A DNA stretch of 64,000 nt from Nitrospinota bacterium (GTDB lineage: Bacteria; Nitrospinota; Nitrospinia; JACRGO01), in NCBI GenBank assembly GCA_016212295.1, contig JACRGO010000181.1, positions 1-64,000 of the forward strand, in the 5' to 3' direction. Positions 1-64,000 of the stretch are shown piece by piece (position 1 is the first letter of the stretch; each line of letters opens with the position of its first letter). A model generated the notes under the pieces. That model saw only the letters and a program-made list of their open reading frames with translations. It ran no database searches and had not been told where the DNA came from. Made by a program: the position numbers and the translations under genes.

Positions 1-43
1 ACATGAGATTGCGTTCTTCTTTGGTCACGCGTGTGTAAGCCAT
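1..43 (-). CDS. IS30-family transposase, N-terminal fragment at window edge
   Basis: Reading the minus strand from the ATG at 43-41 gives MAYTRVTKEERNLM. This resembles the start of IS30-type transposases (M-x-Y-T-x-L-T-x-E-E-R). A good ribosome binding site (AAGGAG) lies about 6 bases upstream of the ATG. Only 14 codons are inside the window, so the DDE catalytic domain cannot be seen. The family call rests on the N-terminal signature alone. Confidence 0.55.
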   Translation of the reverse strand, partial: MAYTRVTKEERNLM

Positions 44-131
44 GTCGTTCTCCTTGTGTTGTGGCACAATACGAAGAACGTAGCTTACCTCGCGTGGCTT
101 TTTCTATCTACAAGTGTTGCAATAGCCGGTA
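1..131 (-). mobile_element. Probable end of an IS30-like insertion sequence
   Basis: The transposase-like start at 43 is followed outward by about 90 bases of non-coding sequence, which would be the upstream end of the element. The outer boundary near 131 is a guess, because the partner terminal repeat is outside the window. No target-site duplication can be checked. Confidence 0.3.
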
Positions 132-296
132 GCGCGCGGGCTTTTAAATAACTTATCATTTAAAAAATATCTATTCCAATTTTGAACTTTATATGCGATA
201 GCCTGTTTTCCAGGTTGACAATCAGAGATTTTATCTCTGTTATTCATGAGTACTTGAGGTGTAGGCATAGTTTAAATTTTTTTTAACAGTCACTTT

Positions 297-401
297 TATT
301 AACCGTCTCAAAATAGTATTGATATAACCCGCCCCGGCGCTCCGCGCCACCCCTCCAAGGAGGGGAATTTTTATGTGTGTTCTATTTTGAGACGGTTAAT
401 A
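297..401. repeat. 105-bp element with perfect 20-bp terminal inverted repeats (MITE-like)
   Basis: Positions 297-316 are the exact reverse complement of 382-401 (core AACCGTCTCAAAATAG). The 65-base interior is GC-rich with its own short palindromes (GGCGCTCCGCGCC and CCCCTCCAAGGAGGGG). There is no open frame. The outer four bases (TATT/AATA) continue the symmetry, so a TA-type target is possible. The rest of 44-566 shows no gene: it is AT-rich sequence plus the 3' flank of mnmE. Confidence 0.5.
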
Positions 402-566
402 TACGTCTTCTGCATTTCAGAAGAGTCTATACCACGCCACAGTGAGCGTCAAGCATTTTTTGATGAATAACCTGCCGTTTTGGCTGGATTAAACATTTTA
501 CAAAAATCTTCGCGCCAAAATTATTTTTCTTCAGCCTTGTCCTGGTTATGGCCGGCGAATATTTCG

Positions 567-1952
567 TCATTTCCCGATACAGAACTCGCTGAAGATCCTG
601 TCCAGGACCTCGTCAGTGAAACTCTCGCCCGTGATCTCGCCCAGCCAGTCCAAGGCCGAGCGCAGGTCGGCTGCCATGAATTCCAAGGGAAGGGAATCTT
701 TCATGGAGGCCAGGACTCCCTCCAGCGCCTCTGAAGCCTTCCGGAGTTTTTCCTCGTGGCGCATGCGCGTGATGAGGACGTTTTCCGTGAGGTCGATCCC
801 TGAGTCCCAAATCTTTTGGTGGATGGCGTCCTCAAGTTCATATATCCCCTCCCTATTTTTTGCGGAGATGAGGACCAGGGGAGCGCCTCCAAGGATTTCC
901 CGCAAGCGGTCCGTGTCCATCCTTAGTTCCAGGTCGCGCTTATTCACTACCGGGATGATTTTTTTTCCAGCCGCGGCAGCCAAGGTTTCCAGGTCCTCGG
1001 CGTCCATTTCCCTGGAGCCGTCAAACACGGCCAGGACCAGATCGGCCCCCTCCAGGACGGCCCTCGTCCGCCGGATCCCCTCCATCTCCACTGCGTCTCC
1101 GTTGCCGCGGATGCCCGCCGTGTCAATGATGTTGAGGGCTATCCCTCGCACGTTCACGGCCTCTTCTATAATGTCCCGCGTGGTCCCTGGGACCTCCGCC
1201 ACTATGGCCCTGTCGTAATTGAGAAGGGCGTTCAGGAGGCTGGACTTCCCCACATTGGGCCTGCCCACTATGGCGGTGGAGACCCCCTCGCGCAAAATCC
1301 TCCCCTGCTGGTAGGTTTTTCCGAGGGCCTTGATTCTTCCGCGGATTTCCTTTACCCTGGCCGCGACCTCTTCAAGCGATATGGACTCAATCTCATCCTC
1401 TGGAAAATCAATGTCCGCCTCCACTCTGGCCAGTAGGCCGATCAGGCCCTCACGGAACCCTGAGATTTCCTTGCGCAGTCCACCTTCGAGCTGCTTTACC
1501 GCGGCGCGGAGGCTTCCCTCCGATGTTGATTGTATAACCGAGATCACGGCCTCCGCCTGGGTGAGGTCGATCCTCCCGTTCAGGAAGGCCCGCTTGGTGA
1601 ATTCCCCTGGCTCCGCCATTCTCGCCCCTTGCCGCAGCGCCTCTCGCAGGATGAGCGACAGGGACAGCCGTCCACCGTGGCAGTGGAACTCCACCACGTC
1701 TTCCGCTGTGAAGGAATTGGGCTTCAGCATGGGGAGCATGACCACCTCGTCTATTTTTTCCCCGGTGTGCGGATTAACGAACTTCCCGACCCTGGCCTTG
1801 TGGGATTCCAGGGAGCCGGGATCAATGGCTGGACTAAAGACCTTTCGAGCAATGGAGAGGGCCTCAGGGCCGCTTACGCGGACGATGCCGATCCCGCCTT
1901 CCCCCGGCGGGGTGGAAATCGCGGCTATGGTGTCCTGAATTGAAGGGGTCAT
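567..1952 (-). CDS. mnmE: tRNA uridine-5-carboxymethylaminomethyl(34) synthesis GTPase MnmE
   Basis: With MnmG this GTPase modifies the wobble uridine of certain tRNAs. The 461-aa product has the usual family length. It shows an N-terminal formyl-THF-binding-type domain beginning MTPSIQDTIAAISTPPGEGG, an inserted G domain with P-loop GRPNVGKSS at about residue 230, switch TTRD, G4 NKRD, and the hallmark C-terminal C-I-G-K. The open frame runs 29 codons further upstream, but homology begins at the ATG at 1952, so that start was chosen. No clear Shine-Dalgarno precedes it. A TATAAT hexamer lies at 1960-1965 on the same strand. The gene is alone on this strand. Confidence 0.96.
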   Translation of the reverse strand: MTPSIQDTIAAISTPPGEGGIGIVRVSGPEALSIARKVFSPAIDPGSLESHKARVGKFVNPHTGEKIDEVVMLPMLKPNSFTAEDVVEFHCHGGRLSLSLILREALRQGARMAEPGEFTKRAFLNGRIDLTQAEAVISVIQSTSEGSLRAAVKQLEGGLRKEISGFREGLIGLLARVEADIDFPEDEIESISLEEVAARVKEIRGRIKALGKTYQQGRILREGVSTAIVGRPNVGKSSLLNALLNYDRAIVAEVPGTTRDIIEEAVNVRGIALNIIDTAGIRGNGDAVEMEGIRRTRAVLEGADLVLAVFDGSREMDAEDLETLAAAAGKKIIPVVNKRDLELRMDTDRLREILGGAPLVLISAKNREGIYELEDAIHQKIWDSGIDLTENVLITRMRHEEKLRKASEALEGVLASMKDSLPLEFMAADLRSALDWLGEITGESFTDEVLDRIFSEFCIGK

Positions 1953-2053
1953 GCGTATGATTATACAATAAATAGAAAAGCCCGGGCGCAAGAAGTTAAA
2001 ATTTTTGCGTTCATCATGTGTCATGGAAAACGGCTTCACTCAAAATTGCAGGG

Positions 2054-2164
2054 GAAACCACATCCCCCTTGGTCCCCCTTTGGTAAGGGGGAATATGGGA
2101 AACGCCCCTAAAATTAGGATCTGTTTTAATTCCCCCTTGGCAAGGGGGATTAAGGGGGATATAA
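2054..2164. repeat. G/C-run repeat (CCCCCTT..AAGGGGG type), copy 1
   Basis: Alternating runs such as CCCCCTTGG, AAGGGGGAATAT and CCCCCTTGGCAAGGGGG make nested hairpins between mnmE and pcm. The same composition recurs at 31972-32107 and 40041-40174. This copy is the most diverged of the three and lacks their shared flanks. Confidence 0.6.
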
Positions 2165-2239
2165 AAATAGCTAATGAGGCTTTCCCCGGTTTTCCATGAC
2201 AACCCTGTGAACGTTGCCAAATTTTTTCATCAATTGCCA

Positions 2240-2938
2240 ATGAAAAACCGTCTCCTTTTTTTATTTTTGATTATGTTGATTAACGTGTCCTGCGGCGCGG
2301 AGGACTTGGCCGTGGAGCGCGGCTCCATGGTGGAGGAGCAGATCATGGCCAGGGGGGTGAAGGACCAACGCGTCCTCGATGCCATGCGCTTTGTGCCTAG
2401 ACATTTTTTCGTGCTCCCGGATGACGTTCATCTCGCATATGCCGACCAGCCGCTGTATATAGGAGAAGGCCAGACCATATCCCAGCCCTATATCGTGGCC
2501 CTGATGAGCGAATTAATGGACCTCAAGGGCGGGGAAAGGGTCCTGGAAATCGGGACCGGCTCCGGATATCAGGCCGCGGTCCTTTCCCGTTTATGCAAGG
2601 AGGTATACACAGTGGAAATCGTGGAGGGACTGTACCAAAGGTCGGCCGCCTTGCTCCGGAAATTGGGATACGAGAACATCTTTGTCCGCCTGTGTGACGG
2701 GTACCAGGGGTGGGAGGAGAAGGCCCCCTTTGACGCAATAATGGTCACTGCCGCGGTCCGGCGCATTCCACCTAAATTGGTGGAACAATTAAGGGAAGGA
2801 GGCCGCCTTGTCATCCCTTTGGGGGACTCCGCTTTCTCGCAAAATTTGACCGTGGCGACCAAAAAGGGAAAGGATTTGGATATCAGGAAGGTTATTCCAG
2901 TGATTTTCGTGCCCATGACTGGGAAGATCAGGGAATGA
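2240..2938 (+). CDS. pcm: Protein-L-isoaspartate O-methyltransferase, probably exported
   Basis: The enzyme transfers methyl from SAM to L-isoaspartyl residues to start repair of damaged proteins. The SAM-binding motif EIGTGSGYQAAVLSR and the family signatures QTISQPYIVALM and GGRLVIPLG are present. The preferred start (2240) gives 232 aa beginning MKNRLLFLFLIMLINVSCGA, a signal-peptide-like stretch ending in a cysteine. The lipobox is imperfect, with N at -3. Cytosolic Pcm lacks such a leader, so export is inferred. An upstream in-frame ATG at 2174 would add 22 residues but lies at the repeat edge. No neighbour suggests a partner. Confidence 0.88.
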   Translation: MKNRLLFLFLIMLINVSCGAEDLAVERGSMVEEQIMARGVKDQRVLDAMRFVPRHFFVLPDDVHLAYADQPLYIGEGQTISQPYIVALMSELMDLKGGERVLEIGTGSGYQAAVLSRLCKEVYTVEIVEGLYQRSAALLRKLGYENIFVRLCDGYQGWEEKAPFDAIMVTAAVRRIPPKLVEQLREGGRLVIPLGDSAFSQNLTVATKKGKDLDIRKVIPVIFVPMTGKIRE

Positions 2939-3065
2939 ATGGCAAGGGTTGCGGAAATTTTACCTGAATCTAACCCGCCTGGAACTACATCTTTATTTTT
3001 GGAAGGCCTGAAAAAACATTAACATACTTGATTTTAATTCAAGAAAGATGGTATCAAAATCAGGT

Positions 3066-3662
3066 ATGAATAATGACGACCAGCAACTAGTAGAGGGATT
3101 AAAGAAAAAGGACATAAATGCCTTTGAATACTTTTTCAATGAATACCACAAGAAAATCTTCGGGCTTATTTATAAATTAACCAAAAATGAAACTGACGCC
3201 CAGGATTTGACCCAGGAGGTTTTTTTAAAGGTCCTTGAGAAAGTGAACACCTTCGAGGGGAGATCGGCCTTTTCCAGTTGGGTTTATAGGATAGCGGTAA
3301 ACACCGCGTTCATGAGGCTCAGGACAAAGAGAAACCAGCCCCAGTTGTCCCTGGATTCCCTGTTGCCCCAGTTCCATGAAAGCGGATATCAGAAGCAAAT
3401 GGCCAAGGACTGGTCCAGGGAGGTGGAAGGGGCCATTTTGAACGAGGAATTCAAGGAGACAATCAACGCGGCGATTGATAAATTGCCGGAGAAGGAAAAA
3501 ATCGTCTTTATCCTGCGGGACGTGGAAGAGATATCAACGGAAAAAGTGGGTGATATCCTGGGACTTTCCGTGCCGGCGGTGAAATCAAGACTGCACAGGG
3601 CCAGGCTTTTTCTGAGGAAAAGACTTTCCAAATATTTTGAAAAACTTCAAGAGGTAGGATAA
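3066..3662 (+). CDS. ECF-type RNA polymerase sigma factor (RpoE-like)
   Basis: Region 2 (NEYHKKIFGLIYKLTKNE, DAQDLTQEVFLKV, FSSWVYRIAVNTA) and region 4 (LPEKEKIVFILRDVEEIS, LSVPAVKSRLHRAR) are both complete. About 198 aa is typical of extracytoplasmic-function sigma factors. The frame could also start at 3048, with AAGAAAG directly against that ATG. 3066 (MNNDDQQLVEGLKKKD) matches the usual family start better. The next gene, one base after the stop, encodes a zinc-finger anti-sigma factor, so the pair is an operon and the sigma factor is probably held inactive until a signal releases it. The signal is not evident from the sequence. Confidence 0.93.
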   Translation: MNNDDQQLVEGLKKKDINAFEYFFNEYHKKIFGLIYKLTKNETDAQDLTQEVFLKVLEKVNTFEGRSAFSSWVYRIAVNTAFMRLRTKRNQPQLSLDSLLPQFHESGYQKQMAKDWSREVEGAILNEEFKETINAAIDKLPEKEKIVFILRDVEEISTEKVGDILGLSVPAVKSRLHRARLFLRKRLSKYFEKLQEVG

Positions 3663-3663
3663 T

Positions 3664-3906
3664 ATGGTCTGCAAGGAGTGCATTGATACACTTGGAGATT
3701 ACCTGGACGGTTCGTTGCGGGAAGACCTGAAGCTGGAGTTGGATGAGCATTTCAAGGACTGCCCTCCATGCGTGGCTTTTTTCAACACTTACAAGAAAAC
3801 CACCCGCCTTTGCAAGGACGCGCTCACCGAAGTTTCAGTGCCGGAGGAGGTTTGGGCCGGCATCAGGTCCCATCTATTTGAAAAGATCCGGCTGCAAATT
3901 TCATAA
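3664..3906 (+). CDS. Zinc-finger (zf-HC2) anti-sigma factor
   Basis: This 80-aa protein has the ZAS signature H-x3-C-x2-C (EHFKDCPPC) with an upstream cysteine pair (VCKECIDTL). That fits the zinc-binding anti-sigma fold. There is no transmembrane segment, so it looks like a soluble anti-sigma factor sensing a cytoplasmic signal; redox through the zinc thiols is possible but inferred. It is translated immediately after the ECF sigma gene with a one-base gap. Confidence 0.9.
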   Translation: MVCKECIDTLGDYLDGSLREDLKLELDEHFKDCPPCVAFFNTYKKTTRLCKDALTEVSVPEEVWAGIRSHLFEKIRLQIS

Positions 3907-3940
3907 GTGCGCTTTTGGGGAATCTACAAATTTAAAATAT

Positions 3941-4012
3941 ACCGCGGAGACGCTGAGAAAAATTTATTGGCATTAAAGACTTTTTTCTCAGCGTCTCTGT
4001 GTCTCAGCGGTT
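3941..4012. repeat. CGCGGAGACGC-family hairpin, copy A1
   Basis: The left arm (3941-3961, ACCGCGGAGACGCTGAGAAA) pairs with the right arm (3981-4011, containing TCTCAGCGTCTCTG and ending CTCAGCGGT). It lies between the anti-sigma gene and pepA. Related copies are at 26149-26225, 36001-36158, 38896-38957 and, as a half-copy, 60235-60258. Confidence 0.75.
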
Positions 4013-4065
4013 CAAATCCATAGCGGTGAAGACGCGATAATGATATAAACGGAAAGGCTGGTTTC

Positions 4066-5577
4066 ATGAAGATACTTTTTAAAAAAGGCGATCCTTTAAA
4101 GATAAAGACCGATTGTCTGATTTTGGGTCTTTTCGAAACCGAAAAACTTCCTCGGGAAATCCAGGCCCTGGACCGGATTTTAAACCGGACCATTTCCAAG
4201 GCCATTCAGGGAAAAAGCTTCAAAGGCGGACTCAAGGAAAGTTTTTTCACCTTTACGCTTGGGAAGATAGAGCCTCTTTCCATTTTGCTGATCGGCCTTG
4301 GGAAAAAGGAGGAACTGACGATCGACAGGCTTCGCCAGGCCGCCGGGATCTCCTGCGGCGAGGCCAGAAAAAACAAGGCGTCCAAAATATGCAGCCTGCT
4401 TATTAATATTGAGCGCAAGGGCTTGGCTCGCGATCTTCTCGCGCAGGCCGCGGCCGAGGGGTCCATTCTGTCTCAATACCGTTTCCTCCAGCACAAGACC
4501 GAAAATGAAAAAAACAAGAAAATCGAGGAGATCGTCTTTTTAGCCTTGCATGATGATAAAAACGCCAAGGCAATTGCCAATGCCGTGGATGTCGCGAAAA
4601 AGATTTGCGACGCGGTTGTCTTCGCCCGCGACATGATTTCCCAGCCCGGCAATATAGCCACGCCTGCTTTTCTCGCGAACGAAGCAAGGAAAATGGCCTC
4701 AAAGTCCGGCATAAAGAGCAAGATACTGGACCGCAAGAACATGAAAGACCTGGGAATGGGAGGATTGCTGGGAGTCGCCAAGGGAAGCGAGGAGGAGCCA
4801 AAATTCATTATCCTGGAATATTGGGGAGGAAATAAAAAAGACGCGCCCCTTGTGCTGGTGGGAAAAGGGCTGACCTTCGATTCAGGCGGCATATCCATCA
4901 AGCCAAGCCAGAACATGGAAGAGATGAAAACCGATATGTCAGGCGGCGCCGCGGTTATCGGCGCCCTTAAGGCGGTTTCGGACTTGAAACTGAAACTGAA
5001 CGTTGTCGGGCTCGTCCCCGCCACTGAGAACATGCCTGACGGGAAGGCAAGCAAGCCAGGGGATGTGCTGGCCACCATTTCCGGCAAGACCATTGAAGTC
5101 ATAAACACCGACGCGGAAGGACGCCTTATTCTTGCGGACGCCCTGGGCTACGCCGGGCGGTACAAGCCCTCGGCCGTTATTGATATAGCCACCCTGACCG
5201 GGGCCTGCTTTATCGCCTTGGGCCGGCACGCCTCCGGCCTGATGGGGACAGACAAGGAATTGATGGATTCCCTCGTTGCGGCAGGGGAGCTAACCGGGGA
5301 GAGGGTCTGGCCCTTGCCCCTTTTCGATGAGTATACCGAGCAGATCAAGAGCGACGTGGCGGACATGAAGAACACCGGAGGACGCGGGGGCGGGGCCATC
5401 ACGGCAGCGGCGCTGCTGAAAAAATTCACCTCATATAAATGGGCCCACATCGACATAGCTGGAACGGCGTGGATTGATGACAAGGACAAGCCTTATATTC
5501 CCAAGGGCGCCGTTGGCGTGGGCGTCAGGCTTTTCCTGCAATTCCTGCGGGACGCTGAAACAAGAAAGGGTAAGTGA
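4066..5577 (+). CDS. pepA: Cytosol (leucyl) aminopeptidase, M17 family
   Basis: This is a di-metal aminopeptidase that removes N-terminal residues from peptides. At 503 aa it is full length. The M17 catalytic signatures are intact: VGKGLTFDSGGISIKPS (metal and catalytic lysine), MKTDMSGGAAV, and NTDAEGRLILADAL. The C-terminal catalytic half is strongly conserved and the N-terminal macro-like half is diverged, as usual. The stop codon at 5575-5577 lies inside the first bases of the following ACTAAAGT repeat. Confidence 0.96.
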   Translation: MKILFKKGDPLKIKTDCLILGLFETEKLPREIQALDRILNRTISKAIQGKSFKGGLKESFFTFTLGKIEPLSILLIGLGKKEELTIDRLRQAAGISCGEARKNKASKICSLLINIERKGLARDLLAQAAAEGSILSQYRFLQHKTENEKNKKIEEIVFLALHDDKNAKAIANAVDVAKKICDAVVFARDMISQPGNIATPAFLANEARKMASKSGIKSKILDRKNMKDLGMGGLLGVAKGSEEEPKFIILEYWGGNKKDAPLVLVGKGLTFDSGGISIKPSQNMEEMKTDMSGGAAVIGALKAVSDLKLKLNVVGLVPATENMPDGKASKPGDVLATISGKTIEVINTDAEGRLILADALGYAGRYKPSAVIDIATLTGACFIALGRHASGLMGTDKELMDSLVAAGELTGERVWPLPLFDEYTEQIKSDVADMKNTGGRGGGAITAAALLKKFTSYKWAHIDIAGTAWIDDKDKPYIPKGAVGVGVRLFLQFLRDAETRKGK

Positions 5578-5649
5578 CTAAAGTTTAAAGTGAGCTAAAG
5601 TTGCGGTAGAAAAACAATTTTTTGTTTTTAACTTTAGTTCACTTTAAAT
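5574..5649. repeat. ACTAAAGT-family hairpin, copy C1
   Basis: Left arm 5574-5607 (GTGACTAAAGTTTAAAGTGA, then GCTAAAGTTGCGG) and right arm 5630-5649 (AACTTTAGTTCACTTTAAAT) are inverted copies. The same words recur at 31864-31963 and 37851-37953. A short GCGGCGCAGCCGCGCCATG motif follows at 5654-5672. Confidence 0.75.
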
Positions 5650-5742
5650 TCGGTTGCGGCGCAGCCGCGCCATGTTCCTTTGTGGCTTAGTGTCTTAGTG
5701 GCAAAAAAAAATGACGGCTTCTAATCAAGGAAGGACAAAAAG

Positions 5743-6477
5743 ATGGCGAAAATAAGGGTCTACCAACTTGCCGAGAAATGGGGATTCGATAAACTTTGGC
5801 TGGTTGAGGAATTGAATAAAAGGGGACACCACGTTAAAAATCACCTTTCCTCACTGGATGAATCGGCGCTGGACTTTAAGCCTGAAGACCTGCCGCCTGA
5901 AGGGAGAAAGAAAGTTGAAGTATCGGAAGAAGGCAAGCCAGGGGCAGGTGAAATTAAAAAAATCCCGAAAAAGGCATTCAGTAAAAACACTGGATCCGCC
6001 ACGGCCGGCATGTTGAAAGAAGCTCCGGCCATGTGCACCGGGACCAGCGTAAAGGAAATGCAGGGTTACGGGACGGAAAAACCCGGTGATTCAATGTTAT
6101 CTCTTCCGGGCGTTTCCCTGGCCATTGCCATCGTGGCCGGTCTTATTTCCCTGGCGGCGATATTCGTTGCGCAGTCAGGGGGAGGTTCCGAGCCAAATTC
6201 GGCTGTCCTTGCGGCAAAGGCCATGGCAAGGGAGCAAATCTTAAAGGACCTTTCGCAAAAGTTAAAGGAACAGGAGGCATTGATAAGGGAACTCCTGAAG
6301 GATACTGTGGTGAAATCCGAAAAATCCACGTCCTTGAACCAACTTCATTCCCAGGCCAAAATACTGAAAGAGCTTGCCTCAAGGACCGGCGTGGCGGATA
6401 AAGAGCGGCTGGAGGAGGTGGAGAAAGCGGTGGAGGAATTGGTCCGGTCCGAGGACGAAAGACCTGTTAAGTATTAG
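5743..6477 (+). CDS. Single-pass membrane protein with IF-2 N-terminal-like domain
   Basis: Residues 1-50 (MAKIRVYQLAEKWGFDKLWL, later HHVKNHLSSLDE) closely resemble the small N-terminal domain of translation initiation factor IF-2 (MAKIRVYELAKE..., VKNHLSSL). No GTPase domain follows. Instead there is a charged linker, one hydrophobic segment at about 119-144 (VSLAIAIVAGLISLAAIFVA) and a C-terminal coiled-coil-like tail of about 90 residues rich in E, K and L. The ribosome binding site AAGGAAGGA is good. The predicted topology leaves the IF-2-like domain cytoplasmic. Function unknown; the domain may simply be a small nucleic-acid- or protein-binding fold anchored at the membrane. Confidence 0.8.
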   Translation: MAKIRVYQLAEKWGFDKLWLVEELNKRGHHVKNHLSSLDESALDFKPEDLPPEGRKKVEVSEEGKPGAGEIKKIPKKAFSKNTGSATAGMLKEAPAMCTGTSVKEMQGYGTEKPGDSMLSLPGVSLAIAIVAGLISLAAIFVAQSGGGSEPNSAVLAAKAMAREQILKDLSQKLKEQEALIRELLKDTVVKSEKSTSLNQLHSQAKILKELASRTGVADKERLEEVEKAVEELVRSEDERPVKY

Positions 6478-6729
6478 CATGGAAATTTTCATTTTTATCT
6501 CTGATGAATCTAACAGTTACATATTATCGGCATCCGGCATATTCATTGGTCAATAGTCATTTGTCATTGATAAGCAGTAAGACGCCTTAATGACCGGCGA
6601 CTAATGACTTCGCCTTAAGGGCGATAGGCTCAGACGGCGCTACTGTTTTACTGAAAAAAGTAATTAAAGGTATTACAACATCCTGTCGATACATAATTAT
6701 TGAGTTTAATAATTTAGAGAGGAACCATC
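6478..6729. other. Non-coding leader region
   Basis: This holds imperfect inverted words (AATAGTCATTTGTCATT against AATGACCGGCGACTAATGA) and two copies of CGCCTTAA, at 6582 and 6611. A leader structure for the downstream small gene is possible. I could not match it to a known riboswitch family. Confidence 0.3.
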
Positions 6730-6915
6730 ATGAAAGTCTCAGGAGCAGGACCAAAAGTCACTTCAGGCGCCAGCGCCAGCCGTCCAATGCCCCAAAGCAA
6801 GCCCCCAGCCGGCGGCCAAGCGGCGGGCGGTTCCAGCGCGGCCTCCAGTGTTCATGCGCTGAAAGCAGCCATGGCAGGCCAAGGCAAGGGGACAAAAGTT
6901 AATATCGTCGCTTAA
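6730..6915 (+). CDS. 61-aa Gly/Ala/Ser-rich small protein
   Basis: A strong ribosome binding site (GAGAGGAAC) sits 4 bases before the ATG, and a textbook terminator begins 13 bases after the stop, so this is very likely a real monocistronic gene. The product begins MKVSGAGPKVTSGASASRPM, is rich in G, A, S and P, and ends in a short helical-looking part (VHALKAAMAGQGKG) and KVNIVA. It has no cysteine, no signal peptide and no hydrophobic segment. No family recognised. The high small-residue content suggests disorder or a structural or secreted role, which is speculation. Confidence 0.7.
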   Translation: MKVSGAGPKVTSGASASRPMPQSKPPAGGQAAGGSSAASSVHALKAAMAGQGKGTKVNIVA

Positions 6916-6927
6916 TAGCGCAAGCAA

Positions 6928-6974
6928 ACCATGTCGGATCGCTCCAGGGAAGGAGCTATCCGACATGGTTTTCA
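6928..6974 (+). terminator. Intrinsic terminator of the 61-aa gene
   Basis: An 18-bp stem (6928-6945 against 6952-6969, one mismatch; core ACCATGTCGGAT) with a 6-base loop is followed by TTTT. Confidence 0.85.
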
Positions 6975-7023
6975 TCTAGGCCGGTTGCCTGCGGCATGCC
7001 TGAAGTTCATTCCTCTTTGAAAC

Positions 7024-7980
7024 ATGCTTGACCTCTACAGCTTTCCGTTCTCAGCGATGGGGACGGAGTGCAACCTTCATTTTTACTCCACCAACTCTTC
7101 CAAAGCCCAGGAAGTGTCCCAAGCAGCCATCTCCGAAGTAAACAGAATCGAAGCCCGTTATTCGAGGTACAATACAGACAGTCTGCTTTCCGAGATAAAT
7201 CGCGTCGCTCAGACAGGCGGGAGCATTACGCTTGATGAGGAAACCGGCGGATTGCTGGACTACGCCTACGCCTGCCATGAACACAGCGGCGGACTATTCG
7301 ATATCAGTTGCGGAATCCTGCGCCAGGCCTGGGATTTCTCATCCAACACTCTGCCAAAAAAGGAAACCATGGAAAACCTGCTTGCGAGAATCGGCCTTGA
7401 TAAAATCTCATGGGACCCGCCCAATCTCAGATTTTCGGTCCCGGGCATGGAATTGGATTTAGGGGGGATAGGAAAGGAATACGCCTCGGACAGGGTCGCT
7501 GAAATCTGCGTCTCAATGGGAATTCAGCATGGGTTGGTTGATTTGGGAGGAGATATCAACGTCTTCGGTCCACATCCGGATCAGGAGCCATGGATTATCG
7601 GGATCCGGGACCCCAAGCAAACCGGCTCTATTTTAGGAGAAGTTCAGATTTTTCAGGGATCTCTTGCCAGCAGCGGTGATTACGAACGTTGCATGGTGAT
7701 AGACGGGAAACGTTATAGCCATATCATAAGCCCCATAACCGGATGGCCGGTGTCCGGATTGGCGTCAGTAAGCGTGGTTTCGGATAAATGCATAGTGGCC
7801 GGAAGCATTTGCACCATCGCCATGTTAAAGGGCATTGACGGCATTGAATGGCTTAAGGAAATAGACGCGCGCCATTCATGGATTGATGAAAACGGCAGGC
7901 AAGGCGGATCGGCGGGATTTTGGAGCCGGCCGAAAGCTCCTGGCCTTAACCCGGGCAAGCCGGAACAAGAAGGACTTTAA
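7024..7980 (+). CDS. apbE: FAD:protein FMN transferase (ApbE family)
   Basis: ApbE attaches FMN covalently to threonine residues of redox proteins such as NqrB/RnfG-type subunits, using FAD. Family motifs are present: FSAMGTECNLHFY at the N-terminus, ELDLGGIGKEYASDR, LVDLGGDINVFG, and the C-terminal YSHIISPITGWPV with the metal-binding region. The 318-aa protein lacks an obvious signal peptide or lipobox, whereas many ApbE proteins are periplasmic lipoproteins. No flavinylated target is encoded nearby. The start is the first ATG of the frame. Confidence 0.93.
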   Translation: MLDLYSFPFSAMGTECNLHFYSTNSSKAQEVSQAAISEVNRIEARYSRYNTDSLLSEINRVAQTGGSITLDEETGGLLDYAYACHEHSGGLFDISCGILRQAWDFSSNTLPKKETMENLLARIGLDKISWDPPNLRFSVPGMELDLGGIGKEYASDRVAEICVSMGIQHGLVDLGGDINVFGPHPDQEPWIIGIRDPKQTGSILGEVQIFQGSLASSGDYERCMVIDGKRYSHIISPITGWPVSGLASVSVVSDKCIVAGSICTIAMLKGIDGIEWLKEIDARHSWIDENGRQGGSAGFWSRPKAPGLNPGKPEQEGL

Positions 7981-8054
7981 TACGGAAATTCTCAGAATAG
8001 GCGAGTAAGTATCCAATAAAGAATAAAAAAAGGTAATAGTTCAATTCTTTTTTT

Positions 8055-8102
8055 GACAGGATGAACAGGACGAAAACATCATGTTCATCCTGTTATCCTG
8101 TC
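8055..8102. repeat. ACAGGATGAACAGGA hairpin
   Basis: GACAGGATGAACAGGAC at 8055 pairs imperfectly with GTTCATCCTGTTATCCTGTC at 8083-8102. It lies between apbE and the chemoreceptor gene, outside the promoter. Confidence 0.6.
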
Positions 8103-8182
8103 TAAAATAGTTTTTATAGGTAAGTATTTACAGTAATTTCTGGCCGCGCGAACCTCTAAAACGGGATTGAAATAAACGCCTC

Positions 8183-8211
8183 TTGTAAAAAATGCAAATG
8201 TTTCCTATTAT
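8183..8211 (+). promoter_or_regulatory. Sigma-70-type promoter for the chemoreceptor
   Basis: TTGTAA (8183-8188), a 17-base spacer and TATTAT (8206-8211) lie about 35 bases before the start codon. Both the hexamers and the spacing fit a vegetative promoter. Confidence 0.6.
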
Positions 8212-8247
8212 AGTTCAATAATTTACAAAAGAAAAAAGGAGATGGCT

Positions 8248-10149
8248 ATGAAAACCCTGAAGGGAAAATTTCTGGCGTTGTTTATTTTCTTCATTGCAGT
8301 GAATATTTTGGCGGGCGTTTTTGTTATAAACACCATTTCCAAGCAGAAGGCCGATGCGGTGGTCATCAATCTGGCCGGAAAACAACGCATGTTGTCCCAG
8401 AAGATGACCAAGGAGGCGTTCGCCATGAGCCAGGGCATAGAGAAGGAAGACGCCTTGAAAGGCACGATGGAACTATTTGAGAGGACCCTGGTAGGGCTTC
8501 TCAACGGAGACAGCGGGCTGGGGCTTCCTCCAACCAGGAATATCCAGGTAGTCGCCCAACTTAATAAGATAACGCCGCTCTGGAAGGACTTCAAGAAAAA
8601 CCTTGATGCAATTAAAGGCTCGGCGAATGAGAGGAGCCAGGCCCTGGCGTTTATCTCCGGGCATGACGCGGAACTAATGGGGAAGATGAACGAGTCGGTT
8701 GAAATGATGGAAAAGGCCGGACTTCCTTCCCAGGTCATCAACCTTGCCGGGAGGCAGAGGATGCTGATACAAAAGCTGTCCAAGGAGTCGTCCCTGCTCT
8801 GCCAGGGAAATGTATCCGAGGAAACCCTTTTAAAGACCTCGGACCTTTTTGGCAAGACCTTGGATGGGCTTATCCAGGGCGACAAGGATTTGGGCCTGGC
8901 CGCCTTGGATGACAAGAATATCCTGGCCAAGCTGAAGGAAACAGAAAAACTCTGGAAGCAATTCCTGGAAAATATCCGGCTGGTCGTCAAGGGCTCCGGG
9001 GAGATCAACCAAGCCCTCTCATACGTCCAGGCCAATAATCTGGCCCTGCTCACGGACAGCAATCTCACAGTTGGAATGTTCGAGGATGAATCAAGGGGCA
9101 AGGTGGAGCGGCTGCAGGCCATCCAGTGGATCGTGGTTCTCATAATGGTCCTTTCGGTCCTCATGGGCTGGGTCTTTATTGTCAGCCCTTTGGTCAAACT
9201 CCTTACCCAGACTGTGCAGGACATGACCGAAGGCGCCACCCAGGTGTCATCGGCGTCGGAACAGGTTTCCCAGTCCTCTCAAAGTCTCGCGGAGGGGGCC
9301 AATGACCAGGCGGCCTCGCTTGAGGAAACCTCCTCTTCCCTCGAGGAAATGGCGGCCATGACCAATAAGACCTCCGAAGGGGCGGCCTTCGCCAATTCCC
9401 TGGCCCAGGAATGCAGACAGGGGGCGGAGGAAGGGATGAAGGCCATGGAGCAGACCATTGCTTCCATGGGAAAAATAAACGATTCCACGGGCCAGATGGG
9501 AAAAATCATCAAGACCATTGAGGAAATCGCCTTCCAGACAAACCTGCTGGCCTTGAACGCCGCTGTTGAAGCGGCCCGCGCCGGCGAAGCGGGCAAGGGG
9601 TTCGCAGTGGTTGCTGAGGAGGTCAGGAACCTGGCCCAGAGAAGCGCCACCGCGGCCAAGGACACCTCCACTCTGATAGCGGAGAGTATTGCCAGGGCGG
9701 AAGAAGGGAAAAAAATCGCGGAAACCGCCGGCTCGTCCCTCACAAAGGTTTTGGAGGAAATCCAGAAGGTCGCGGAGCACTTAAAGCAAATCACCATGTC
9801 CGCGCGGGAGCAATCCGACGGCGTGACGCAAGTCAGCAAGGCCGTCACCGCAATGGACCGCGTGACCCAGCAAAACGCCGCCACTGCGGAGGAGTCCGCG
9901 GCAGCGAGCGAGGAGTTGTCCGCCCAGGCCGCCCATCTCAAGGAAGTGGTCAACAGGATTTTAAATTTGGTTACAGGCGAGGAAGGCTCGCTTGAAGCGG
10001 ACCGGATTCCTTCCGTTGCGAGAAAACCGGTTTTGGCGAGAAAATTTCAGCGTCCCCTTCCCCAGGCGGCGCGAAAAAAGACCAACGGTTTCAAGGCCAT
10101 CCCCCCGAAACGGGAAGTCCGTCCCGACGAAGTTATACCAATGGATTAG
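8248..10149 (+). CDS. Methyl-accepting chemotaxis protein with two PilJ-type sensor repeats
   Basis: A transmembrane segment near the N-terminus is followed by two similar periplasmic units. Each carries the PilJ-type signature ([18 protein letters not shown] and [18 protein letters not shown]). A second transmembrane segment ([18 protein letters not shown]) precedes a cytoplasmic methyl-accepting coiled coil with the conserved hairpin [20 protein letters not shown]. PilJ-type domains sense ligands in twitching and nitrate-related signalling, but the ligand here is unknown. AAGGAG lies 6 bases before the ATG at 8248. An in-frame ATG two codons earlier (8242) is too close to that site. No CheA, CheW or CheY genes are nearby. 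Confidence 0.93.
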
Positions 10150-10159
10150 CGAATTATCG

Positions 10160-10206
10160 GGGATTTCAGATTTGGGATTTCAGATTTGAGATTTAAATCC
10201 AAAATA
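10160..10206. repeat. GATTTGGGATTTCAGATTT-type simple repeat
   Basis: This is a short tandem array of GATTT-type words between the chemoreceptor and phnD. Similar AT-rich arrays occur at 12061-12130 and near 13442-13510. Confidence 0.5.
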
Positions 10207-10217
10207 TCGAAAATAAA

Positions 10218-11153
10218 ATGTTCAAATCAAACTTATTCTTCCTGAGGCGGCTCTTTCCCCTTTTATTTTTTCTTTTAATTCTGTCCTGCGGCAAGGGCAA
10301 GGAGGAAGAGATACTTGGGTCCAGTTCCAACCCCATAAAAATCTACTTCACACCCTCTATTGACGCGGGCGCCATTGCCTCGAATTCCGCTGAATTCCTC
10401 AAATTCCTCGAAGAAGAAACCAAGTATTATTTTAAGTCAGGCATCCCGTCCAGCTACATAACAGTGGTGGAGGCCCTTGGGTCCAAGAGAGCCGACGTCG
10501 CGGTCATGAACTCCTTCGGCTACCTTCTGGCGCATCAAAAATACGGGGCCGAGGCCAGGATAACCGTCATCAGGAACGGGCATAAATTCTACAAGGGACA
10601 GATCATCGCCCACATTGACAGCGGGATCAACAAAATCGAGGACATTCAGGGCAAAAGGTTCGCGTTTACCGACTCTTCGTCAACTTCCGGCTACCTGTTC
10701 CCAATGAAAATCCTAAAGGAACACGGCGTCGAGCCTGGAAACACGGTGTTCGGCATGAAGCATGACAACGTTGTGACCATGGTTTATCAAAGGCAGGTGG
10801 ACGCAGGCGCCACCTTCCACTCCCCGCCTGATGAAAATGGAAACATCAAGGACGCCAGGTCATTGGTCCTTACCCAATTCCCGGACGCGGCGGAAAAGAT
10901 AAAGATCATAGCCGTCACGGAGGACATCATGAACGACCCGTTTGTTTTCCGTAAAGACCTGCCGGGCGAGATCACGGAAAAGGTCATAGCGGCCATTTTG
11001 AAATTCATGGACACCGAGGCCGGCAAAAAGGTTTTTAAAACCATCTATGGCGTGGACGGGGTCGTGAGGTCCAGCGACGCGGATTACGACGGCCTCCGCA
11101 AGATGGTGGAGATCAACAAAATTGATCCAGCGGAACTCCTGCGGAAAAAATGA
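10218..11153 (+). CDS. phnD: Phosphonate/phosphate-type ABC transporter substrate-binding lipoprotein (PhnD-like)
   Basis: An N-terminal leader ending LLFFLLILSCGKG gives a lipoprotein cleavage site at the cysteine. The mature part fits the PhnD family: periplasmic binding fold, SKRADVAVMNSFGYLLAH, and FAFTDSSSTSGYLFP (the Ser/Thr oxyanion-binding segment). It feeds the PhnC/PhnE genes that follow. No C-P lyase, phosphonatase or ptxD genes are in the window, so the ligand could be phosphonate, phosphite, phosphate or another oxyanion. Confidence 0.88.
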   Translation: MFKSNLFFLRRLFPLLFFLLILSCGKGKEEEILGSSSNPIKIYFTPSIDAGAIASNSAEFLKFLEEETKYYFKSGIPSSYITVVEALGSKRADVAVMNSFGYLLAHQKYGAEARITVIRNGHKFYKGQIIAHIDSGINKIEDIQGKRFAFTDSSSTSGYLFPMKILKEHGVEPGNTVFGMKHDNVVTMVYQRQVDAGATFHSPPDENGNIKDARSLVLTQFPDAAEKIKIIAVTEDIMNDPFVFRKDLPGEITEKVIAAILKFMDTEAGKKVFKTIYGVDGVVRSSDADYDGLRKMVEINKIDPAELLRKK

Positions 11154-11164
11154 AAAAAATATAG

Positions 11165-11240
11165 CACGCGGATGAGGCGGATTTGCACGGATAATAAAAT
11201 TGTTTTTTAAAATCCGCGTAGATCCGTGTCATCCGTGTTC
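11165..11240. repeat. ATCCGTGT-family hairpin, copy B3
   Basis: CACGCGGATGAGGCGGATTT at 11165 pairs with the segment ending GATCCGTGTCATCCGTGTTC at 11240. It lies between phnD and phnC, so it is probably transcribed within the operon. Confidence 0.65.
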
Positions 11241-11257
11241 CATTTTAATTTACCCTA

Positions 11258-12016
11258 ATGCTGAAAATAGAAAATCTGAACAAAATTTACCCCAATGGAT
11301 GCCAGGCCCTGAAAAACGTGGCCTTCGATGTGAAGAAGGGTGAGTTTCTCGTTATCATAGGACTCAGCGGCTCCGGCAAATCAACCCTCCTGCGCTGCAT
11401 CAACAAAATCCACGAGCCTACCTCCGGCAGAATAATTTTCGGCGGCAAGGACATTACAACGCTTAAAGGAAAACACTTGAGGGAGGCGCGTTCGGAGATA
11501 GGCATGGTCTTCCAGCATTTCAACCTTATTCCCAGAAGGACCGTCCTGACCAACGTCATGGCCGGGAACCTTGCCAGGATGGGGATCATGCGTTCCCTCA
11601 TGGGACTGTATTCCGAGGGGGAGAAGAATTCCACCAGGGAGAAAATAAAGATCGTGGGCCTTGATGGAAAAGAGGACGTCAGGGCCGACAACCTGAGCGG
11701 CGGCCAGCAGCAGAGGGTGGCCATAGCCAGGGCCTTGATGCAGAATCCGTCCCTCCTTCTGGCCGATGAGCCGGTCGCCAGCCTCGACCCGGCCACGTCC
11801 CATTCCGTGATGCGTTACCTGGAAAAGATCAACAAGGAGATGGGCATAACCGTTATCTGCAATCTGCATTTCCTTTCCCTTGTGCGCCAGTACGCGAGCC
11901 GGGTGATAGCCCTCAAGGCCGGAGAAATGGTGTTCGAGGGAAGCCCAAGCCAGATCGACGAGCAATGGTTCAAGCGCATATACGGGGAAGACGCCATGGA
12001 AGTTACTATTCATTAG
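11258..12016 (+). CDS. phnC: Phosphonate-type ABC transporter ATP-binding protein
   Basis: The 252-aa ATPase has Walker A (GLSGSGKST), Q-loop (VFQHFNLI), signature (NLSGGQQQR), Walker B ([13 protein letters not shown]) and a switch histidine region (ICNLHFLSL). The family-typical feature is the insertion between Q-loop and signature ([13 protein letters not shown]), as in PhnC. It sits between phnD and phnE and energises import through PhnE. Confidence 0.93.
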
Positions 12017-12060
12017 CAATTCATGTTGTTTTACGCAAAGCTCGCCAAGAACGCAAGGGA

Positions 12061-12130
12061 AATTTGAAATTTGAAATTTGAAATTTGAGATTTGAGATTT
12101 GAGATTTTAAATTTTAAATCCGAAATCCGA
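12061..12130. repeat. AAATTTGAAATTTGAGATTTG tandem AT repeat
   Basis: About seven tandem words of the type AAATTTGA/GATTTGA are followed by TTTTAAATCCGAAATCCGAA. It lies between phnC and phnE and accounts for the meaningless N-terminal extension of the long phnE frame. Confidence 0.6.
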
Positions 12131-12223
12131 AATAAAAAAGAATTCAGTTCCGGCTTGTCCGGGTTGGGGAATAAAGCAATCATCTTAAATCGTATCTCAT
12201 GCTTGACATGGCAACCGGAAACT

Positions 12224-13249
12224 ATGAGAAAAAGGGATTATCTTAAGGCATTTCTGCTGGACCTCTTTTTATGGTCTTACTCCATCCTGGTGTGCCACAA
12301 GGTCATTTACGAAAAAATAATCCTTGAGGTCCGCTATCCCAAGTTTTCCTGGACCCAGCCTCTCTTGGCCCTGGCCGCCGGGACCGCCCTTGCGCTGCCG
12401 CTCTTTCTTCCCCGATCCTTTTCCCTTGGCAAGAGAATAATGGGGATTTATCCAGGCGATCAGGGCCGCCCCTTGTTGAGAGAGCCTTATGGCCTTTTCT
12501 CTGTCTTCTTTCTTATCATCACCTTTTGGGCGGGCCTTCATTTCAGCCAGGTATCAGTCAAGGAATTTTTTTCCGAGAGCGGAATGGAGGGGGCTCGGAA
12601 AATTTTCGCTTCCCTGTTCCAGCCCAATTTCTCAATCTTAGGCGAATCCCTGTTCGCGGCCATTGAAACCATTTACATGGCCTTCATAGCAACCGCCTTG
12701 GCGCTGCCCCCGGCCTTTTTCCTGAGTTTTTTTTCAGCCAGGAACCTCATGGCCCAAAACAAGGTCTTGTCCTGGACCTATCTTGTCCTCCGCTTTATTT
12801 TAAACGTCACCAGGGCCATTGAGCCCCTGATCTGGGCCATTATTTTCTCGGTCTGGGTGGGAATCGGCCCCTTCGCGGGGATGCTTGCCCTTTGCCTCCA
12901 CTCCGTTTCCTCCCTGGCGAAGCTTTATTCAGAACAAATAGAAAACATCGATGAAGGTCCGCTGGAGGCCATGACCGCCACCGGGGCGCATCCTGTCCAG
13001 GTGGTCTGGTTCGGCGTGGTCCCGCAAATTGTCCTTCCTTTTTTGTCCTACACGATCTATAGGTGGGACATCAACGTCCGCATGGCCACGGTTATAGGGC
13101 TTGTGGGCGGCGGGGGCATAGGAACGCTTCTCATGCAGTACCAGGGACTCGGCAAGTGGAACGAGGTGGGCCTTATTGTTATTATAATAGCCCTGATCGT
13201 CTGGGCCATGGACTATGCCAGCGCCAAGATCAGGGAGGCGATTAAGTGA
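12224..13249 (+). CDS. phnE: PhnE-type permease with an N-terminal RDD-like domain
   Basis: The C-terminal part (about residues 140-341) is a binding-protein-dependent permease with the PhnE EAA loop (EAMTATGAHPVQVVWFGVVP) and the WDINVRMATVIGLVGGGGIG stretch. The preceding 100 residues (MRKRDYLKAFLLDLFLWSYS, then SLGKRIMGIYPGDQGRP) have the order of an RDD domain: Arg, Asp at the end of the first helix, GKR-x-x-G, and a second Asp. A fusion of RDD with PhnE is inferred. The ATG at 12224 was chosen because the upstream frame is repeat sequence. Confidence 0.88.
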   Translation: MRKRDYLKAFLLDLFLWSYSILVCHKVIYEKIILEVRYPKFSWTQPLLALAAGTALALPLFLPRSFSLGKRIMGIYPGDQGRPLLREPYGLFSVFFLIITFWAGLHFSQVSVKEFFSESGMEGARKIFASLFQPNFSILGESLFAAIETIYMAFIATALALPPAFFLSFFSARNLMAQNKVLSWTYLVLRFILNVTRAIEPLIWAIIFSVWVGIGPFAGMLALCLHSVSSLAKLYSEQIENIDEGPLEAMTATGAHPVQVVWFGVVPQIVLPFLSYTIYRWDINVRMATVIGLVGGGGIGTLLMQYQGLGKWNEVGLIVIIIALIVWAMDYASAKIREAIK

Positions 13250-13281
13250 ACTTATCGCCCTTCGGGTGAAATTTAAAGAAT

Positions 13282-13379
13282 TAACACTGAACATCGAACG
13301 TCGAACGTCGAAAAAGGAAGAAAGGATTTAACAAACTTCGATGTTGGACGTTCGACGTTCAATGTTCGATGTTCAAGTT
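13282..13379. repeat. ACGTTCGACGTT-type hairpin
   Basis: The left arm (13282-13311, words GAACATCGAACGTCGAACG) and right arm (13337-13379, words GACGTTCGACGTTCAATG) are inverted. The rest of 13250-13535 is AT-rich, with further TTTGAATTT-type words from 13442 to 13510 and no gene. Confidence 0.65.
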
Positions 13380-13535
13380 TTTCCCTCTTTGATATTTAGT
13401 ATCTCAATGGCAGTGGGGGAGAACCCTATGATCGGAAAAATTTTGTAATTTGAGCTTTGAATTTTATTTGTAATTTGCATTTTGATATTTGGTATTTTTT
13501 TAAAATTCAACTTTTAAACAAGCGAGGAAGTTTTA

Positions 13536-14525
13536 ATGAAAAGCACGCACGTGTCCCTTAACGCAGGAAAAGCCGGATTCCTTATAGCCTTTATGTCCCT
13601 TGTCCTGGCCATTGGGGCCTGCGCCCCGACCCGGCCAGCTCTTGCCCCGGAGGAAAAGTTCAACGCCGAGGCCCATTTCCCGGAGGAATTCCAGGCAGAG
13701 CGCGCCATTCCCAACTGCAACCAGAACGTGGTGTGGCATTCCTCAATGAAGGCGGAAACCCAGGACATGGCCGCTGAAATCCATGCCCTGTACGCCGGCC
13801 TGCTTCCAAATCTTGATGACAAGGCCAAGGAAGACCTTCTGAAAAAATCGCAAAAAAGCCTATCGAAAAGGCTGATCCGGAATTTATTGATTGAAGGGAA
13901 AAGCATCAACCTGGGGGCGTTCAGGATCAAGGGTTATTGCTGGACTGACGAAAACGGAAAAAAACAGCCGCTGGTCGCTTATAGATCGGCCATAACCCCC
14001 TGGCCCAAAAGGCCGGACAGCTGCTATCGCTCCCTGCTGAAAAACGGCCATATAAAAAATATCATCAACCTGTATGACGGCTCCATTCCCCTCAAGGACC
14101 ATCAAACAATGGAGAAGGAAGTGGCCAAGGAAATGGGAGTTAATTACATTGATACAACCGACCCGCAAATAAACATTCCGCCTTTCCGCGAACTGGTGGA
14201 AAAGGAGGCGGACTTCAACAATCCGGAAAACAGGCGGAAGGCGTCGGAGAGCGTGTCGCGCATCATCAACGAATTTGTCCTGAGCTCCAATGGAGAAGCC
14301 CCGAAAGGCAATGTCTATTACCACTGCGCCGGAGGCATGCACCGCACAGGGATTATCAGCGGCGTTATACAGAGGTGCGTGAACGGCATGGACATGGAGA
14401 CAATCAAGAAAAGCTATGCCCGCCACGTCGCTTACGAGAACGAGGAAGTCAAGGGCGGCTTCGAGGAATTGAACCTTCGTTTCATTCAAGAGTTTGATTG
14501 CGGACTGATCAAGCAAAACCCATAG
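13536..14525 (+). CDS. Lipoprotein with protein-tyrosine-phosphatase domain
   Basis: The leader (GFLIAFMSLVLAIGACAP) ends in a lipobox-like I-G-A-C with the lipidated Cys at 29, so the protein should be membrane-anchored outside the cytoplasm. The phosphatase loop HCAGGMHRTG (catalytic Cys 264, Arg six residues later) fits the HC-x5-R motif of tyrosine or dual-specificity phosphatases. A plausible general-acid Asp lies in IDTTDPQINIPPF. It follows phnDCE in the same direction after a repeat-filled gap. It may release phosphate from organic esters, phytate-like, for uptake, or act on proteins; both are inference. The ribosome binding site is GAGGAAG. Confidence 0.85.
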   Translation: MKSTHVSLNAGKAGFLIAFMSLVLAIGACAPTRPALAPEEKFNAEAHFPEEFQAERAIPNCNQNVVWHSSMKAETQDMAAEIHALYAGLLPNLDDKAKEDLLKKSQKSLSKRLIRNLLIEGKSINLGAFRIKGYCWTDENGKKQPLVAYRSAITPWPKRPDSCYRSLLKNGHIKNIINLYDGSIPLKDHQTMEKEVAKEMGVNYIDTTDPQINIPPFRELVEKEADFNNPENRRKASESVSRIINEFVLSSNGEAPKGNVYYHCAGGMHRTGIISGVIQRCVNGMDMETIKKSYARHVAYENEEVKGGFEELNLRFIQEFDCGLIKQNP

Positions 14526-14548
14526 CGCGGCATGGACGCAGCCAAAAG
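14521..14548. repeat. ATAGCGCGRCATGGMCGC motif, copy E1
   Basis: CCCATAGCGCGGCATGGACG, continuing CAGCCAAAA, starts at the phosphatase stop. Near-identical copies are at 23593-23618 and, inverted, 40175-40197. Shorter or diverged relatives are at 5654, 34308 and 54788. Confidence 0.6.
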
Positions 14549-14614
14549 GAAAACAACCCCACAAATGGCAAATCACAAAGAACATAGCTTCGCAAATTGA
14601 TTAATGAAAAGGCT

Positions 14615-14713
14615 GGAACCACGAATTAACACAAATTAACACTAATATTTCATGAAACATACTTTTTGGCCTTTAGAAGCAATTAGTGTTCATCCGTGTC
14701 CATTCGTGGTTCC
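14615..14713. repeat. CCACGAAT-family hairpin, copy B1
   Basis: The left arm 14615-14646 (GGAACCACGAATTAACACAA) and right arm 14682-14713 (GTGTCCATTCGTGGTTCC end) are inverted with about 32-base arms. A related hairpin is at 23634-23701. Confidence 0.75.
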
Positions 14714-14766
14714 TAAGCTTTTGTTTTGTGAAGAAAAACTTTGAAATTCCGATACAGTACAATCAT

Positions 14767-14865
14767 CGAATGTCCAAAACAATTCCATTGCCTTTTCCTT
14801 GTTTGCTCTTTGTAATTTTGGTTATTGAGATTTATTTGCTATTTGGCAATTGTGATTTGGAGCTT
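14767..14865 (+). repeat. About 95-bp dispersed AT-rich repeat, copy F1
   Basis: The segment starting CGAATGTCCAAAACAATTCC and containing GGTTATTGAGATTTATTTG and GCAATTGTGATTTGG matches the reverse complement of 34158-34250 over nearly its whole length. The short frame at 14686-14880 is explained by this repeat and is not a gene. Confidence 0.7.
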
Positions 14866-14946
14866 CACAAAACTTTGTGATCTTTGTGCGCTTTGTGGTA
14901 ACAATAAGTTTCATGGATTTGCAGCACAGGAAAGTGAACCCATCCC

Positions 14947-17900
14947 ATGTGGGCCGAAACCATAGAAAAACTGCTTAACGTAAGGCGCGGTGAGTGGAAA
15001 AGCGCCCTACTGATGTTTTTCTATTGCATGAACTCCATTTCCGCCCCCTTCGTTATAGGCAAAATAGTTTCCAGCACCCTCTTTCTTAAACGGGTCGAGC
15101 CTCAATACATCCCTTATACCTACATCGGGGTCGCGGTCTTCACGTCCCTGGCGCTGTGGTTTTACACCAGGATCAGCCATCTGTTCCGGTTGGACCGCCT
15201 GATCATCGGCAGCACTGGCATATTGATAGTTATTACCCTCGCCTTCCGGCTGGCCATAGCCGAGACCGCCGACGCCAGCTCCCTTGTGGTCCTGATAGTG
15301 ATGGGCGGCCTCTATGTTTTCATTCAAATAATGGGTTCCCTTTGCATCATCCAGTTCTGGATATTCGCCAACCATCTGTTCAGCACCAGGGAGGCTAAGC
15401 GGCTTTTCGGATTAATCGGCACTGGAGGGGTCCTTGCCAACATGCTCGGCGGAATGGCTGTCCAATGGTTCGTGGAGGACGGCGGCGTTGAAAATATGCT
15501 CTATCTTGTGGCCGGGAACCTTTTCGCGTGCATCCTATGCGTTTTTTTCCTGGCACGGCCGGGCCATATAAGTTTCATTGAAGAGACGGGCGAACCCAGG
15601 CATCCGGCCAAGGCCGAAAAGGAAACCAGCGCCTCCAAGGGCGTTTTCTCGGATATAGTGAAATCCGATCTCCTGCTTGGAATCGCGGGAATCGTCATTA
15701 TCACAAAGCTGGTAACCAACATCACGGATTATCAGTTTAAAATGGCCATCCGCGCCACTTATGATGAAACGCAATTGGCCTACTTTTTGGGCGGCTTTTA
15801 CATGTGGATAGGCAGCATAGCCAGCGCGATGCAGCTTTTGTTCACCGGACGCCTTTTGCAGAGATTCGGCATTTTATTCGCCGTCATTCTGCTTCCCGCC
15901 TGCCTGCTGGCCGCCTCCTTGGGCATTCTTCTTACCCCCTACCTCTTCTGGCCGGTTATAATGCTCAAGGCGTCCGACAGCATGTTCCGTTACTCCATTT
16001 ATGACTCCACCTTCCAACTGTTCTTTCTTCCAGTGTCGCCCAAGCTCCGGTCAAGGGCCAAGTCGGCCATTGAAGGCATACTAAAACCCTCCTTCACCGG
16101 GATTGCCGGCCTCATGATCATAGGAATGAATTATTTCCTCGATCCAGCCCAGCTCTCGTATCCTGTCTCGATTTTTCTGGTGATCTGGATTTGGCTGATA
16201 GTCCGCAACCATAAATATTATATAAGTTCACTTGCGGACACCCTGCACCGCAGGAAAAGCTTTTCCGGCGGGACCGTCGCCACTGAGGTTGTTGACGATA
16301 CCCAGGCCAACGCCCTGGTCGCGGCCCTGAAGTCGCCGGATGAAAGGTTGGTTTTGGCCATAATGGAAGTTCTGGCGGAATCGCCTCGAATCAACTTTGA
16401 CGAACACGCGGCCGAGCTATTTAGCCACCCAAGCCCAAGGGTCCGCGCCGCCGCCCTGGCGCGACTCGGCAAGAGAGGGGATTCCCGTTATGCCGCCAGG
16501 ATCAGCGGATTTCTTTCCGACGCGGATGAAGCCTGCCGCGCCGAGGCCATAACCGCATATTGCGCCACGGCAAGGGAAAGCGCCATGCCATTGGTGAAGG
16601 AATTCCTGAAGGGCAGGTCGCCGCTTATCAAGAGGGTGGCGCTGGCAGGCATTTTTAAATTTTGCGGCCCTGGGGGGGCATCCTTGGCCCGGGAAGAATT
16701 ACAGGACATGCTCTCCTCTCCCGACCCACTGGTCCGCGAGGCCGGGGCCGAGGTCCTGCAGGAAATCAAATCCGGCCTTTTCATCGAACAGCTACAAAAA
16801 CTGATCAATGATCCTGTTATAGAGGTGCAGACGGCCGCCATCCAGGCGGCGGGTGAGCTGAAAAAACAAATTTTCCTGCCAATCCTGCTCGACAAATTGC
16901 GGAATCCCAAAACTTCCCGCGTCGCGACGGAAGCCATCTGGAAATTCGGGGGAGAAATTTGCGGTGCCTTGTCCGTGATTCTATCCGGCCAAGACAAGGA
17001 CAAAGCCCTTCGTCTCGCCATTCCCAAAATTCTTTCCCGCATAGGCACGCAGGATTCCCTGGACGTTCTTTTCACGAATTTACAAACCAATGACGAGGAC
17101 GTTCGCCTTAATATCCTGAAGGCAGTGAACCGTCTCCTGAAAAACAGCCTGCCCTCCGTCCTCGCGTATCCGAAGGAGCAGTTGGGGCTTCTGCTGCGCA
17201 AGGAAATTGAAAATTATTATACGCCTTTGCTGATAATTAAAGACGTGGGATTGGAAGCCGGCAATACGCTTTTGTATTTTGCCCTTCATGAGCGCATGGA
17301 AGACACAATGGCAAGGATATTCAGGATCATGGGCATTATCCACGGAGAAACCATGGAGACCATTTACATGAATATCTTTTCCAACGCTCCCAAGGCCCGC
17401 GCCAACGCCATTGAACTGCTGGACAACATCATGGGAAGCGGCCCTGAAAAAAAGGCCCTGTTCGCCCTGCTCGAGTCCGCTGATGTTGAGACGAAACTGG
17501 AGGCCGGCAAAACTTTCTTTAACCTGGAGAACAGGAAACCCGCTGAGTGGCTTTCGGAGCTTATGGATGACAAGGACCACGAGTGGGTGAGGGCCTGCGC
17601 CGTTAAACTTGCAGGAGACCTGAAAATGGCGGAGTTGCTGCCTGAAATCATGGACGCCTGCGGATCGAGCCGAGGCATAATCCGGGAAGCCGCGGTGTTC
17701 GCCCTATGGAAAATCGCTGGGCTTGATAAATTGAAAGAGCTGGCGCACAATAGAAAAACTTCCGAGTTGCAAAATGAAATCAATGAATTCATACGCCGTT
17801 CAGAGCACGGAAAAAGCGCCATGATTTCCACCCTGGAAAAAGTCCTCTTCCTGAAAAGCATAGACCTTTTCTCGCAAATTCCCGGCCAGCATTTGACCCA

Positions 17901-18249
17901 GGTGGCCAAGGTGGCGAAGGAAGCCGCGTTTGAAAAGGATGAGACCCTTATGGAGCAAGGTGAAAAAGGAGACTATCTGTACATCATCGTGGAAGGAGAG
18001 GTCAAAATTCTTATCAACGGAAAAGAAGTTGCACGGCGCGGCAAGAAGGAATGCCTGGGTGAGATGAGCATCCTGGATTCAGAGCCCCGCACCGCCACCG
18101 TGGCCGCGGCCACGGATGTCGTCCTCCTTAAGATCGATGGAGAGGATTTCTCCGATCTACTGAGTGAATACGGCGAGCTTGCCAAGGGGATCATCAGGAT
18201 ACTAAAGAAAAGGCTGGTGGAGGCCGAGGCCAGGTCTTCAGCAAAATAG
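14947..18249 (+). CDS. Nucleotide-translocase-like transporter fused to HEAT repeats and a cyclic-nucleotide-binding domain
   Basis: The 1100-aa protein has three parts. Residues about 1-430 form a 12-helix MFS-like/ADP-ATP translocase-type membrane domain (start MWAETIEKLLNVRRGEWKSA). Residues about 450-930 are repeated alpha-helical HEAT-like units (DERLVLAIMEVLAE, SPRVRAAALARLGKRG, DPLVREAGAEVLQEI, DEDVRLNILKAVNRLL). Residues about 965-1090 form a cNMP-binding beta-roll (GEKGDYLYIIVEGEVKILIN, LGEMSILDSEPRTATVAA). In the last, E-x-x-x-x-x-x-P-R-T/A contacts the phosphate in known CNB domains. This suggests transport or mechanical signalling gated by a cyclic nucleotide; the substrate is unknown. 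The gene stands alone. Confidence 0.85.
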   Translation: MWAETIEKLLNVRRGEWKSALLMFFYCMNSISAPFVIGKIVSSTLFLKRVEPQYIPYTYIGVAVFTSLALWFYTRISHLFRLDRLIIGSTGILIVITLAFRLAIAETADASSLVVLIVMGGLYVFIQIMGSLCIIQFWIFANHLFSTREAKRLFGLIGTGGVLANMLGGMAVQWFVEDGGVENMLYLVAGNLFACILCVFFLARPGHISFIEETGEPRHPAKAEKETSASKGVFSDIVKSDLLLGIAGIVIITKLVTNITDYQFKMAIRATYDETQLAYFLGGFYMWIGSIASAMQLLFTGRLLQRFGILFAVILLPACLLAASLGILLTPYLFWPVIMLKASDSMFRYSIYDSTFQLFFLPVSPKLRSRAKSAIEGILKPSFTGIAGLMIIGMNYFLDPAQLSYPVSIFLVIWIWLIVRNHKYYISSLADTLHRRKSFSGGTVATEVVDDTQANALVAALKSPDERLVLAIMEVLAESPRINFDEHAAELFSHPSPRVRAAALARLGKRGDSRYAARISGFLSDADEACRAEAITAYCATARESAMPLVKEFLKGRSPLIKRVALAGIFKFCGPGGASLAREELQDMLSSPDPLVREAGAEVLQEIKSGLFIEQLQKLINDPVIEVQTAAIQAAGELKKQIFLPILLDKLRNPKTSRVATEAIWKFGGEICGALSVILSGQDKDKALRLAIPKILSRIGTQDSLDVLFTNLQTNDEDVRLNILKAVNRLLKNSLPSVLAYPKEQLGLLLRKEIENYYTPLLIIKDVGLEAGNTLLYFALHERMEDTMARIFRIMGIIHGETMETIYMNIFSNAPKARANAIELLDNIMGSGPEKKALFALLESADVETKLEAGKTFFNLENRKPAEWLSELMDDKDHEWVRACAVKLAGDLKMAELLPEIMDACGSSRGIIREAAVFALWKIAGLDKLKELAHNRKTSELQNEINEFIRRSEHGKSAMISTLEKVLFLKSIDLFSQIPGQHLTQVAKVAKEAAFEKDETLMEQGEKGDYLYIIVEGEVKILINGKEVARRGKKECLGEMSILDSEPRTATVAAATDVVLLKIDGEDFSDLLSEYGELAKGIIRILKKRLVEAEARSSAK

Positions 18250-18296
18250 TAAACGCGTAAGAATCAAAACTTAAAATCCGAAATAAGAAACAGCAA

Positions 18297-20381
18297 TTAC
18301 CTCCCCGTCTCCCGGCCAAGAATCAACTTGGCGGCGTCACTGATTTCCTCGTTTTGAGACCAAAGGACCTCGTCCTTGCCGGATTTCAGGCATTCAAGGG
18401 CCAGCGTTAAGGGGCTTAAGCTGTCGGCGGTCCCGGCCGGGAAGGCGCTCTTAACAGACTCAAGGGCTTTTTCGCACAAAAGAGCTGTTTCCGGTTTTGC
18501 CAGTCCTGAAAAAAATTGGACCGCGGCGGGAAAAACGGCATTAGCGGGAAGGGACCGGATGAACGCCAGCCTCTCTTCAACGAAAAGGCCGGTTTCCTCG
18601 ACTTTCCCTTTCAACGCCATTTTTTTGATGAGATAAAAATACGTCTCGAAGATCAATTGAATCATTGGACCGTTAAGTTGCGCGGTAAGGGATCCCCCTT
18701 GAATGTTCTTTTCAAAACGCAAGAAACAGTCCGCGGCCTCGTCGTATTTCCCTGAATGAAAGCAGGCGTCTCCAAGGTTGGCCAGTGAGGGGGGGGAATC
18801 TTTTTTTTCTTTCAACGCGCGGAGAAAACATTCCTCCGCCTTCTCCATAAGGCCAAGAAAACGGTAATCACAACCCATGTTGTTCAATGCGCCAAAGTCT
18901 TCCGGCTTTTTTTCAAGGCATTTTTTATAACAATCCACCGCCTTTTGGTGCTCCCCTTTGAAACTATAGGCAAAGCCGAGTAGAAAAAGGAGAGAGAACA
19001 TTTGTTCCGGATCGTCACCGGAGTTTTGCAGAAGGTCCTGAATTCTCTTGATCGCCTCATCCCCTTTTTTCTCCTTCAAAAGCTTGTATGCTTCCGATAT
19101 TTTGGAGTTTGAAAAAAAAGAGGGGCCCGGTTCCAGGTAAAAAAGTCCTGGAACCGCGGCCTTTCCGGATTTTACTCCTCCGGCCCCGTTCCCTTCGCCA
19201 TATTTTTCGCGGGAATGCGCGATGTATAAAAAATTTATTATTCCCCTTGAACGGCCTCTCAGGTCTTTCACGTGCTCCATGTGGTAATACGAACAGAATA
19301 ACGGGTCAGCCGCGCCATAAAAGGATTTTTTCGGCTCCAACCGGACCTTTTTGAGAAGCCCTCTGTTGATGAGCCTCTTCAGCAGGACGCTGACCTCCTT
19401 GCCTTCCCAGCCCAGGCGCCGGGCCAATTCCGACGGGGAAACGCGCTGGCTGTCGCGCAACAGGGTATCCAGAAGCTTCCGTTCCTTTGGCGGAGTATTC
19501 TGGATGAGGAACCGGTAATGAGGGGAGAGGATATCCAGCATTCTCTGAAATATCCTGAAAGGGGAAAAGGATGGCGCTATTGCCAAGGCCTGATACATGG
19601 CAAGGGTCAGCCTGGGATTTCCCCTTGTAAAGTGGAAGAGGGTTTTAATAGCCGGGAGATTATTTTGAATTTGGCCGTCCAAGCGCTCCTTGCTGTTTAA
19701 GGCCGCCATTTTCTCCAGGACCGTTAACGCTTCCTCTTCCTTAAAAGGGGCCAGGGAAATAGTGGTAAAAGACCTGGACAAAAGAGGGGAAAATTTTTTG
19801 TTTTCCAGGGTGCAGGGAACGGCGGTCCCTATGATAGACAAGCAGCCACGCGCGGAAAAGAAGGAGGCCATCAACTTGGAGGCAGCCGGATCGTGTAAAA
19901 TGAAATCCAGCAAGTAGTCGAAATCATCAATGCACAAAAGAATTTTCTTGTTGCTTTGGCGGGTGAATTTCTCCAATAATTGGCGGGCCTGCTCCCATTG
20001 GGCCGCAGGGTTTCTGAAGAGTCCTTTCACAATGCGGTATTCCTCCTGGGAAATTCCGCAGCCACCCGGCAAGCCGGCAAGGGGGGCCAGAACTCTTTCC
20101 AGGAAGCAGGAAAAGGATGAAAAAAAACCGGCCCGACCCGGCAGAAAGACCGGTTCCCATTGAGAATTCAGTGGCGTTTTTTCCCTTGCTGCATGGAACG
20201 CCATCAAAAGAAAATGGGTCTTTCCTCCCCCCCACGGCGCCAAAATCAAGCCGTGCCTTGAGGTTTGGGAATCTCCAAGGGAATCCAGAAGGGAGTTAAA
20301 CTCCACGTCCCTGGCCGTGAAAAGGGAGGACAATTCCTCTCGTCCGTGAAATTGAAAATTAAAAAGGGGGGGGGAAATCAT
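18297..20381 (-). CDS. AAA/STAND-type ATPase with winged helix and C-terminal TPR repeats
   Basis: The 694-aa protein opens with an Orc/Cdc6-like NTPase: FHGREELSSLFTARDVEF, Walker A variant APWGGGKTHF (about 48-57), Walker B KKILLCIDDFDYLLDF, sensor LSIIGTAVP. A winged-helix region (ERKLLDTLL, SPSELARRLGWEGKEVSVLL) lies near 310-350. TPR units follow from about 450 (FSLLFLLGFAYSFKGEHQKA, ALNNMGCDYRFLGLMEKAEE, PSLANLGDACFHSGKYDEAA). It is divergent from the roadblock/GTPase genes starting at 20546, with only about 165 bp between start codons, suggesting shared control. Role unknown; a regulator or scaffold of the GTPase module is plausible. Confidence 0.8.
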   Translation of the reverse strand: MISPPLFNFQFHGREELSSLFTARDVEFNSLLDSLGDSQTSRHGLILAPWGGGKTHFLLMAFHAAREKTPLNSQWEPVFLPGRAGFFSSFSCFLERVLAPLAGLPGGCGISQEEYRIVKGLFRNPAAQWEQARQLLEKFTRQSNKKILLCIDDFDYLLDFILHDPAASKLMASFFSARGCLSIIGTAVPCTLENKKFSPLLSRSFTTISLAPFKEEEALTVLEKMAALNSKERLDGQIQNNLPAIKTLFHFTRGNPRLTLAMYQALAIAPSFSPFRIFQRMLDILSPHYRFLIQNTPPKERKLLDTLLRDSQRVSPSELARRLGWEGKEVSVLLKRLINRGLLKKVRLEPKKSFYGAADPLFCSYYHMEHVKDLRGRSRGIINFLYIAHSREKYGEGNGAGGVKSGKAAVPGLFYLEPGPSFFSNSKISEAYKLLKEKKGDEAIKRIQDLLQNSGDDPEQMFSLLFLLGFAYSFKGEHQKAVDCYKKCLEKKPEDFGALNNMGCDYRFLGLMEKAEECFLRALKEKKDSPPSLANLGDACFHSGKYDEAADCFLRFEKNIQGGSLTAQLNGPMIQLIFETYFYLIKKMALKGKVEETGLFVEERLAFIRSLPANAVFPAAVQFFSGLAKPETALLCEKALESVKSAFPAGTADSLSPLTLALECLKSGKDEVLWSQNEEISDAAKLILGRETGR

Positions 20382-20530
20382 TGTCCAATCGCGGGTCTAA
20401 TGTTCCTTTTTAAGCGGATACCGGAAATGAAATTTACATGAATCTAATGGGGTTGTCAAATCCTTCATTTATTTTGATAACCAGCTTATGTTATCATAAA
20501 AAATTAAAAAACTTATATTTTCTTATAAAC

Positions 20531-20548
20531 CAGGAGAAAAATTCCTTG
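20531..20548 (+). promoter_or_regulatory. Ribosome binding site that sets a TTG start
   Basis: CAGGAG (20531-20536) is 9 bases before the TTG at 20546-20548. No such site precedes the ATG at 20438. The sequence between them is A/T-rich leader rather than protein-like. Confidence 0.65.
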
Positions 20549-21460
20549 GCCGAGGAAACCTCAACCAAGCCCAAAGGAAAAGGGAGCCCGGAATCCTACA
20601 TAAAGCTTGCGAAGATTTCCCTTGGACTTCAGGAGTTTCAAATTGCCGCGGCCGCGTGTGAAAAGGGTTTGGCTAAATTCCCCCAAAATCCCGGTCTTCT
20701 TGTGGCTAGGGGAGAAACCCTTGTTCTGGCATATAATTTCGGGAAAAAAGCCGAGCATCTGAAATCAGCCCTGGAGAGCTTTGAATATGCCTTGAAAATA
20801 AATCCGCATAATTACACGGCCAAATTTTTAACCGGCCAGATATATATTCAATTAAAAAAATACGACTTGGCCGCTAAACGATTTTCCTCCATATTGGAAA
20901 TCGACCCCAATGATATCCGGGCCAAGTCCCTTTTGGAAAAGGCCCAAGGCAAAATGGCGCCTCCCAAGGAAAAGCCGAAGGCGGCCCCAGTCAGCGCTGT
21001 AAAGGAAAAAATGGAAGACAAGCCGGAGGAGGAACAAGTCCAGGAAAAAGAAGCGCTTGCCGGTGACCAAAAGGAGGGTATACTGGACATGTCGGATAGC
21101 GATGAATCGGCCAACCACGAATTCCTGATCTCCCGTCTGGGAATCTTTCAGAAGCTGGAAGGAATAAAGAGCATCAATCTGGTGGACAAAAATGGGAATC
21201 TCCTGAAATGCCAAAAGAAGTCCGATCTTGACCCCGAACTTCTTTCTTCCATGGCCGGGAATGTTTACAGATCCACTGTCAGGGTGGTTGATAGATTCCA
21301 CAGCGGGGATTTCGTGTACGGCATGGTGATGTGCCAGAAATCATACATATATATAGTGGCCGCCCGGTGGGCGGTGTTGGTCCTGGAGACCTCCACTGAC
21401 GCCAGCCTGGAGATTCTGGAGAAAAAAATCCATCAATACCTTGGAGAACTGGACCTTTGA
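20546..21460 (+). CDS. TPR protein with C-terminal roadblock/LC7-like domain
   Basis: About 304 aa from the TTG start. Residues 10-140 form tetratricopeptide-type helices (YIKLAKISLGLQEFQIAAAA, ALESFEYALKINPHNYTAKF, YDLAAKRFSSILEIDPND). A charged P/K/E linker follows. The last about 115 residues (FQKLEGIKSINLVDKNGNLL, PELLSSMAGNVYRSTVRVVD) look like a roadblock/LC7 fold, the family that includes MglB and acts as GTPase regulators. The gene overlaps the next by four bases (TTGA), indicating coupled translation. It probably bridges the GTPase to another partner. Confidence 0.78.
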   Translation: MAEETSTKPKGKGSPESYIKLAKISLGLQEFQIAAAACEKGLAKFPQNPGLLVARGETLVLAYNFGKKAEHLKSALESFEYALKINPHNYTAKFLTGQIYIQLKKYDLAAKRFSSILEIDPNDIRAKSLLEKAQGKMAPPKEKPKAAPVSAVKEKMEDKPEEEQVQEKEALAGDQKEGILDMSDSDESANHEFLISRLGIFQKLEGIKSINLVDKNGNLLKCQKKSDLDPELLSSMAGNVYRSTVRVVDRFHSGDFVYGMVMCQKSYIYIVAARWAVLVLETSTDASLEILEKKIHQYLGELDL

Positions 21461-21822
21461 TACAGGAAATAGCGGCTATATTAAAGCAACTTAACGCCAC
21501 GGAAGGAATCAAGGGGAGCCTTATAATCACCCCGGACGGCATGCCGGTCGCGTCTCTTCTGGAAGGGGGCCAGGACATGGACACAGTGGCCGCGATTTCC
21601 TCCTCCATTTATCTTTCCATCACAAAGTCCATGGAAAAACTTGCCATAGGGGATGTGAACCGCTATCTTCTATGCACTGAATTCGCAAGGTTTTTTATAA
21701 TAGGTTTAGGAAAGATGATACTAATAGTTTTAGCGGCCCATAACATACAAATCGCAAAGGTCAATGTGGCGATTTTTCAGGCAGCCAACGCCATCAAGAA
21801 ATCAGGCAGATTGGACGTTTAA
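21457..21822 (+). CDS. Roadblock/LC7-domain protein
   Basis: This 121-aa protein is essentially one roadblock domain (IQEIAAILKQLNATEGIKGS, LIITPDGMPVASLLEGG, DTVAAISSSIYLSITKSMEK). It begins with TTG overlapping the upstream TGA stop and ends two bases before the MglA-like gene. Such proteins dimerise and serve as GAPs or scaffolds for Ras-like GTPases; the partner is most likely the adjacent MglA-like protein. Confidence 0.85.
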   Translation: MIQEIAAILKQLNATEGIKGSLIITPDGMPVASLLEGGQDMDTVAAISSSIYLSITKSMEKLAIGDVNRYLLCTEFARFFIIGLGKMILIVLAAHNIQIAKVNVAIFQAANAIKKSGRLDV

Positions 21823-21824
21823 AC

Positions 21825-22994
21825 ATGGTTCAAATAAACTTCGCCAAAAAAGAAGTCAGTTGCAAAATCGTTTATTACGGACCCGGCCTCAGCGGCAAGA
21901 CAACCAACCTGGAAATCATTTACAAAAAAGCGCCTGATAGCAACAAAGGCAAGATGACCTCCGTGGCCACGGAAGGGGACCGCACGCTGTTCTTTGATTT
22001 TTTGCCGCTGGACATAGGAAAAGTGGGCGGCATGAACACCAAATTTCAGCTATATACCGTCCCTGGGCAGGTCTATTACAATTCCACCAGGAAATTAGTC
22101 CTCCAGGGCGTGGACGGCGTCATCTTCGTGGCCAATTCAGAGAAGGGCAAAATGGATGAAAACATCGAGTCCCTTAAAAACCTTGAGGACAATCTTAAGG
22201 AGCAGGGGATTAACATAAGCGAAATCCCCCTGGTGATTCAATTCAACAAAAGGGACCTCCCGGACGCCACGCCCGTGGCGGAGATGGAGGCTAAACTCAA
22301 TCCTTGGAAGGTCCCTACCTGCGAGGCGTCCGCCTTCAGGGGGGAAGGCGTGTTCCCGACCTTGAAACTTACGGCCGCCATTGTTCTGGATAGACTGAAC
22401 AAAAAATACGCCCCTAAGTCCGCCTCCGACAAGGCCATTGCCGAAGTCAACGGGCATAAGCTCCTCCTGGCCGATTTTGAAAAATTTTGCGTCACTCATT
22501 ACCGCCTGTCCGGGAAAAAGGAGCCTCCCGGCGGCGCAAAATTCTCACGGTCGGAAAAAGAGAATTATCTCAACATATACATTAACAATTTCCTGATAAG
22601 GTTGGCGGCCAAGGAGCAGGGGATCGAGGCTGATGAAAAGGCGGTGGCCGCCCAGATAGAAGGCGCCGCTTCCAAATTCGGCTCAAAGGACAATTTTATA
22701 AAATACCTGAAAGAAAAAAATCTGACGGAAGAAGACTATAAAGAGGAAGCCGTTAACAGAACATTGTCCAATAAACTTTTAGCCGGCATAATACCGGACC
22801 ACCGGGACAGAATCTCCCCTAAGGAAGAACAGCTTAGGGAGGTTTATGAAAAAAACAGGGACAAATTTCCTGGGGCCTTTGACCAGGAGAGGAAAAAGGT
22901 GGAAGCCCAGGCCCTGAAGACGAACAGACTTCAGGTAATGGAAGAGATGTACAAGGAAATCAGGAGCGAGGCCCGGATTAAAACTTATTTATAG
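21825..22994 (+). CDS. MglA-like small GTPase fused to a SurA N-terminal-like domain
   Basis: Residues 1-195 are an MglA-type GTPase: P-loop GPGLSGKTT (19-27), G3 variant TVPGQVYYN (78-86, as in MglA), G4 NKRD (141-144) and G5 EASA (167-170). Residues about 204-389 are unrelated to GTPases. They resemble the helical N-terminal region of SurA-type chaperones: AIAEVNGHKLLLADFEKFCV, then helices with FIKYLKEKNLTEEDYKEEAV and LREVYEKNRDKFPG. MglA proteins usually end near residue 195. There is no signal peptide, so the SurA-like part stays in the cytoplasm. Role: a polarity or motility switch with an added protein-binding arm, inferred. Confidence 0.85.
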   Translation: MVQINFAKKEVSCKIVYYGPGLSGKTTNLEIIYKKAPDSNKGKMTSVATEGDRTLFFDFLPLDIGKVGGMNTKFQLYTVPGQVYYNSTRKLVLQGVDGVIFVANSEKGKMDENIESLKNLEDNLKEQGINISEIPLVIQFNKRDLPDATPVAEMEAKLNPWKVPTCEASAFRGEGVFPTLKLTAAIVLDRLNKKYAPKSASDKAIAEVNGHKLLLADFEKFCVTHYRLSGKKEPPGGAKFSRSEKENYLNIYINNFLIRLAAKEQGIEADEKAVAAQIEGAASKFGSKDNFIKYLKEKNLTEEDYKEEAVNRTLSNKLLAGIIPDHRDRISPKEEQLREVYEKNRDKFPGAFDQERKKVEAQALKTNRLQVMEEMYKEIRSEARIKTYL

Positions 22995-23023
22995 CACCCA
23001 ACCTCAAAACGGGGAGAGAGGCA

Positions 23024-23518
23024 ATGGACGAGTTTAAGGCGTCCCGGTTGATTTTCTACAAGGACGATATAGACCAGATTGAAAAGGTTATCGACGAGTT
23101 CATAAAAAAATCGGATTCCAAGTGCTCCATCCTGATAGACAAGGACGGGCATTTGGTCACCAAGAGAGGCCAGTCCACTCAATTCGATCCGGAGACTTTG
23201 TCCGCGCTAGTGGCCGGAAGTTTCGCCGCCACAAGGGAAATGGCCAAGTTGCTGGGGGAAACGGAATTCACGGTATTGTTCCACAAGGGCCTGAAGGACA
23301 ACATCCATCTTTCCCTCGTGGGGAACAGGGCCATCCTGGCCACCATATTCAACGACCAGACCACCATCGGGATGGTGCAACTGTACCACAAGGAGGCGTC
23401 CGAAAAAATAGAAAAGATATTCGAGATTTCAGCGAAAAAACCGAGGAAGGAAACAAAATTCCACGAGGATTTCGGTAAGGACGCAAAGCAGAAACTGGAC
23501 GAATTCTTTGGAAGTTAA
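23024..23518 (+). CDS. MglB-like roadblock/LC7 protein
   Basis: At 164 aa, with a roadblock core (DQIEKVIDEFIKKSDSKCSI, LIDKDGHLVTKRGQ, FDPETLSALVAGSFAATREM), it matches the length and features of MglB, the GAP partner of MglA. The lysine-rich C-terminal tail (AKKPRKETKFHEDFGKDA) is extra. GGAGAGAGG lies just upstream of the ATG. This is the last gene of the module; the gap to the next gene holds a repeat. Confidence 0.86.
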   Translation: MDEFKASRLIFYKDDIDQIEKVIDEFIKKSDSKCSILIDKDGHLVTKRGQSTQFDPETLSALVAGSFAATREMAKLLGETEFTVLFHKGLKDNIHLSLVGNRAILATIFNDQTTIGMVQLYHKEASEKIEKIFEISAKKPRKETKFHEDFGKDAKQKLDEFFGS

Positions 23519-23592
23519 AGGATAATTTTTTACCTGTGTAATTGTTTTTTGTTCACTTTAATCCCTTTAGCCCTTTTTCCGTTCCCTTCTTC

Positions 23593-23618
23593 CATAGCGC
23601 GACATGGCCGCGGCCAAA
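23593..23618. repeat. ATAGCGCGACATGGCCGCGG motif, copy E2
   Basis: TCCATAGCGCGACATGGCCG, then CGGCCAAAA, is almost the same as the inverted copy at 40175-40197 and is close to 14521-14548. Confidence 0.6.
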
Positions 23619-23633
23619 AAAAGATAATGTCAA

Positions 23634-23701
23634 CCACGAATTTACACGAATATTCACTAATTAAAGGAAAAAAATTAGTGCGAATTAGTGTTTATTCGTG
23701 G
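23634..23701. repeat. CCACGAAT-family hairpin, copy B2
   Basis: The left arm 23634-23662 (CCACGAATTTACACGAATAT) is inverted at 23673-23701 (ends GTGTTTATTCGTGG). It has the same family words as 14615-14713. Confidence 0.75.
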
Positions 23702-23781
23702 CTGAATTTTATATATTTTTTTAAAATCCTGCTAAAAAACAAAATATTATAAATTCGTAACACAGGAGGCGTCAGGCAATA

Positions 23782-24843
23782 ATGATCGAAACCATTTTAG
23801 TGGCAACAGTTGTATTGGGGATATTGATTTTTATCCATGAACTCGGGCATTACCTCGCGGCAAAGAAGGCCGGGGTTTCCGTGGAAAAATTTTCCCTAGG
23901 ATTCGGCCCCAAGGTCATAGGAAAAACCGTGGGAGAAACGGAATACCTGATTTCCGCCTTTCCTCTAGGCGGGTATGTAAAGCTTTACGGTGAAGACCCG
24001 GAGGATGAAGTGGAGCATCCGGAGCGTTCATTTACCCATGCCTCGGTATGGAAACGCCTTGCAATCGTCGCCGCCGGCCCTGTCTTTAATATGCTGTTCG
24101 CGGTGCTCATTTTTTCCCTTGTCTTCATGGCCGGGGTTCCTACCCTTTCCTCAAAGGTCGGCGAAGTCCAGGAAGGGTCCCCTGCCTTTACCGCTGGACT
24201 TCTCCAGGACGACGTCATATTAAGCGTTGACGAAAAAGAGGTGCGCCGGTGGGAGGACCTGGTGGGGATCATCCACGAGTCGCCGGACAAACCATTGAGG
24301 TTCCGCATACAGCGCGGCTCCGGGGCGGTATTCGACGTGAACATCACCCCTGAGGCCAAGAGCACGAAAAATATATTCGGAGAAGAAATCCATGTGGGGC
24401 TCATAGGAATTCAGGCGTCACAGGACTATTTCACGGAGCGTTTCAATCCGATAGTGGCCGTTTGGAAAGGCGCGGAAAAAACCTGGAAGATCACATACCT
24501 CACTCTGGTGAGCATCAAGAAAATCGTGGAAAAAACCGTTCCATCCGACAGCATCGGCGGTCCCATCCTGATTTTTCAAATGGCGGGAGAGCAGGCCAAG
24601 ATCGGCATAATGAACCTGGTGTTTTTCGTGGCCCTCCTGAGCGTGAACCTAGGAATACTTAACCTTTTTCCAATCCCGATTCTGGATGGAGGACACATCC
24701 TCTTCTACCTCTTCGAGATCATCTTCCGCAAACCGCTCAGCGTGAAGATCCGGGAAGCAGCCCAGAAGGTCGGCTTGGCCATGCTCATCACCCTGATGGT
24801 CTTCGCCTTTTATAACGACATAATGCGCATCTTTTCCAAATAA
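23782..24843 (+). CDS. rseP: RseP-type site-2 zinc metalloprotease (RIP)
   Basis: This intramembrane protease cleaves anti-sigma factors or signal-peptide remnants. It has the zinc motif HELGH (FIHELGHYLAAKKAGV), one PDZ domain (GSPAFTAGLLQDDVILSVDE) and the C-terminal NLFPIPILDGGHIL with the third metal ligand Asp, within about four transmembrane helices. 353 aa with one PDZ is the common short form. AGGAGG precedes the ATG at 23782. A regulatory link with the ECF pair at 3066-3906 is unlikely, because that anti-sigma factor has no membrane segment. Confidence 0.95.
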   Translation: MIETILVATVVLGILIFIHELGHYLAAKKAGVSVEKFSLGFGPKVIGKTVGETEYLISAFPLGGYVKLYGEDPEDEVEHPERSFTHASVWKRLAIVAAGPVFNMLFAVLIFSLVFMAGVPTLSSKVGEVQEGSPAFTAGLLQDDVILSVDEKEVRRWEDLVGIIHESPDKPLRFRIQRGSGAVFDVNITPEAKSTKNIFGEEIHVGLIGIQASQDYFTERFNPIVAVWKGAEKTWKITYLTLVSIKKIVEKTVPSDSIGGPILIFQMAGEQAKIGIMNLVFFVALLSVNLGILNLFPIPILDGGHILFYLFEIIFRKPLSVKIREAAQKVGLAMLITLMVFAFYNDIMRIFSK

Positions 24844-24899
24844 CGGGATCGTCCGTACAATGGAATAACTGTTTCGCTTTCGACAACTGAGAGGCCGGG

Positions 24900-25385
24900 A
24901 TGATTGACACTTCCAAGGCAAAGGACCGGCGGTCCTTGCGTTTCAACACGATCGATGCGCTGCTGCAAGAGGTTGACCGGCTTGCGGCCGCGGATAAGGC
25001 AGGAAAACTCCGGCGAAGCGGAAATTGGACGCTGGGGCAGGCTTGCGGGCACTTGGCTGCCTGGATCGACTACGGTTACGAAGGTTATCCGATGGCGCCT
25101 CTGCCATGGCCCATCCGTATGATCCTTCGGTTGCGCGTAAAGAAGTACCTGCGCGGCGGGATGCCGGTTGGTGTGCGGATACCAAAAGTCGAGAATGGAA
25201 CTTTCGCGACGGAACCGCTGTCCCCTGAAGACGGGGCCGAGCGATTACGGCGAGCGCTGAAACGGCTGCAAAGCGGCGAACCGGTGAAGTTCGACAGTCC
25301 GGCCTTTGGGCCGATGCCGCACGAAGTACGAATCGCCCTCCACCTCCGCCACGCGGAATTGCACCTGGGATTTCTGCATCCCTGA
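24900..25385 (+). CDS. DUF1569-type (DinB-like superfamily) protein
   Basis: This 161-aa protein has the pattern of DUF1569: an N-terminal LRFNTIDALLQEVDRLAA, SGNWTLGQACGHLAAWIDYG, PVGVRIPKVENGTFA and HLRHAELHLGFLHP, with histidines placed as in the metal-binding four-helix DinB fold. The function of the family is unknown. It is more GC-rich than its neighbours, which hints at transfer. It lies 50 bases before queH in the same direction. Confidence 0.75.
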   Translation: MIDTSKAKDRRSLRFNTIDALLQEVDRLAAADKAGKLRRSGNWTLGQACGHLAAWIDYGYEGYPMAPLPWPIRMILRLRVKKYLRGGMPVGVRIPKVENGTFATEPLSPEDGAERLRRALKRLQSGEPVKFDSPAFGPMPHEVRIALHLRHAELHLGFLHP

Positions 25386-25435
25386 AGGCCGCGCCTTGTG
25401 TTATTGGCCTATCATCACTCTTCTTAGGAAACGCC

Positions 25436-25978
25436 GTGCGCAAGGAAGAAAAACCAAATCTCCTCCTTCACGTATGTTGCGCTCCATGCTCCCCTTACGT
25501 GGTGGAACTGCTGAGCAAGGAATTCCATGTGACAGCATATTTCTATGATCCAAACATTCATCCTGAAGAGGAATACCGCTTCCGCCTGGAGGAGATGAAA
25601 AAAATGTGCGCCGGCATGGGGCTTGGGATTATTGAGGCGGAATACGACCCGGACCGCTGGTTTCAATTAGTAGAAGGACACGAAAAGGACCCGGAGAAGG
25701 GAGAACGCTGCGGGATCTGTTTCCGGATGCGATTGGAGCAGGCCGCTAAATTCGCCGGGGAAAACGGTTTCAGCGCCTTCGCCACCGCGCTCTCAGTGAG
25801 CCCTCACAAGGACGCCAAGGCCATCAACAGGATCGGAAGGGAGATAGGAAATGCCCACGGCGTGGTTTTCCTTGAAGCTGACTTCAAAAAGAAAAACGGT
25901 TTCAAAATAAGCGTGGAGAAAGGCCGTGAATTGGGTCTGAAGAGGCAGGATTATTGCGGGTGCGTATTTAGCGCTTGA
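25436..25978 (+). CDS. queH: Epoxyqueuosine reductase QueH
   Basis: QueH reduces epoxyqueuosine to queuosine in tRNA, replacing cobalamin-dependent QueG. The cysteine signatures are complete: HVCCAPCSP, ERCGICFRMRLEQ and the C-terminal DYCGCVFS. They would hold the Fe-S cluster and the second metal site. 180 aa is normal. The start is GTG at 25436, with TAGGAA 5 bases upstream. Confidence 0.93.
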   Translation: MRKEEKPNLLLHVCCAPCSPYVVELLSKEFHVTAYFYDPNIHPEEEYRFRLEEMKKMCAGMGLGIIEAEYDPDRWFQLVEGHEKDPEKGERCGICFRMRLEQAAKFAGENGFSAFATALSVSPHKDAKAINRIGREIGNAHGVVFLEADFKKKNGFKISVEKGRELGLKRQDYCGCVFSA

Positions 25979-26148
25979 CCGGGAACCCTGATTTTCCGGT
26001 CAAAAAATTCGAAATCCGAAAAAACATGATATTGCCAAGGTTTTAGTTCAGGCGATTTCGCCTTATGACATTAGATACTTACACGGAATATCTGAGAATT
26101 CGTCTCTCACAAGCCATTAAGCTTGTTAAATAAAAATCCGAAAAATGT

Positions 26149-26225
26149 ACCGCGGAGACGCCGAGGCGCAGAGAAAAGATTTTAAAATTACAGAGCTTTT
26201 CTCTGCGCCTCAGCGTCTCCGCGGT
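26149..26225. repeat. CGCGGAGACGC-family hairpin, copy A2
   Basis: The 30-base arms (26149-26178 and 26196-26225) are inverted with a single mismatch that still allows G-U pairing in RNA. It lies between the convergent queH and thrC genes, where it could act as a two-way terminator. The rest of 25979-26275 has no gene. Confidence 0.85.
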
Positions 26226-26275
26226 GAAAAAGTTTTTAAATTTAAAATATCTTTTGTTAGATATTAGAGTTTTTT

Positions 26276-27613
26276 TTACTTCCTGGAATCAACTGCGCGA
26301 AGGATAGCGTCCCTTACCGAGGTATAATTGGCGGCCACGTCCACCGGCTGGTTTGCGTGGAGGCTCTTCACCCCTGCCAGGGTCCCTTGGTGGTAGCCCA
26401 CCTGGAAATCGGTGAACTTCAGCCCATTGGCGGTGGAGATGACGATCACCCTCGCGTTTCTGGGTATTTCCCCACGCTTCGCGAGCTTGATCAGAGCGGC
26501 AAGGGCCACGCCGGTATGCGGACAATTGAAGAGGCCGTTGCGGTCCGCCCATGCCGCGGCGTTGGCAAGTTCATCCTCCGACGCCTGCTCCACTATGCCG
26601 TTGAATTCCTTCAACACCTTGATGGCCTTTTGGCAGCTCACCGGGTTCCCTATCTGTATGGCGTTGGCGAGGGTCGTTTTGGCCTTGACCGGGTGAAACT
26701 CCTTGAATCCGTTCAGATAGCTTAGATAGAGCGGATTTGCCGCCTCGGCCTGGGCGCAAACTATTCTTGGAAATTTGTTGATCATTCCCAGGTCCTTCAT
26801 TAGGGAAAATCCCTTGCCCAGGGCGCTCACGTTTCCAAGGTTTCCGCCTGGAATGATGATGTAGTCCGGGACCTCCCATTCAAACTGCTGCACCAGTTCC
26901 ATGCTGATGGTCTTCTGCCCCTCTATGCGCAGGGAGTTCATGGAGTTGGCCAGATAAATTTTATTTTTCGAGCAGACCTCCTGGACTATCTCCATGCAGC
27001 CGTCGAAATCGGTGTCCAGGGAAAGGGTAAGGGCGCCGTGCGCCAGGGGCTGGATCAGTTGGGCGGTGGAGACCTTGTTTCTTGGGAGAAACACAATGGC
27101 CTGGAGTCCGGCCACGGCGCAATAGGCGGCGAGGGAGGCGGAGGTGTCCCCGGTGGAGGCGCAGGCCACGGCCAGGATATCGGTCCCCTCGGAGATCATT
27201 TGCTTGACCATTGAGACAAGGACCGTCATGCCCAGGTCCTTGAATGAGCCCGTGTGGTTGTTGCCGCACTGCTTTATCCAGAGGTCGTCCAGCCCTATTT
27301 CCTTGCCGAAGCGTTCGGCCCAAAAGAGGTTGCTGCCCCCCTCATAGGTGGACACAACGTTTTCATTGTCCACGTTAGGGCAGACGACCTCTTTCTTTCC
27401 CCACACGGAACTCCCGTAGGGCCAGTCCGAGCGGCGGTAGCGCCTTTCAAAGACCTCTTTCCACTCCTGGCCCGGCCTTTCCTTAAGCCTCTCGAAATCG
27501 TGGCACACCTCAAGGAGGCTATCGCATTTCGGGCAGCGGTAGATGATCTCGTTCAGCTCGTGCCTGCCTTCACACCCCTGTATACATTGAAACCAAGCCT
27601 TCAAGCCTTCCAT
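26276..27613 (-). CDS. thrC: Threonine synthase
   Basis: It converts O-phosphohomoserine to threonine with PLP. The PLP lysine motif ([11 protein letters not shown]), an N-terminal zinc-ribbon-like segment ([13 protein letters not shown]...[10 protein letters not shown]) and the glycine-rich PLP phosphate loop ([16 protein letters not shown]) are visible. At 445 aa it belongs to the longer two-domain type. It starts one base after the stop of hom, so the two form a threonine-synthesis operon. Confidence 0.94.
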
Positions 27614-27614
27614 T

Positions 27615-28922
27615 CTATTTCCCGTCCTCCAGACGCAATGAAAAAGTTTCCTTCTGTATGATATCTAATTTATCGATCTCTTCCAAGGCTTTTCTTATAT
27701 TTTTTTCCACGGCCGAGTGCGTGGTCATAACCACCGGCACGCCGCTACCCTTGTGCCGCTCCTTTTGAATCACGGATGAGATGCTTATATTGTGGCTTCC
27801 AAGAATGCCGGAAATTTTTGAAAGCACCCCTGGTTTGTCGAGGGCCTTGAAGCGGAGGTAGCACTCGGACTCCACCTCATCCATTGGCCGTATGGGGATT
27901 TTTTGAATATTTTCTCTTAGCCATGACCGGGCCGGGAGGCGGTTCTTGGCGCCGCAGAGGATGCCCCTGGCGATCTCTATCACGTCCCCCAGCACCGCGC
28001 TGGACGTGGGCAAGGCCCCGGCCCCTTCTCCAACCAGCAGGGCCGCCCCGACCGCCCTGCCGTGAATTTCTATGGCGTTCGTGGCGCCGTTTACGTTGGC
28101 TATGGGATTGGACGCCTGCACCATCGTGGGATGGACCCGGATGTCCAGGGAATCCCCGCACCCCTTGGCAATGGCAAGGAGCTTGATCCGGTAACCTAAC
28201 TGCCTGGCGAAGGCGATGTCCTCGGAGGTTATCCTGGAAATTCCCTCCATGTATACCTTGTCTATTGGGATTTCCGTGCCGAAGGCCAGCATGGCCAGGA
28301 TGGCGATCTTGTGCGCGGAGTCGTGTCCTTCGATATCGAAGGTGGGGTCCGCCTCCGCGTAACCAAGCCTCTGGGCCTCCTTCAAAGCGGCCTTGAAGTC
28401 GCGTCCCTCGTCGGACATCTTGCTGAGGATGAAATTAGCGGTCCCGTTGACGATCCCGCGTATGGAAAGGATTTCATCTCCCGCGAAACCTTCCTTGATG
28501 GCGCGTATTACCGGGATGCCCCCGCCGACGCTCGCCTCAAAGCCGATGCATACCCCTTTTTTTTCCACGGCGGCGAAGATCTCGTCCCCATGCTTGGCGA
28601 GAAGGGCCTTGTTGGCGGTCACGATGTTCTTTCCGTTCTCGATCCCCTTTAAAATGAATTCCCGCGCCGGATGGTAGCCTCCCATGAGTTCGAGCACGAT
28701 GTTTATATCAGGGTCATTAAGAATCTCCTCGGCGTTTGTGGTAAGGATAGAGCGGTCCACCTGGACGCCCCGGTCGCGGCCAAGGTCAAGGTCCGCGATC
28801 CTCTTAAACCTGATTTCAGCGCCGACCCGCTTGGCGATGATATCCCCGTTCATTTGAAGGGTCTTCACCACGCCAGCGCCGACTGTTCCGAATCCTATGA
28901 GGCCTATATAGATGGATTTCAT
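27615..28922 (-). CDS. hom: Homoserine dehydrogenase with C-terminal ACT domain
   Basis: This NAD(P)-dependent enzyme reduces aspartate semialdehyde to homoserine. It has the Rossmann start ([18 protein letters not shown]), the catalytic segment ([37 protein letters not shown]) and a C-terminal ACT domain ([20 protein letters not shown]), which in this family gives threonine feedback inhibition. The ATG at 28922 with AAGGAA upstream was chosen over the longer frame start at 28949. It is upstream of thrC with one base between them. Confidence 0.95.
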
Positions 28923-28984
28923 TACTGTTCCTTGTATACTAAATACCAAAAAAATTTACCGTCCCTCTTGAGCACCTTGCTGTG

Positions 28985-29692
28985 TTACTTCTTTTCGGAT
29001 TCGATGTTTTCCGGGACACTAAGAAGCTTCCCTTCGTTTTCAAGCGTTCGAAGCGAATGAATTTTTTCCTGAACAACCTTGACCAATTTTTTGTCCGCCG
29101 ACCGAGGTGACGGAATATTAAGATTGGAATTTTTACGTCTCATGGTCAGATACTTGTCTATAATATCCAGTTCACCCTTTATCTTATCCTGCTTGTTTCG
29201 AAACCAGATATCTTTTATTAGCTCTCTGATTTCCCTAATTATTTCTCCAATGCCTGAAAAGCTGAAATCCCCTGGTGATGCAATGTGAATTCTCCGCACT
29301 CTCAATCTGTTTTCATCTGATGTGTACGATTCGATATCTAAATAGATATCAAAAGCCATTGAAGGCTTCTCGGCTATGTCATGTGCGAATGGAAACGGAA
29401 GTGGCGGAGGGTAAGGTAGCATGATCTTCTCTTCTCGCCACATTTGAATGTAATCGCGCCATATATGATAGAAATCGCGGCTCATGGGATGGTCCATGTA
29501 TTTGTGCATTCGTTTCATTGATCGTTCCATAGCTTCAAAATTTTCTTCCTCCCGACGACGTTGAATCTCGACAGCAAGGAAGGCATCGTAGATTTTTGCA
29601 GCACTTGACACAAGAGTGAGGACATCGGAAGCACCCCAATCCCCTTGAGTCCGAAAGTTAATTAAAAGTGATGTTGATTCCGAATTATTCAT
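28985..29692 (-). CDS. Unknown 235-aa protein in AT-rich island
   Basis: It has a strong ribosome binding site (AAGGAG). The product is mostly hydrophilic, with a helical N-terminal half (EIQRRREEENFEAMERSMKR) and a segment RVRRIHIASPGDFSFSGIGE that may be an ordered core. There are no transmembrane segments or known catalytic motifs. It is AT-rich compared with hom next door and lies beside toxin-antitoxin genes, so it is probably horizontally acquired. Function not recognised. Confidence 0.7.
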   Translation of the reverse strand: MNNSESTSLLINFRTQGDWGASDVLTLVSSAAKIYDAFLAVEIQRRREEENFEAMERSMKRMHKYMDHPMSRDFYHIWRDYIQMWREEKIMLPYPPPLPFPFAHDIAEKPSMAFDIYLDIESYTSDENRLRVRRIHIASPGDFSFSGIGEIIREIRELIKDIWFRNKQDKIKGELDIIDKYLTMRRKNSNLNIPSPRSADKKLVKVVQEKIHSLRTLENEGKLLSVPENIESEKK

Positions 29693-29725
29693 CGTTTTTT
29701 TTCTCCTTTTTTCAGTACAATCACT

Positions 29726-29797
29726 GATTTAGCAGACTACACAGATTTTTCTTTAATGATATTTTAATCCAGGAAATCCGCGCAATCCGTGGCTAAA
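29726..29797. repeat. ATCCGTGG-type hairpin, copy B4
   Basis: Words such as GACTACACAGATTTTTCTTT pair loosely with AATCCGCGCAATCCGTGGC. It lies between the unknown gene and hicA. Confidence 0.45.
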
Positions 29798-29810
29798 CGC
29801 AATTTTTGAA

Positions 29811-30041
29811 CTACAAGCCATTCCATTCATCACTGGTAATTTCACGAGTTATTATACTCTCCACCTCCCTAATCATCATCCGGAGCTGCGGAATTGAATA
29901 TTCGGCGTTGGAGGGAATTGCAATGCGATGTTGCTCATATACCATAAATTGATGTTTAGCTCCAATGAAAGGCCCATCAAAACCAAGTTTACGCAGATTG
30001 CGAATAAAATCCCGGCGTTTACATGGCGTCCACTGACTCAC
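29811..30041 (-). CDS. hicA: HicA-type mRNA interferase toxin
   Basis: At 76 aa it has the compact double-stranded-RNA-binding fold of HicA: CKRRDFIRNLRKLGFDGPF, the catalytic histidine in GAKHQFMVY, and IPSNAEYSIPQLRMMIRE. It overlaps the upstream hicB by 23 bases. The antitoxin-first order is less common than hicA-hicB but is known. Confidence 0.87.
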   Translation of the reverse strand: MSQWTPCKRRDFIRNLRKLGFDGPFIGAKHQFMVYEQHRIAIPSNAEYSIPQLRMMIREVESIITREITSDEWNGL

Positions 30042-30291
30042 GAGCCGGCTCCTTGTTTAAATCAATGCCGCCAATAACCGGCAAGGGATGCCCGAGTTTC
30101 AATCCCACAAATATCCAGTCTTCAAGGGTGGAACGCAGCTCGTTCTGGCACTCACGCAATGTAGCTCCAAAGGCTACTACTCCTTTGCAGGAAGGAATCC
30201 GGCCAGCAAATGCGCCGTCTTCAATTTTGTCATAGAGGGCTTGCGCCATCGCCTCATCAACATACTCGCTTAGAATATACCGTATGGACAT
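30019..30291 (-). CDS. hicB: HicB-type antitoxin
   Basis: This 90-aa partial-RNase-H-fold antitoxin (FAGRIPSCKGVVAFGATLRE, LRSTLEDWIFVGLKLGHPLP) lacks a C-terminal DNA-binding domain, as in short HicB proteins. It has a perfect AGGAGG. That site begins just downstream of the stop codon of the truncated ParE-like frame (30307-30309), so the module may have entered at that point. Confidence 0.87.
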   Translation of the reverse strand: MSIRYILSEYVDEAMAQALYDKIEDGAFAGRIPSCKGVVAFGATLRECQNELRSTLEDWIFVGLKLGHPLPVIGGIDLNKEPARESVDAM

Positions 30292-30306
30292 TGAGAGCCT
30301 CCTATT

Positions 30307-30411
30307 TTAACCTTTTGCAAATTCCTGGCCCAATCCAGTTTGGCATTCTTCATAATACTCAATTGAAGCATCTAACTCTCTCTTTGCTGAGGTATAAAAT
30401 GAATACTTCAC
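30307..30411 (-). pseudogene. Truncated ParE/RelE-type toxin, 34 codons
   Basis: Reading minus from the GTG at 30411-30409 gives MKYSFYTSAKRELDASIEYY, EECQTGLGQEFAKG and a stop at 30307-30309. This is the N-terminal third of a ParE/RelE toxin, which is normally about 95 aa with the pattern A-x-x-E-L-x-x-A-x-x-Y-Y. The GTG overlaps the antitoxin stop (GTGA), as in intact modules. The C-terminal catalytic strands are missing; the hicB ribosome binding site follows directly. Confidence 0.7.
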
Positions 30412-30635
30412 TTCGAAAACCTGTCGCGAATTTCCTTGAAGACGGTTTCTCCTGGAATTGTTTTTGCTCCTCCATTTTTAACCTCATTTACTCGTTTTTC
30501 CGCTTCCTCAACCCATAGTTCATCAATATTTTTTTGATGTGGATGCATGCTGTTAAGAAGCTTTTCTACTAGTTGTGTTTTTATGTCTATTGGTAATTCA
30601 TCCACCATTAACATGAGTTCGCCACTCTTTATCAT
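30408..30635 (-). CDS. Addiction-module antitoxin (Unstab_antitox/TIGR02574-like)
   Basis: The 75-aa product (LPIDIKTQLVEKLLNSMHPH, ELWVEEAEKRVNEVKNG, ETVFKEIRDRFSK) has the family pattern W-x-x-E-A-x-x-R, a Gly-containing linker and an E-x-x-x-x-x-R tail. It should neutralise a ParE/RelE toxin, but the toxin behind it is a stub, so it is now an orphan antitoxin. Confidence 0.78.
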   Translation of the reverse strand: MIKSGELMLMVDELPIDIKTQLVEKLLNSMHPHQKNIDELWVEEAEKRVNEVKNGGAKTIPGETVFKEIRDRFSK

Positions 30636-30654
30636 GAGACTTTCCTCCCGTTCG

Positions 30655-31821
30655 TCACAAAACCTTCTTTATTCCCCGTATCGCCTGCCGGGTGCGGTGT
30701 TCGTTTTCCACCAGGGCGAAGCGGACGAACTCATCGCCCCCTTCGCCAAAACCGATGCCCGGAGACACCGCGACCTTGGCCTCCTTGATCAAAAGCTTGG
30801 AAAACTCCAAAGACCCCAACTTTTTGTACGCTTCGGGAATTTCCGCCCAGACGAACATGGACGCCTTGGGCTTTTCGATTCTCCATCCGATCCGGTTAAG
30901 GCCCTCCACCAGCACGTCTCTCCTGGCCCTGTAATCACCGGTGATCTTCTCGACAACGCTCCGGTCGCTGTTCAGGGCGATGATGGAAGCGATCTGTATG
31001 GGCTGGAACATCCCGTAGTCCATATAGCTCTTCAATCGCTGAAGCGCGAAGATCATGTCCTTGTTTCCAACCGCGAAACCGACCCTCCAGCCAGGCATGT
31101 TGTAGCTCTTTGACAGGGTGAAAAATTCCACGCCGACGTCCTTCGCCCCCGGGACTTGCAGGAAGCTCGGGGCCTTGTAGCCGTCGAAGACTATGTCCGC
31201 GTAGGCGAGATCATGGACCACCATCACGTCGTTTTCCTTGGCAAAGGCCACCACCTTTTCAAAAAATTCCAGATCAACGCACGCGGTTGTCGGATTGTGG
31301 GGAAAATTTAGAAGCAGCAGCTTCGGCCTTGGCCACAGCCTGTTATGGGTCTGAAGGAGCTTCTCAAAAAAATCGCCGTTTTTCGACAATGGGACATGCG
31401 CCACGTCTCCGTTGGCGATGATGACCGCGTAAGTATGAATGGGGTAGGTGGGGGTCGGGACAAGTACCGTGTCCCCAGGGCCTATGATGGCCAGCATCAT
31501 GTGGGAAATGCCTTCCTTGGAGCCGATGGTGGCTATGGCCTCGGTTTCATAATCAAGGTCCACGTTGAAGTTTCTCTTGTACCAATCGGTTATGGCGAGC
31601 CGGAGTTTCCTTATGCCCCTGGAGGCCGAATACCTGTGGTTCTTTGGGTCCTTGGCCTTTTCAATCAGTTTGTCAACTATGAAATCCGGGGTGGGCTGGT
31701 CCGGATTGCCCATGCCGAAATCTATTATGTCCTCGCCGCGTCTCCTGGCCTCCTCCTTCAAGGCTACCACTGTGTTAAAGACATAAGGCGGAAGGCGTTT
31801 TATCCTGGCGAATTCTTTCAT
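30655..31821 (-). CDS. alaC: Class I/II aminotransferase, AlaC-like
   Basis: This PLP aminotransferase of 388 aa carries [14 protein letters not shown], the NFPHNPTT asparagine region, the Schiff-base lysine in [20 protein letters not shown] and the C-terminal arginine in [16 protein letters not shown]. It closely resembles glutamate-pyruvate aminotransferase AlaC; LL-DAP aminotransferases are a close alternative. The ATG at 31821 was chosen. The longer frame adds 13 residues without homology. Confidence 0.9.
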
Positions 31822-31863
31822 GATTTTTATCCTCTTAACCTCTGCGCGGCTGAGTCGCAATTA

Positions 31864-31963
31864 AGTTTGAAGTGCCTAAAGTTAGCTAAAGTGACTAAAG
31901 TTAAAAATTAAAACAATTGCTTTTCTACCGCAACTTTAGCTCACTTGACACTTTAGTCACTTT
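31864..31963. repeat. ACTAAAGT-family hairpin, copy C2
   Basis: AGTGCCTAAAGTTAGCTAAA and GTGACTAAAGTT on the left are inverted as CAACTTTAGCTCACTTG and ACTTTAGTCACTTTT on the right. It shares a CTACCGCAACTTTAGC word with C1 (inverted). Confidence 0.75.
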
Positions 31964-31971
31964 TAAATAGT

Positions 31972-32107
31972 ATAGGAATTTCCATTTTTAATCTTTTAAA
32001 ATCAAATAGATATATGAGGCACACCCCCCTTTGATCCCCCCTTGCCAGGGGGGAATTTTTGAAATATTCCCCCTTAAAAAAGGGGGCCAGGGGGATGTCA
32101 ATTCTTT
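31972..32107 (+). repeat. About 135-bp G/C-run repeat, copy D2
   Basis: It runs from ATAGGAATTTCCATTTTTAA through CCAGGGGGGAATTTTTGA and ATATTCCCCCTT to GGGGGATGTCAATTCTTT. The same order, flanks and orientation occur at 40041-40174. Together with C2 it fills the 376 bases between alaC and ahbB; no gene is seen there. Confidence 0.8.
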
Positions 32108-32197
32108 AAAGCCCGCCCGAAGGGCGTTAAGTTCAACCCGGAAAAACTTTGCAAAAAAAAACACGGTTTTATAAGACATATTTTCCGTTGGTTTAAT

Positions 32198-32674
32198 TTA
32201 AAAATACTGCATACTAGTCTTCTTGAATTCCCTTGAGCTGAAAAGGAGCTTATAATCCGTGATCCCGGTGGCCTCGGATATCCTTTCCGCCACCTCAAAG
32301 CATTCCTCCTTGGATTGCCCGTGTATCATGGTAAAAAGGTTAAAGGGCCACCCTTCAAAAGAGGGCCTTTCGTAACAATGGGTGACCTCCTTGAACGTGG
32401 CCATGATTTTCCCGACTCTTTCCCTGTCCTCTTCCGGCACTATCCACACGCCCATGCCGTTGGCGCTGAATCCGGCCTGTCGATGGCGCAAGGTGGCGCC
32501 GAATCTCCTGATATAGCCTTTTTCCTTGAACAGCCTAGCGCGTTCGATGAGCATTGATTCGGAAATGCCCATCCTTTCCGCGATTTCCCTGAAGGGCCTT
32601 TCCGTGAGCGGGATATCTCCCTGCAAATGGCGGATCAGGCCCTTGTCCGTTTCGTCAAATATCGGTTCCGTCAT
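32198..32674 (-). CDS. ahbB: Siroheme decarboxylase beta subunit, Lrp/AsnC-like
   Basis: With AhbA it decarboxylates siroheme to didecarboxysiroheme in the alternative haem pathway; homologues in heme d1 synthesis are NirDLGH. The 158-aa protein has the Lrp-like winged helix (DKGLIRHLQGDIPLTERPF, IRRFGATLRHRQAGF) and an alpha-beta domain with THCYERPSFEGWPFNLFTMI. The YERP segment is typical of the B subunit. It overlaps ahbA by 20 bases. Confidence 0.9.
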   Translation of the reverse strand: MTEPIFDETDKGLIRHLQGDIPLTERPFREIAERMGISESMLIERARLFKEKGYIRRFGATLRHRQAGFSANGMGVWIVPEEDRERVGKIMATFKEVTHCYERPSFEGWPFNLFTMIHGQSKEECFEVAERISEATGITDYKLLFSSREFKKTSMQYF

Positions 32675-33131
32675 TTCCCGCTCCCTTGAATCTTAAGTTA
32701 ACAGCTATTTTGAATACCCTGGTGGACGGCATTTCCCGGACGTCCAGTATACCGCTCTTTTGGGATATCTCGCCGAGGATCTGGTAAATGCGCTCCCTGG
32801 AGGGAGTAATGAGCGTGAACCAGATGTTATAGGCGTGGTTTCGTAAATAGTTATGGGTCACTTCCGGATACTGGTTAATGATGTCCGCCACCTCGTCCAC
32901 CCTCTCCTCCGGGACCTTGATGGCGCACAGGGTGCTTTTGAAGCCGAGTTTCTTGGAGTCGAAACTGGCGCCTATTCTCCGGATAATACCGCTTTCCTTG
33001 AGATTTTTGACTCTTTCCAGAGCATCGGCTTCCTCCAGGCCGAGCTCCTTTCCAAGCTCAAGAAAGGGGCGCTCGGAAATAGGAAATTCCGCCTGTATTT
33101 TGTTGAGAATCAATTTGTCTGTATTGTCCAT
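32655..33131 (-). CDS. ahbA: Siroheme decarboxylase alpha subunit, Lrp/AsnC-like
   Basis: This 158-aa partner of AhbB has the same architecture (DKLILNKIQAEFPISERPF, IRRIGASFDSKKLGF) and the THNYLRNHAYNIWFTLI active-site region. The ATG at 33131 (MDNTDKL) was chosen; the longer frame gives a hydrophobic N-terminus foreign to the family. Presence of the pair implies siroheme-dependent haem or d1-type haem synthesis. The other genes of the pathway (ahbC, ahbD) are not in the window. Confidence 0.9.
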   Translation of the reverse strand: MDNTDKLILNKIQAEFPISERPFLELGKELGLEEADALERVKNLKESGIIRRIGASFDSKKLGFKSTLCAIKVPEERVDEVADIINQYPEVTHNYLRNHAYNIWFTLITPSRERIYQILGEISQKSGILDVREMPSTRVFKIAVNLRFKGAGNDGTDI

Positions 33132-33225
33132 AACCCATCCATTAAGAGGAAAAGCGCTGCTGATTCGAAAGGCTAAAATTCCGGTGAAACAGAAAAAAAG
33201 GAGGGCGGCTTGAGACCTTAAAAAA

Positions 33226-33507
33226 TTAGAACCGTGCCGTTTCAATTTTTCTTATAAGATGCTCCAACTTCTCTTCGGCTATACGGTCGGCTCGGGAGTT
33301 TCCGTGTTTCAATTCAAAAAGCTCATGGCAAATGTTGAGCGCCGCCAACACAGCCAAATGGAGGGAGGAAGCGGTGGGCGCTGTTTCCGCCAATGCCTTT
33401 ATCTTGGCGTCCAGAAATTCCGCTATTTCCTTGACATCTATCCCGCCTTCAGGCTGCTTGATTTTATACTTGTTCCCGTAAATTTCCACTTCCACGGCGT
33501 GGGACAT
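33226..33507 (-). CDS. zapA: Cell division protein ZapA
   Basis: ZapA cross-links FtsZ filaments at mid-cell. The 93-aa protein has the family start VEIYGNKYKIKQPEGGIDVK and a C-terminal coiled coil. Its ATG overlaps the zapB-like stop by one base (TAATG). Confidence 0.9.
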   Translation of the reverse strand: MSHAVEVEIYGNKYKIKQPEGGIDVKEIAEFLDAKIKALAETAPTASSLHLAVLAALNICHELFELKHGNSRADRIAEEKLEHLIRKIETARF

Positions 33508-33785
33508 TAGTTAAAATCAATGCCTTCCAGTTTTTGAAGAATGGCTTCTATAGAGGACCTTGCCGCGGTCCTGCCTTCACGCAAGACCCTGTTTTCCTCT
33601 TTCAAGGATTCAACTGATTGGGCGCCATCCCTGAGCCGGTCCGCCTCGTCCTTTTGGCCCCGCAGTTCCGATTCAAGGGAACGGACCCTTTCCTCCAATT
33701 GCCTCTTTTCCTCCTTCAAGGCCGCGAAGCGTTCGAGTAATTGGCCTATTTTCGATTCCACAAGGGAAATTTTTTCTATATCCAT
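33507..33785 (-). CDS. zapB: ZapB-like coiled-coil cell division protein
   Basis: A 92-aa almost continuous coiled coil (LVESKIGQLLERFAALKEEK, ESELRGQKDEADRLRDGA). The position directly before zapA, length and charge pattern fit ZapB, though coiled coils are weak evidence for identity. Confidence 0.7.
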   Translation of the reverse strand: MDIEKISLVESKIGQLLERFAALKEEKRQLEERVRSLESELRGQKDEADRLRDGAQSVESLKEENRVLREGRTAARSSIEAILQKLEGIDFN

Positions 33786-33891
33786 AGTGAAAAAATATTA
33801 ACACAATTATTGAATTAATGGCAAACGCAAAAGTATATGGCCCTCCTCAAGGGAAATTGACAACCTCTCCGGCGGCGGTTATTATAAAAAA

Positions 33892-34149
33892 ATGAGGAAC
33901 CTGATTATTATAGCCCTGGTTGTCATCGGCTACTTCCAGCTTAAAAGGCTTTTATGGGAAAGCCCCCCCTTGAAAAGGGAGAAGAGAGCGAAGGAAGTCG
34001 CGGATGAGATGGTGCAGGACCCTGCCTGCGGGGTCTATGTGCCAATGAGAAACGCCGTCCCAAGGACCATTTCAGGGCATGAGTTTTTCTTTTGCGGGAG
34101 CAGGTGCGCCGAGGATTACGAGCGCAAGATCGCCTCGCGGAATGCGTGA
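33892..34149 (+). CDS. Small membrane-anchored YHS/TRASH-like metal-binding protein
   Basis: 85 aa: one N-terminal transmembrane helix (MRNLIIIALVVIGYFQL), then VQDPACGVYVPMRNAVPRT and FFFCGSRCAEDYERK. The D-P-x-C-G-x-x-V and F-C-x-x-x-C pattern is that of YHS/TRASH zinc or copper sites. The Shine-Dalgarno is weak. Confidence 0.78.
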   Translation: MRNLIIIALVVIGYFQLKRLLWESPPLKREKRAKEVADEMVQDPACGVYVPMRNAVPRTISGHEFFFCGSRCAEDYERKIASRNA

Positions 34150-34157
34150 GTGAAACG

Positions 34158-34250
34158 AAATTCCAAATCTCAATTGTCAAATAACAAATAAATCTCAATA
34201 ACCAAAATTACAAAAAATAAACAAGGAAAAGGAATTGTTTTGAACATTCG
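34158..34250 (-). repeat. About 95-bp dispersed AT-rich repeat, copy F2
   Basis: The reverse complement reads CGAATGTTCAAAACAATTCC ... GGTTATTGAGATTTATTTG ... GACAATTGAGATTTGG, matching 14767-14865 with few changes. Its left part also pairs with 34251-34296, giving a hairpin in the gap before the zinc-ribbon gene. Confidence 0.75.
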
Positions 34251-34359
34251 GTAATTGTAATTTATTTGGAATTTGCTATTTGTCATTTGGAATTTTGTTT
34301 TCCTTTTGGCTGCGGAGAAGCCGCGCCATCTGATATTAACAACTCAAGAAGGAATCGAC

Positions 34360-34587
34360 ATGCCTATTTACGAATTTGTTTGCGAGTCTTGCGGCCATCC
34401 CTTTGAGGCCATTGTTCCGAATTTTTCCTCAACCGCGCCGTGCCCTTCGTGCAAGGGCAGGGAAGTGAAAAAGCAGTTGTCCGTGTTCGCGGCCCACACC
34501 AACCCTGGAGGGGAAGCGCCATGCCAGACCCCGGCGTGCGGATATAAAAGCGGGGCCTGCGGCTCCGGCATGTGCGGCGTGAATTGA
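34360..34587 (+). CDS. FmdB-family zinc-ribbon protein
   Basis: The 75-aa protein starts MPIYEFVCESCGHPFE and has a second pair CPSCKG, the usual CxxC...CxxC zinc ribbon. The C-terminus is Cys/Gly-rich (CQTPACGYKSGACGSGMCG). The true start at 34360 has AGAAGGA upstream; the longer frame runs into a repeat. Family function is unclear, possibly regulatory. Confidence 0.87.
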   Translation: MPIYEFVCESCGHPFEAIVPNFSSTAPCPSCKGREVKKQLSVFAAHTNPGGEAPCQTPACGYKSGACGSGMCGVN

Positions 34588-34607
34588 TTTTAAGGAGGCC
34601 TTTAAAA

Positions 34608-34823
34608 ATGTATGCTGTCGAATTCAGAACAAAAATTAAAAATGGAATTATTTATATTCCAAAAGAATATAGAGATAAGTTGCAAGAGAATGTGAAAGTA
34701 ATTGTATTAAAAGATGAAGAAGAGGGGAAAAACGCAAATATGATTGACCAGCTTCTCGAAGCCCCTCTTAAGATGAATAATTTCAGGCCACTTTCAAGAG
34801 AAGAGATATATGGGCGTAATTAA
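34608..34823 (+). CDS. AbrB-like or small antitoxin of a PIN-toxin pair
   Basis: 71 aa from the ATG at 34608, with a perfect AAGGAGG. The N-terminus (MYAVEFRTKIKNGIIYIPKE) resembles a swapped-hairpin AbrB domain; the C-terminal part (PLKMNNFRPLSREEIYGRN) is a likely toxin-binding tail. It overlaps the PIN gene by 14 bases. It is AT-rich compared with the surrounding genes, so probably acquired. Confidence 0.8.
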   Translation: MYAVEFRTKIKNGIIYIPKEYRDKLQENVKVIVLKDEEEGKNANMIDQLLEAPLKMNNFRPLSREEIYGRN

Positions 34824-35247
34824 GCAAAAAACCCAATGCTTTGTGGATACAAATATATGGCTTTACTCATTTATAGAGACTGATGAAGCAGAAAAAACAA
34901 AAATCGCTAAATCCATTATTCGAGATAATGAGGTTTTTATTTCGTCCCAGGTTGTAAATGAGACGTGTGTAAACCTTTTGAGGAATGCACGGTTTTCAGA
35001 AGAAAATATCCAACTGCTTATTACATCGTTCTATCATAAGTATACGGTTTTAAAAATTAGCAAGGGTATATTGTTTCATGCATCTAAATTGCGAGGGCAC
35101 TATAATTTGTCATTTTGGGATAGTATTGTTGTGGCAAGCGCCCTGGACTCTAATTGCCGTTACCTTTATTCCGAAGATATGCAAAATGGGTTAATCGTTG
35201 AGGAAAAAATGACAATCGTAAATCCCTTTAAAGAAAATAAAACATGA
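34810..35247 (+). CDS. PIN-domain toxin (VapC-like)
   Basis: The 145-aa protein has the acidic PIN residues: CFVDTNIWLYSF (first Asp), VVNETCVNLL (Glu), FWDSIVVASAL (Asp) and YLYSEDMQNG (Glu/Asp). VapC toxins are RNases that usually cut tRNA or rRNA. It is the last gene before phoU, which faces it. Confidence 0.88.
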   Translation: MGVIKQKTQCFVDTNIWLYSFIETDEAEKTKIAKSIIRDNEVFISSQVVNETCVNLLRNARFSEENIQLLITSFYHKYTVLKISKGILFHASKLRGHYNLSFWDSIVVASALDSNCRYLYSEDMQNGLIVEEKMTIVNPFKENKT

Positions 35248-35262
35248 CGCGGCTTTCCATTT

Positions 35263-35946
35263 TCAAGCCTGATTTTCCTGTTTCAGGTAATCCTCAAGTC
35301 TATGCCGCACTATTTCCCCCTCGGCCATGAATATGATATCTTCCGCGATATTGGTGGCCAGGTCCGCGATCCTTTCCAGATGGCGCGAGGCGGAGAGGGT
35401 ATGGATGGCCCTTTGAATGGTGTCAGGGTCTTCCCGCATCAGGTCCTGCAACGCCACGTACATTTCCTTATTCATTTCATCCACCGCGTCATCCTCTCGC
35501 CAAACCTTCCTGGCAAGGGCCGTGTCTGAGTTGACCAAGGCGTTAAGGCTTTCATGGACCATGGCCTGGACCCTTTCCATCATTTTTGAAAAATTAAGCG
35601 GCGCCCGGATGGGGGGCTGAGTGGATAGATAAACGCCCCGTTCCGCTATGTTCACAGCCAAGTCGCCCATCCTCTCAAGGTCGTTATTTACCTTCATCAC
35701 TGTGATGATAAAGCGAAGGTCCTCGGCCACAGGCTGGTGCAGGGCAAGGACCTTGAGGCATTCCTCCTGAATCTCGTTTTCCTTGGCGTCGATTTCGTCG
35801 TCCCCCTTCATCACATCCTCTGCCCATTCAGTGTTTCTCGCGACCAGGGAGTTGATGGCCTTGTTAATGGCCCCCTCCACCATTGACCCCATGTACAGCA
35901 TTTCTTTTTTCAAATTTTCCAAATCCCGTCTAAGGTGTTTGGGCAT
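35263..35946 (-). CDS. phoU: Phosphate-signalling regulator PhoU
   Basis: 227 aa with two three-helix PhoU repeats (DDEIDAKENEIQEECLKVLA, RFIITVMKVNNDLERMGDLA; then DDAVDEMNKEMYVALQDLM, RHLERIADLATNIAEDIIFM), each with the E-x-x-x-D metal-cluster pattern. It is last of the pst cluster, separated from pstB by a hairpin. Confidence 0.95.
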   Translation of the reverse strand: MPKHLRRDLENLKKEMLYMGSMVEGAINKAINSLVARNTEWAEDVMKGDDEIDAKENEIQEECLKVLALHQPVAEDLRFIITVMKVNNDLERMGDLAVNIAERGVYLSTQPPIRAPLNFSKMMERVQAMVHESLNALVNSDTALARKVWREDDAVDEMNKEMYVALQDLMREDPDTIQRAIHTLSASRHLERIADLATNIAEDIIFMAEGEIVRHRLEDYLKQENQA

Positions 35947-36000
35947 TTTTTTTCTCCTGAAAAATCATGGCGCTTTTTAAAAAGCGTTAACTATGTTTGT

Positions 36001-36158
36001 AATAGTTCACCGCGGAGACGCAGACGCGGAGAAAATTTAGAGTCTATTTGTAATACGCTCGATTCCATCTCTTAGGAAGGCTATAGGCTGAAGGAAAGAA
36101 ATAATTTTTTTCTTTAATTTACATACTCAGCGCCTTTGCGTCTCCGCGGTGAACTATT
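36001..36158. repeat. CGCGGAGACGC-family hairpin between phoU and pstB, copy A3
   Basis: The outer arms 36001-36022 and 36137-36158 are exact inverses (AATAGTTCACCGCGGAGACG, then CA). Inner parts pair imperfectly around a roughly 90-base loop. Confidence 0.8.
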
Positions 36159-36167
36159 ATCTATATT

Positions 36168-36932
36168 TTACCCGAATCTCCCGGTCACGTAGTCTCCGGT
36201 CTTTTTCTTCTTTGGACGGGTGAACACTTGCGTCGTCTCCCCGAACTCCACCAATTCACCGCCGTCCAGGAACACGGTAAAGTCAGACACCCTGGACGCC
36301 TGCTGCATGTTGTGGGTGACGATCACGATGGTATATTGCTCCTTCAACTCGAAGAGAAGGTCCTCTATTTTGGATGTGGAAACAGGGTCCAGGGCGGAGC
36401 ATGGCTCGTCCATTAGAATGATCTCAGGCTGCATCGCCAGGGTCCTGGCTATGCAAAGCCTTTGCTGCTGTCCTCCGGAAAGGGCCAGGGCCGACCCGTT
36501 CAGCCGGTCCTTGACCTCCTTCCAAAGCGCCGCCTTTTGAAGGGAGGTCTCCACCAGTTCCTGAAGATTTTCCGTGTTTCCGTGAATTGAAGGTCCCCAT
36601 GAAACGTTCCTGAAAATCGACTTGGGAAAGGGATTGGGCTTCTGGAAGACCATGCCGATTCTGCGCCGCACCTCAACCGGGTCGACTTCCGCGCCGTATA
36701 AGTCTATGCCCCTGAAAAGGATCTTGCCGTCCATGCTGACGTTCTCTATGAAATCATTCATCCGGTTAAAGGCCCTGAGCAGGGTGCTTTTCCCGCAGCC
36801 TGAAGGCCCGATAATGGCCGTGATTTTCCTGTCGGCTATGCTTAAGCTGACGTCTTTAACCGCGGAGGAGTCTCCATAGCGAATCGTCAGATTTCGCGTC
36901 TCCAGAGTCGGCGTGGAAGGAGTGTTTACCAT
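36168..36932 (-). CDS. pstB: Phosphate ABC transporter ATP-binding protein
   Basis: 254 aa with Walker A ([19 protein letters not shown], the PstB form), Q-loop FQKPNPFP, signature [10 protein letters not shown] and Walker [14 protein letters not shown]. The start at 36932 ([14 protein letters not shown]) overlaps pstA by 7 bases. A much longer open frame upstream is a shadow of pstA. Confidence 0.96.
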
Positions 36933-37786
36933 TTCTTGTCCCTCAGCGAACGATGTCTGATAAGAATGGCCGAGCCGTTCATGATGATAAGGACCGCGAG
37001 AAGCACTATTATACCGGCGGCGGCCAATTGATGAAATTCCTCTTGGGGACGCGAGGCCCAGTTGAAGATCTGGATAGGCAAGGCGGTAAAGGCGTCCATC
37101 GGCCCCTCCGGCGTAAAGGCCACGTAGGTCAGGGCCCCCAGCATGACCAGAGGGGCGGTCTCGCCCATTGCCCGGGACAGCGCTAAAATGAACCCGGTGA
37201 GAATTCCAGGCAGCGCCGTGGGAAGAACATGGTGCCGTATGGTTTGCCATCGCGTCGCGCCCAGGGCAAAGGCCGCCTGCCTTAGAGACGTCGGCACCGC
37301 GCGTATCGCCTCCCTGGAGGAGATTATTATGACGGGAAGGACCAGCAGGCTGAGGGTAAGGCTCCCGGCCAGCACGCTGCGGCCTAAAGCCAGGCCCCGG
37401 ACAAAGATGGCCAGGCCGAGGATGCCGTAAACTATGGAAGGGACCCCCGCCAGGTTCGCGATATTGATCTCAATAAGCGTGCTAAGGCGTCCGGGCTTGG
37501 CGTATTCCTCCAGATAAATAGCGGCGGCCACGCCCAATGGAATGGAAAAAAACGCGGAAAAGGAAATGAGCCATACCGTGCCCCACAGGGCGGATTTGAT
37601 CCCTGCCTTTGCCGGAAAGCGTGAGGGAAAATTATCAAGGAACTGCCAACTCAGCCAGGGCAGCCCTTCTATGGTCACATGGTAGAGCATGACGGCAAGG
37701 AGAAGGACGCAAATCCATGTCATTGACATGCAGGTGATTTTAAACGCGCTTGCTATAAATTTTCGTTTTTTAAGATTGGAGGACAT
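36926..37786 (-). CDS. pstA: Phosphate ABC transporter permease PstA
   Basis: About 286 aa, six transmembrane helices, with the PstA motifs [19 protein letters not shown] and [20 protein letters not shown], and the EAA loop [20 protein letters not shown]. The ATG at 37786 was used. A TTG at 37828 would add 14 residues. It pairs with PstC to form the channel. Confidence 0.94.
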
Positions 37787-37850
37787 AAGTAATTTTTTCG
37801 GAATTTTAAAGTTTTCATTACAAATCAATGGAATTGCTGTGCGAGTGACT

Positions 37851-37953
37851 AAAGTGAGCTAAAGTTTAAAGTGACTAAAGTTGTGGAAGTTCTTTTTTAC
37901 TATAAACAAGAAACCTACCACAACTTTAGTCACTTTAAACTTTAGCTCACTTT
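37851..37953. repeat. ACTAAAGT-family hairpin between pstC and pstA, copy C3
   Basis: 36-base arms (37851-37886 and 37918-37953) are perfect inverses with a 31-base loop. It begins 13 bases past the pstC stop. The arms are built from repeated TAAAGT words, so direct and inverted repeats are nested. Confidence 0.9.
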
Positions 37954-37965
37954 ACACTTTATTAC

Positions 37966-38874
37966 TCACTGATACACCTCCCTGTACTTGCCCAATACCT
38001 GATGGGCTATCAAATTCGATCCCAATGTAATGGCGAAAAGCAATAAGCCCACCGCGAAAATGGTCTGGTATTCCAAGGTCCCGGCCGGGGTGTCGCCCAG
38101 GCTCACCTGCACGATGTAAGCGGTCATGGTCTGTATGCTTTCCAGCGGATTCAGTGTCAATTTGGGAGTGGCGCCGGCGGCAAGGGTCACCGCCATTGTC
38201 TCTCCTATGGCCCTGGACAAGGCAAGGACAAAGGACGCCATGATGCCGGACAAGGCCCCCGGCACAACTATTCGGGTGGAAACCTCGAAGGAAGTCGCCC
38301 CGACCGCGTAGGCCCCCTGTCTAAGGGAATCAGGCACGGCGCGCAAGGAGTCGTCGCAAAGGGAGGCTACCATTGGCAGGATCATTATCCCCACCACGAT
38401 TGCCGCGCTGGCGGCGTTGAACACCTGCGCGGACGGGAAAAGAAATTGCAGAATGGGAGAAATAAAGGTAAGGGCGAAATAGCCGTACACCACGGTGGGT
38501 ATTCCGGCCAGGACCTCCAGTACGGGCTTGACGATATTCCGCGCGCGCGGTGACGCGTATTCGCTTAAATAAATGGCGGCAGTGAGCCCCACCGGAATGG
38601 CGATCAGGCTTGCCCCTGCCACAACCAGAAAGGTCCCGCAAACAAGGGGCAACACGCCGAATGAGCGCGGCATCAGCAGAGGCGACCAATTAGTCCCAAA
38701 AAGGAATTCCCAAGGAGAAACCTGAATGAAAAAGGCAAAGGACTCCTTGACCAGGACAAAAATAATCCCGATGGTGGCGGCCACTGAAATGAGGGCGCAT
38801 AAGAGCAGGACGATCTTGACGCACTCCTCCCGCCACTGTTTTCTCCAATTTTTTTTTAAATCATCTTCGAGCAA
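37966..38874 (-). CDS. pstC: Phosphate ABC transporter permease PstC
   Basis: 302 aa with six helices, [36 protein letters not shown], and the EAA loop [20 protein letters not shown]. The start is TTG (38874-38872), with a weak AAGAA upstream; no better ATG keeps the first helix. It lies between pstS and pstA, with a hairpin on each side. Confidence 0.93.
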
Positions 38875-38895
38875 TTCTTGTCCACCGTTTTATTA

Positions 38896-38957
38896 ACCGC
38901 GGAGGCGCAGAGAAAAGTTCTTTAATTTCAATATATTTTACTCTGCGTCTCTGCGGT
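38896..38957. repeat. CGCGGAGGCGC-family hairpin between pstS and pstC, copy A4
   Basis: ACCGCGGAGGCGCAGAGAAA at 38896 pairs with CTCTGCGTCTCTGCGGT at 38941-38957. Confidence 0.75.
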
Positions 38958-38979
38958 ATATTTTAAATTTCTAAGTCCC

Positions 38980-39987
38980 TTACTTATTAACTTTTCCCAT
39001 CAACTCCTCCAAGCTCTTTCCCGCGGCTTCCTTGCCGTTGAAAATAGATCCTGTTACGCGTTTTTGGAAACGCTCAAGCGCCAGCTTATAAACCTTTTCG
39101 GGCAGGGGGACATAACCCACTTCCTTCACCAAGGCAGGCGCGTTTTCCAGATAGTACTCGACGAATGCCTTGACTTCCGGCCTGTCCGCCGCCTTCTTGT
39201 TTATATAGATGAATATGGGACGGGAAAGAGGATAGGTCCCGTTCTTGATGGTAAGCTCGGACGGGCCCACTGGGCCCTTGCCCGCGTCGATCATGGCCGC
39301 CTTGAGTTTGGCCTTGTTCGCCTCGTAATAGGAGAAGCCAAAAAAACCGAGCGCGTTGGGATCCCCGGCCATGCCTTGCGCGAGGACGTTGTCGTCCTCG
39401 CTGGCGGTGAAGTCAGGCCTGCAGGACTGGGCCTTTCCGTTCACGGCTTCGGTGAAGTAATCGAAGGTGCCGGAATCCGTCCCAGGACCGTAAAGATTTA
39501 TTTTCTGCTTGGGCCATTCAGGACGCGCGTCGCTCCAGAGTTTTACCTTGCTTTCCGGCTGCCAGATTTTTTTTAAGTCCTCAAATGTAATGGTGTTTAC
39601 CGTCGTGTTTTTTGGATTCACCACCACGGAAATGCCGTCGTAGGCCACCGGGAGTTCTATATAGTCCACCCCATGCTCTGTGCCTTTTTTTATCTCCTGC
39701 TCCTTGATGGGCCTGGAGGCGTCGTTTATGTCCGTGTCCCCGGCGCAGAACTTCTTGAATCCGCCGCCGGTGCCGGAAATGCCGACCGTTACGCGGACCC
39801 TGGGATTTGCTCCCTGGAACTCCTCCGCCACGGCTTCGGTGATGGGGAACACGGTGCTGGACCCGTCAATGGTTACGGTCCCTTGAAGAGGAGAGGCGGC
39901 GTAAGCGCCGCCGCCGTTTAAAATCATGAAATTCAAAATAGCGCCAAACAAAAAAACAATGGCTTTTAAAGAAAATCCGGGCCTCAT
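38980..39987 (-). CDS. pstS: Phosphate-binding periplasmic protein PstS
   Basis: 335 aa with a Sec signal peptide ending GGGAYAAS. Phosphate ligands are in [34 protein letters not shown] and [21 protein letters not shown] precedes the ATG. It is first of pstSCAB-phoU and probably induced by phosphate starvation; no clear PHO box was identified. Confidence 0.95.
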
Positions 39988-40040
39988 GAAAATCTCCTTG
40001 ATTTATTTTGAAAAGTTAATCGTAAATAATTTAGCCGTAG

Positions 40041-40174
40041 TAGGAATTTCCATTTTCAATTTCCAAAAATCAAACAGATACATGAATCACACCCCCCTTG
40101 ATCCTCCATTGCCAGGGGGGAATTTTTGAGATATTCCCCCTTTAAAAAGGGGGCCGGGGGGATGTCAATTCTTT
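40041..40174 (+). repeat. About 134-bp G/C-run repeat, copy D3
   Basis: From TAGGAATTTCCATTTTCAAT to GGGGGGATGTCAATTCTTTT, in the same order as 31972-32107. It fills most of the gap upstream of pstS. The inverted E motif (ATAGCGCGACATGGCCGC) follows at 40175-40197. Confidence 0.8.
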
Positions 40175-40197
40175 TGGTTGCGGCCATGTCGCGCTAT
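40175..40197 (-). repeat. ATAGCGCGACATGGCCGC motif, copy E3
   Basis: This is the reverse complement of the motif at 23593-23618, with one or two changes, directly beside repeat D3. Confidence 0.6.
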
Positions 40198-40224
40198 AAA
40201 GATAAATCATGTTATCCACCCCTG

Positions 40225-40824
40225 TCAATTGCCTTCTTCGTGTATTTCCGGGTACAGGATTTTGGAACATTCCGGGCAGATGGAATGGGAGAACTGGACG
40301 TCGATATGCGATTCGATATAGGTCTCCACGGTTTCCCAATAATTTTTGTCGTCGTGGATCCTCTTGCAGTTCGCGCATATCGGCAGGAGGCTTCGGAGTT
40401 GGAGCAGTTCGCTTATATCCTCCATTATCAGTATGGAAAACGTTTTGCCTCCATGCTTCAGGGGCGAGGTGGTCACCAGGATATGAGCATCGATTATTTT
40501 CCCTTTTTTGAGAAACTCCATCTTGGTCTTTTTGCGTATTATCTTATCACCCCGTATGGCGTCTTGTACTGAGCTCCTGACCACGCAATCCTTGCAAAAC
40601 CCGGCATGGCCGCAGCCACGCGGGTCTTCGGTGGAATGGATGCAGCCCAAGGCGTCCCCGCCCCTCTTCCTGTAAACCCCCTCCTTGATAAAACCAAAGG
40701 TTTCCGTCGCGGCGGAGTTCAGGTACAGGATGCGGACGTCATCATCCACGATGAATATGGGGGACGGAATTGAGTCGAACAGATTTTGAAAAAACTCGTT
40801 ATTTTCCAGGAAAAATGGGTCCAT
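40225..40824 (-). CDS. PAS-domain protein with two cysteine clusters
   Basis: 199 aa. A PAS core (FFQNLFDSIPSPIFIVDDDV, EDISELLQLRSLL) contains an inserted cysteine cluster (ALGCIHSTEDPRGCGHAGFC then KDC). The C-terminus is a second module (LPICANCKRIHDDKNYWETV, FSHSICPECSKILYP) commonly found at the end of PAS signalling proteins. The clusters could bind a metal, an Fe-S cluster or zinc, but this is unproven. There is no kinase or output domain. It is 4 bases after the permease stop, so the two are cotranscribed. Confidence 0.78.
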   Translation of the reverse strand: MDPFFLENNEFFQNLFDSIPSPIFIVDDDVRILYLNSAATETFGFIKEGVYRKRGGDALGCIHSTEDPRGCGHAGFCKDCVVRSSVQDAIRGDKIIRKKTKMEFLKKGKIIDAHILVTTSPLKHGGKTFSILIMEDISELLQLRSLLPICANCKRIHDDKNYWETVETYIESHIDVQFSHSICPECSKILYPEIHEEGN

Positions 40825-40828
40825 AAAT

Positions 40829-41800
40829 TCAGGAAATCTTTATCCTTGGATCGGCCAGGGCGTATAGAATATCTGAAATAAAGGTCCCGATCAGGACCAG
40901 CACCGCAGAAATGAAATTAAGGGTCAGGATGACCGGGAAATCGCGGGAGAGGATCGCCTCGTACCCAAGCCTCCCCATGCCCGGCCACGCGAAGATGGCC
41001 TCGAAAATAACCGACCCGCCGATGAGTCCCGGAAGCATTAGCCCGAACATGGTGATGAACGGCAGGAGGGCGTTTCGCAGGGCGTGTTTATAAATCACCA
41101 CGTCCCTGGGCAGACCCTTGGCCATGGCAGTCCGCACATAATCCTGCCCTATGACTTCCAGCATCTGTGACCGCACGTATCGCGACAGGACCGCTATCCC
41201 TCCGAAGGCGGACATAAGGGAAGGCACGGCAAGGTGCCATATATGGTCCATTCCAACAAAGAACGCGCCTGCGTCCTCGAACCCGAAGGTTTTCATCCCG
41301 ATCACAGGGACGTTGAATGCCTTGACGAGAAAAATGATGACGATATAGGAAAGGAAAAAGCCCGGGATGGAAATCATGGTATAGGCAAGGAAGGTGGTGG
41401 ATTGGTCAAATAGCGTCCCCCTCTTCAGCGCCGCGTGGATCCCCAACGGAAAGGAGAGACCCCAGGTAATCAACGTGCTGCATAGGAACAGCGGAAGGGA
41501 GTTCAGGAACCGCAGCCATATTTTGTTCAAGACGGATTGATTGTCCTTGAAGGACCGGAGCTCTCCGTTGAAAAGATCACGCATCCAGTAAACGTATTGG
41601 ATGTGTATTGGGTCGTCCAGATGGAAGGCCTGGCGGATCTTGGCGATATCCTCAGGCTTCATCCTTGGATTGGAGGGGTCCACGAGGGAAGGCTCCCCCG
41701 GGGCCAGAAGCACAATGGCGTGGGAGATGACGGAGATGAAGAAAAGCAGGACGATCCTCTGCCCTATGTTTCTTAATAAGAAGGCGCGCATGGGGTTCAA
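40829..41800 (-). CDS. Oligopeptide/dipeptide-type ABC permease (DppB/OppB-like), orphan
   Basis: 323 aa with six helices, N-terminal NIGQRIVLLFFISVISHAIV, and the EAA loop with GLPRDVVIYKHALRNALLPF and LIGGSVIFEAIFAWPGMGRL. Family partners (DppC, ATPases, binding protein) are absent here, so it may work with subunits encoded elsewhere. It lies between the hybrid kinase and the PAS protein on the same strand. Confidence 0.9.
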   Translation of the reverse strand: MNPMRAFLLRNIGQRIVLLFFISVISHAIVLLAPGEPSLVDPSNPRMKPEDIAKIRQAFHLDDPIHIQYVYWMRDLFNGELRSFKDNQSVLNKIWLRFLNSLPLFLCSTLITWGLSFPLGIHAALKRGTLFDQSTTFLAYTMISIPGFFLSYIVIIFLVKAFNVPVIGMKTFGFEDAGAFFVGMDHIWHLAVPSLMSAFGGIAVLSRYVRSQMLEVIGQDYVRTAMAKGLPRDVVIYKHALRNALLPFITMFGLMLPGLIGGSVIFEAIFAWPGMGRLGYEAILSRDFPVILTLNFISAVLVLIGTFISDILYALADPRIKIS

Positions 41801-41841
41801 TCATAGCAAAGTAAAGGCGTTTTTAAAAGTCCGGCATGGGC

Positions 41842-44790
41842 CTATAAAATATATTTTTTCACCCTGGAGATTAAATCCTCCACCGCCACCGCTTTCCCCA
41901 CGAAGTCATCGGCCCCCAAGCGAAACGCCTTTTCCCTGGTTTCCGATAGGGCGTCGTTGGTGATGACAATTATGGGAGTTGATTTTGCCTTGGGAAGGTC
42001 TCTCAATCTTTCAATTAATTCAAAGCCGTCCATCACCGGCATCATAAGGTCCGCAATGATCAAATGGGGCTCAAACTTTTCAAGGACAGCCAAGGCGTCC
42101 CGTCCGTTTTCCGCCTCTCTGATCTCCACGTCCATGCTGCTTAAATGTTTTTTAAAAAGCTCCCTGATCACGGGCTCATCGTCCACTATGAGAATACATG
42201 GCTTTATACAAGGCAACTGAACGTAGAAGACGCTTCCAACCCCCTCCTCCGATTCCACTCTGATCGAGCCTCCGTGAGCGGCCACAATGTCATGGCACAT
42301 GGGCAGCCCTAAACCGGTCCCTTTTTCCCCTGCTGTTCCTATGGCGCTGGTCTTGGCGTCGCTCTTGAAAAGGTCAGGGAGAAATTTCCCGGGTATCCCG
42401 GTCCCGGTGTCTTTTACCGCTATGGTATCGGATTGGCCGGGAGGAACAAAAACCGTGACCTTGTCGTCCTTCCTGCAAAACTTGATGGCGTTGGACAAAA
42501 GATTTTGAATGACCCCTGGGAACAGGTCCATGTCCGCGTAAATCCTTGTGCCTTTGGGAACATCATTGACCAACTCTATTCCTTTTTTGTCGGCAAGATA
42601 GTGCAAACTGCTCATGGAAAAGGCGATAGGAACGCGCGCGTCCATGAAATGGCGCACGGGTGAGAGGATGCCGGTCTGAAAGCGGCTCAACTTGAGAAGC
42701 TCGTCAATCATGTGGAGCATGTTCTTTCCCGAGGCCAATATGCGATGGAATTTTTCCCTGTGCTCCTCGTGGAGGGGACGGGCTGAATCATTCAGTATAA
42801 TCTGCAGGAAACCCATGATCGCCGTGAAAGGCGACTTCAGGTCATGGGCCACCAGGGAAATGAATTTGTCCTTCAATTTCGTGGCGTCCTCGGCCTTGTT
42901 TTTCTCCACGGTCAGATTTTCCTGTATCTGTTTCAGTTGAGTTATGTCCGTTCCAACAAACACCACCCCCTGGAATTCTCCGCACTGGGAGCGCATCATG
43001 AAAGCCGAGCACAGGGCCGGTATTTTATTGCCGTTTTTCGACAGGAAGTCTGTTTCCATTCCAGCGGACAGGCCTTGTTCCTTTAGTTCCTTCTGGAATT
43101 GATGAAATACTTTTTCCTCTTCCGGAAATAGAATGGACAGGGGACGGCCATCCAATTCCCCCTCAGCGTATTCAAGTGTGCGATGCGCCGCCATGTTGGT
43201 CCTTTTGATCAACCAGTTTTTTAATTCCGCGGTCTCTTCGTTACCGGGAGGATGCGCCACCACCATTATTTCGTTCAGGGAACGGAGAAGGTTATCCAGA
43301 TAGTCCTTGGACACCGAGGTGGTTTGCAGGTCCTCGGCCATTTTGTTGAAGGATGACGCCAATATGCCGATTTCATCCCTGGAAGCCGCCCGGACCCTGC
43401 GGGAAAGGTCTCCTTTCCCCAATGCCTCGGTCCCCCGGATCAACTGGATAATGGGATCTGAAAGGGCCTTGGAAAACAAAAACCCAAAGGCCACCACAAG
43501 GACCGAAATCCCAAGCAACTTGAATATCAATCTTTTCTTCAACTGATGAATCAAGGCAAAGGCCTCGCTTTCGTCAATCTTGGCAAGAAGAAACCAGTCA
43601 ACGTCCGGTATGCCCAAAGGAGTGAAAGAGGACAAGGCCAGGACTCCTCTATAGTCCTCGGCGATGATGGCGCCGGTTTTTCCTCTCAGCGCCTCTTCCA
43701 CGGCGGCCGTCCTGGCTTCCTGCAAAAGGATGGTGGTGGAAAAGGCCCTCATCTCCTCAATCACCTTTTTATCCACCCCCTGTTCTTCCAGTCGGGCCAA
43801 GTATTCATCTGGATGTTCTATTATAAACCTGGAGTCGCTCCGCATTTTGTGGTCGGACCCCACAAGATATGTTTCCCCGCTTTTTCCAAGGCCGATCTTT
43901 TCCCACTCCTTGTTGCCGGTCATCACGCTGTTCATTTCGCCCAGGGGCATTTGGAAAACAAGGACCCCGATTTTTTGGTTTCCGTCGAAGACGGGAGAGG
44001 CTATGAACGATTGCGGGGCGGCATAAGCCGGGTAGTGAGGCGCGAAGTCCACCATCTTCACAAAATCCTTGCTCTTTGTCCGGCTGGCTTCCTGGAAAAC
44101 CTTGGCAAGGTTGGTGTCCTTGTAAGGACCGTTTATGAGGCTTGTCCCGAACTCCACCTCTTTAAATACGGAATACACTATGTCGCCGGTTTGATCGTCC
44201 ACCAGGAAAATATCCTTGTAGCCGAATTGCTTTTGGAAGTGATGCAAAATCTGGTGATACCGCAAGTGGACCATGCTGTATTTGCTGCCGTCCTCAATTG
44301 TTTCAAGTTCGTTTTTCGTGCCGGTTGGATGGGGATTTTCCGCTATGTATTTGTATTGGAGTATGATGGCGTTGTCATTGGAAGGCCAGAATTCTTCCGC
44401 TGTCTTTGGCAATTTGATGTTTTTGTTCAGTCTCGGGATGAATTCAGTCTGATAATATTTCATGACGCTTTCCCTGTATTCCGTTATTTGTCCTTCAGTG
44501 ATACCGATGTCCTCGTCAATGCCGTCAAACGCCTCTTTAAATTGCCTCATGGCCTCGATAATCATCCGGTCTTCCGCAAGGGTCAAGACCTGGTTCCTGA
44601 TTTGATTAAAGTAGGCCTTTATCTGCGTTTTTTTTATTTCCCGGATGGTGGTCAGATGATTGAATGACGCCAGTTCCAAGTCCTTTCTCGCTATGCGGTA
44701 ATCCTGCCAGCCGGAAAAAAGCACAGGCAGTAAACCGATGAAAAGAAAGACTATTAGAAATTTGGCCCTGAATTTCAGATTTTTAAACAT
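41842..44790 (-). CDS. Hybrid sensor histidine kinase with extracytoplasmic sensor, HAMP, PAS and receiver domains
   Basis: 982 aa. TM1 (AKFLIVFLFIGLLPVLFSG), then a large periplasmic dCache-like sensor to about residue 410. TM2 (KLLGISVLVVAFGFLFS), HAMP (GDLSRRVRAASRDEIGILAS), a PAS domain (about 485-605), HisKA with the phosphorylated His in SLVAHDLKSPFTAIMGFLQ, HATPase N and G boxes (NLLSNAIKFC, DTGTGIPG, GEKGTGLGLP), then a receiver with VDDE, the phospho-Asp in IIADLMMPVMDG, and GADDFVGK. A partial copy of this gene's sequence lies at 54826-55227. A signal controlling the downstream permease/PAS genes is possible but not shown. Confidence 0.94.
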   Translation of the reverse strand: MFKNLKFRAKFLIVFLFIGLLPVLFSGWQDYRIARKDLELASFNHLTTIREIKKTQIKAYFNQIRNQVLTLAEDRMIIEAMRQFKEAFDGIDEDIGITEGQITEYRESVMKYYQTEFIPRLNKNIKLPKTAEEFWPSNDNAIILQYKYIAENPHPTGTKNELETIEDGSKYSMVHLRYHQILHHFQKQFGYKDIFLVDDQTGDIVYSVFKEVEFGTSLINGPYKDTNLAKVFQEASRTKSKDFVKMVDFAPHYPAYAAPQSFIASPVFDGNQKIGVLVFQMPLGEMNSVMTGNKEWEKIGLGKSGETYLVGSDHKMRSDSRFIIEHPDEYLARLEEQGVDKKVIEEMRAFSTTILLQEARTAAVEEALRGKTGAIIAEDYRGVLALSSFTPLGIPDVDWFLLAKIDESEAFALIHQLKKRLIFKLLGISVLVVAFGFLFSKALSDPIIQLIRGTEALGKGDLSRRVRAASRDEIGILASSFNKMAEDLQTTSVSKDYLDNLLRSLNEIMVVAHPPGNEETAELKNWLIKRTNMAAHRTLEYAEGELDGRPLSILFPEEEKVFHQFQKELKEQGLSAGMETDFLSKNGNKIPALCSAFMMRSQCGEFQGVVFVGTDITQLKQIQENLTVEKNKAEDATKLKDKFISLVAHDLKSPFTAIMGFLQIILNDSARPLHEEHREKFHRILASGKNMLHMIDELLKLSRFQTGILSPVRHFMDARVPIAFSMSSLHYLADKKGIELVNDVPKGTRIYADMDLFPGVIQNLLSNAIKFCRKDDKVTVFVPPGQSDTIAVKDTGTGIPGKFLPDLFKSDAKTSAIGTAGEKGTGLGLPMCHDIVAAHGGSIRVESEEGVGSVFYVQLPCIKPCILIVDDEPVIRELFKKHLSSMDVEIREAENGRDALAVLEKFEPHLIIADLMMPVMDGFELIERLRDLPKAKSTPIIVITNDALSETREKAFRLGADDFVGKAVAVEDLISRVKKYIL

Positions 44791-44821
44791 CGTTTATTGG
44801 ACCGGTGAGGGTGGAAAAAGT

Positions 44822-45079
44822 TCAAGGCCGCTGGAAAAATGGTCCACCCGGGGCCGCAAAAAACGTCAAGCTTCGCTGAACATCGAGCGGTCCCGCATTG
44901 CCATAATTTCCATGTTTCTCCCTGAGGAAACGGAAGCGGGCGGGAACAGATAGGCCATCGTGTAGGGCAATTTCTTCCCAATACTTGCGGGCATTGTCTT
45001 TCTTTCCAAAAAGTCCGGATTTTTCCAGGCAGTAAAATCCATGCTCCACGGCTATTTCATAGAACTCGGTTTTTGGCAT
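44822..45079 (-). CDS. Unknown 85-aa protein
   Basis: A strong AAGGAG precedes the ATG at 45079. The first 60 residues look ordered (TEFYEIAVEHGFYCLEKSGL, ARKYWEEIALHDGLSVPARF). The last about 15 (FFAAPGGPFFQRP) look like read-through into non-coding sequence, so the gene may be truncated. It ends 31 bases before the kinase start. No family recognised. Confidence 0.6.
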   Translation of the reverse strand: MPKTEFYEIAVEHGFYCLEKSGLFGKKDNARKYWEEIALHDGLSVPARFRFLREKHGNYGNAGPLDVQRSLTFFAAPGGPFFQRP

Positions 45080-45317
45080 GAGAATCTCCTTTTAGTTATT
45101 GCCGCGCCGTCTTTGCCTGCGGGAAAACGGATACATCTGGAGGAATTTTCATGCGGAAGCGAATGTATAAGTCAGTATACAGAAATTCAAAAATATATCA
45201 AGACTCAAACAACAAATAAATCTCATGAATTCCATTTTGGGAATAGCCGGCCTTCTCATGGAAACCAGGACTGAAAAATTTACGAGAGACGCATTATTTT
45301 TGTCCCTCCCGATGATC

Positions 45318-45740
45318 TTATCTTGGTTTCTTCGCGCCCTTGGGAGGAATCTGCTTGACCGTTTGTTTCGTTAAATCTTGGCCGCTTCTCTTGTAAAAGA
45401 CGGAAAAACCTCCCGCGAAAAGGGAATACACAAAGGCAAAAAACACACATAAGATTAAAATAATGACCCAAGGGTTTGTGAAAAACCTGGGAAAAGCGAA
45501 CTTGAAACCAGTGGAAATGGGGATTTTTTTCTTCTCTTGTTCCAATAGGATATGGCAGCGGACCTTATATTCACTTTGCAGCATTCGGGCGGCCCGTCGG
45601 CATTCCAGGCTATGCACGGCAATGATCAACTCGACTCCCGGATTGTCCAGGTATTTTTTCCAATGCTCCACGGTCTTGGGATTCAAGAGGGATTCCATGC
45701 TTTCCACGGAGATGGCTTTTCTTTTTTTTCCCTTTTCCAA
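45318..45740 (-). CDS. Unknown 140-aa membrane-anchored protein
   Basis: A basic, soluble N-terminal part (VEHWKKYLDNPGVELIIAVH, ECRRAARMLQSEYKVRCHIL) precedes one transmembrane helix (NPWVIILILCVFFAFVYSLF) and a short basic tail. No family recognised. It is downstream of the antiporter on the same strand. Between 45080 and 45317 no convincing gene is seen. Confidence 0.6.
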   Translation of the reverse strand: MEKGKKRKAISVESMESLLNPKTVEHWKKYLDNPGVELIIAVHSLECRRAARMLQSEYKVRCHILLEQEKKKIPISTGFKFAFPRFFTNPWVIILILCVFFAFVYSLFAGGFSVFYKRSGQDLTKQTVKQIPPKGAKKPR

Positions 45741-45821
45741 CAGAAGATCCGGGAGAGGACCGATCCATGTAGGTGGAGTCCCGCAATAGCTCGGAATAAG
45801 AAAGGAATAAACGCACAGAGT

Positions 45822-47627
45822 CTATTCCCGCTTCATCGCGTCCTTGGGGGTCAGACTGACGATGGTCCATCCGGGGCCGCAGTTTATCTTTTCCCCGGAC
45901 ACGAACACGCTGAGTTTTCCCTTGGGGTCCAATGCGAACAATGGAATGGCCTTGCTATCGTATTGCCGCGAATAGTCCTCCATTGAAAAATTGTCCGTGA
46001 GGGAGGAGCCGCGCACTTTTCCGCCGTGATAAATGATTTCCGCCAAGGCGGCATAAGTGGCGTCCTCGCCAAAAAGTGCTCCTTCCTTTAGGGTGGGCAT
46101 TTTTTTTCCGCTCACGCTTTTTCTTTCCTGCTCCGCTTGCAGGGCGAAGACCCTTGTCCTTCCAAACGCCTTGCGGAAATACAGGCTCGCCAGGACGTTC
46201 AGGTGGCCGTTGGGCGACACTGCGAGCATCCCTCCAAGGCCCACCAAGTCCAGATGCAGGTTGGCGTGTTCAGACAGTGGATTGCCGTAAAAGGTGGGAA
46301 GCCCCTCCATGCGAGCCTTTTTAATATTTTCCCAATTCGTGTCCGCAAGAAGGACCCCATGTTTTATTTCCTGAAGGGCCTTGGCAATGGCCCTGCCCAC
46401 GGCATTGGCCCCTATAATAAGGAAGCCGTTTGGTTCCGGCTCCGCGACGCCAAGCCATTTCGCAAGAGTGCGGGACGTAGCGCCTTGCAGTATCACGGTC
46501 CCCATTATGACCAGGAAAGTCATGGGAACGAGCAGGTTCGCGTTTTCAAACCCTCGTCGCTCCAACCGCAGGGCGAACAGGGCCGCGATGGAGGCGGCCA
46601 CGATCCCACGAGGAGCGATCCAGCAGAGAAGGGCGCGTTCACGCCATGAAAGGGACGACCCAGCCGTGGAAATCGCGGCATTGACTGGACGGCTGATAAA
46701 CTGCATGGCAAGAAAAACCCAAAGACCCGGCCACCATAGCTCAACGAACTGGGAAAACTCAATGCGGGCCGCGAGAATTATAAACAGAACGGAAACCAGC
46801 AGGATGCTCAGGCTTTCCTTGAAGTTCACTATCTCATCAATATGCACGTCCTTCATGTTGGCCAGGCAAAATCCCATGGCCGTCACCGCTAGGAGGCCGG
46901 ATTCCGGATGGACTGCGTTAGACCCGGCGAAGAGGCCGAAGACCGCGGCCAAAGCGGCGAGGTTGTGCAGGAATTCAGGGACCACGTAATTGCGCAAGGC
47001 CAGGCCGAAAATATATCCAGCGGCCCCGCCGGACAACAGGCCAGCGGCCGCCATTTTCCCAAAGTCCAGGACCATGGGCGCGACTGTGAAATCAACGGGT
47101 TCGGATATAATAAATTCAAAAACAAGGACCGAAAACACCGCGCCTAGGGGATCGATCATGATTCCCTCCCACCGGAGTATGTTCGCTATGGACGCCTTGG
47201 GCTGGACCGCGCGCAACAGGGGGACAATGACAGTTGGGCCAGTGACCACAGTGATGGCGCCAAAGAGGGCCGAAAGTTCCCAGGACCATTTCAAGGCGAG
47301 CCTCGCCGCGCAGGCGGTGATCATGAAGGTCACGAGAATCCCCAGGGTCAGAAGGTTCCTCACAACGCGCTCCAGCCCCTTTATTTCCCGCAGCTTCAGG
47401 GTGAGGCTTCCCTCAAAGAGAATCACCGCGACGGATAGGGAGATCATGGGAAAAAGAAAATTTCCGAACAGGGCGTCGGGCCGCAGCAAACCGGTGGCGG
47501 GCCCGGCCAGAATCCCGGCCATAAGCAGGAAAAGAATGGATGGGAGCTTTGCCCGCCACGCGAACCATTGGCATGCGATGGAGGCCAGGACAATCCCGGC
47601 TATACTGAAAATTATGCGTTCATTCAT
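45822..47627 (-). CDS. CPA1-type (NhaP-like) cation/proton antiporter with C-terminal TrkA-N domain
   Basis: 601 aa. About 12 membrane helices of the Na+/H+ exchanger domain (RAKLPSILFLLMAGILAGPA, SVAVILFEGSLTLKLREIKG, TVVTGPTVIVPLL, ILRWEGIMIDPLGA) and a nucleotide-binding-like C-terminal domain (NGFLIIGANAVGRAIAKALQ, VLLADTNWENIKKA). The ATG at 47627 begins the protein exactly where the family starts. No ribosome binding site precedes it: the upstream bases belong to a truncated treZ. The gene therefore appears to have lost, or never had, a native leader at this junction. Confidence 0.9.
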   Translation of the reverse strand: MNERIIFSIAGIVLASIACQWFAWRAKLPSILFLLMAGILAGPATGLLRPDALFGNFLFPMISLSVAVILFEGSLTLKLREIKGLERVVRNLLTLGILVTFMITACAARLALKWSWELSALFGAITVVTGPTVIVPLLRAVQPKASIANILRWEGIMIDPLGAVFSVLVFEFIISEPVDFTVAPMVLDFGKMAAAGLLSGGAAGYIFGLALRNYVVPEFLHNLAALAAVFGLFAGSNAVHPESGLLAVTAMGFCLANMKDVHIDEIVNFKESLSILLVSVLFIILAARIEFSQFVELWWPGLWVFLAMQFISRPVNAAISTAGSSLSWRERALLCWIAPRGIVAASIAALFALRLERRGFENANLLVPMTFLVIMGTVILQGATSRTLAKWLGVAEPEPNGFLIIGANAVGRAIAKALQEIKHGVLLADTNWENIKKARMEGLPTFYGNPLSEHANLHLDLVGLGGMLAVSPNGHLNVLASLYFRKAFGRTRVFALQAEQERKSVSGKKMPTLKEGALFGEDATYAALAEIIYHGGKVRGSSLTDNFSMEDYSRQYDSKAIPLFALDPKGKLSVFVSGEKINCGPGWTIVSLTPKDAMKRE

Positions 47628-48413
47628 GGGGAGAAGGCGATAAGCCAAGGCTATGTCTATTCGGGACAGTATTCCAGGCACAGGAAAAGAAGGCATGGAA
47701 ATATGGCGATGGAAAGGCCGCCATCGCAATTCATCGTCTTCTCCCAAAACCACGACCAGATAGGGAACAGGGCCGCTGGGGACAGGCTGAGCCGCACCCT
47801 TTCGCTTGAAAAGCTGAAACTTGCCGCCGGCATGGTGGTCCTTTCTCCTTATATTCCCCTCCTGTTCATGGGCGAAGAGTATGGGGAAACCGTTCCTTTT
47901 CAGTATTTCGTGAGCCACTCGGACGAGGCCCTTATCGCTTCCGTGCGCGAGGGAAGGAGGAAGGAATTCGAGTCCTTCCTTTGGCATGGGGAAGTCCCGG
48001 ACCCCCAGGACGCGGAGACCTTTCGCAGGTCCAAACTGGACTGGAAAAAAAAAGAGACCGGCGACCACCGGGTCCTGTTGGATTTTTACAAACGAATCAT
48101 AAGGTTAAGAAAGGAGACGCCAGCCCTTTCCCGTCCCGATAGAAAAAACATCCGTGCGCAAGGTTTTGAAAGTGAAATGGTTTTGTTAATGACAAGATGG
48201 AACGAACGCAGCCGCCTTTTCTGCGCCTTTAACTTTAATGAGGCTGATATAAAAGTCACAACCTCTCCATCGGAGGGGACATGGAGGAAGATACTGGATT
48301 CCTCGAGCGGGACATGGAACGGCCCAGGACCGCTTTCTCCCGATGCAATAAAGAAAGGCGGCGTTTTGTCCATAAGGGGAAGCAGTTTTGTTGTCTATGA
48401 AAAGGAGGAATAA
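47628..48413 (+). pseudogene. treZ: treZ 3' fragment (maltooligosyltrehalose trehalohydrolase, C-terminal third)
   Basis: From about 47631 the plus strand reads GEKAISQGYVYSGQYSRHRK, then FIVFSQNHDQIGNRAAGDRL, LLFMGEEYGETVPFQYFVSH and a C-terminal beta domain. This is the TreZ C-terminal third, including the NHDQ transition-state residue. The N-terminal about 350 residues, with the catalytic Asp and Glu, are missing. The break coincides with the start codon of the opposite-strand antiporter. It may still be translated from the ATG at 47703 but cannot be an active enzyme. The stop is 0 bases from the treY GTG. Confidence 0.87.
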
Positions 48414-51383
48414 GTGAAAAAAGAGGCTTTGGGGGCGAGGATACCCCTCTCCACATACAGGCTTCAGTTCAACCGGCTCTTCGGATTCTCCGACGCAAGA
48501 AAGAGAATCTCCTACCTCCATGACCTCGGCATCAGCGACATTTACTCGTCCCCCTGCCAGAAGGCCAGGGAGGGAAGCCTCCACTGCTACGATATCGTCG
48601 ACCACAACGCCCTGAACCCCGACATGGGCAGTGAAAAAGACTACCACGGCATGGTCGGGGAACTGCGGAGGCGCGGGATGGGGCAAATCCTCGATATTGT
48701 CCCCAACCATATGTGCATCGCGAGCAGGGAGAATGCGTGGTGGATGGACGTCCTGGAAAACGGCCCAAGCTCCGTGTATTCAGGCCTCTTTGACATAAAC
48801 TGGAACCCTGTCAAGGAGGAATTGAAAAATAAGGTGCTCCTCCCCATCCTGGGCGACCAGTATGGAAAGGTTCTGGAAAACCAGGAACTGCGACTAAGTT
48901 TCGAGGAAGGCTCCTTCTTCCTCCACTATTTTGAACACAAGCTGCCCATAAGGCCCCAGACATACAATTTCGTCCTTGAGTATGCGTTCGACGGGATCAA
49001 AGGGCTTCTCCCGGAGGGTGACGCGCGGATGGAAGAGCTTTTGAGCATCATGACCGCCATAAACCACCTGCCTCCCTACACTGAAACCGTCCCTGAAAAT
49101 GTCAAGGAGAGGCGCCGTGAAAAAGAGATCATAAAAAGGCGCCTGGGGGAAGTCTACATGAAATACTCCGAGGTCAAGGAATTCATCGACGGGAATGTCC
49201 TGGCCTTCAACGGAGTGAAGGGAGAGCCCAGAAGCTTTGACCTCCTGGACAGGCTGATAAGGGAGCAGGTCTACAGGCCTTCCTTCTGGAGGGTCGCCAC
49301 GGATGAGATAAACTACCGGAGGTTCTTTGACATAAGCGAGCTTGCAGCCATCAGGATGGAAGACCCGCCCGTCTTCCGGGAGACCCATAGGCTGATCCTC
49401 AGGCTCATAAGGGAGGGAGCGGTCACCGGCCTCAGGGTCGACCACCCCGACGGTCTTTACAATCCAGGGGAGTATATGCTGGCCCTCCTGAAGGCATGCT
49501 GCCTGCAAGCAAGGCTGGCCGAAGCCGGGGGAGAAGATGAAGAAGGCGCCATGAGGGAATGCGACCGGCTTTTTTCTTCCGATCCCCGGGCAAAGCCCTT
49601 CTATATCATGGGAGAAAAAATACTCGTCAAGGGGGAAAAAGTACCTGAAGACTGGCCTATCTTCAGCACGACGGGATACGCCTTCTTGAATTCCCTGAAC
49701 GGAGTATTCATTGATGCGTCCAATGCAAGGGCATTTGAAGGCATTTACTCCAGGTTTACCGGCATCAAGAGGGATTTCGCGGACATAGTATACGAAAAAA
49801 AGAGGCTTGTCATGAAGGTCGCCATGTCCAGTGAGATCAATGCCCTTGCCCACATCCTCAACAGGATATCGGAAGACGACCGGCACACGCGGGATTTCAC
49901 GCTGAACAGCCTGAGGGCCGCGATCATGGAGGTCATTGCCTTCTTTCCCGTGTATAGAACATACATAACCGCGAATGGGATCAACGACAGGGACAAGAGA
50001 TATATTGATGCGGCGGTATCAAGGGCCAAGCGGAGGAACCCGGCCATCAGCGAATCCACATTCAACTTCCTGAAGGACGTCCTTGAGCTCAATTATCCGG
50101 CCTATATCGAAGAGGACAAGCGAGGCGGCTGGCTCGATTTTACCATGAGGTTCCAACAGATCACAGGTCCGGTAATGGCAAAAGGGGTGGAAGACACCGC
50201 TTTTTACGTGTACAACCGTTTCGTCTCGCTGAATGAGGTGGGCGGGAGCCCCGAAAGATTCGGGACTTCCCTTGACGCCTTTCACGGACAGAACATAGAG
50301 AGAAACAAGCTTTGGCCCCATGCCCTCGTGGCCACTTCCACCCACGACACCAAAAGGAGCGAGGATGTGAGGGCCAGGCTGAACGTCCTTTCCGAGATGC
50401 CCCGCGAGTGGCGGTTACACGTCGTTTACTGGGGGAGGATAAATAAAAAGAACAAGGCCGCCGTTGACGGCGGCCTGGCCGCGCCGGACCGGAACGAGGA
50501 ATATCTTTTTTATCAAACCCTTGTTGGAGCGTGGCCGCTTGGCGCAATGGATGCCGCATCGCGTAAGGAGTTCACAAGGAGGATCAGGGAATATATGCTG
50601 AAGGCCATCCGTGAGGCGAAGGTAAACTCCAGTTGGATAAATCCGAACACGGCTTACGAAGACGCAGTAACCGCCTTCATTGAGAAAACCTTGACGCCTT
50701 CGAGGGAGAACCGTTTCCTCATGGACATGGAGGCGTTTCAAAATAATATATCATGGTACGGAAAATTCAATTCATTGTCCCAGACCCTCCTCAAAATACT
50801 CTCTCCCGGGGTCCCGGACTTTTATCAGGGGAACGAGTTGTTCGACTTCAGCTTGGTGGACCCGGACAACAGGAGGCTGGTGGACTATGGCCTGAGAATC
50901 AGTATGCTGGAGGAATTAAAAAAAAGGGAAAAGGAAATACTGGCGGGTGAGCTGATGTCCGGCATGGGCGGCGATCCCGGCAGGATAAAACTTTATCTCA
51001 CCTGGAAGGCGCTGAACTGGCGCAAGGAAAACCGGGAACTTTTCGAAAACGGGGAATACATCCCCCTCGACGCGGACGGGGAAAGGAAAGACCATATCTG
51101 CGCCTTTTCAAGAAGACTGGAGGGGAGAGAGGCGATTGTCGCGGTCCCGAGGTTCCTCGCCAGGCTCGCCCCTCCAGGCAGGCCGCCGCTCGGAGAAGAG
51201 GCGTGGGGCGACTCTTTCGTTATCGTCGAGGCCGGAAGTTACAGGAACATATTCACAGGCGAGGTGGTCGAGGCCGTGGAACGGGAAGAACGCCCGGCGC
51301 TTCCTGCTTCCGCATTATTCAAGGACCTGCCGTTCGCCATGATGGAAAAAATCGCCGCGAAAGCAGGAATCCAGCGGTTTTAA
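48414..51383 (+). CDS. treY: Malto-oligosyltrehalose synthase
   Basis: TreY rearranges the reducing-end glucose of maltodextrins to a trehalose unit. At 989 aa it is full length: IPLSTYRLQFNRLFGFSDAR, DIVDHNALNPDMG, DIVPNHMCIASRENAWWMDV, VTGLRVDHPDGLYNPGEYML (catalytic Asp), FYIMGEKILVKGEKVPEDW (catalytic Glu) and TSTHDTKRSEDVRARL. The GTG start has AAAGGAGG inside the treZ 3' end. Without intact TreZ, release of free trehalose by this route is not possible from this locus. Confidence 0.96.
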   Translation: MKKEALGARIPLSTYRLQFNRLFGFSDARKRISYLHDLGISDIYSSPCQKAREGSLHCYDIVDHNALNPDMGSEKDYHGMVGELRRRGMGQILDIVPNHMCIASRENAWWMDVLENGPSSVYSGLFDINWNPVKEELKNKVLLPILGDQYGKVLENQELRLSFEEGSFFLHYFEHKLPIRPQTYNFVLEYAFDGIKGLLPEGDARMEELLSIMTAINHLPPYTETVPENVKERRREKEIIKRRLGEVYMKYSEVKEFIDGNVLAFNGVKGEPRSFDLLDRLIREQVYRPSFWRVATDEINYRRFFDISELAAIRMEDPPVFRETHRLILRLIREGAVTGLRVDHPDGLYNPGEYMLALLKACCLQARLAEAGGEDEEGAMRECDRLFSSDPRAKPFYIMGEKILVKGEKVPEDWPIFSTTGYAFLNSLNGVFIDASNARAFEGIYSRFTGIKRDFADIVYEKKRLVMKVAMSSEINALAHILNRISEDDRHTRDFTLNSLRAAIMEVIAFFPVYRTYITANGINDRDKRYIDAAVSRAKRRNPAISESTFNFLKDVLELNYPAYIEEDKRGGWLDFTMRFQQITGPVMAKGVEDTAFYVYNRFVSLNEVGGSPERFGTSLDAFHGQNIERNKLWPHALVATSTHDTKRSEDVRARLNVLSEMPREWRLHVVYWGRINKKNKAAVDGGLAAPDRNEEYLFYQTLVGAWPLGAMDAASRKEFTRRIREYMLKAIREAKVNSSWINPNTAYEDAVTAFIEKTLTPSRENRFLMDMEAFQNNISWYGKFNSLSQTLLKILSPGVPDFYQGNELFDFSLVDPDNRRLVDYGLRISMLEELKKREKEILAGELMSGMGGDPGRIKLYLTWKALNWRKENRELFENGEYIPLDADGERKDHICAFSRRLEGREAIVAVPRFLARLAPPGRPPLGEEAWGDSFVIVEAGSYRNIFTGEVVEAVEREERPALPASALFKDLPFAMMEKIAAKAGIQRF

Positions 51384-51436
51384 TTCTTCTTTCAGAAAAA
51401 CAATATGAACCACGAATAAATCACCGCCATACCGCC

Positions 51437-52915
51437 ATGAATAAAAATTCCAAAAAACTAATCACCGCCGATGATCCAGGCTGGTATAAGGATGCCGTTA
51501 TTTACCAGCTTCATATCAGGTCCTTTTTTGACAGCAACAATAACGGCATCGGAGATATCAACGGAGTCACCGCCAAGCTTGGTTATCTGGAGAGCCTGGG
51601 CGTCACCGCCGTCTGGCTCCTTCCCTTTTATCCGTCGCCGCTTAAGGATGACGGGTATGATATCGCCGATTATTACGGAATCCACCCGGATTACGGGACC
51701 TTGAATGATTTCAAGAGATTTTTGCGGGAGGCCCATCTGCGGGGGATGAAGGTCATCACCGAGCTTGTCCTGAACCACACCTCGGACCGGCATGAATGGT
51801 TTCAAAAATCGCGCAACGCCCCCAAGGGAAGCCCCTGGCGAGACTATTATGTCTGGAGCGACACGCCGGACAAGTATAATGGCGTGCGCATCATCTTCCA
51901 GGATTTCGAGACCTCCAACTGGAGCTGGGACCCGGTTGCGAAGGCATATTTCTGGCACAGGTTTTATTCGCATCAACCGGACCTGAATTTTGATAATCCG
52001 CAAGTGCGCAAGGAAATGTTCAAGGTCATTGATTACTGGATGGAGATGGGGGTGGACGGCATGAGGCTTGACGCCGTGCCGTATCTCTTGGAGCGTGACG
52101 GCACCAATTGCGAGAACCTGCCCGAGACCTATGATTTTCTCCGGCAGCTCAGGTCGCATCTCGACAAAAAATTCAAGAACCGCATGCTCCTGGCCGAGGC
52201 GAACCAGTGGCCCGAGGACGCAGTTGCCTATTTCGGGAAGGGGGACATCTGCCACATGGCCTTCAATTTCCCGCTCATGCCCCGCATGTTCATGGCCCTG
52301 CAGATGGAGGACTGGTTTCCCATCGTTGACATTTATGAGCAGATCCCGCCCATACCGGAGGAGTGCCAATGGGCTATCTTTCTGCGGAACCATGATGAGT
52401 TGACGCTTGAGATGGTCACCGACGAGGAGCGCGACTACATGTACAAGGTCTATGCCCACGACCATACGGCCAGAATCAATTTAGGAATACGCCGGAGGCT
52501 TGCGCCTCTTTTGAACAACAGCCGGCGGAGGATCGAGATACTTAGCCTGCTTCTCTTTTCCCTGCCCGGCACTCCCGTGATTTATTATGGAGATGAAATC
52601 GGCATGGGGGACAATTACTACCTGGGGGACCGCAACGGGGTAAGGACGCCAATGCAGTGGACCGGCGACCGGAACGCCGGGTTCTCCACCGCGAACCCCC
52701 AGAAAATTTTCCTGCCGGTCATAATAGACCCGGATTATCATTATCACTCCATAAACACGGAAAACCAGGAAAAAAGCCTCTCGTCATTGCTATGGTGGAT
52801 CAGGCGCATCATCGCCATGCGCAAACAACACAAGGCGTTCAGCCGCGGCGGCATCAAATTCCTGCATTGCGAAAACCAGGCCGTTTTGGCCTTTGTCCGC
52901 CGCTTTCGAGGATGA
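51437..52915 (+). pseudogene. treS: Trehalose synthase TreS catalytic part, upstream of a frameshift
   Basis: The GH13 maltose/trehalose isomerase domain is intact: WYKDAVIYQLHIRSFFDSNN, GVDGMRLDAVPYLLERDG (nucleophile Asp), MLLAEANQWPEDAVAYFG (Glu) and FLRNHDELTLEMVTDEERD (Asp). The frame continues to VLAFVRRFRG and stops at 52913-52915. The expected continuation EDEHILVIVNLSRF lies in the next frame. The extra base is in CGCTTTCGAGG, about position 52907. Removing it gives one 1111-aa TreS-maltokinase, the usual fusion length. It could be real or a sequencing error. Confidence 0.88.
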
Positions 52916-54773
52916 GCATATTCTCGTAATAGTCAATCTGTCACGCTTTCCGCAGGCCGTGGAGCTGGACCTGGCCGAGTACGCCGGCTGGTATCCAGAG
53001 GAAATGTTCGGCAAAAACCGTTTCCCGGCGATAAAGGCACAGCCCTATGTCTTTACCGCCGGGTCACACTCCTACTTCTGGTTTTTACTGCACCAGGAAG
53101 AATCGCATTCAACCATGTCCGCTTCAAGCAAGACGCCTGAACTGGAGGTCCGGAACGGCTGGGGAGATATTTTAAAGGGCCGTTTGCTGGACAGGCTTGA
53201 AAAGGAAATTCTTCCATCCTACCTTGCCCGGCAACGATGGTTTGTGCCAAAGGGCAAAATTTCAGGCGTCACGGTTCTTGACGTACTGGACAAGGCAAAA
53301 CGAAAACTGGATTTTCAATTTTTGCTGTTGGAGGTAAAGCATACATCCGGGCTGCAGGATATTTATTTCCTGCCCGTGGCCCTTTACTCCATTGAGCGCC
53401 TTGATGCCATGATGAAGGAATGCCCTGAAGCGGTCATCGCTGTCATACGCGGAAAGACGGCTGGAGTGCTGATGGATGGATGCCACGCGGAAGGCGTCCG
53501 GCGGGAATTATTTTCCTGCGTGCTGAATAAGCGGTCCCTTCGCGCCTTGAAGGGGACCTTCGAAGGCTCCCTCGCAGGAAAATATCTTTCGAGAAACAAT
53601 AAAAATATGCTGGCCGGATCGAGGGCCACGCTTGTAAGGGTCAACCGGCACAACACCGCCCTTTCCCTGGACGACAAACATTATCTCACGCTTTTCCGCA
53701 TGTGCGATTTCGGGACTAATCCAAACGCGGAAGTGGTTTCCTTTCTTTCCCGGAGGACGATGTTCAATAACTTCGCCCCGCTCGTCGGGTTGCTGGAATA
53801 CCGGAGCAACGGGGAATCCATTATCCTGGGCATGGCGCAGGAATTTGTCGCGTCCACCGGAAATGCCTGGACATATACCCTGGGCGCGCTGAAGGGATAT
53901 TTTGAGATGGTCCTTCTGAAAAAAAACAAGCTCCAAGCGCATATCCGCGAAGTGCTGCCGTTTCCGTTGGAACGTAGGATAGGGGAGGTCCCGGATTGGT
54001 TCGCGAAGTTGATCGGCGGAGGTTTTCGCGGCGCGGTGGAAAGGATGGGGGTTTGCACCGCGAGAATGCATCGCGCCCTGGCGGAGGAAATTTCCGATCC
54101 CGCTTTCATGCCCGAACCGTTCACGCTCCTGTTCCAGCGGTCCATGCGCCAGTCTCTGCAAAACCGGGCGAAACGGGTTTTCATGGCCCTGAAGAGGAGG
54201 GTGAAGCATGTACCCCCGCCGGCGCGCGCCAGGCTTGAAGGGGTCATTAAGATGGAGAAGAGCGTCCTGGAGGCTTACAGCCAGGTGTCACGGGAAAAGT
54301 TGAACTTGTATAAGACGCGGATTCATGGCGATTACAACCTCACTCAGCTTCTGTGCACCGGCCAGGACTTCACCGTGATCGGGTTCGGAGGAAGGCCGTC
54401 CAGGACCCAGAGCGAACGCCGTCTCAAGCAGTCGCCCATCCGTGACGTGGCCGGCCTTATCCGCTCCTTTCACTATGCGGCATACACGGCGCTGAGGAAT
54501 TATGCCCATCTCTTTCCGCATGGGGCCGAAGAGGAAGGATTTTCTCCATGGGCGGACGTATGGTATAAACTCATCGTGGAAATTTTTCTTAAATCCTATC
54601 TCGACGAAGTGGAGAGCCGGCCGGTCCTTGCCCCGCGCCAGGAACTGAAACTAATGGCGAAGGTGATGATCCTGGATGAGGCGATGGGCGAGTTGGACAG
54701 GGAAACGGAGTTGAATTCCGATAATATCGCCATACCCATTCTCGCCATTGAGCATGTTATCAATGGCGGATAG
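52893..54773 (+). pseudogene. treS: TreS C-terminal domain plus maltokinase, downstream of the frameshift
   Basis: In the +2 frame: TreS beta domain (DEHILVIVNLSRFPQAVELD, HSYFWFLL), then a maltokinase (LPSYLARQRWFVPKGK, TRIHGDYNLTQLLCTG). The usual metal-binding motif D-F-E-G-E-P reads G-F-G-G-R-P (54381-54398), followed by the normal RTQSERRLKQSPIRDVAG. The metal-binding Asp is missing. HGDY is kept, so kinase activity is doubtful. The open frame begins with a TTG with no ribosome binding site. Confidence 0.85.
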
Positions 54774-54825
54774 GGTTATTAAGGGTCGCATAGCGCGGCG
54801 TGGACGGGCGGAGATGCTTGCTTTC

Positions 54826-55227
54826 CTACGAGATGTATTTTTTCACCCTGGAAATCAGGTCCTCCAGCGTGACCGTTTTTCCCACGAAGTCATTGGCCCC
54901 AAGCCTGAACGCCCTTTCCCTGGTTTCCAGCAGGGCATCGGAGGTGATCACGATTATGGGGGTTGATTTCGTCCCGGGAAGGTCCCTCATTTGCTTTATG
55001 AATTCAAAGCCGTCCATGGCCGGCATCATGAGGTCCACTATAATCAAATGCGGGTCAAAGCCTTCAAGCGAGGCAAGGGCTTCCCGTCCGTCCGCAACCG
55101 CCATGATCTCAAGGCATATAGGAAGTCCCAAGCCCGTCCCCTTTTCCCCCGCGGTCCTCGACGACTTGATGTTTTTGTTCAGGTTGGGGACGAATTCATC
55201 CTGATAATATTTCCTGGCGTATTCCGG
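54826..55227 (-). pseudogene. Hybrid histidine-kinase remnant of three joined pieces
   Basis: The minus frame from 55224 reads EYARKYYQDEFVPNLNKNIK (sensor segment, like residues about 105-124 of the kinase at 41842-44790), then RTAGEKGTGLGLPIC (ATPase G box, like residue about 815-825), then EIMAVADGREALASLEGFDP and a receiver ending ISRVKKYIS. Two long internal deletions removed everything between. The first 12 bases follow a stop codon at 55228-55230. The receiver phospho-Asp (IIVDLMMPAMDG) is kept, but the N-terminal receiver strand is lost. Confidence 0.8.
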
Positions 55228-56296
55228 TTATTAGTTTGCTGGACGGGTCGCCTGGGGTGAAAAACGCCTTTGTTTCAGCGTAACTGGTAAGCGGCGATTT
55301 GGACAATGGGCCTGTCTTGGAGTGGCATACGACGCATTTTTTGTCAAGGATGCCCTTTATATTCGCGATATAAGTCAAAACCTGGGCCGCGTTTCCACCG
55401 CCGCCCGCATTGCCGGAGTTATTCCCGCCAATGGCGCTTCCCTGATTTATCTTCAGTTGGGCTTTATCATTGATAATCCAGCTTTTAAGGATTTCAGTCT
55501 CGGCAGGGGTCAGATAATAGCTCATTGAACCGCCCTTTTGGGTTTTTTTCAAGAGCTTGCTCCTGACGCTCCCGGGCTTGACGTACCTCATGACCTTGCC
55601 ATAGTAATTAAGGGGCGACTTGCCCCTGGCATGGCATTGGGTGCATTTCTGATCGAGGATTTTCTTTACGTGAGGATTATATGCATAGGAAGAACTTGTT
55701 TTATTGTTGCCTCCATTGCCGGCATTTCCCGCATTCCCGTTTCCAGGGCCTGCCACGGTGGCCTGATTATTTATGTAAACCCTGGCTAAGGATTTTCCTT
55801 CATGGCAACCTGTGGAATTGCATCCTCCGTAGGAAGGTTGTGTCGCCATTGCCGCAGTCCTGGAACCTTGCGTTATGGTTATGGCGTATGGGCCGTAAAA
55901 ATTTTGTTTTGTATAAAAATTTCCAAGGCGGTCGGTTTCCATGGTGATTATTCCCTGGCTTGTCCGGGCGCTGACTATGGCCCCCTGCGCTGGAGCGCCC
56001 CCGCTTGGATTTGAGTAAACTGTCCCGGAAAGGGTGAAATGGTGGCAACTGGAGCAGTCCCGCCCAGGATTATGGGTCCCATCATCCCCATTGCTACTTT
56101 CATGGCCGTCATCATGATCGCCGCCATCCTCGCCAAAATCTTCCCTATCGCCGCCTTCGTCATCGCCGCGCATGAAAATATTTTCCGTTTTACTGGAGTT
56201 CGATGAGGCATGGGCGGCATCAATGGCATAAACAATAAGGAAAGCAATGGCCGCCAATATTATTGATGCGATTTTAAATCTGTTTTTGCTTGGCAT
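55196..56296 (-). CDS. Secreted multihaem c-type cytochrome, probably truncated at its C-terminus
   Basis: 366 aa with a Sec signal peptide (KIASIILAAIAFLIVYAI, ending DAAHASS). An acidic D/G/E-rich stretch and four haem-type motifs follow: CSSCH, CNSTGCH (a CxxxCH variant), CTQCH and CVVCH. G/N-rich linkers separate domains. The region around CSSCH resembles a carboxypeptidase-regulatory-like fold (FTLSGTVYSNPSGGAPAQGA). The last about 11 residues overlap the kinase remnant, so the natural C-terminus is likely lost. AAGGAGATGACC precedes the ATG. Role: extracellular electron transfer or haem binding, inferred. Confidence 0.82.
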   Translation of the reverse strand: MPSKNRFKIASIILAAIAFLIVYAIDAAHASSNSSKTENIFMRGDDEGGDREDFGEDGGDHDDGHESSNGDDGTHNPGRDCSSCHHFTLSGTVYSNPSGGAPAQGAIVSARTSQGIITMETDRLGNFYTKQNFYGPYAITITQGSRTAAMATQPSYGGCNSTGCHEGKSLARVYINNQATVAGPGNGNAGNAGNGGNNKTSSSYAYNPHVKKILDQKCTQCHARGKSPLNYYGKVMRYVKPGSVRSKLLKKTQKGGSMSYYLTPAETEILKSWIINDKAQLKINQGSAIGGNNSGNAGGGGNAAQVLTYIANIKGILDKKCVVCHSKTGPLSKSPLTSYAETKAFFTPGDPSSKLITGIRQEILSG

Positions 56297-56520
56297 GGGT
56301 CATCTCCTTGAAAATTTTTACCCCTCACCCTCTTATTACGCAACATGCATACCATTGCTTACGAAAAATTTAGATTTTGGTTTGTTCCTTTAAAATCAAG
56401 GAATTAGGCCGTGCCGCCGCAACAGGGCTGATTCGCGGACTGTTACCATGAGAGACACTTACGGGGAAAAGACTGGTTAAGGCAAGGCTGATTGCAGGCT
56501 GATTTGCTATGAAGAAACGA

Positions 56521-56558
56521 AAAAAGCCGATGGCCCTATAAAGATCCATCGGCTTTTT
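56521..56558 (-). terminator. Bidirectional intrinsic terminator
   Basis: A 13-bp perfect stem (AAAAAGCCGATGG / CCATCGGCTTTTT) around a 12-base loop, with T runs on both sides, sits just after the Reelin-like protein gene on the minus strand. The rest of 56297-56574 shows no gene. Confidence 0.85.
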
Positions 56559-56574
56559 CATGAAGGCGGGCTGA

Positions 56575-57201
56575 CTACATTTCACTGATCTTGACAACGC
56601 CATAATAAGCAGCGTCATTGGTTGATATGGCGTCTCCATTTCCGGCAATCAAGCCGTAATAAAACGTGACAGTTCCGGTCCCAACCGCCGGCGCTGTCCA
56701 TTTAAAGGACCATGAAGAAACTTTGGTTTTATTGTTGTGCGTATTTTCAATCAACTGAATTTTTTTCCTTGTGTCGGAATCCGTGTCATAATAAGCCAAA
56801 CTGAATTTCCCTTTTATAAATTTTCCGGCGCTGTTGCCATTGGGATCACGAGCGGACATCTGGAAGCCATTTATATTGCCGGGTTTCGGGACGGAGATGG
56901 CCAGGTTGTACGTTTTCCCCGGTGAATATTTTACAAATTTTTTTCGTCCATCCTTCAACTGAAGATTTTTCAATATTCCTTTTGACTTATTGCTGCTCTT
57001 GGTATGGCAAGTGGCATTGGTCGCGCAGGTTCCAGCGGAGGCAACAGAGCCGTCCACTATTTTATTCCACAGGATTCCCTTTGGGTCTGATGTTTTTTTT
57101 TGGGTAATGTTGTATGCCTCACCCTTATTCGATGCCGCGAAAAACAATACCGCTCCCAAAACCAATGAAACCATCCCTTTTACATTATTACGCTTGTCCA
57201 T
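56575..57201 (-). CDS. Secreted Reelin-domain-like protein with one CxxxxCH motif
   Basis: 208 aa from the ATG at 57201 (GGAG upstream). The signal peptide is VSLVLGAVLFFAASNKGEAY. CATNATCH is a haem-type motif. A beta-sandwich follows with the Reelin-like signs (YNLAISVPKPGNINGFQMSA, SSWSFKWTAPAVGTGTVTFY, YYGLIAGNGD), a type that co-occurs with cytochromes. It lies next to the multihaem gene in the same direction, so they may form one surface electron-transfer or adhesion system (inferred). The longer frame to 57390 adds a part not like a signal peptide. Confidence 0.8.
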   Translation of the reverse strand: MDKRNNVKGMVSLVLGAVLFFAASNKGEAYNITQKKTSDPKGILWNKIVDGSVASAGTCATNATCHTKSSNKSKGILKNLQLKDGRKKFVKYSPGKTYNLAISVPKPGNINGFQMSARDPNGNSAGKFIKGKFSLAYYDTDSDTRKKIQLIENTHNNKTKVSSWSFKWTAPAVGTGTVTFYYGLIAGNGDAISTNDAAYYGVVKISEM

Positions 57202-57402
57202 GCCATTCTCCAAGGTTGATAAATTTTGATTCTTATAAAATGAGGGAGCAAGCATCATGCCAATCACCATAGCTACTGTATGCAAGGCGTCAAAAATAAA
57301 TACAGGTGAAAAATGACCTGCATGAAGACAAATTATGTTCCTCTTCTGAACATAAAAAAATTTGTACTTATGAAACTTGCCTATTGCCAATGCCGCCAGG
57401 AT

Positions 57403-58584
57403 TTATCGCGCTTCGCTGTCCGCCTCGGATTTTTGAGCGCGCAGAATAAGAAAGCCCGCCACGCCCTTCGACAGAGAACCGGTCAAAACGGCGATCTTGG
57501 AATTCTGGATGAGTCCGGTATCGTCGAAAGCCAGGAGCGTGATGAAGATCGACATGGTAAACCCGATGCCGCCCAGGAAACCAGCGCCCGCGATATGCGG
57601 CCAGCAGACGCCGTTCGGCAGCCGTGACAGGCCCGACTTGACGGCCAAAAACGTGAAACCGGCAATACCCAACGGCTTGCCGAGAAACAGCCCGGCTAAA
57701 ATTCCCAAGCTGTTCGGGGACGCCAGGGCCTTGATCCAGCCGTCTGTCAGAACAACGCCTGTGTTCGCCAGCGCGAAAAGCGGCATGACCAGGAAGGAGA
57801 CCGGTTTATGCAGGAAATGTTGCAACCGGTAGGAAGGCGACTCTTCATCCCCTCGCCCGAAGGGAACGGCAAAGGCCAGGATCACACCCGTTATCGTCGC
57901 GTGAATGCCTGATTCCAGCATGAAATACCACATGGCAATGCCTGGAACAAGGTAAAAGGACAACCGGCGCGCGCGAAGGCGGTTCAATAGGAGCAAGCCC
58001 GCGAATATTCCCAAGGCCAGAAAGAGATGCGCGGGAGAAAAATCCTTCACGTAAAACAAGCCAATAATGATGATCGCGCCCAGGTCGTCGATGATGGCCA
58101 AGGCGGCGAGGAAAATCTTCAGCGAAACCGGGACCCTGGCGCCCAGCAGGGAAAGCGCCCCAAGGGCGAAGGCGATATCCGTGGCCATGGGGATGCCCGC
58201 GCCCCCTTGGGTCTCGCCGCCGTAATTGAGTGAAAAATGCAGCAGGGCCGGGACCGCCATGCCGCCGATGGCGGCTACGACCGGCAATAACGCATTCCTA
58301 GGGTCGGACAGCTCGCCGACATACAATTCCCTCTCGATTTCCAAGCCGATCAGCAGAAAGAAAATCGTCATCAACCCTTCGTTGATCCAGGACTCCACGC
58401 TATGCCTGAAATGAAAATTCCCGATTTCCATGCCCGCCTCGATGCGCCAAAAATCCAGAAAACCTACTCCCCACGGAGAATTGGCAATGGCGATCGCGGT
58501 TATAGCGCACAGAATCAAGATAACCCCGGAAGCTTGCTCGCTTTCAGTAAACTCTAGGAATAGTTTTGTCAGCTTGGTTTTCAA
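57403..58584 (-). CDS. nhaA: Na+/H+ antiporter NhaA
   Basis: 393 aa, 12 helices. It has the paired ion-binding aspartates in ALAIIDDLGAIIIIGLFYVK, IPMATDIAFALGALSLLG, INEGLMTIFFLLIGLEIERE and FLGGIGFTMSIFITLLAF. AAAGGAGG precedes the ATG. It exports Na+ or Li+ at alkaline pH using inward protons. No regulator NhaR nearby. Confidence 0.96.
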   Translation of the reverse strand: MKTKLTKLFLEFTESEQASGVILILCAITAIAIANSPWGVGFLDFWRIEAGMEIGNFHFRHSVESWINEGLMTIFFLLIGLEIERELYVGELSDPRNALLPVVAAIGGMAVPALLHFSLNYGGETQGGAGIPMATDIAFALGALSLLGARVPVSLKIFLAALAIIDDLGAIIIIGLFYVKDFSPAHLFLALGIFAGLLLLNRLRARRLSFYLVPGIAMWYFMLESGIHATITGVILAFAVPFGRGDEESPSYRLQHFLHKPVSFLVMPLFALANTGVVLTDGWIKALASPNSLGILAGLFLGKPLGIAGFTFLAVKSGLSRLPNGVCWPHIAGAGFLGGIGFTMSIFITLLAFDDTGLIQNSKIAVLTGSLSKGVAGFLILRAQKSEADSEAR

Positions 58585-58649
58585 GACGTTCCTCCTTTAA
58601 AAAAGACCGCCAATTCCGGAGCTGCTTCGTTCATATCTTCTCCCTTCCA

Positions 58650-59882
58650 CTACAAAGCGCTGATTGGCACGGCATACATCCGGCCGCCAAAGGATAAAAC
58701 CATTTCGCCGTCATAAAGAACGATGCCTGCTTTCCATGCTTTGCCCACGGCGGCCTGCAATTTTTTCAACCCCCTGAAATCCTTCTCAAAGACAGTGGCT
58801 GCCGCTTTAACCTCCACGGCGGCGATTCCGCCTCCACTCTGTTCCATCACGATATCAACTTCAATCTGATCCTTATCCCTGAAATGATAAAAACCGAGAC
58901 GGGGCTCCGTCCAACTCGCCTGGCGGCGCAGTTCATTGTACGCATAGCTTTCCAGCAGATGTCCCAGCATAGCGCGATCCGAATCCAATTGTCCGGCTGT
59001 CACCCCCAACAGCGCCGCCGCCAGCCCCGTATCCGTCATGTGTATTTTAGGCGCCTTTATCAGCCTCTTTCCCCTGTTGCCGCACCATGCGGGCAAAACA
59101 TCCACCAAAAAAATGTTTTGCAGCAGGGAAAAATAGGAGGAAACGGTTTGCCGGCTGATCTGAAATGGGGCGGCAATTTCGCTCATGTTTAACAGTTGCG
59201 CGCTCTGTGCGGCCGCCAATTTAAGAATTTTAGGCATGGCGTCGAGACTGCTGATGCGCGCCAGGTCGCGTATATCTCTTTGCACCAATGTATCCAGATA
59301 ATTGTGATACCACTGGCTTTTACGCCCTTCACCCCTTCTCCGCAAAGGCTCAGGGAAACCACCGGCCACAACGCGGGCGGATAATCCGGCGCCCAGCCTG
59401 CCCGCGCAGCGAAACTCAAAATCATTTCGGAAAAGCCGAGACAGCAGCCCTGTTCCGGCATCTTCAATTTCGCAACGCGCCAGGGGGCGCAAATTCATGA
59501 TCTCCATGCGCCCTGCCAGCGAATCGGCGAGTCTTGGGAGTAACAGCACATTGGCCGAACCAGTGAGGAGAAAACGGCCCGCCTTCCGGTTGCGGTCCAC
59601 GGCATGTTTAATGGAACTGAAAAGTTCCGGCACATGCTGAACCTCATCAAGAATCACCTTTTCATCAAGGCGGTCCACAAAGCCCACGGGATCAGTCCGG
59701 GCCGCCACAACCAGGTTGGCGTCATCGAAGGAGAGGTAGGTGTAGCCTCGTTGCTTCCCTATCTTTTGGGACAGCGTGGTTTTACCGCATTGGCGAGGGC
59801 CATGAATAAGCACCACCGGCGTATCGTCCAGCGCTTCTTCCAGCCGTGATTGCAAAAAACGTGGGTAATCGGTTTCACTCAT
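58650..59882 (-). CDS. AAA-type ATPase of the DUF4143 family
   Basis: 410 aa. Walker A HGPRQCGKTTL (27-37), LSFDDANLVV, Walker B VILDEVQHVPELF, sensor FLLTGSANVLLL, then the DUF4143 C-terminal part with a nuclease-like core (YHFRDKDQIEVDIVMEQSGG, GIAAVEVKAAATVFEKDF). These ATPases are widespread, often transferred, and of unclear role. Four direct repeats lie directly before the start codon (59884-59975). Confidence 0.9.
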   Translation of the reverse strand: MSETDYPRFLQSRLEEALDDTPVVLIHGPRQCGKTTLSQKIGKQRGYTYLSFDDANLVVAARTDPVGFVDRLDEKVILDEVQHVPELFSSIKHAVDRNRKAGRFLLTGSANVLLLPRLADSLAGRMEIMNLRPLARCEIEDAGTGLLSRLFRNDFEFRCAGRLGAGLSARVVAGGFPEPLRRRGEGRKSQWYHNYLDTLVQRDIRDLARISSLDAMPKILKLAAAQSAQLLNMSEIAAPFQISRQTVSSYFSLLQNIFLVDVLPAWCGNRGKRLIKAPKIHMTDTGLAAALLGVTAGQLDSDRAMLGHLLESYAYNELRRQASWTEPRLGFYHFRDKDQIEVDIVMEQSGGGIAAVEVKAAATVFEKDFRGLKKLQAAVGKAWKAGIVLYDGEMVLSFGGRMYAVPISAL

Positions 59883-59883
59883 A

Positions 59884-59975
59884 GCGTCTGATAGTAAAAC
59901 AGACAGCCGTCCAATTGCAAACTTTCATGGCGTCTGATTGTAAACTTAACTATCGTCTATTTGTAAATGCAACTG
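59884..59975 (-). promoter_or_regulatory. Four tandem 23-bp operator-like repeats before the DUF4143 ATPase
   Basis: On the plus strand the units begin at 59884, 59907, 59930 and 59953, exactly 23 bases apart: GCGTCTGATAGTAAAAC, CCGTCCAATTGCAAACT, GCGTCTGATTGTAAACT, TCGTCTATTTGTAAATG. Consensus NCGTCTGATTGTAAACT plus 6 variable bases. The first unit starts one base beyond the ATG, so a bound protein would cover the translation start and the 5' region. 23 bp is about two helical turns. Confidence 0.75.
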
Positions 59976-60292
59976 GAGGAGCGGCGGTTATTATTCGGCT
60001 CATTTCCAGTTTTCCGCTGCCTAAGAAAGGGGATATCCTGAAAGATGAAAGGAAATTTGTATCTATTCAGCGAGCCGCAAAGTTCGCAAAGGAAAACAGA
60101 GCAGGAAAAACCATTGCACACGGATTTTCACGAAAAAAAAGATTCTCGCTGATCTTTCGTGGTTAAATCCGTGTTCATCCGCGCAGTTTCCGCGTTTATC
60201 CGCGTTCTATTTGTTTTTTAAGCTCTCTTGGCGTTCTCTGCGCCTCCGCGGTGAAAAGAGTTTTGCCGGTTTGGGTTTCAAGGCTTCTTCCT
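59976..60292. repeat. Non-coding region with degraded B- and A-type repeats
   Basis: It contains CACACGGATTTTCACGAAAA at about 60118, ATCCGTGTTCATCCGCGCAG, and a half-copy of the CGCGGAGACGC family (CTCTGCGCCTCCGCGGTGAA, 60236-60255). The short open frame at 59915-60166 crosses the operator repeats and is not supported. Confidence 0.6.
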
Positions 60293-61765
60293 TCAAAAAA
60301 GCCCGGCGTTTACCCAGAGATGGCACCCGATGCTGGCCGCGTAGCCCAGGACAATGGCCGGGGTCCATTGGAGATGGGAAAAAAATGTATAGCTCCCCTT
60401 GGTCTGGCCCATCAAGGCCACGCCGGCGGCGGAGCCGATGGAAAGGATGCTCCCGCCGACCCCGGCGGTGAGCGTGACCAGCAGCCACTGGCCCTGGGAC
60501 ATGTCCGGATCCATGGTCAGGACCGCGAACATGATGGGGATATTGTCCACGATGGCGGAGAGAACTCCCACCATGACATTGGCGTAAGTCGGGCCCCACT
60601 CCACGTACATGACATGGGAGGCCAGGCCCAGGTATCCGATGAACCCCAACCCTCCCACGCACAGGATCACCCCGTAAAAAAACATGAGGGTGTCCCATTC
60701 GGACCTTGCCAGCTCGTTGAAGATATTGAAAGGGACGGCATCCTCCAGGGGACCGTCCGTGGCGCGTCTCCCGTAAACCGCGTCCCTGGAGTGGGTCGCC
60801 TTAAGATAATAAGCGAAAAATTTTAAATATCCCAGGCCGGTCATCATGCCCAATACCGGCGGGAGGCCCAGGAAATTATGGAAGCTGACCGCCGTGATGA
60901 TCGTGCAAAGAAAGAGTCCCATGATGGCCCAGGCCCCGCGTTTCATGGGAACTATTTCCCCGGAGGCGGGCGGGGAGGCGTCCGGGACCGCGAAATGCAT
61001 GAGGGCGGCGGGGACCAGGAAATTCACGACGGACGGAATAAAGAGGTTGAAAAAAGTCCAGAAGCCTATGATCCCCTTCTGCCAGACCATCAGGGTGGTG
61101 ATGTCGCCGAAGGGACTAAAGGCGCCGCCCGCGTTGGCGGCCACCACGATGTTGATGCACGAGAGACCAACGAATTTGGGATTGTCCGCTCCCACGGCCA
61201 TGACCACGGCGCACATGAGAAGGGCGGTGGTGAGGTTGTCCGCGAAGGGAGAGATGAAAAAGGCGAGGGTCCCGGTGATCCAGAACATCCGGCGGAAACC
61301 GAACCCCCTGCGCACTAGCCACGCGCGAAGCGCCTCGAAGGCCCGCCTCTCCTGCAAGGTGTTGATGTAGGTCATGGCCACGAGAAGAAAGAGGAAGAGC
61401 TCGGCGTATTCCAGAAGATTGTGCCGCGCCGCCTCCTCCGCCGCGTGCGACATCCCCCGCCCCGCGTAAACCGCGCCGATCATCCCCCAGATAAGGCCCG
61501 CGGCCAGGATGACCGGCTTGGATTTTCTGAGGTGGGTGAATTCCTCTGCCATGACCAGGCCATAGGCAAGGACAAACAGGGCCAGGGAAAAATACCCGAC
61601 GCCGTGGGCGGTGAGGTCCAGGCGCTCAAGGCCTCCCCCGGAGGCCAGGACCGGCATGGGAAGGCACACGCAAACAAACAGGATAAAAGAGGCAACCAGA
61701 GCGGGTTTATTGATCAATCGTGCTAGCGCAGGACCTAACGCAGGATTTTTTCTGTTTATTTTCAC
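60293..61765 (-). CDS. nhaD: Na+/H+ antiporter NhaD
   Basis: 490 aa of the ion-transporter (IT) superfamily. Features: MTYINTLQERRAFEALRAWL, TGTLAFFISPFADNLTTALL, GAFSPFGDITTLMVWQKGII, LSAIVDNIPIMFAVLTMDP, AGVGGSILSIGSAAGVALMG. The start is GTG (61765) with a weak Shine-Dalgarno. The N-terminal 40 residues are leader-like. With NhaA (57403) and the CPA1 antiporter (45822) the window carries three Na+/H+ antiporters. Confidence 0.95.
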   Translation of the reverse strand: MKINRKNPALGPALARLINKPALVASFILFVCVCLPMPVLASGGGLERLDLTAHGVGYFSLALFVLAYGLVMAEEFTHLRKSKPVILAAGLIWGMIGAVYAGRGMSHAAEEAARHNLLEYAELFLFLLVAMTYINTLQERRAFEALRAWLVRRGFGFRRMFWITGTLAFFISPFADNLTTALLMCAVVMAVGADNPKFVGLSCINIVVAANAGGAFSPFGDITTLMVWQKGIIGFWTFFNLFIPSVVNFLVPAALMHFAVPDASPPASGEIVPMKRGAWAIMGLFLCTIITAVSFHNFLGLPPVLGMMTGLGYLKFFAYYLKATHSRDAVYGRRATDGPLEDAVPFNIFNELARSEWDTLMFFYGVILCVGGLGFIGYLGLASHVMYVEWGPTYANVMVGVLSAIVDNIPIMFAVLTMDPDMSQGQWLLVTLTAGVGGSILSIGSAAGVALMGQTKGSYTFFSHLQWTPAIVLGYAASIGCHLWVNAGLF

Positions 61766-61805
61766 TTGGAAATTCTCAAAGCGCTTTGAAACTACAGGAT
61801 AGCCG

Positions 61806-62261
61806 TTAGATATTGAAATTTTCGATCCTTCGCTTTAAAGTATCATTGTAAGAGGGCTCTTCCGTAAGAAATTCGTGGATGGCTGAATAAGCTTTTTCTT
61901 TTAAAACCCTGGCCAAAATTTCATTGTCAAAGTCCATGTAGTCATGAATCATGGCGTTTCTAAGTCCAACGGCTTTAATCAAGGCGGTATATGTTTCCCT
62001 TGAAATCAACCCCATTTCGTGCATGAAATTAAAAACATCCCTGCCTCTTATCGGAACCACGGGACAATTATAATGCTTTAATATTTGCTTGCCCTTGCCA
62101 ATGGCGTTTTCTATCAACACCTGCAAGGAATTCTTGGCGGCCCTTAGTTGTATGGGGTCCAGTGAACCCTTATTCAAGCAAGCATCGGACAATTCATCCA
62201 AAACCTTTTTTTCTTCCCCCGCGATCTCATTTGTTTTGTTCAAATAATCGGCAAACCTCAT
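61806..62261 (-). CDS. hepT: HepT toxin (RNase-like HEPN protein)
   Basis: 151 aa helical HEPN protein with the catalytic R-x4-H-x-Y motif in GLRNAMIHDYMDFDNEIL. It overlaps mntA by 35 bases. In known pairs MntA polyadenylates the HepT tyrosine and so silences it. Confidence 0.88.
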   Translation of the reverse strand: MRFADYLNKTNEIAGEEKKVLDELSDACLNKGSLDPIQLRAAKNSLQVLIENAIGKGKQILKHYNCPVVPIRGRDVFNFMHEMGLISRETYTALIKAVGLRNAMIHDYMDFDNEILARVLKEKAYSAIHEFLTEEPSYNDTLKRRIENFNI

Positions 62262-62595
62262 TTCCGTCCCCCTTTAAAACAACAAAGCTTTCTTTAATAT
62301 TGTTCAATATAAGTTTGTCCGCGTTCTTTAGGTCAACAATATCCAGATCACATTCAGCAATTTCCAGAAGGCCGCTGATGTCGGCCCATGCCCTTGCCTG
62401 CATTCCCCATGTTTCCTCCGGCAATTCATCCATTAAAAGGGCAAGGTCATAATCGCTTCTGGAGTCATCCTTTCCAATGGCCCTGGACCCAAAAAGCAAG
62501 GCAATTCTTACATAGGAAAGGCCGGCTAAAACTTCCTTTAAACGTTCAATGCTTAATTTCCTGGTTTTCCCGAAAACTCGTTGTTTTAGCTCCAT
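62227..62595 (-). CDS. mntA: MntA nucleotidyltransferase antitoxin
   Basis: 122 aa minimal nucleotidyltransferase with GSRAIGKDDSRSDYDLALLM (G-S-x10-D-x-D) and a third acidic strand (CDLDIVDL). It pairs with hepT downstream. Compositionally distinct from neighbours, so likely acquired. Confidence 0.87.
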   Translation of the reverse strand: MELKQRVFGKTRKLSIERLKEVLAGLSYVRIALLFGSRAIGKDDSRSDYDLALLMDELPEETWGMQARAWADISGLLEIAECDLDIVDLKNADKLILNNIKESFVVLKGDGNEVCRLFEQNK

Positions 62596-62601
62596 GATTA
62601 A

Positions 62602-63051
62602 TCACTTCAAAACCAATTCCTTTACCCTTCCATCCACCATCTCCTTGGGGATGTAGCCGATCCCGCCATCATTTTCCGCCACGAAACCCAACACATCCGA
62701 CGGTTTGTCCAATGCCTTTGGAGGAGAGCCTCTGCCGGAAAAAATTATCTTGACCCAGTATCTCTTTATTTTTTCAATGTCCTTGTCTAAAAATCGTTCG
62801 TAAAAATCCTTTTTAAGGCCGGAGGAATCCGTATAATCCACGGGCCTGATGGCCCCGTTTCCCTCGAAGTTGGTCATCTTCCCCATGTATATGGCCACTA
62901 ACTGCGTTTGTGAAATTTCCTTCATGGGATTGGCGGGATTGACGATCACGGCCAATTCGGAACTCCACGCAGATGGAGGCTGAAAGCATGTCCACCAGGA
63001 AACAGTCAACAAAAGAAGGATTAAATTTCTGTTAGGATATCTCTGTGTCAT
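62602..63051 (-). CDS. Secreted single-domain PstS-like protein
   Basis: 149 aa. Signal peptide (NLILLLLTVSWWTCFQPPSA), then a short phosphate-binding-protein-like domain (SELAVIVNPANPMKEISQTQ, IYMGKMTNF, FYERFLDKDIEKIKRYW, GFVAENDGGIGYIPKEM). This half-size family is often encoded beside porins. It follows the porin gene in the same direction. A role in phosphate or anion capture is inferred. Confidence 0.8.
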   Translation of the reverse strand: MTQRYPNRNLILLLLTVSWWTCFQPPSAWSSELAVIVNPANPMKEISQTQLVAIYMGKMTNFEGNGAIRPVDYTDSSGLKKDFYERFLDKDIEKIKRYWVKIIFSGRGSPPKALDKPSDVLGFVAENDGGIGYIPKEMVDGRVKELVLK

Positions 63052-63100
63052 CGCATGAATTACTTAGTTAAATCAGCCGCCGCGGCCTTCATTAAAAAGC

Positions 63101-63211
63101 GTAACCGTTCACGGTTCAGGGTTCAGGGTTGAAAAATCGCCAAACACGGCAATGTAAGGGCGTTGATACAGGGTTTTCTAAAACCTGGAGCCCTGAACCG
63201 TGAACAGTTAC
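63101..63211. repeat. GTTCACGGTTCAGGG-type hairpin (family G)
   Basis: GTAACCGTTCACGGTTCAGG at 63101 pairs with the segment ending CCCTGAACCGTGAACAGTTAC at 63211, reaching the stop codon of the porin gene. Candidate terminator or processing site between porin and PstS-like gene. Confidence 0.75.
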
Positions 63212-64000
63212 TAAAAAGCTATGGCCACTTGGCCCACGAACTCATTGTAGCGTCTCATGTTATTATAAACCTCGCTGTTGTCCCGTCCCCGGAGATGGCT
63301 GTGGAATTCCGCCTTTAGGAAGAGGCCGTCCATGACCTTGAAATTGACGCCGACTCCGAGGTCGTGCCAATCATAATCCTCTTGTTCAAGGACATTCAGG
63401 TATTCATACTTTATATGGGGCGTAATCCTTCCAAGGAAGGTGTAGGACGCCTGGACGTAACTGGCCTGCTGTTCGATATTGCGTATCTTGGAATCAAAAA
63501 ACTCTCCAGTCAAGTTGAAGTTGTCCCACTCAAAAGCCAAGGAAAATCCGTAGGAGGCATGTGTCTTGTCCAGGTTTTTTTTCACGGCTATATCGCCGTA
63601 GAAGACGGAAAACCCAAGGGTGAGGAAATCCCATGGAGTAAAAAGGACCCTGCCACCTAATGCCTTATTCGCATTGTCGTCAAATTCCGCCTCATTGGTT
63701 TGTCCGGTATTTTCCCCGTTGGCGATATAAAACACGTAATCCAAGCCCATATCCTCGAATAGGAAAAAATTCCCCAAAACGCCGGCGCCGGTTGACCATT
63801 CCGGGAAGATGGCTTCTCCCCCCCGCTTCTGGGCCGAGTAAAGAGTCAGGGGGGCTTCCACCGTTAAAAGGGCGGGGGTGGCGTCGTGGATTTCATTTAA
63901 AAAACCATAAGGGGTCAGCATCTTTCCGGCCCTGATCTTAAAATAGTCGGCGAAGGCGTATTGCCCGAAGGCGTATTCCGTCACGATCCTTCCATTGTTG
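63211..64000 (-). CDS. Outer-membrane porin (5' part outside window)
   Basis: The frame is open to the window edge: 262 codons before the stop at 63211-63213. Alternating amphipathic beta-strands (FKIRAGKMLTPYGFLNEIHD, FLTLGFSVFYGDIAVKKNLD, GRITPHIKYEYLNVLEQEDY, NFKVMDGLFLKAEFHSHLRG) end in VGQVAIAF, a C-terminal phenylalanine that signals BAM insertion. The early segment matches porins found beside PstS-like secreted proteins. Substrate unknown. Confidence 0.85.
   Translation of the reverse strand, partial: NNGRIVTEYAFGQYAFADYFKIRAGKMLTPYGFLNEIHDATPALLTVEAPLTLYSAQKRGGEAIFPEWSTGAGVLGNFFLFEDMGLDYVFYIANGENTGQTNEAEFDDNANKALGGRVLFTPWDFLTLGFSVFYGDIAVKKNLDKTHASYGFSLAFEWDNFNLTGEFFDSKIRNIEQQASYVQASYTFLGRITPHIKYEYLNVLEQEDYDWHDLGVGVNFKVMDGLFLKAEFHSHLRGRDNSEVYNNMRRYNEFVGQVAIAF

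Follow-up and report, generated by a model that had tools for sequence, protein, structure and literature searches.

A conserved four-gene MglA/MglB-type module with a SurA-like tail on its GTPase, and a candidate output in type IV pili

The stretch of DNA analysed here (the window; 64,000 nucleotides) contains a tight group of genes for a MglA-type GTPase, roadblock/LC7 proteins and TPR proteins, and it raises the question of which of these genes belong to one machine, what has been fused to the GTPase, and what such a machine would control. A preliminary description had listed five open reading frames, three of them for roadblock/LC7 proteins, with a TTGA stop/start overlap (21457-21460) and a 2-base gap ahead of mglA (21823-21824). 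All five frames lie where they had been placed, both junctions are as described, and Robl_LC7 matches were obtained with Pfam in the TPR-roadblock, rob2 and MglB-like genes.

Genes of the locus

The features of the locus, with the evidence for each in brackets, are as follows.

18297-20381, minus strand: AAA/winged-helix/TPR gene (Pfam: weak AAA_16/ATPase_2 matches below the cut-off, a MarR_2 winged helix barely above the cut-off, and TPRs)
20491-20519, plus strand: sigma-70-like promoter match upstream of the module, TTATCA-17-TATATT (consensus match only)
20532-20536, plus strand: putative ribosome-binding site AGGAG for the TPR-roadblock gene (sequence)
20546-21460, plus strand: TPR-roadblock protein, 304 aa, start codon TTG (Pfam TPRs and Robl_LC7)
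21457-21822, plus strand: rob2, a single-domain roadblock protein (Pfam Robl_LC7, E 9e-9)
21825-22994, plus strand: MglA-SurA fusion, 389 aa (Pfam Ras/Arf-type GTPase and SurA_N_3)
21825-22403, plus strand: MglA GTPase domain, residues 1-193 of the fusion (PDB MglA 3t12, E 5e-70)
22419-22991, plus strand: SurA-type core without a parvulin/PPIase domain, residues 199-389 of the fusion (Pfam, AlphaFold2, structure comparison)
23024-23518, plus strand: MglB-like roadblock protein, 164 aa (Robl_LC7; PDB MglB 6h5b, E 1e-30)

The TPR-roadblock gene had been given an ATG start at 20438; the TTG at 20546 is more likely, because AGGAG precedes it and the relatives in G002 and in the Nitrospinota locus L042 begin at the same place. 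The closest PDB chains to rob2 are Roadblock/LC7 proteins rather than MglB. The product of the last gene matches the NCBIfam MglB model at E 2e-26, a value that is nevertheless under the model's cut-off, and this protein is a putative GTPase-activating protein (GAP) for MglA.

The GTPase domain carries the motifs of a Group 1 MglA, namely R53 (the intrinsic arginine finger, G2), TVPGQ at residues 78-82 (G3) and NKRD at 141-144 (G4), all of which occupy invariant columns across seven fusions. It also possesses the coupled MglB gene that marks Group 1, located downstream of mglA at a spacing of 29 bases. The usual size of a Group 1 protein, a single small domain of less than 240 aa, is exceeded by the 389-aa fusion with its folded tail; in a 2014 survey of prokaryotic small GTPases (PMC4316618), this size is usual and not defining, with 449 of the 488 surveyed MglA proteins below 240 aa and 39 at 240 aa or longer. 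The survey also reports that Group 1 MglA is sometimes coupled to two MglB genes and sometimes has PATAN neighbours; the passages searched make no mention of TPR-roadblock partners or MglA tails. The actinobacterial conservon (CvnA-D) is likewise a small four-gene GTPase/roadblock operon, but its GTPase belongs to Group 2 and the present one to Group 1. The neighbours here are roadblock/TPR proteins, with neither a CvnA histidine kinase nor CvnC among the window's four genes, which are thus not a conservon.

Elsewhere in the window, a PilJ-type methyl-accepting chemotaxis protein (8242-10149, plus strand; PilJ E 5e-35, MCPsignal E 4e-46) is followed by genes for a phosphonate-type binding protein and an ABC permease. 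In a single 1100-aa protein (14947-18249, plus strand), HEAT repeats and a cyclic-nucleotide-binding domain are combined with an ATP/ADP-translocase-like membrane domain. At 51203-54773 (plus strand), a trehalose-synthase-like GH13 frame stops at 52915, and its C-terminal domain and maltokinase cap start at 52893 in a different frame, possibly through a frameshift within a TreS-maltokinase fusion. Finally, on contig C12 of the same genome (locus L128), a PilB-type ATPase adjoins CheA and a CheD-response regulator fusion, and this cluster is possibly a pilus chemosensory system.

The tail of the GTPase

The preliminary description had spoken of an MglA-like fusion and had left the partner unnamed; the fusion is real, and the partner is a SurA-type core. 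In Pfam searches, SurA_N_3 was matched over residues 199-389 with E 6e-8 in the whole protein and 6e-9 for the tail alone, and the same family matches all seven tails tested. A profile of the tails gave two weak alignments with the SurA-like protein 3rgc (3rgc residues 16-132 and 208-248), and the gap between them is the place where such proteins hold their isomerase domain. Correspondingly, no PPIase domain was matched by Pfam in the fusion or in the tails, so the parvulin domain of SurA and PrsA is missing.

Structure prediction points the same way. The tail modelled alone with AlphaFold2 reached a mean pLDDT of 91.9 and a pTM of 0.83, and by Foldseek and VIA-align it resembles the SurA core 8pzv_F (E 3.7e-4; TM 0.60/0.65; Z 13.2 over 171 residues) and the Leptospira SurA-like protein LIC12922 (3nrk; Z 14.2), while unrelated rows in the comparison gave Z of about 3 or less, except one at 5.4. 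In sequence, the tail and SurA are about 12% identical. The tail thus shares the core fold of the SurA / PEB4-like / LIC12922 chaperones (Z 10.9-14.2) and the SurA-type core of the SurA/PrsA proteins, but differs from them in its lack of a PPIase domain and signal peptide and in its cytoplasmic position, fused behind a GTPase, in place of periplasmic export. A transmembrane stretch was absent from the measured Nitrospinota SurA tails, and none is evident in the window's sequence. In the full-length model (pTM 0.49), the packing of the tail on the GTPase is not defined. As modelled, the tail is a SurA-type core minus its isomerase domain and is best called SurA-like in fold and not a SurA, because it has no isomerase domain, has no signal peptide and sits behind a GTPase.

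Distribution of the fusion and the module

Among the 77 genomes of the window's own phylum, the MglA-SurA fusion occurs in the window genome, its sister genome and three genomes of family f7. It therefore spans two families of this class, and it is full-length in all five genomes except G068, where it is recovered as overlapping pieces. Another genome of the phylum, G070, has a plain mglB-mglA pair instead. A scan of a named genome collection, which may omit the window's own lineage, yielded three Nitrospinota fusion loci together with numerous MglA proteins from other phyla; 17 of 24 Nitrospinota genomes carry the fusion, with 52-69% identity to the L041 protein. All of the fusion loci examined are ordered TPR-roadblock, roadblock, MglA-SurA and MglB, the order being split over two contigs in G068.

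The four-gene order extends well beyond the fusion. In a comparison of the 80 loci nearest to the query, which is a biased sample, it was present in Nitrospinota (3/3), Zixibacteriota (13/13) and Sumerlaeota (2/2), and in 15 of 27 Planctomycetota loci, several of the remainder ending at contig edges. Four relatives from the window's class have it too. By contrast, none of the 25 loci of canonical, tail-less MglA has this order, and MglB lies upstream in 21 of them. Fibrobacter MglA possesses a tail, and the order was seen in none of its ten loci. The conserved synteny that the preliminary description had proposed as a check is thus found for the four rightward genes, in the same order in several phyla. 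Its larger GTPase machine survives in part: MglA and the additional roadblock proteins, one of which has TPRs, do make up a conserved module, to which the AAA/TPR gene does not belong as an arm.

What varies between lineages is the tail. Most Planctomycetota tails consist of a low-complexity linker followed by a C-terminal transmembrane helix, and nearly all Zixibacteriota tails of a linker and a basic amphipathic end, for example KKRGFFKRLFGIK. The Sumerlaeota tail is a domain without a Pfam match (DUF3108, considered as a candidate, was not matched), and the SurA core is the tail type of Nitrospinota and the window's class. Because the tail type differs between lineages in this way, the sequences suggest that the tail may decide where the switch docks. 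In the GTPase-domain tree, a single change separates MglA with a tail from MglA without one (SH-aLRT 92, not starred). The same tree is consistent with the SurA tails having arisen once, but at a support of 0, and this reading was not adopted.

Other signalling genes were encountered in these loci. A second, divergent MglA-like GTPase (L035 7306-7983, minus strand) lies within a histidine kinase/response regulator cluster in G067. In two Nitrospinota (L040 3315-4685 and L042 3083-4471, minus strand), a Ser/Thr kinase fused to a cyclic-nucleotide-binding region is divergent from the module.

Two doubts about the locus can be weighed on this distribution. The preliminary description had made the AAA/TPR ATPase an arm of the machine, subject to a conserved link with the GTPase genes. 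A five-gene machine with this AAA/winged-helix/TPR ATPase as working partner would account for its adjacent, divergent position in the window, with about 165 bp between the start codons and TPRs on both sides of the divergent start region. However, the gene was found in only 2 of the 77 phylum genomes, which share a genus; its copy in the sister genome sits on contig C211, among unrelated genes and away from the module. Nor is the gene beside the module in f7, Nitrospinota, Zixibacteriota or Planctomycetota. The conserved link is therefore lacking, the AAA/TPR gene is a neighbour and not a conserved part of the module, and the five-gene machine is very improbable. That the fusion itself arose by chance or as an assembly artefact has next to no probability, given its recurrence in five genomes of the class and in the 17 Nitrospinota genomes.

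Output of the module and its meaning

The preliminary description had found no pilus genes in the window and had left the output unknown. The output genes do lie outside the window, yet they are present elsewhere in the genome, and the output can be narrowed to the type IV pilus. Specifically, the window genome encodes type IVa pilus machinery (pilB, pilT, pilM-N-O and pilQ), and the PilJ-type chemotaxis protein noted above lies in the window itself. PilT was above the cut-off in all 33 module genomes tested, a weak indication because PilT is common (48 of the 77 own-phylum genomes). Direct linkage to pilus motor genes is seen in Zixibacteriota only, where pilB, pilT or pilC follows mglB directly in 12 of 13 loci, plus loosely in G070, where mglB-mglA lies a short way upstream of a PilB/GspE ATPase.

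The module has PATAN (DUF4388) genes as neighbours in 13/13 Zixibacteriota, 14/27 Planctomycetota, 2/2 Sumerlaeota and 2/3 Nitrospinota loci. In Nitrospinota and f7, mglB is followed by genes for a TPR membrane protein and a PATAN protein, the latter carrying a T2SSG-like pseudopilin domain as well as a transmembrane helix, and the window genome has the same pair on contig C157. This pair was found in 4 of the 77 phylum genomes, all four bearing the fusion, and is unlinked to the module in G000 and G002; in the fifth fusion genome, which is 58% complete, part of the TPR-membrane gene is preserved at the end of a contig. The co-occurrence of pair and fusion has a hypergeometric probability of 3.7e-6, which ignores kinship and rests on two families, the family-level chance being 0.03. 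PATAN domains have been shown to bind the extension motor PilB in Synechocystis (PMC10519157, PMC9090330), and work on the MglA/SgmX pilus pathway of Myxococcus included PATAN proteins among its candidates (PMC11580455). MglA has also been shown to act on type IV pili via TPR proteins, which bind it, in Myxococcus and Bdellovibrio (PMC11580455, PMC3983030). The motor-gene linkage, the PATAN and TPR neighbours, the literature on PATAN-PilB and TPR-MglA binding, and the genome's own pilus genes together point, with moderate confidence, to a type IV pilus output.

We therefore regard it as somewhat probable that the four genes are a compact MglA/MglB-type switch controlling the type IV pilus machine, with a tail that most likely sets the docking place. 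MglA-GTP would be the active state and the MglB-like protein its GAP, and rob2 and the TPR-roadblock protein would act as partners that regulate or read MglA. Since PATAN domains are known to bind PilB in cyanobacteria, the C157 pair, that is, the TPR membrane protein and the PATAN-transmembrane-pseudopilin protein, would be the likely link to the pilus motor. In most relatives, the tail of MglA is a membrane anchor or membrane-binding end; here and in Nitrospinota, the cytoplasmic SurA-type core would most likely place the switch by binding a protein, possibly an unfolded client, and not the membrane.

It is tempting to suggest that the SurA-type tail is a working chaperone, the state of the GTPase opening or closing a client-binding cradle for cytoplasmic pilus or secretion components; the protein would then be a GTP-switched chaperone and not a switch with an adapter. 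In favour, the fold is that of the client-binding core of SurA, relatives of the fold without a PPIase domain include MPN555 (1zxj, Z 5.7) and trigger factor (1w26, Z 6.1), and in cyanobacteria active pilus motors are contacted by a DnaK chaperone system (PMC9239167). The similarity is one of fold, at the sequence identity to SurA given above, and the relatives hold a membrane anchor or an unrelated domain at the tail position, which indicates a targeting role; a working chaperone is thus possible but rather unlikely. About equally unlikely is the bolder proposal of a nucleotide-controlled, fused SurA-type chaperone driving assembly or disassembly of the pilus base, within a module whose tails are interchangeable across phyla. 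Outputs other than the type IV pilus, namely type II secretion, envelope stress via the neighbouring RseP, or general polarity, are unlikely. The PATAN domain fused to a T2SSG-like pseudopilin domain and a type II secretion locus in the window genome speak for them, as does rseP, which follows mglB in both genomes of the window's genus. However, pilB-pilT-pilC come after the module in Zixibacteriota, and rseP is downstream of mglB in this genus only (upstream in Nitrospinota L040), a restriction on which RseP was also rejected as a module member.

The switch read in this way, as a docked controller of pili, has close parallels in known systems. Myxococcus xanthus MglA/MglB with SgmX and PATAN (PMC11580455, PMC4316618) shares the Group 1 motifs, an MglB-type GAP (here putative), a TPR partner, and a genome that also encodes PATAN proteins and type IV pili. 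The present module differs in being four genes in one operon with mglB behind mglA, and in its TPR-roadblock protein, second roadblock protein and 190-residue folded tail on MglA. In Bdellovibrio, MglA is paired with a TPR protein, Bd2492, and type IV pili are affected (PMC3983030), but there is no MglB, and Bd2492, which is described as a TPR protein with no roadblock domain mentioned, is encoded apart from mglA. No description of the MglA-SurA fusion or of the four-gene module was found in the mainly open-licence literature searched, and the fusion with a SurA-type core is thus a seemingly undescribed variant of the known MglA/MglB switch.

In Myxococcus, where the components are dispersed across the genome, the way in which MglA reaches the pilus motor and acts on it is still an open question. 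The present module brings MglA together with its likely GAP, a second roadblock protein and a TPR partner in one short operon, in several phyla, and provides a list for co-purification. Finally, the swap of tails between lineages allows a direct test of whether a bacterial Ras-like switch is placed by the membrane or by a protein to which a chaperone-type domain binds.
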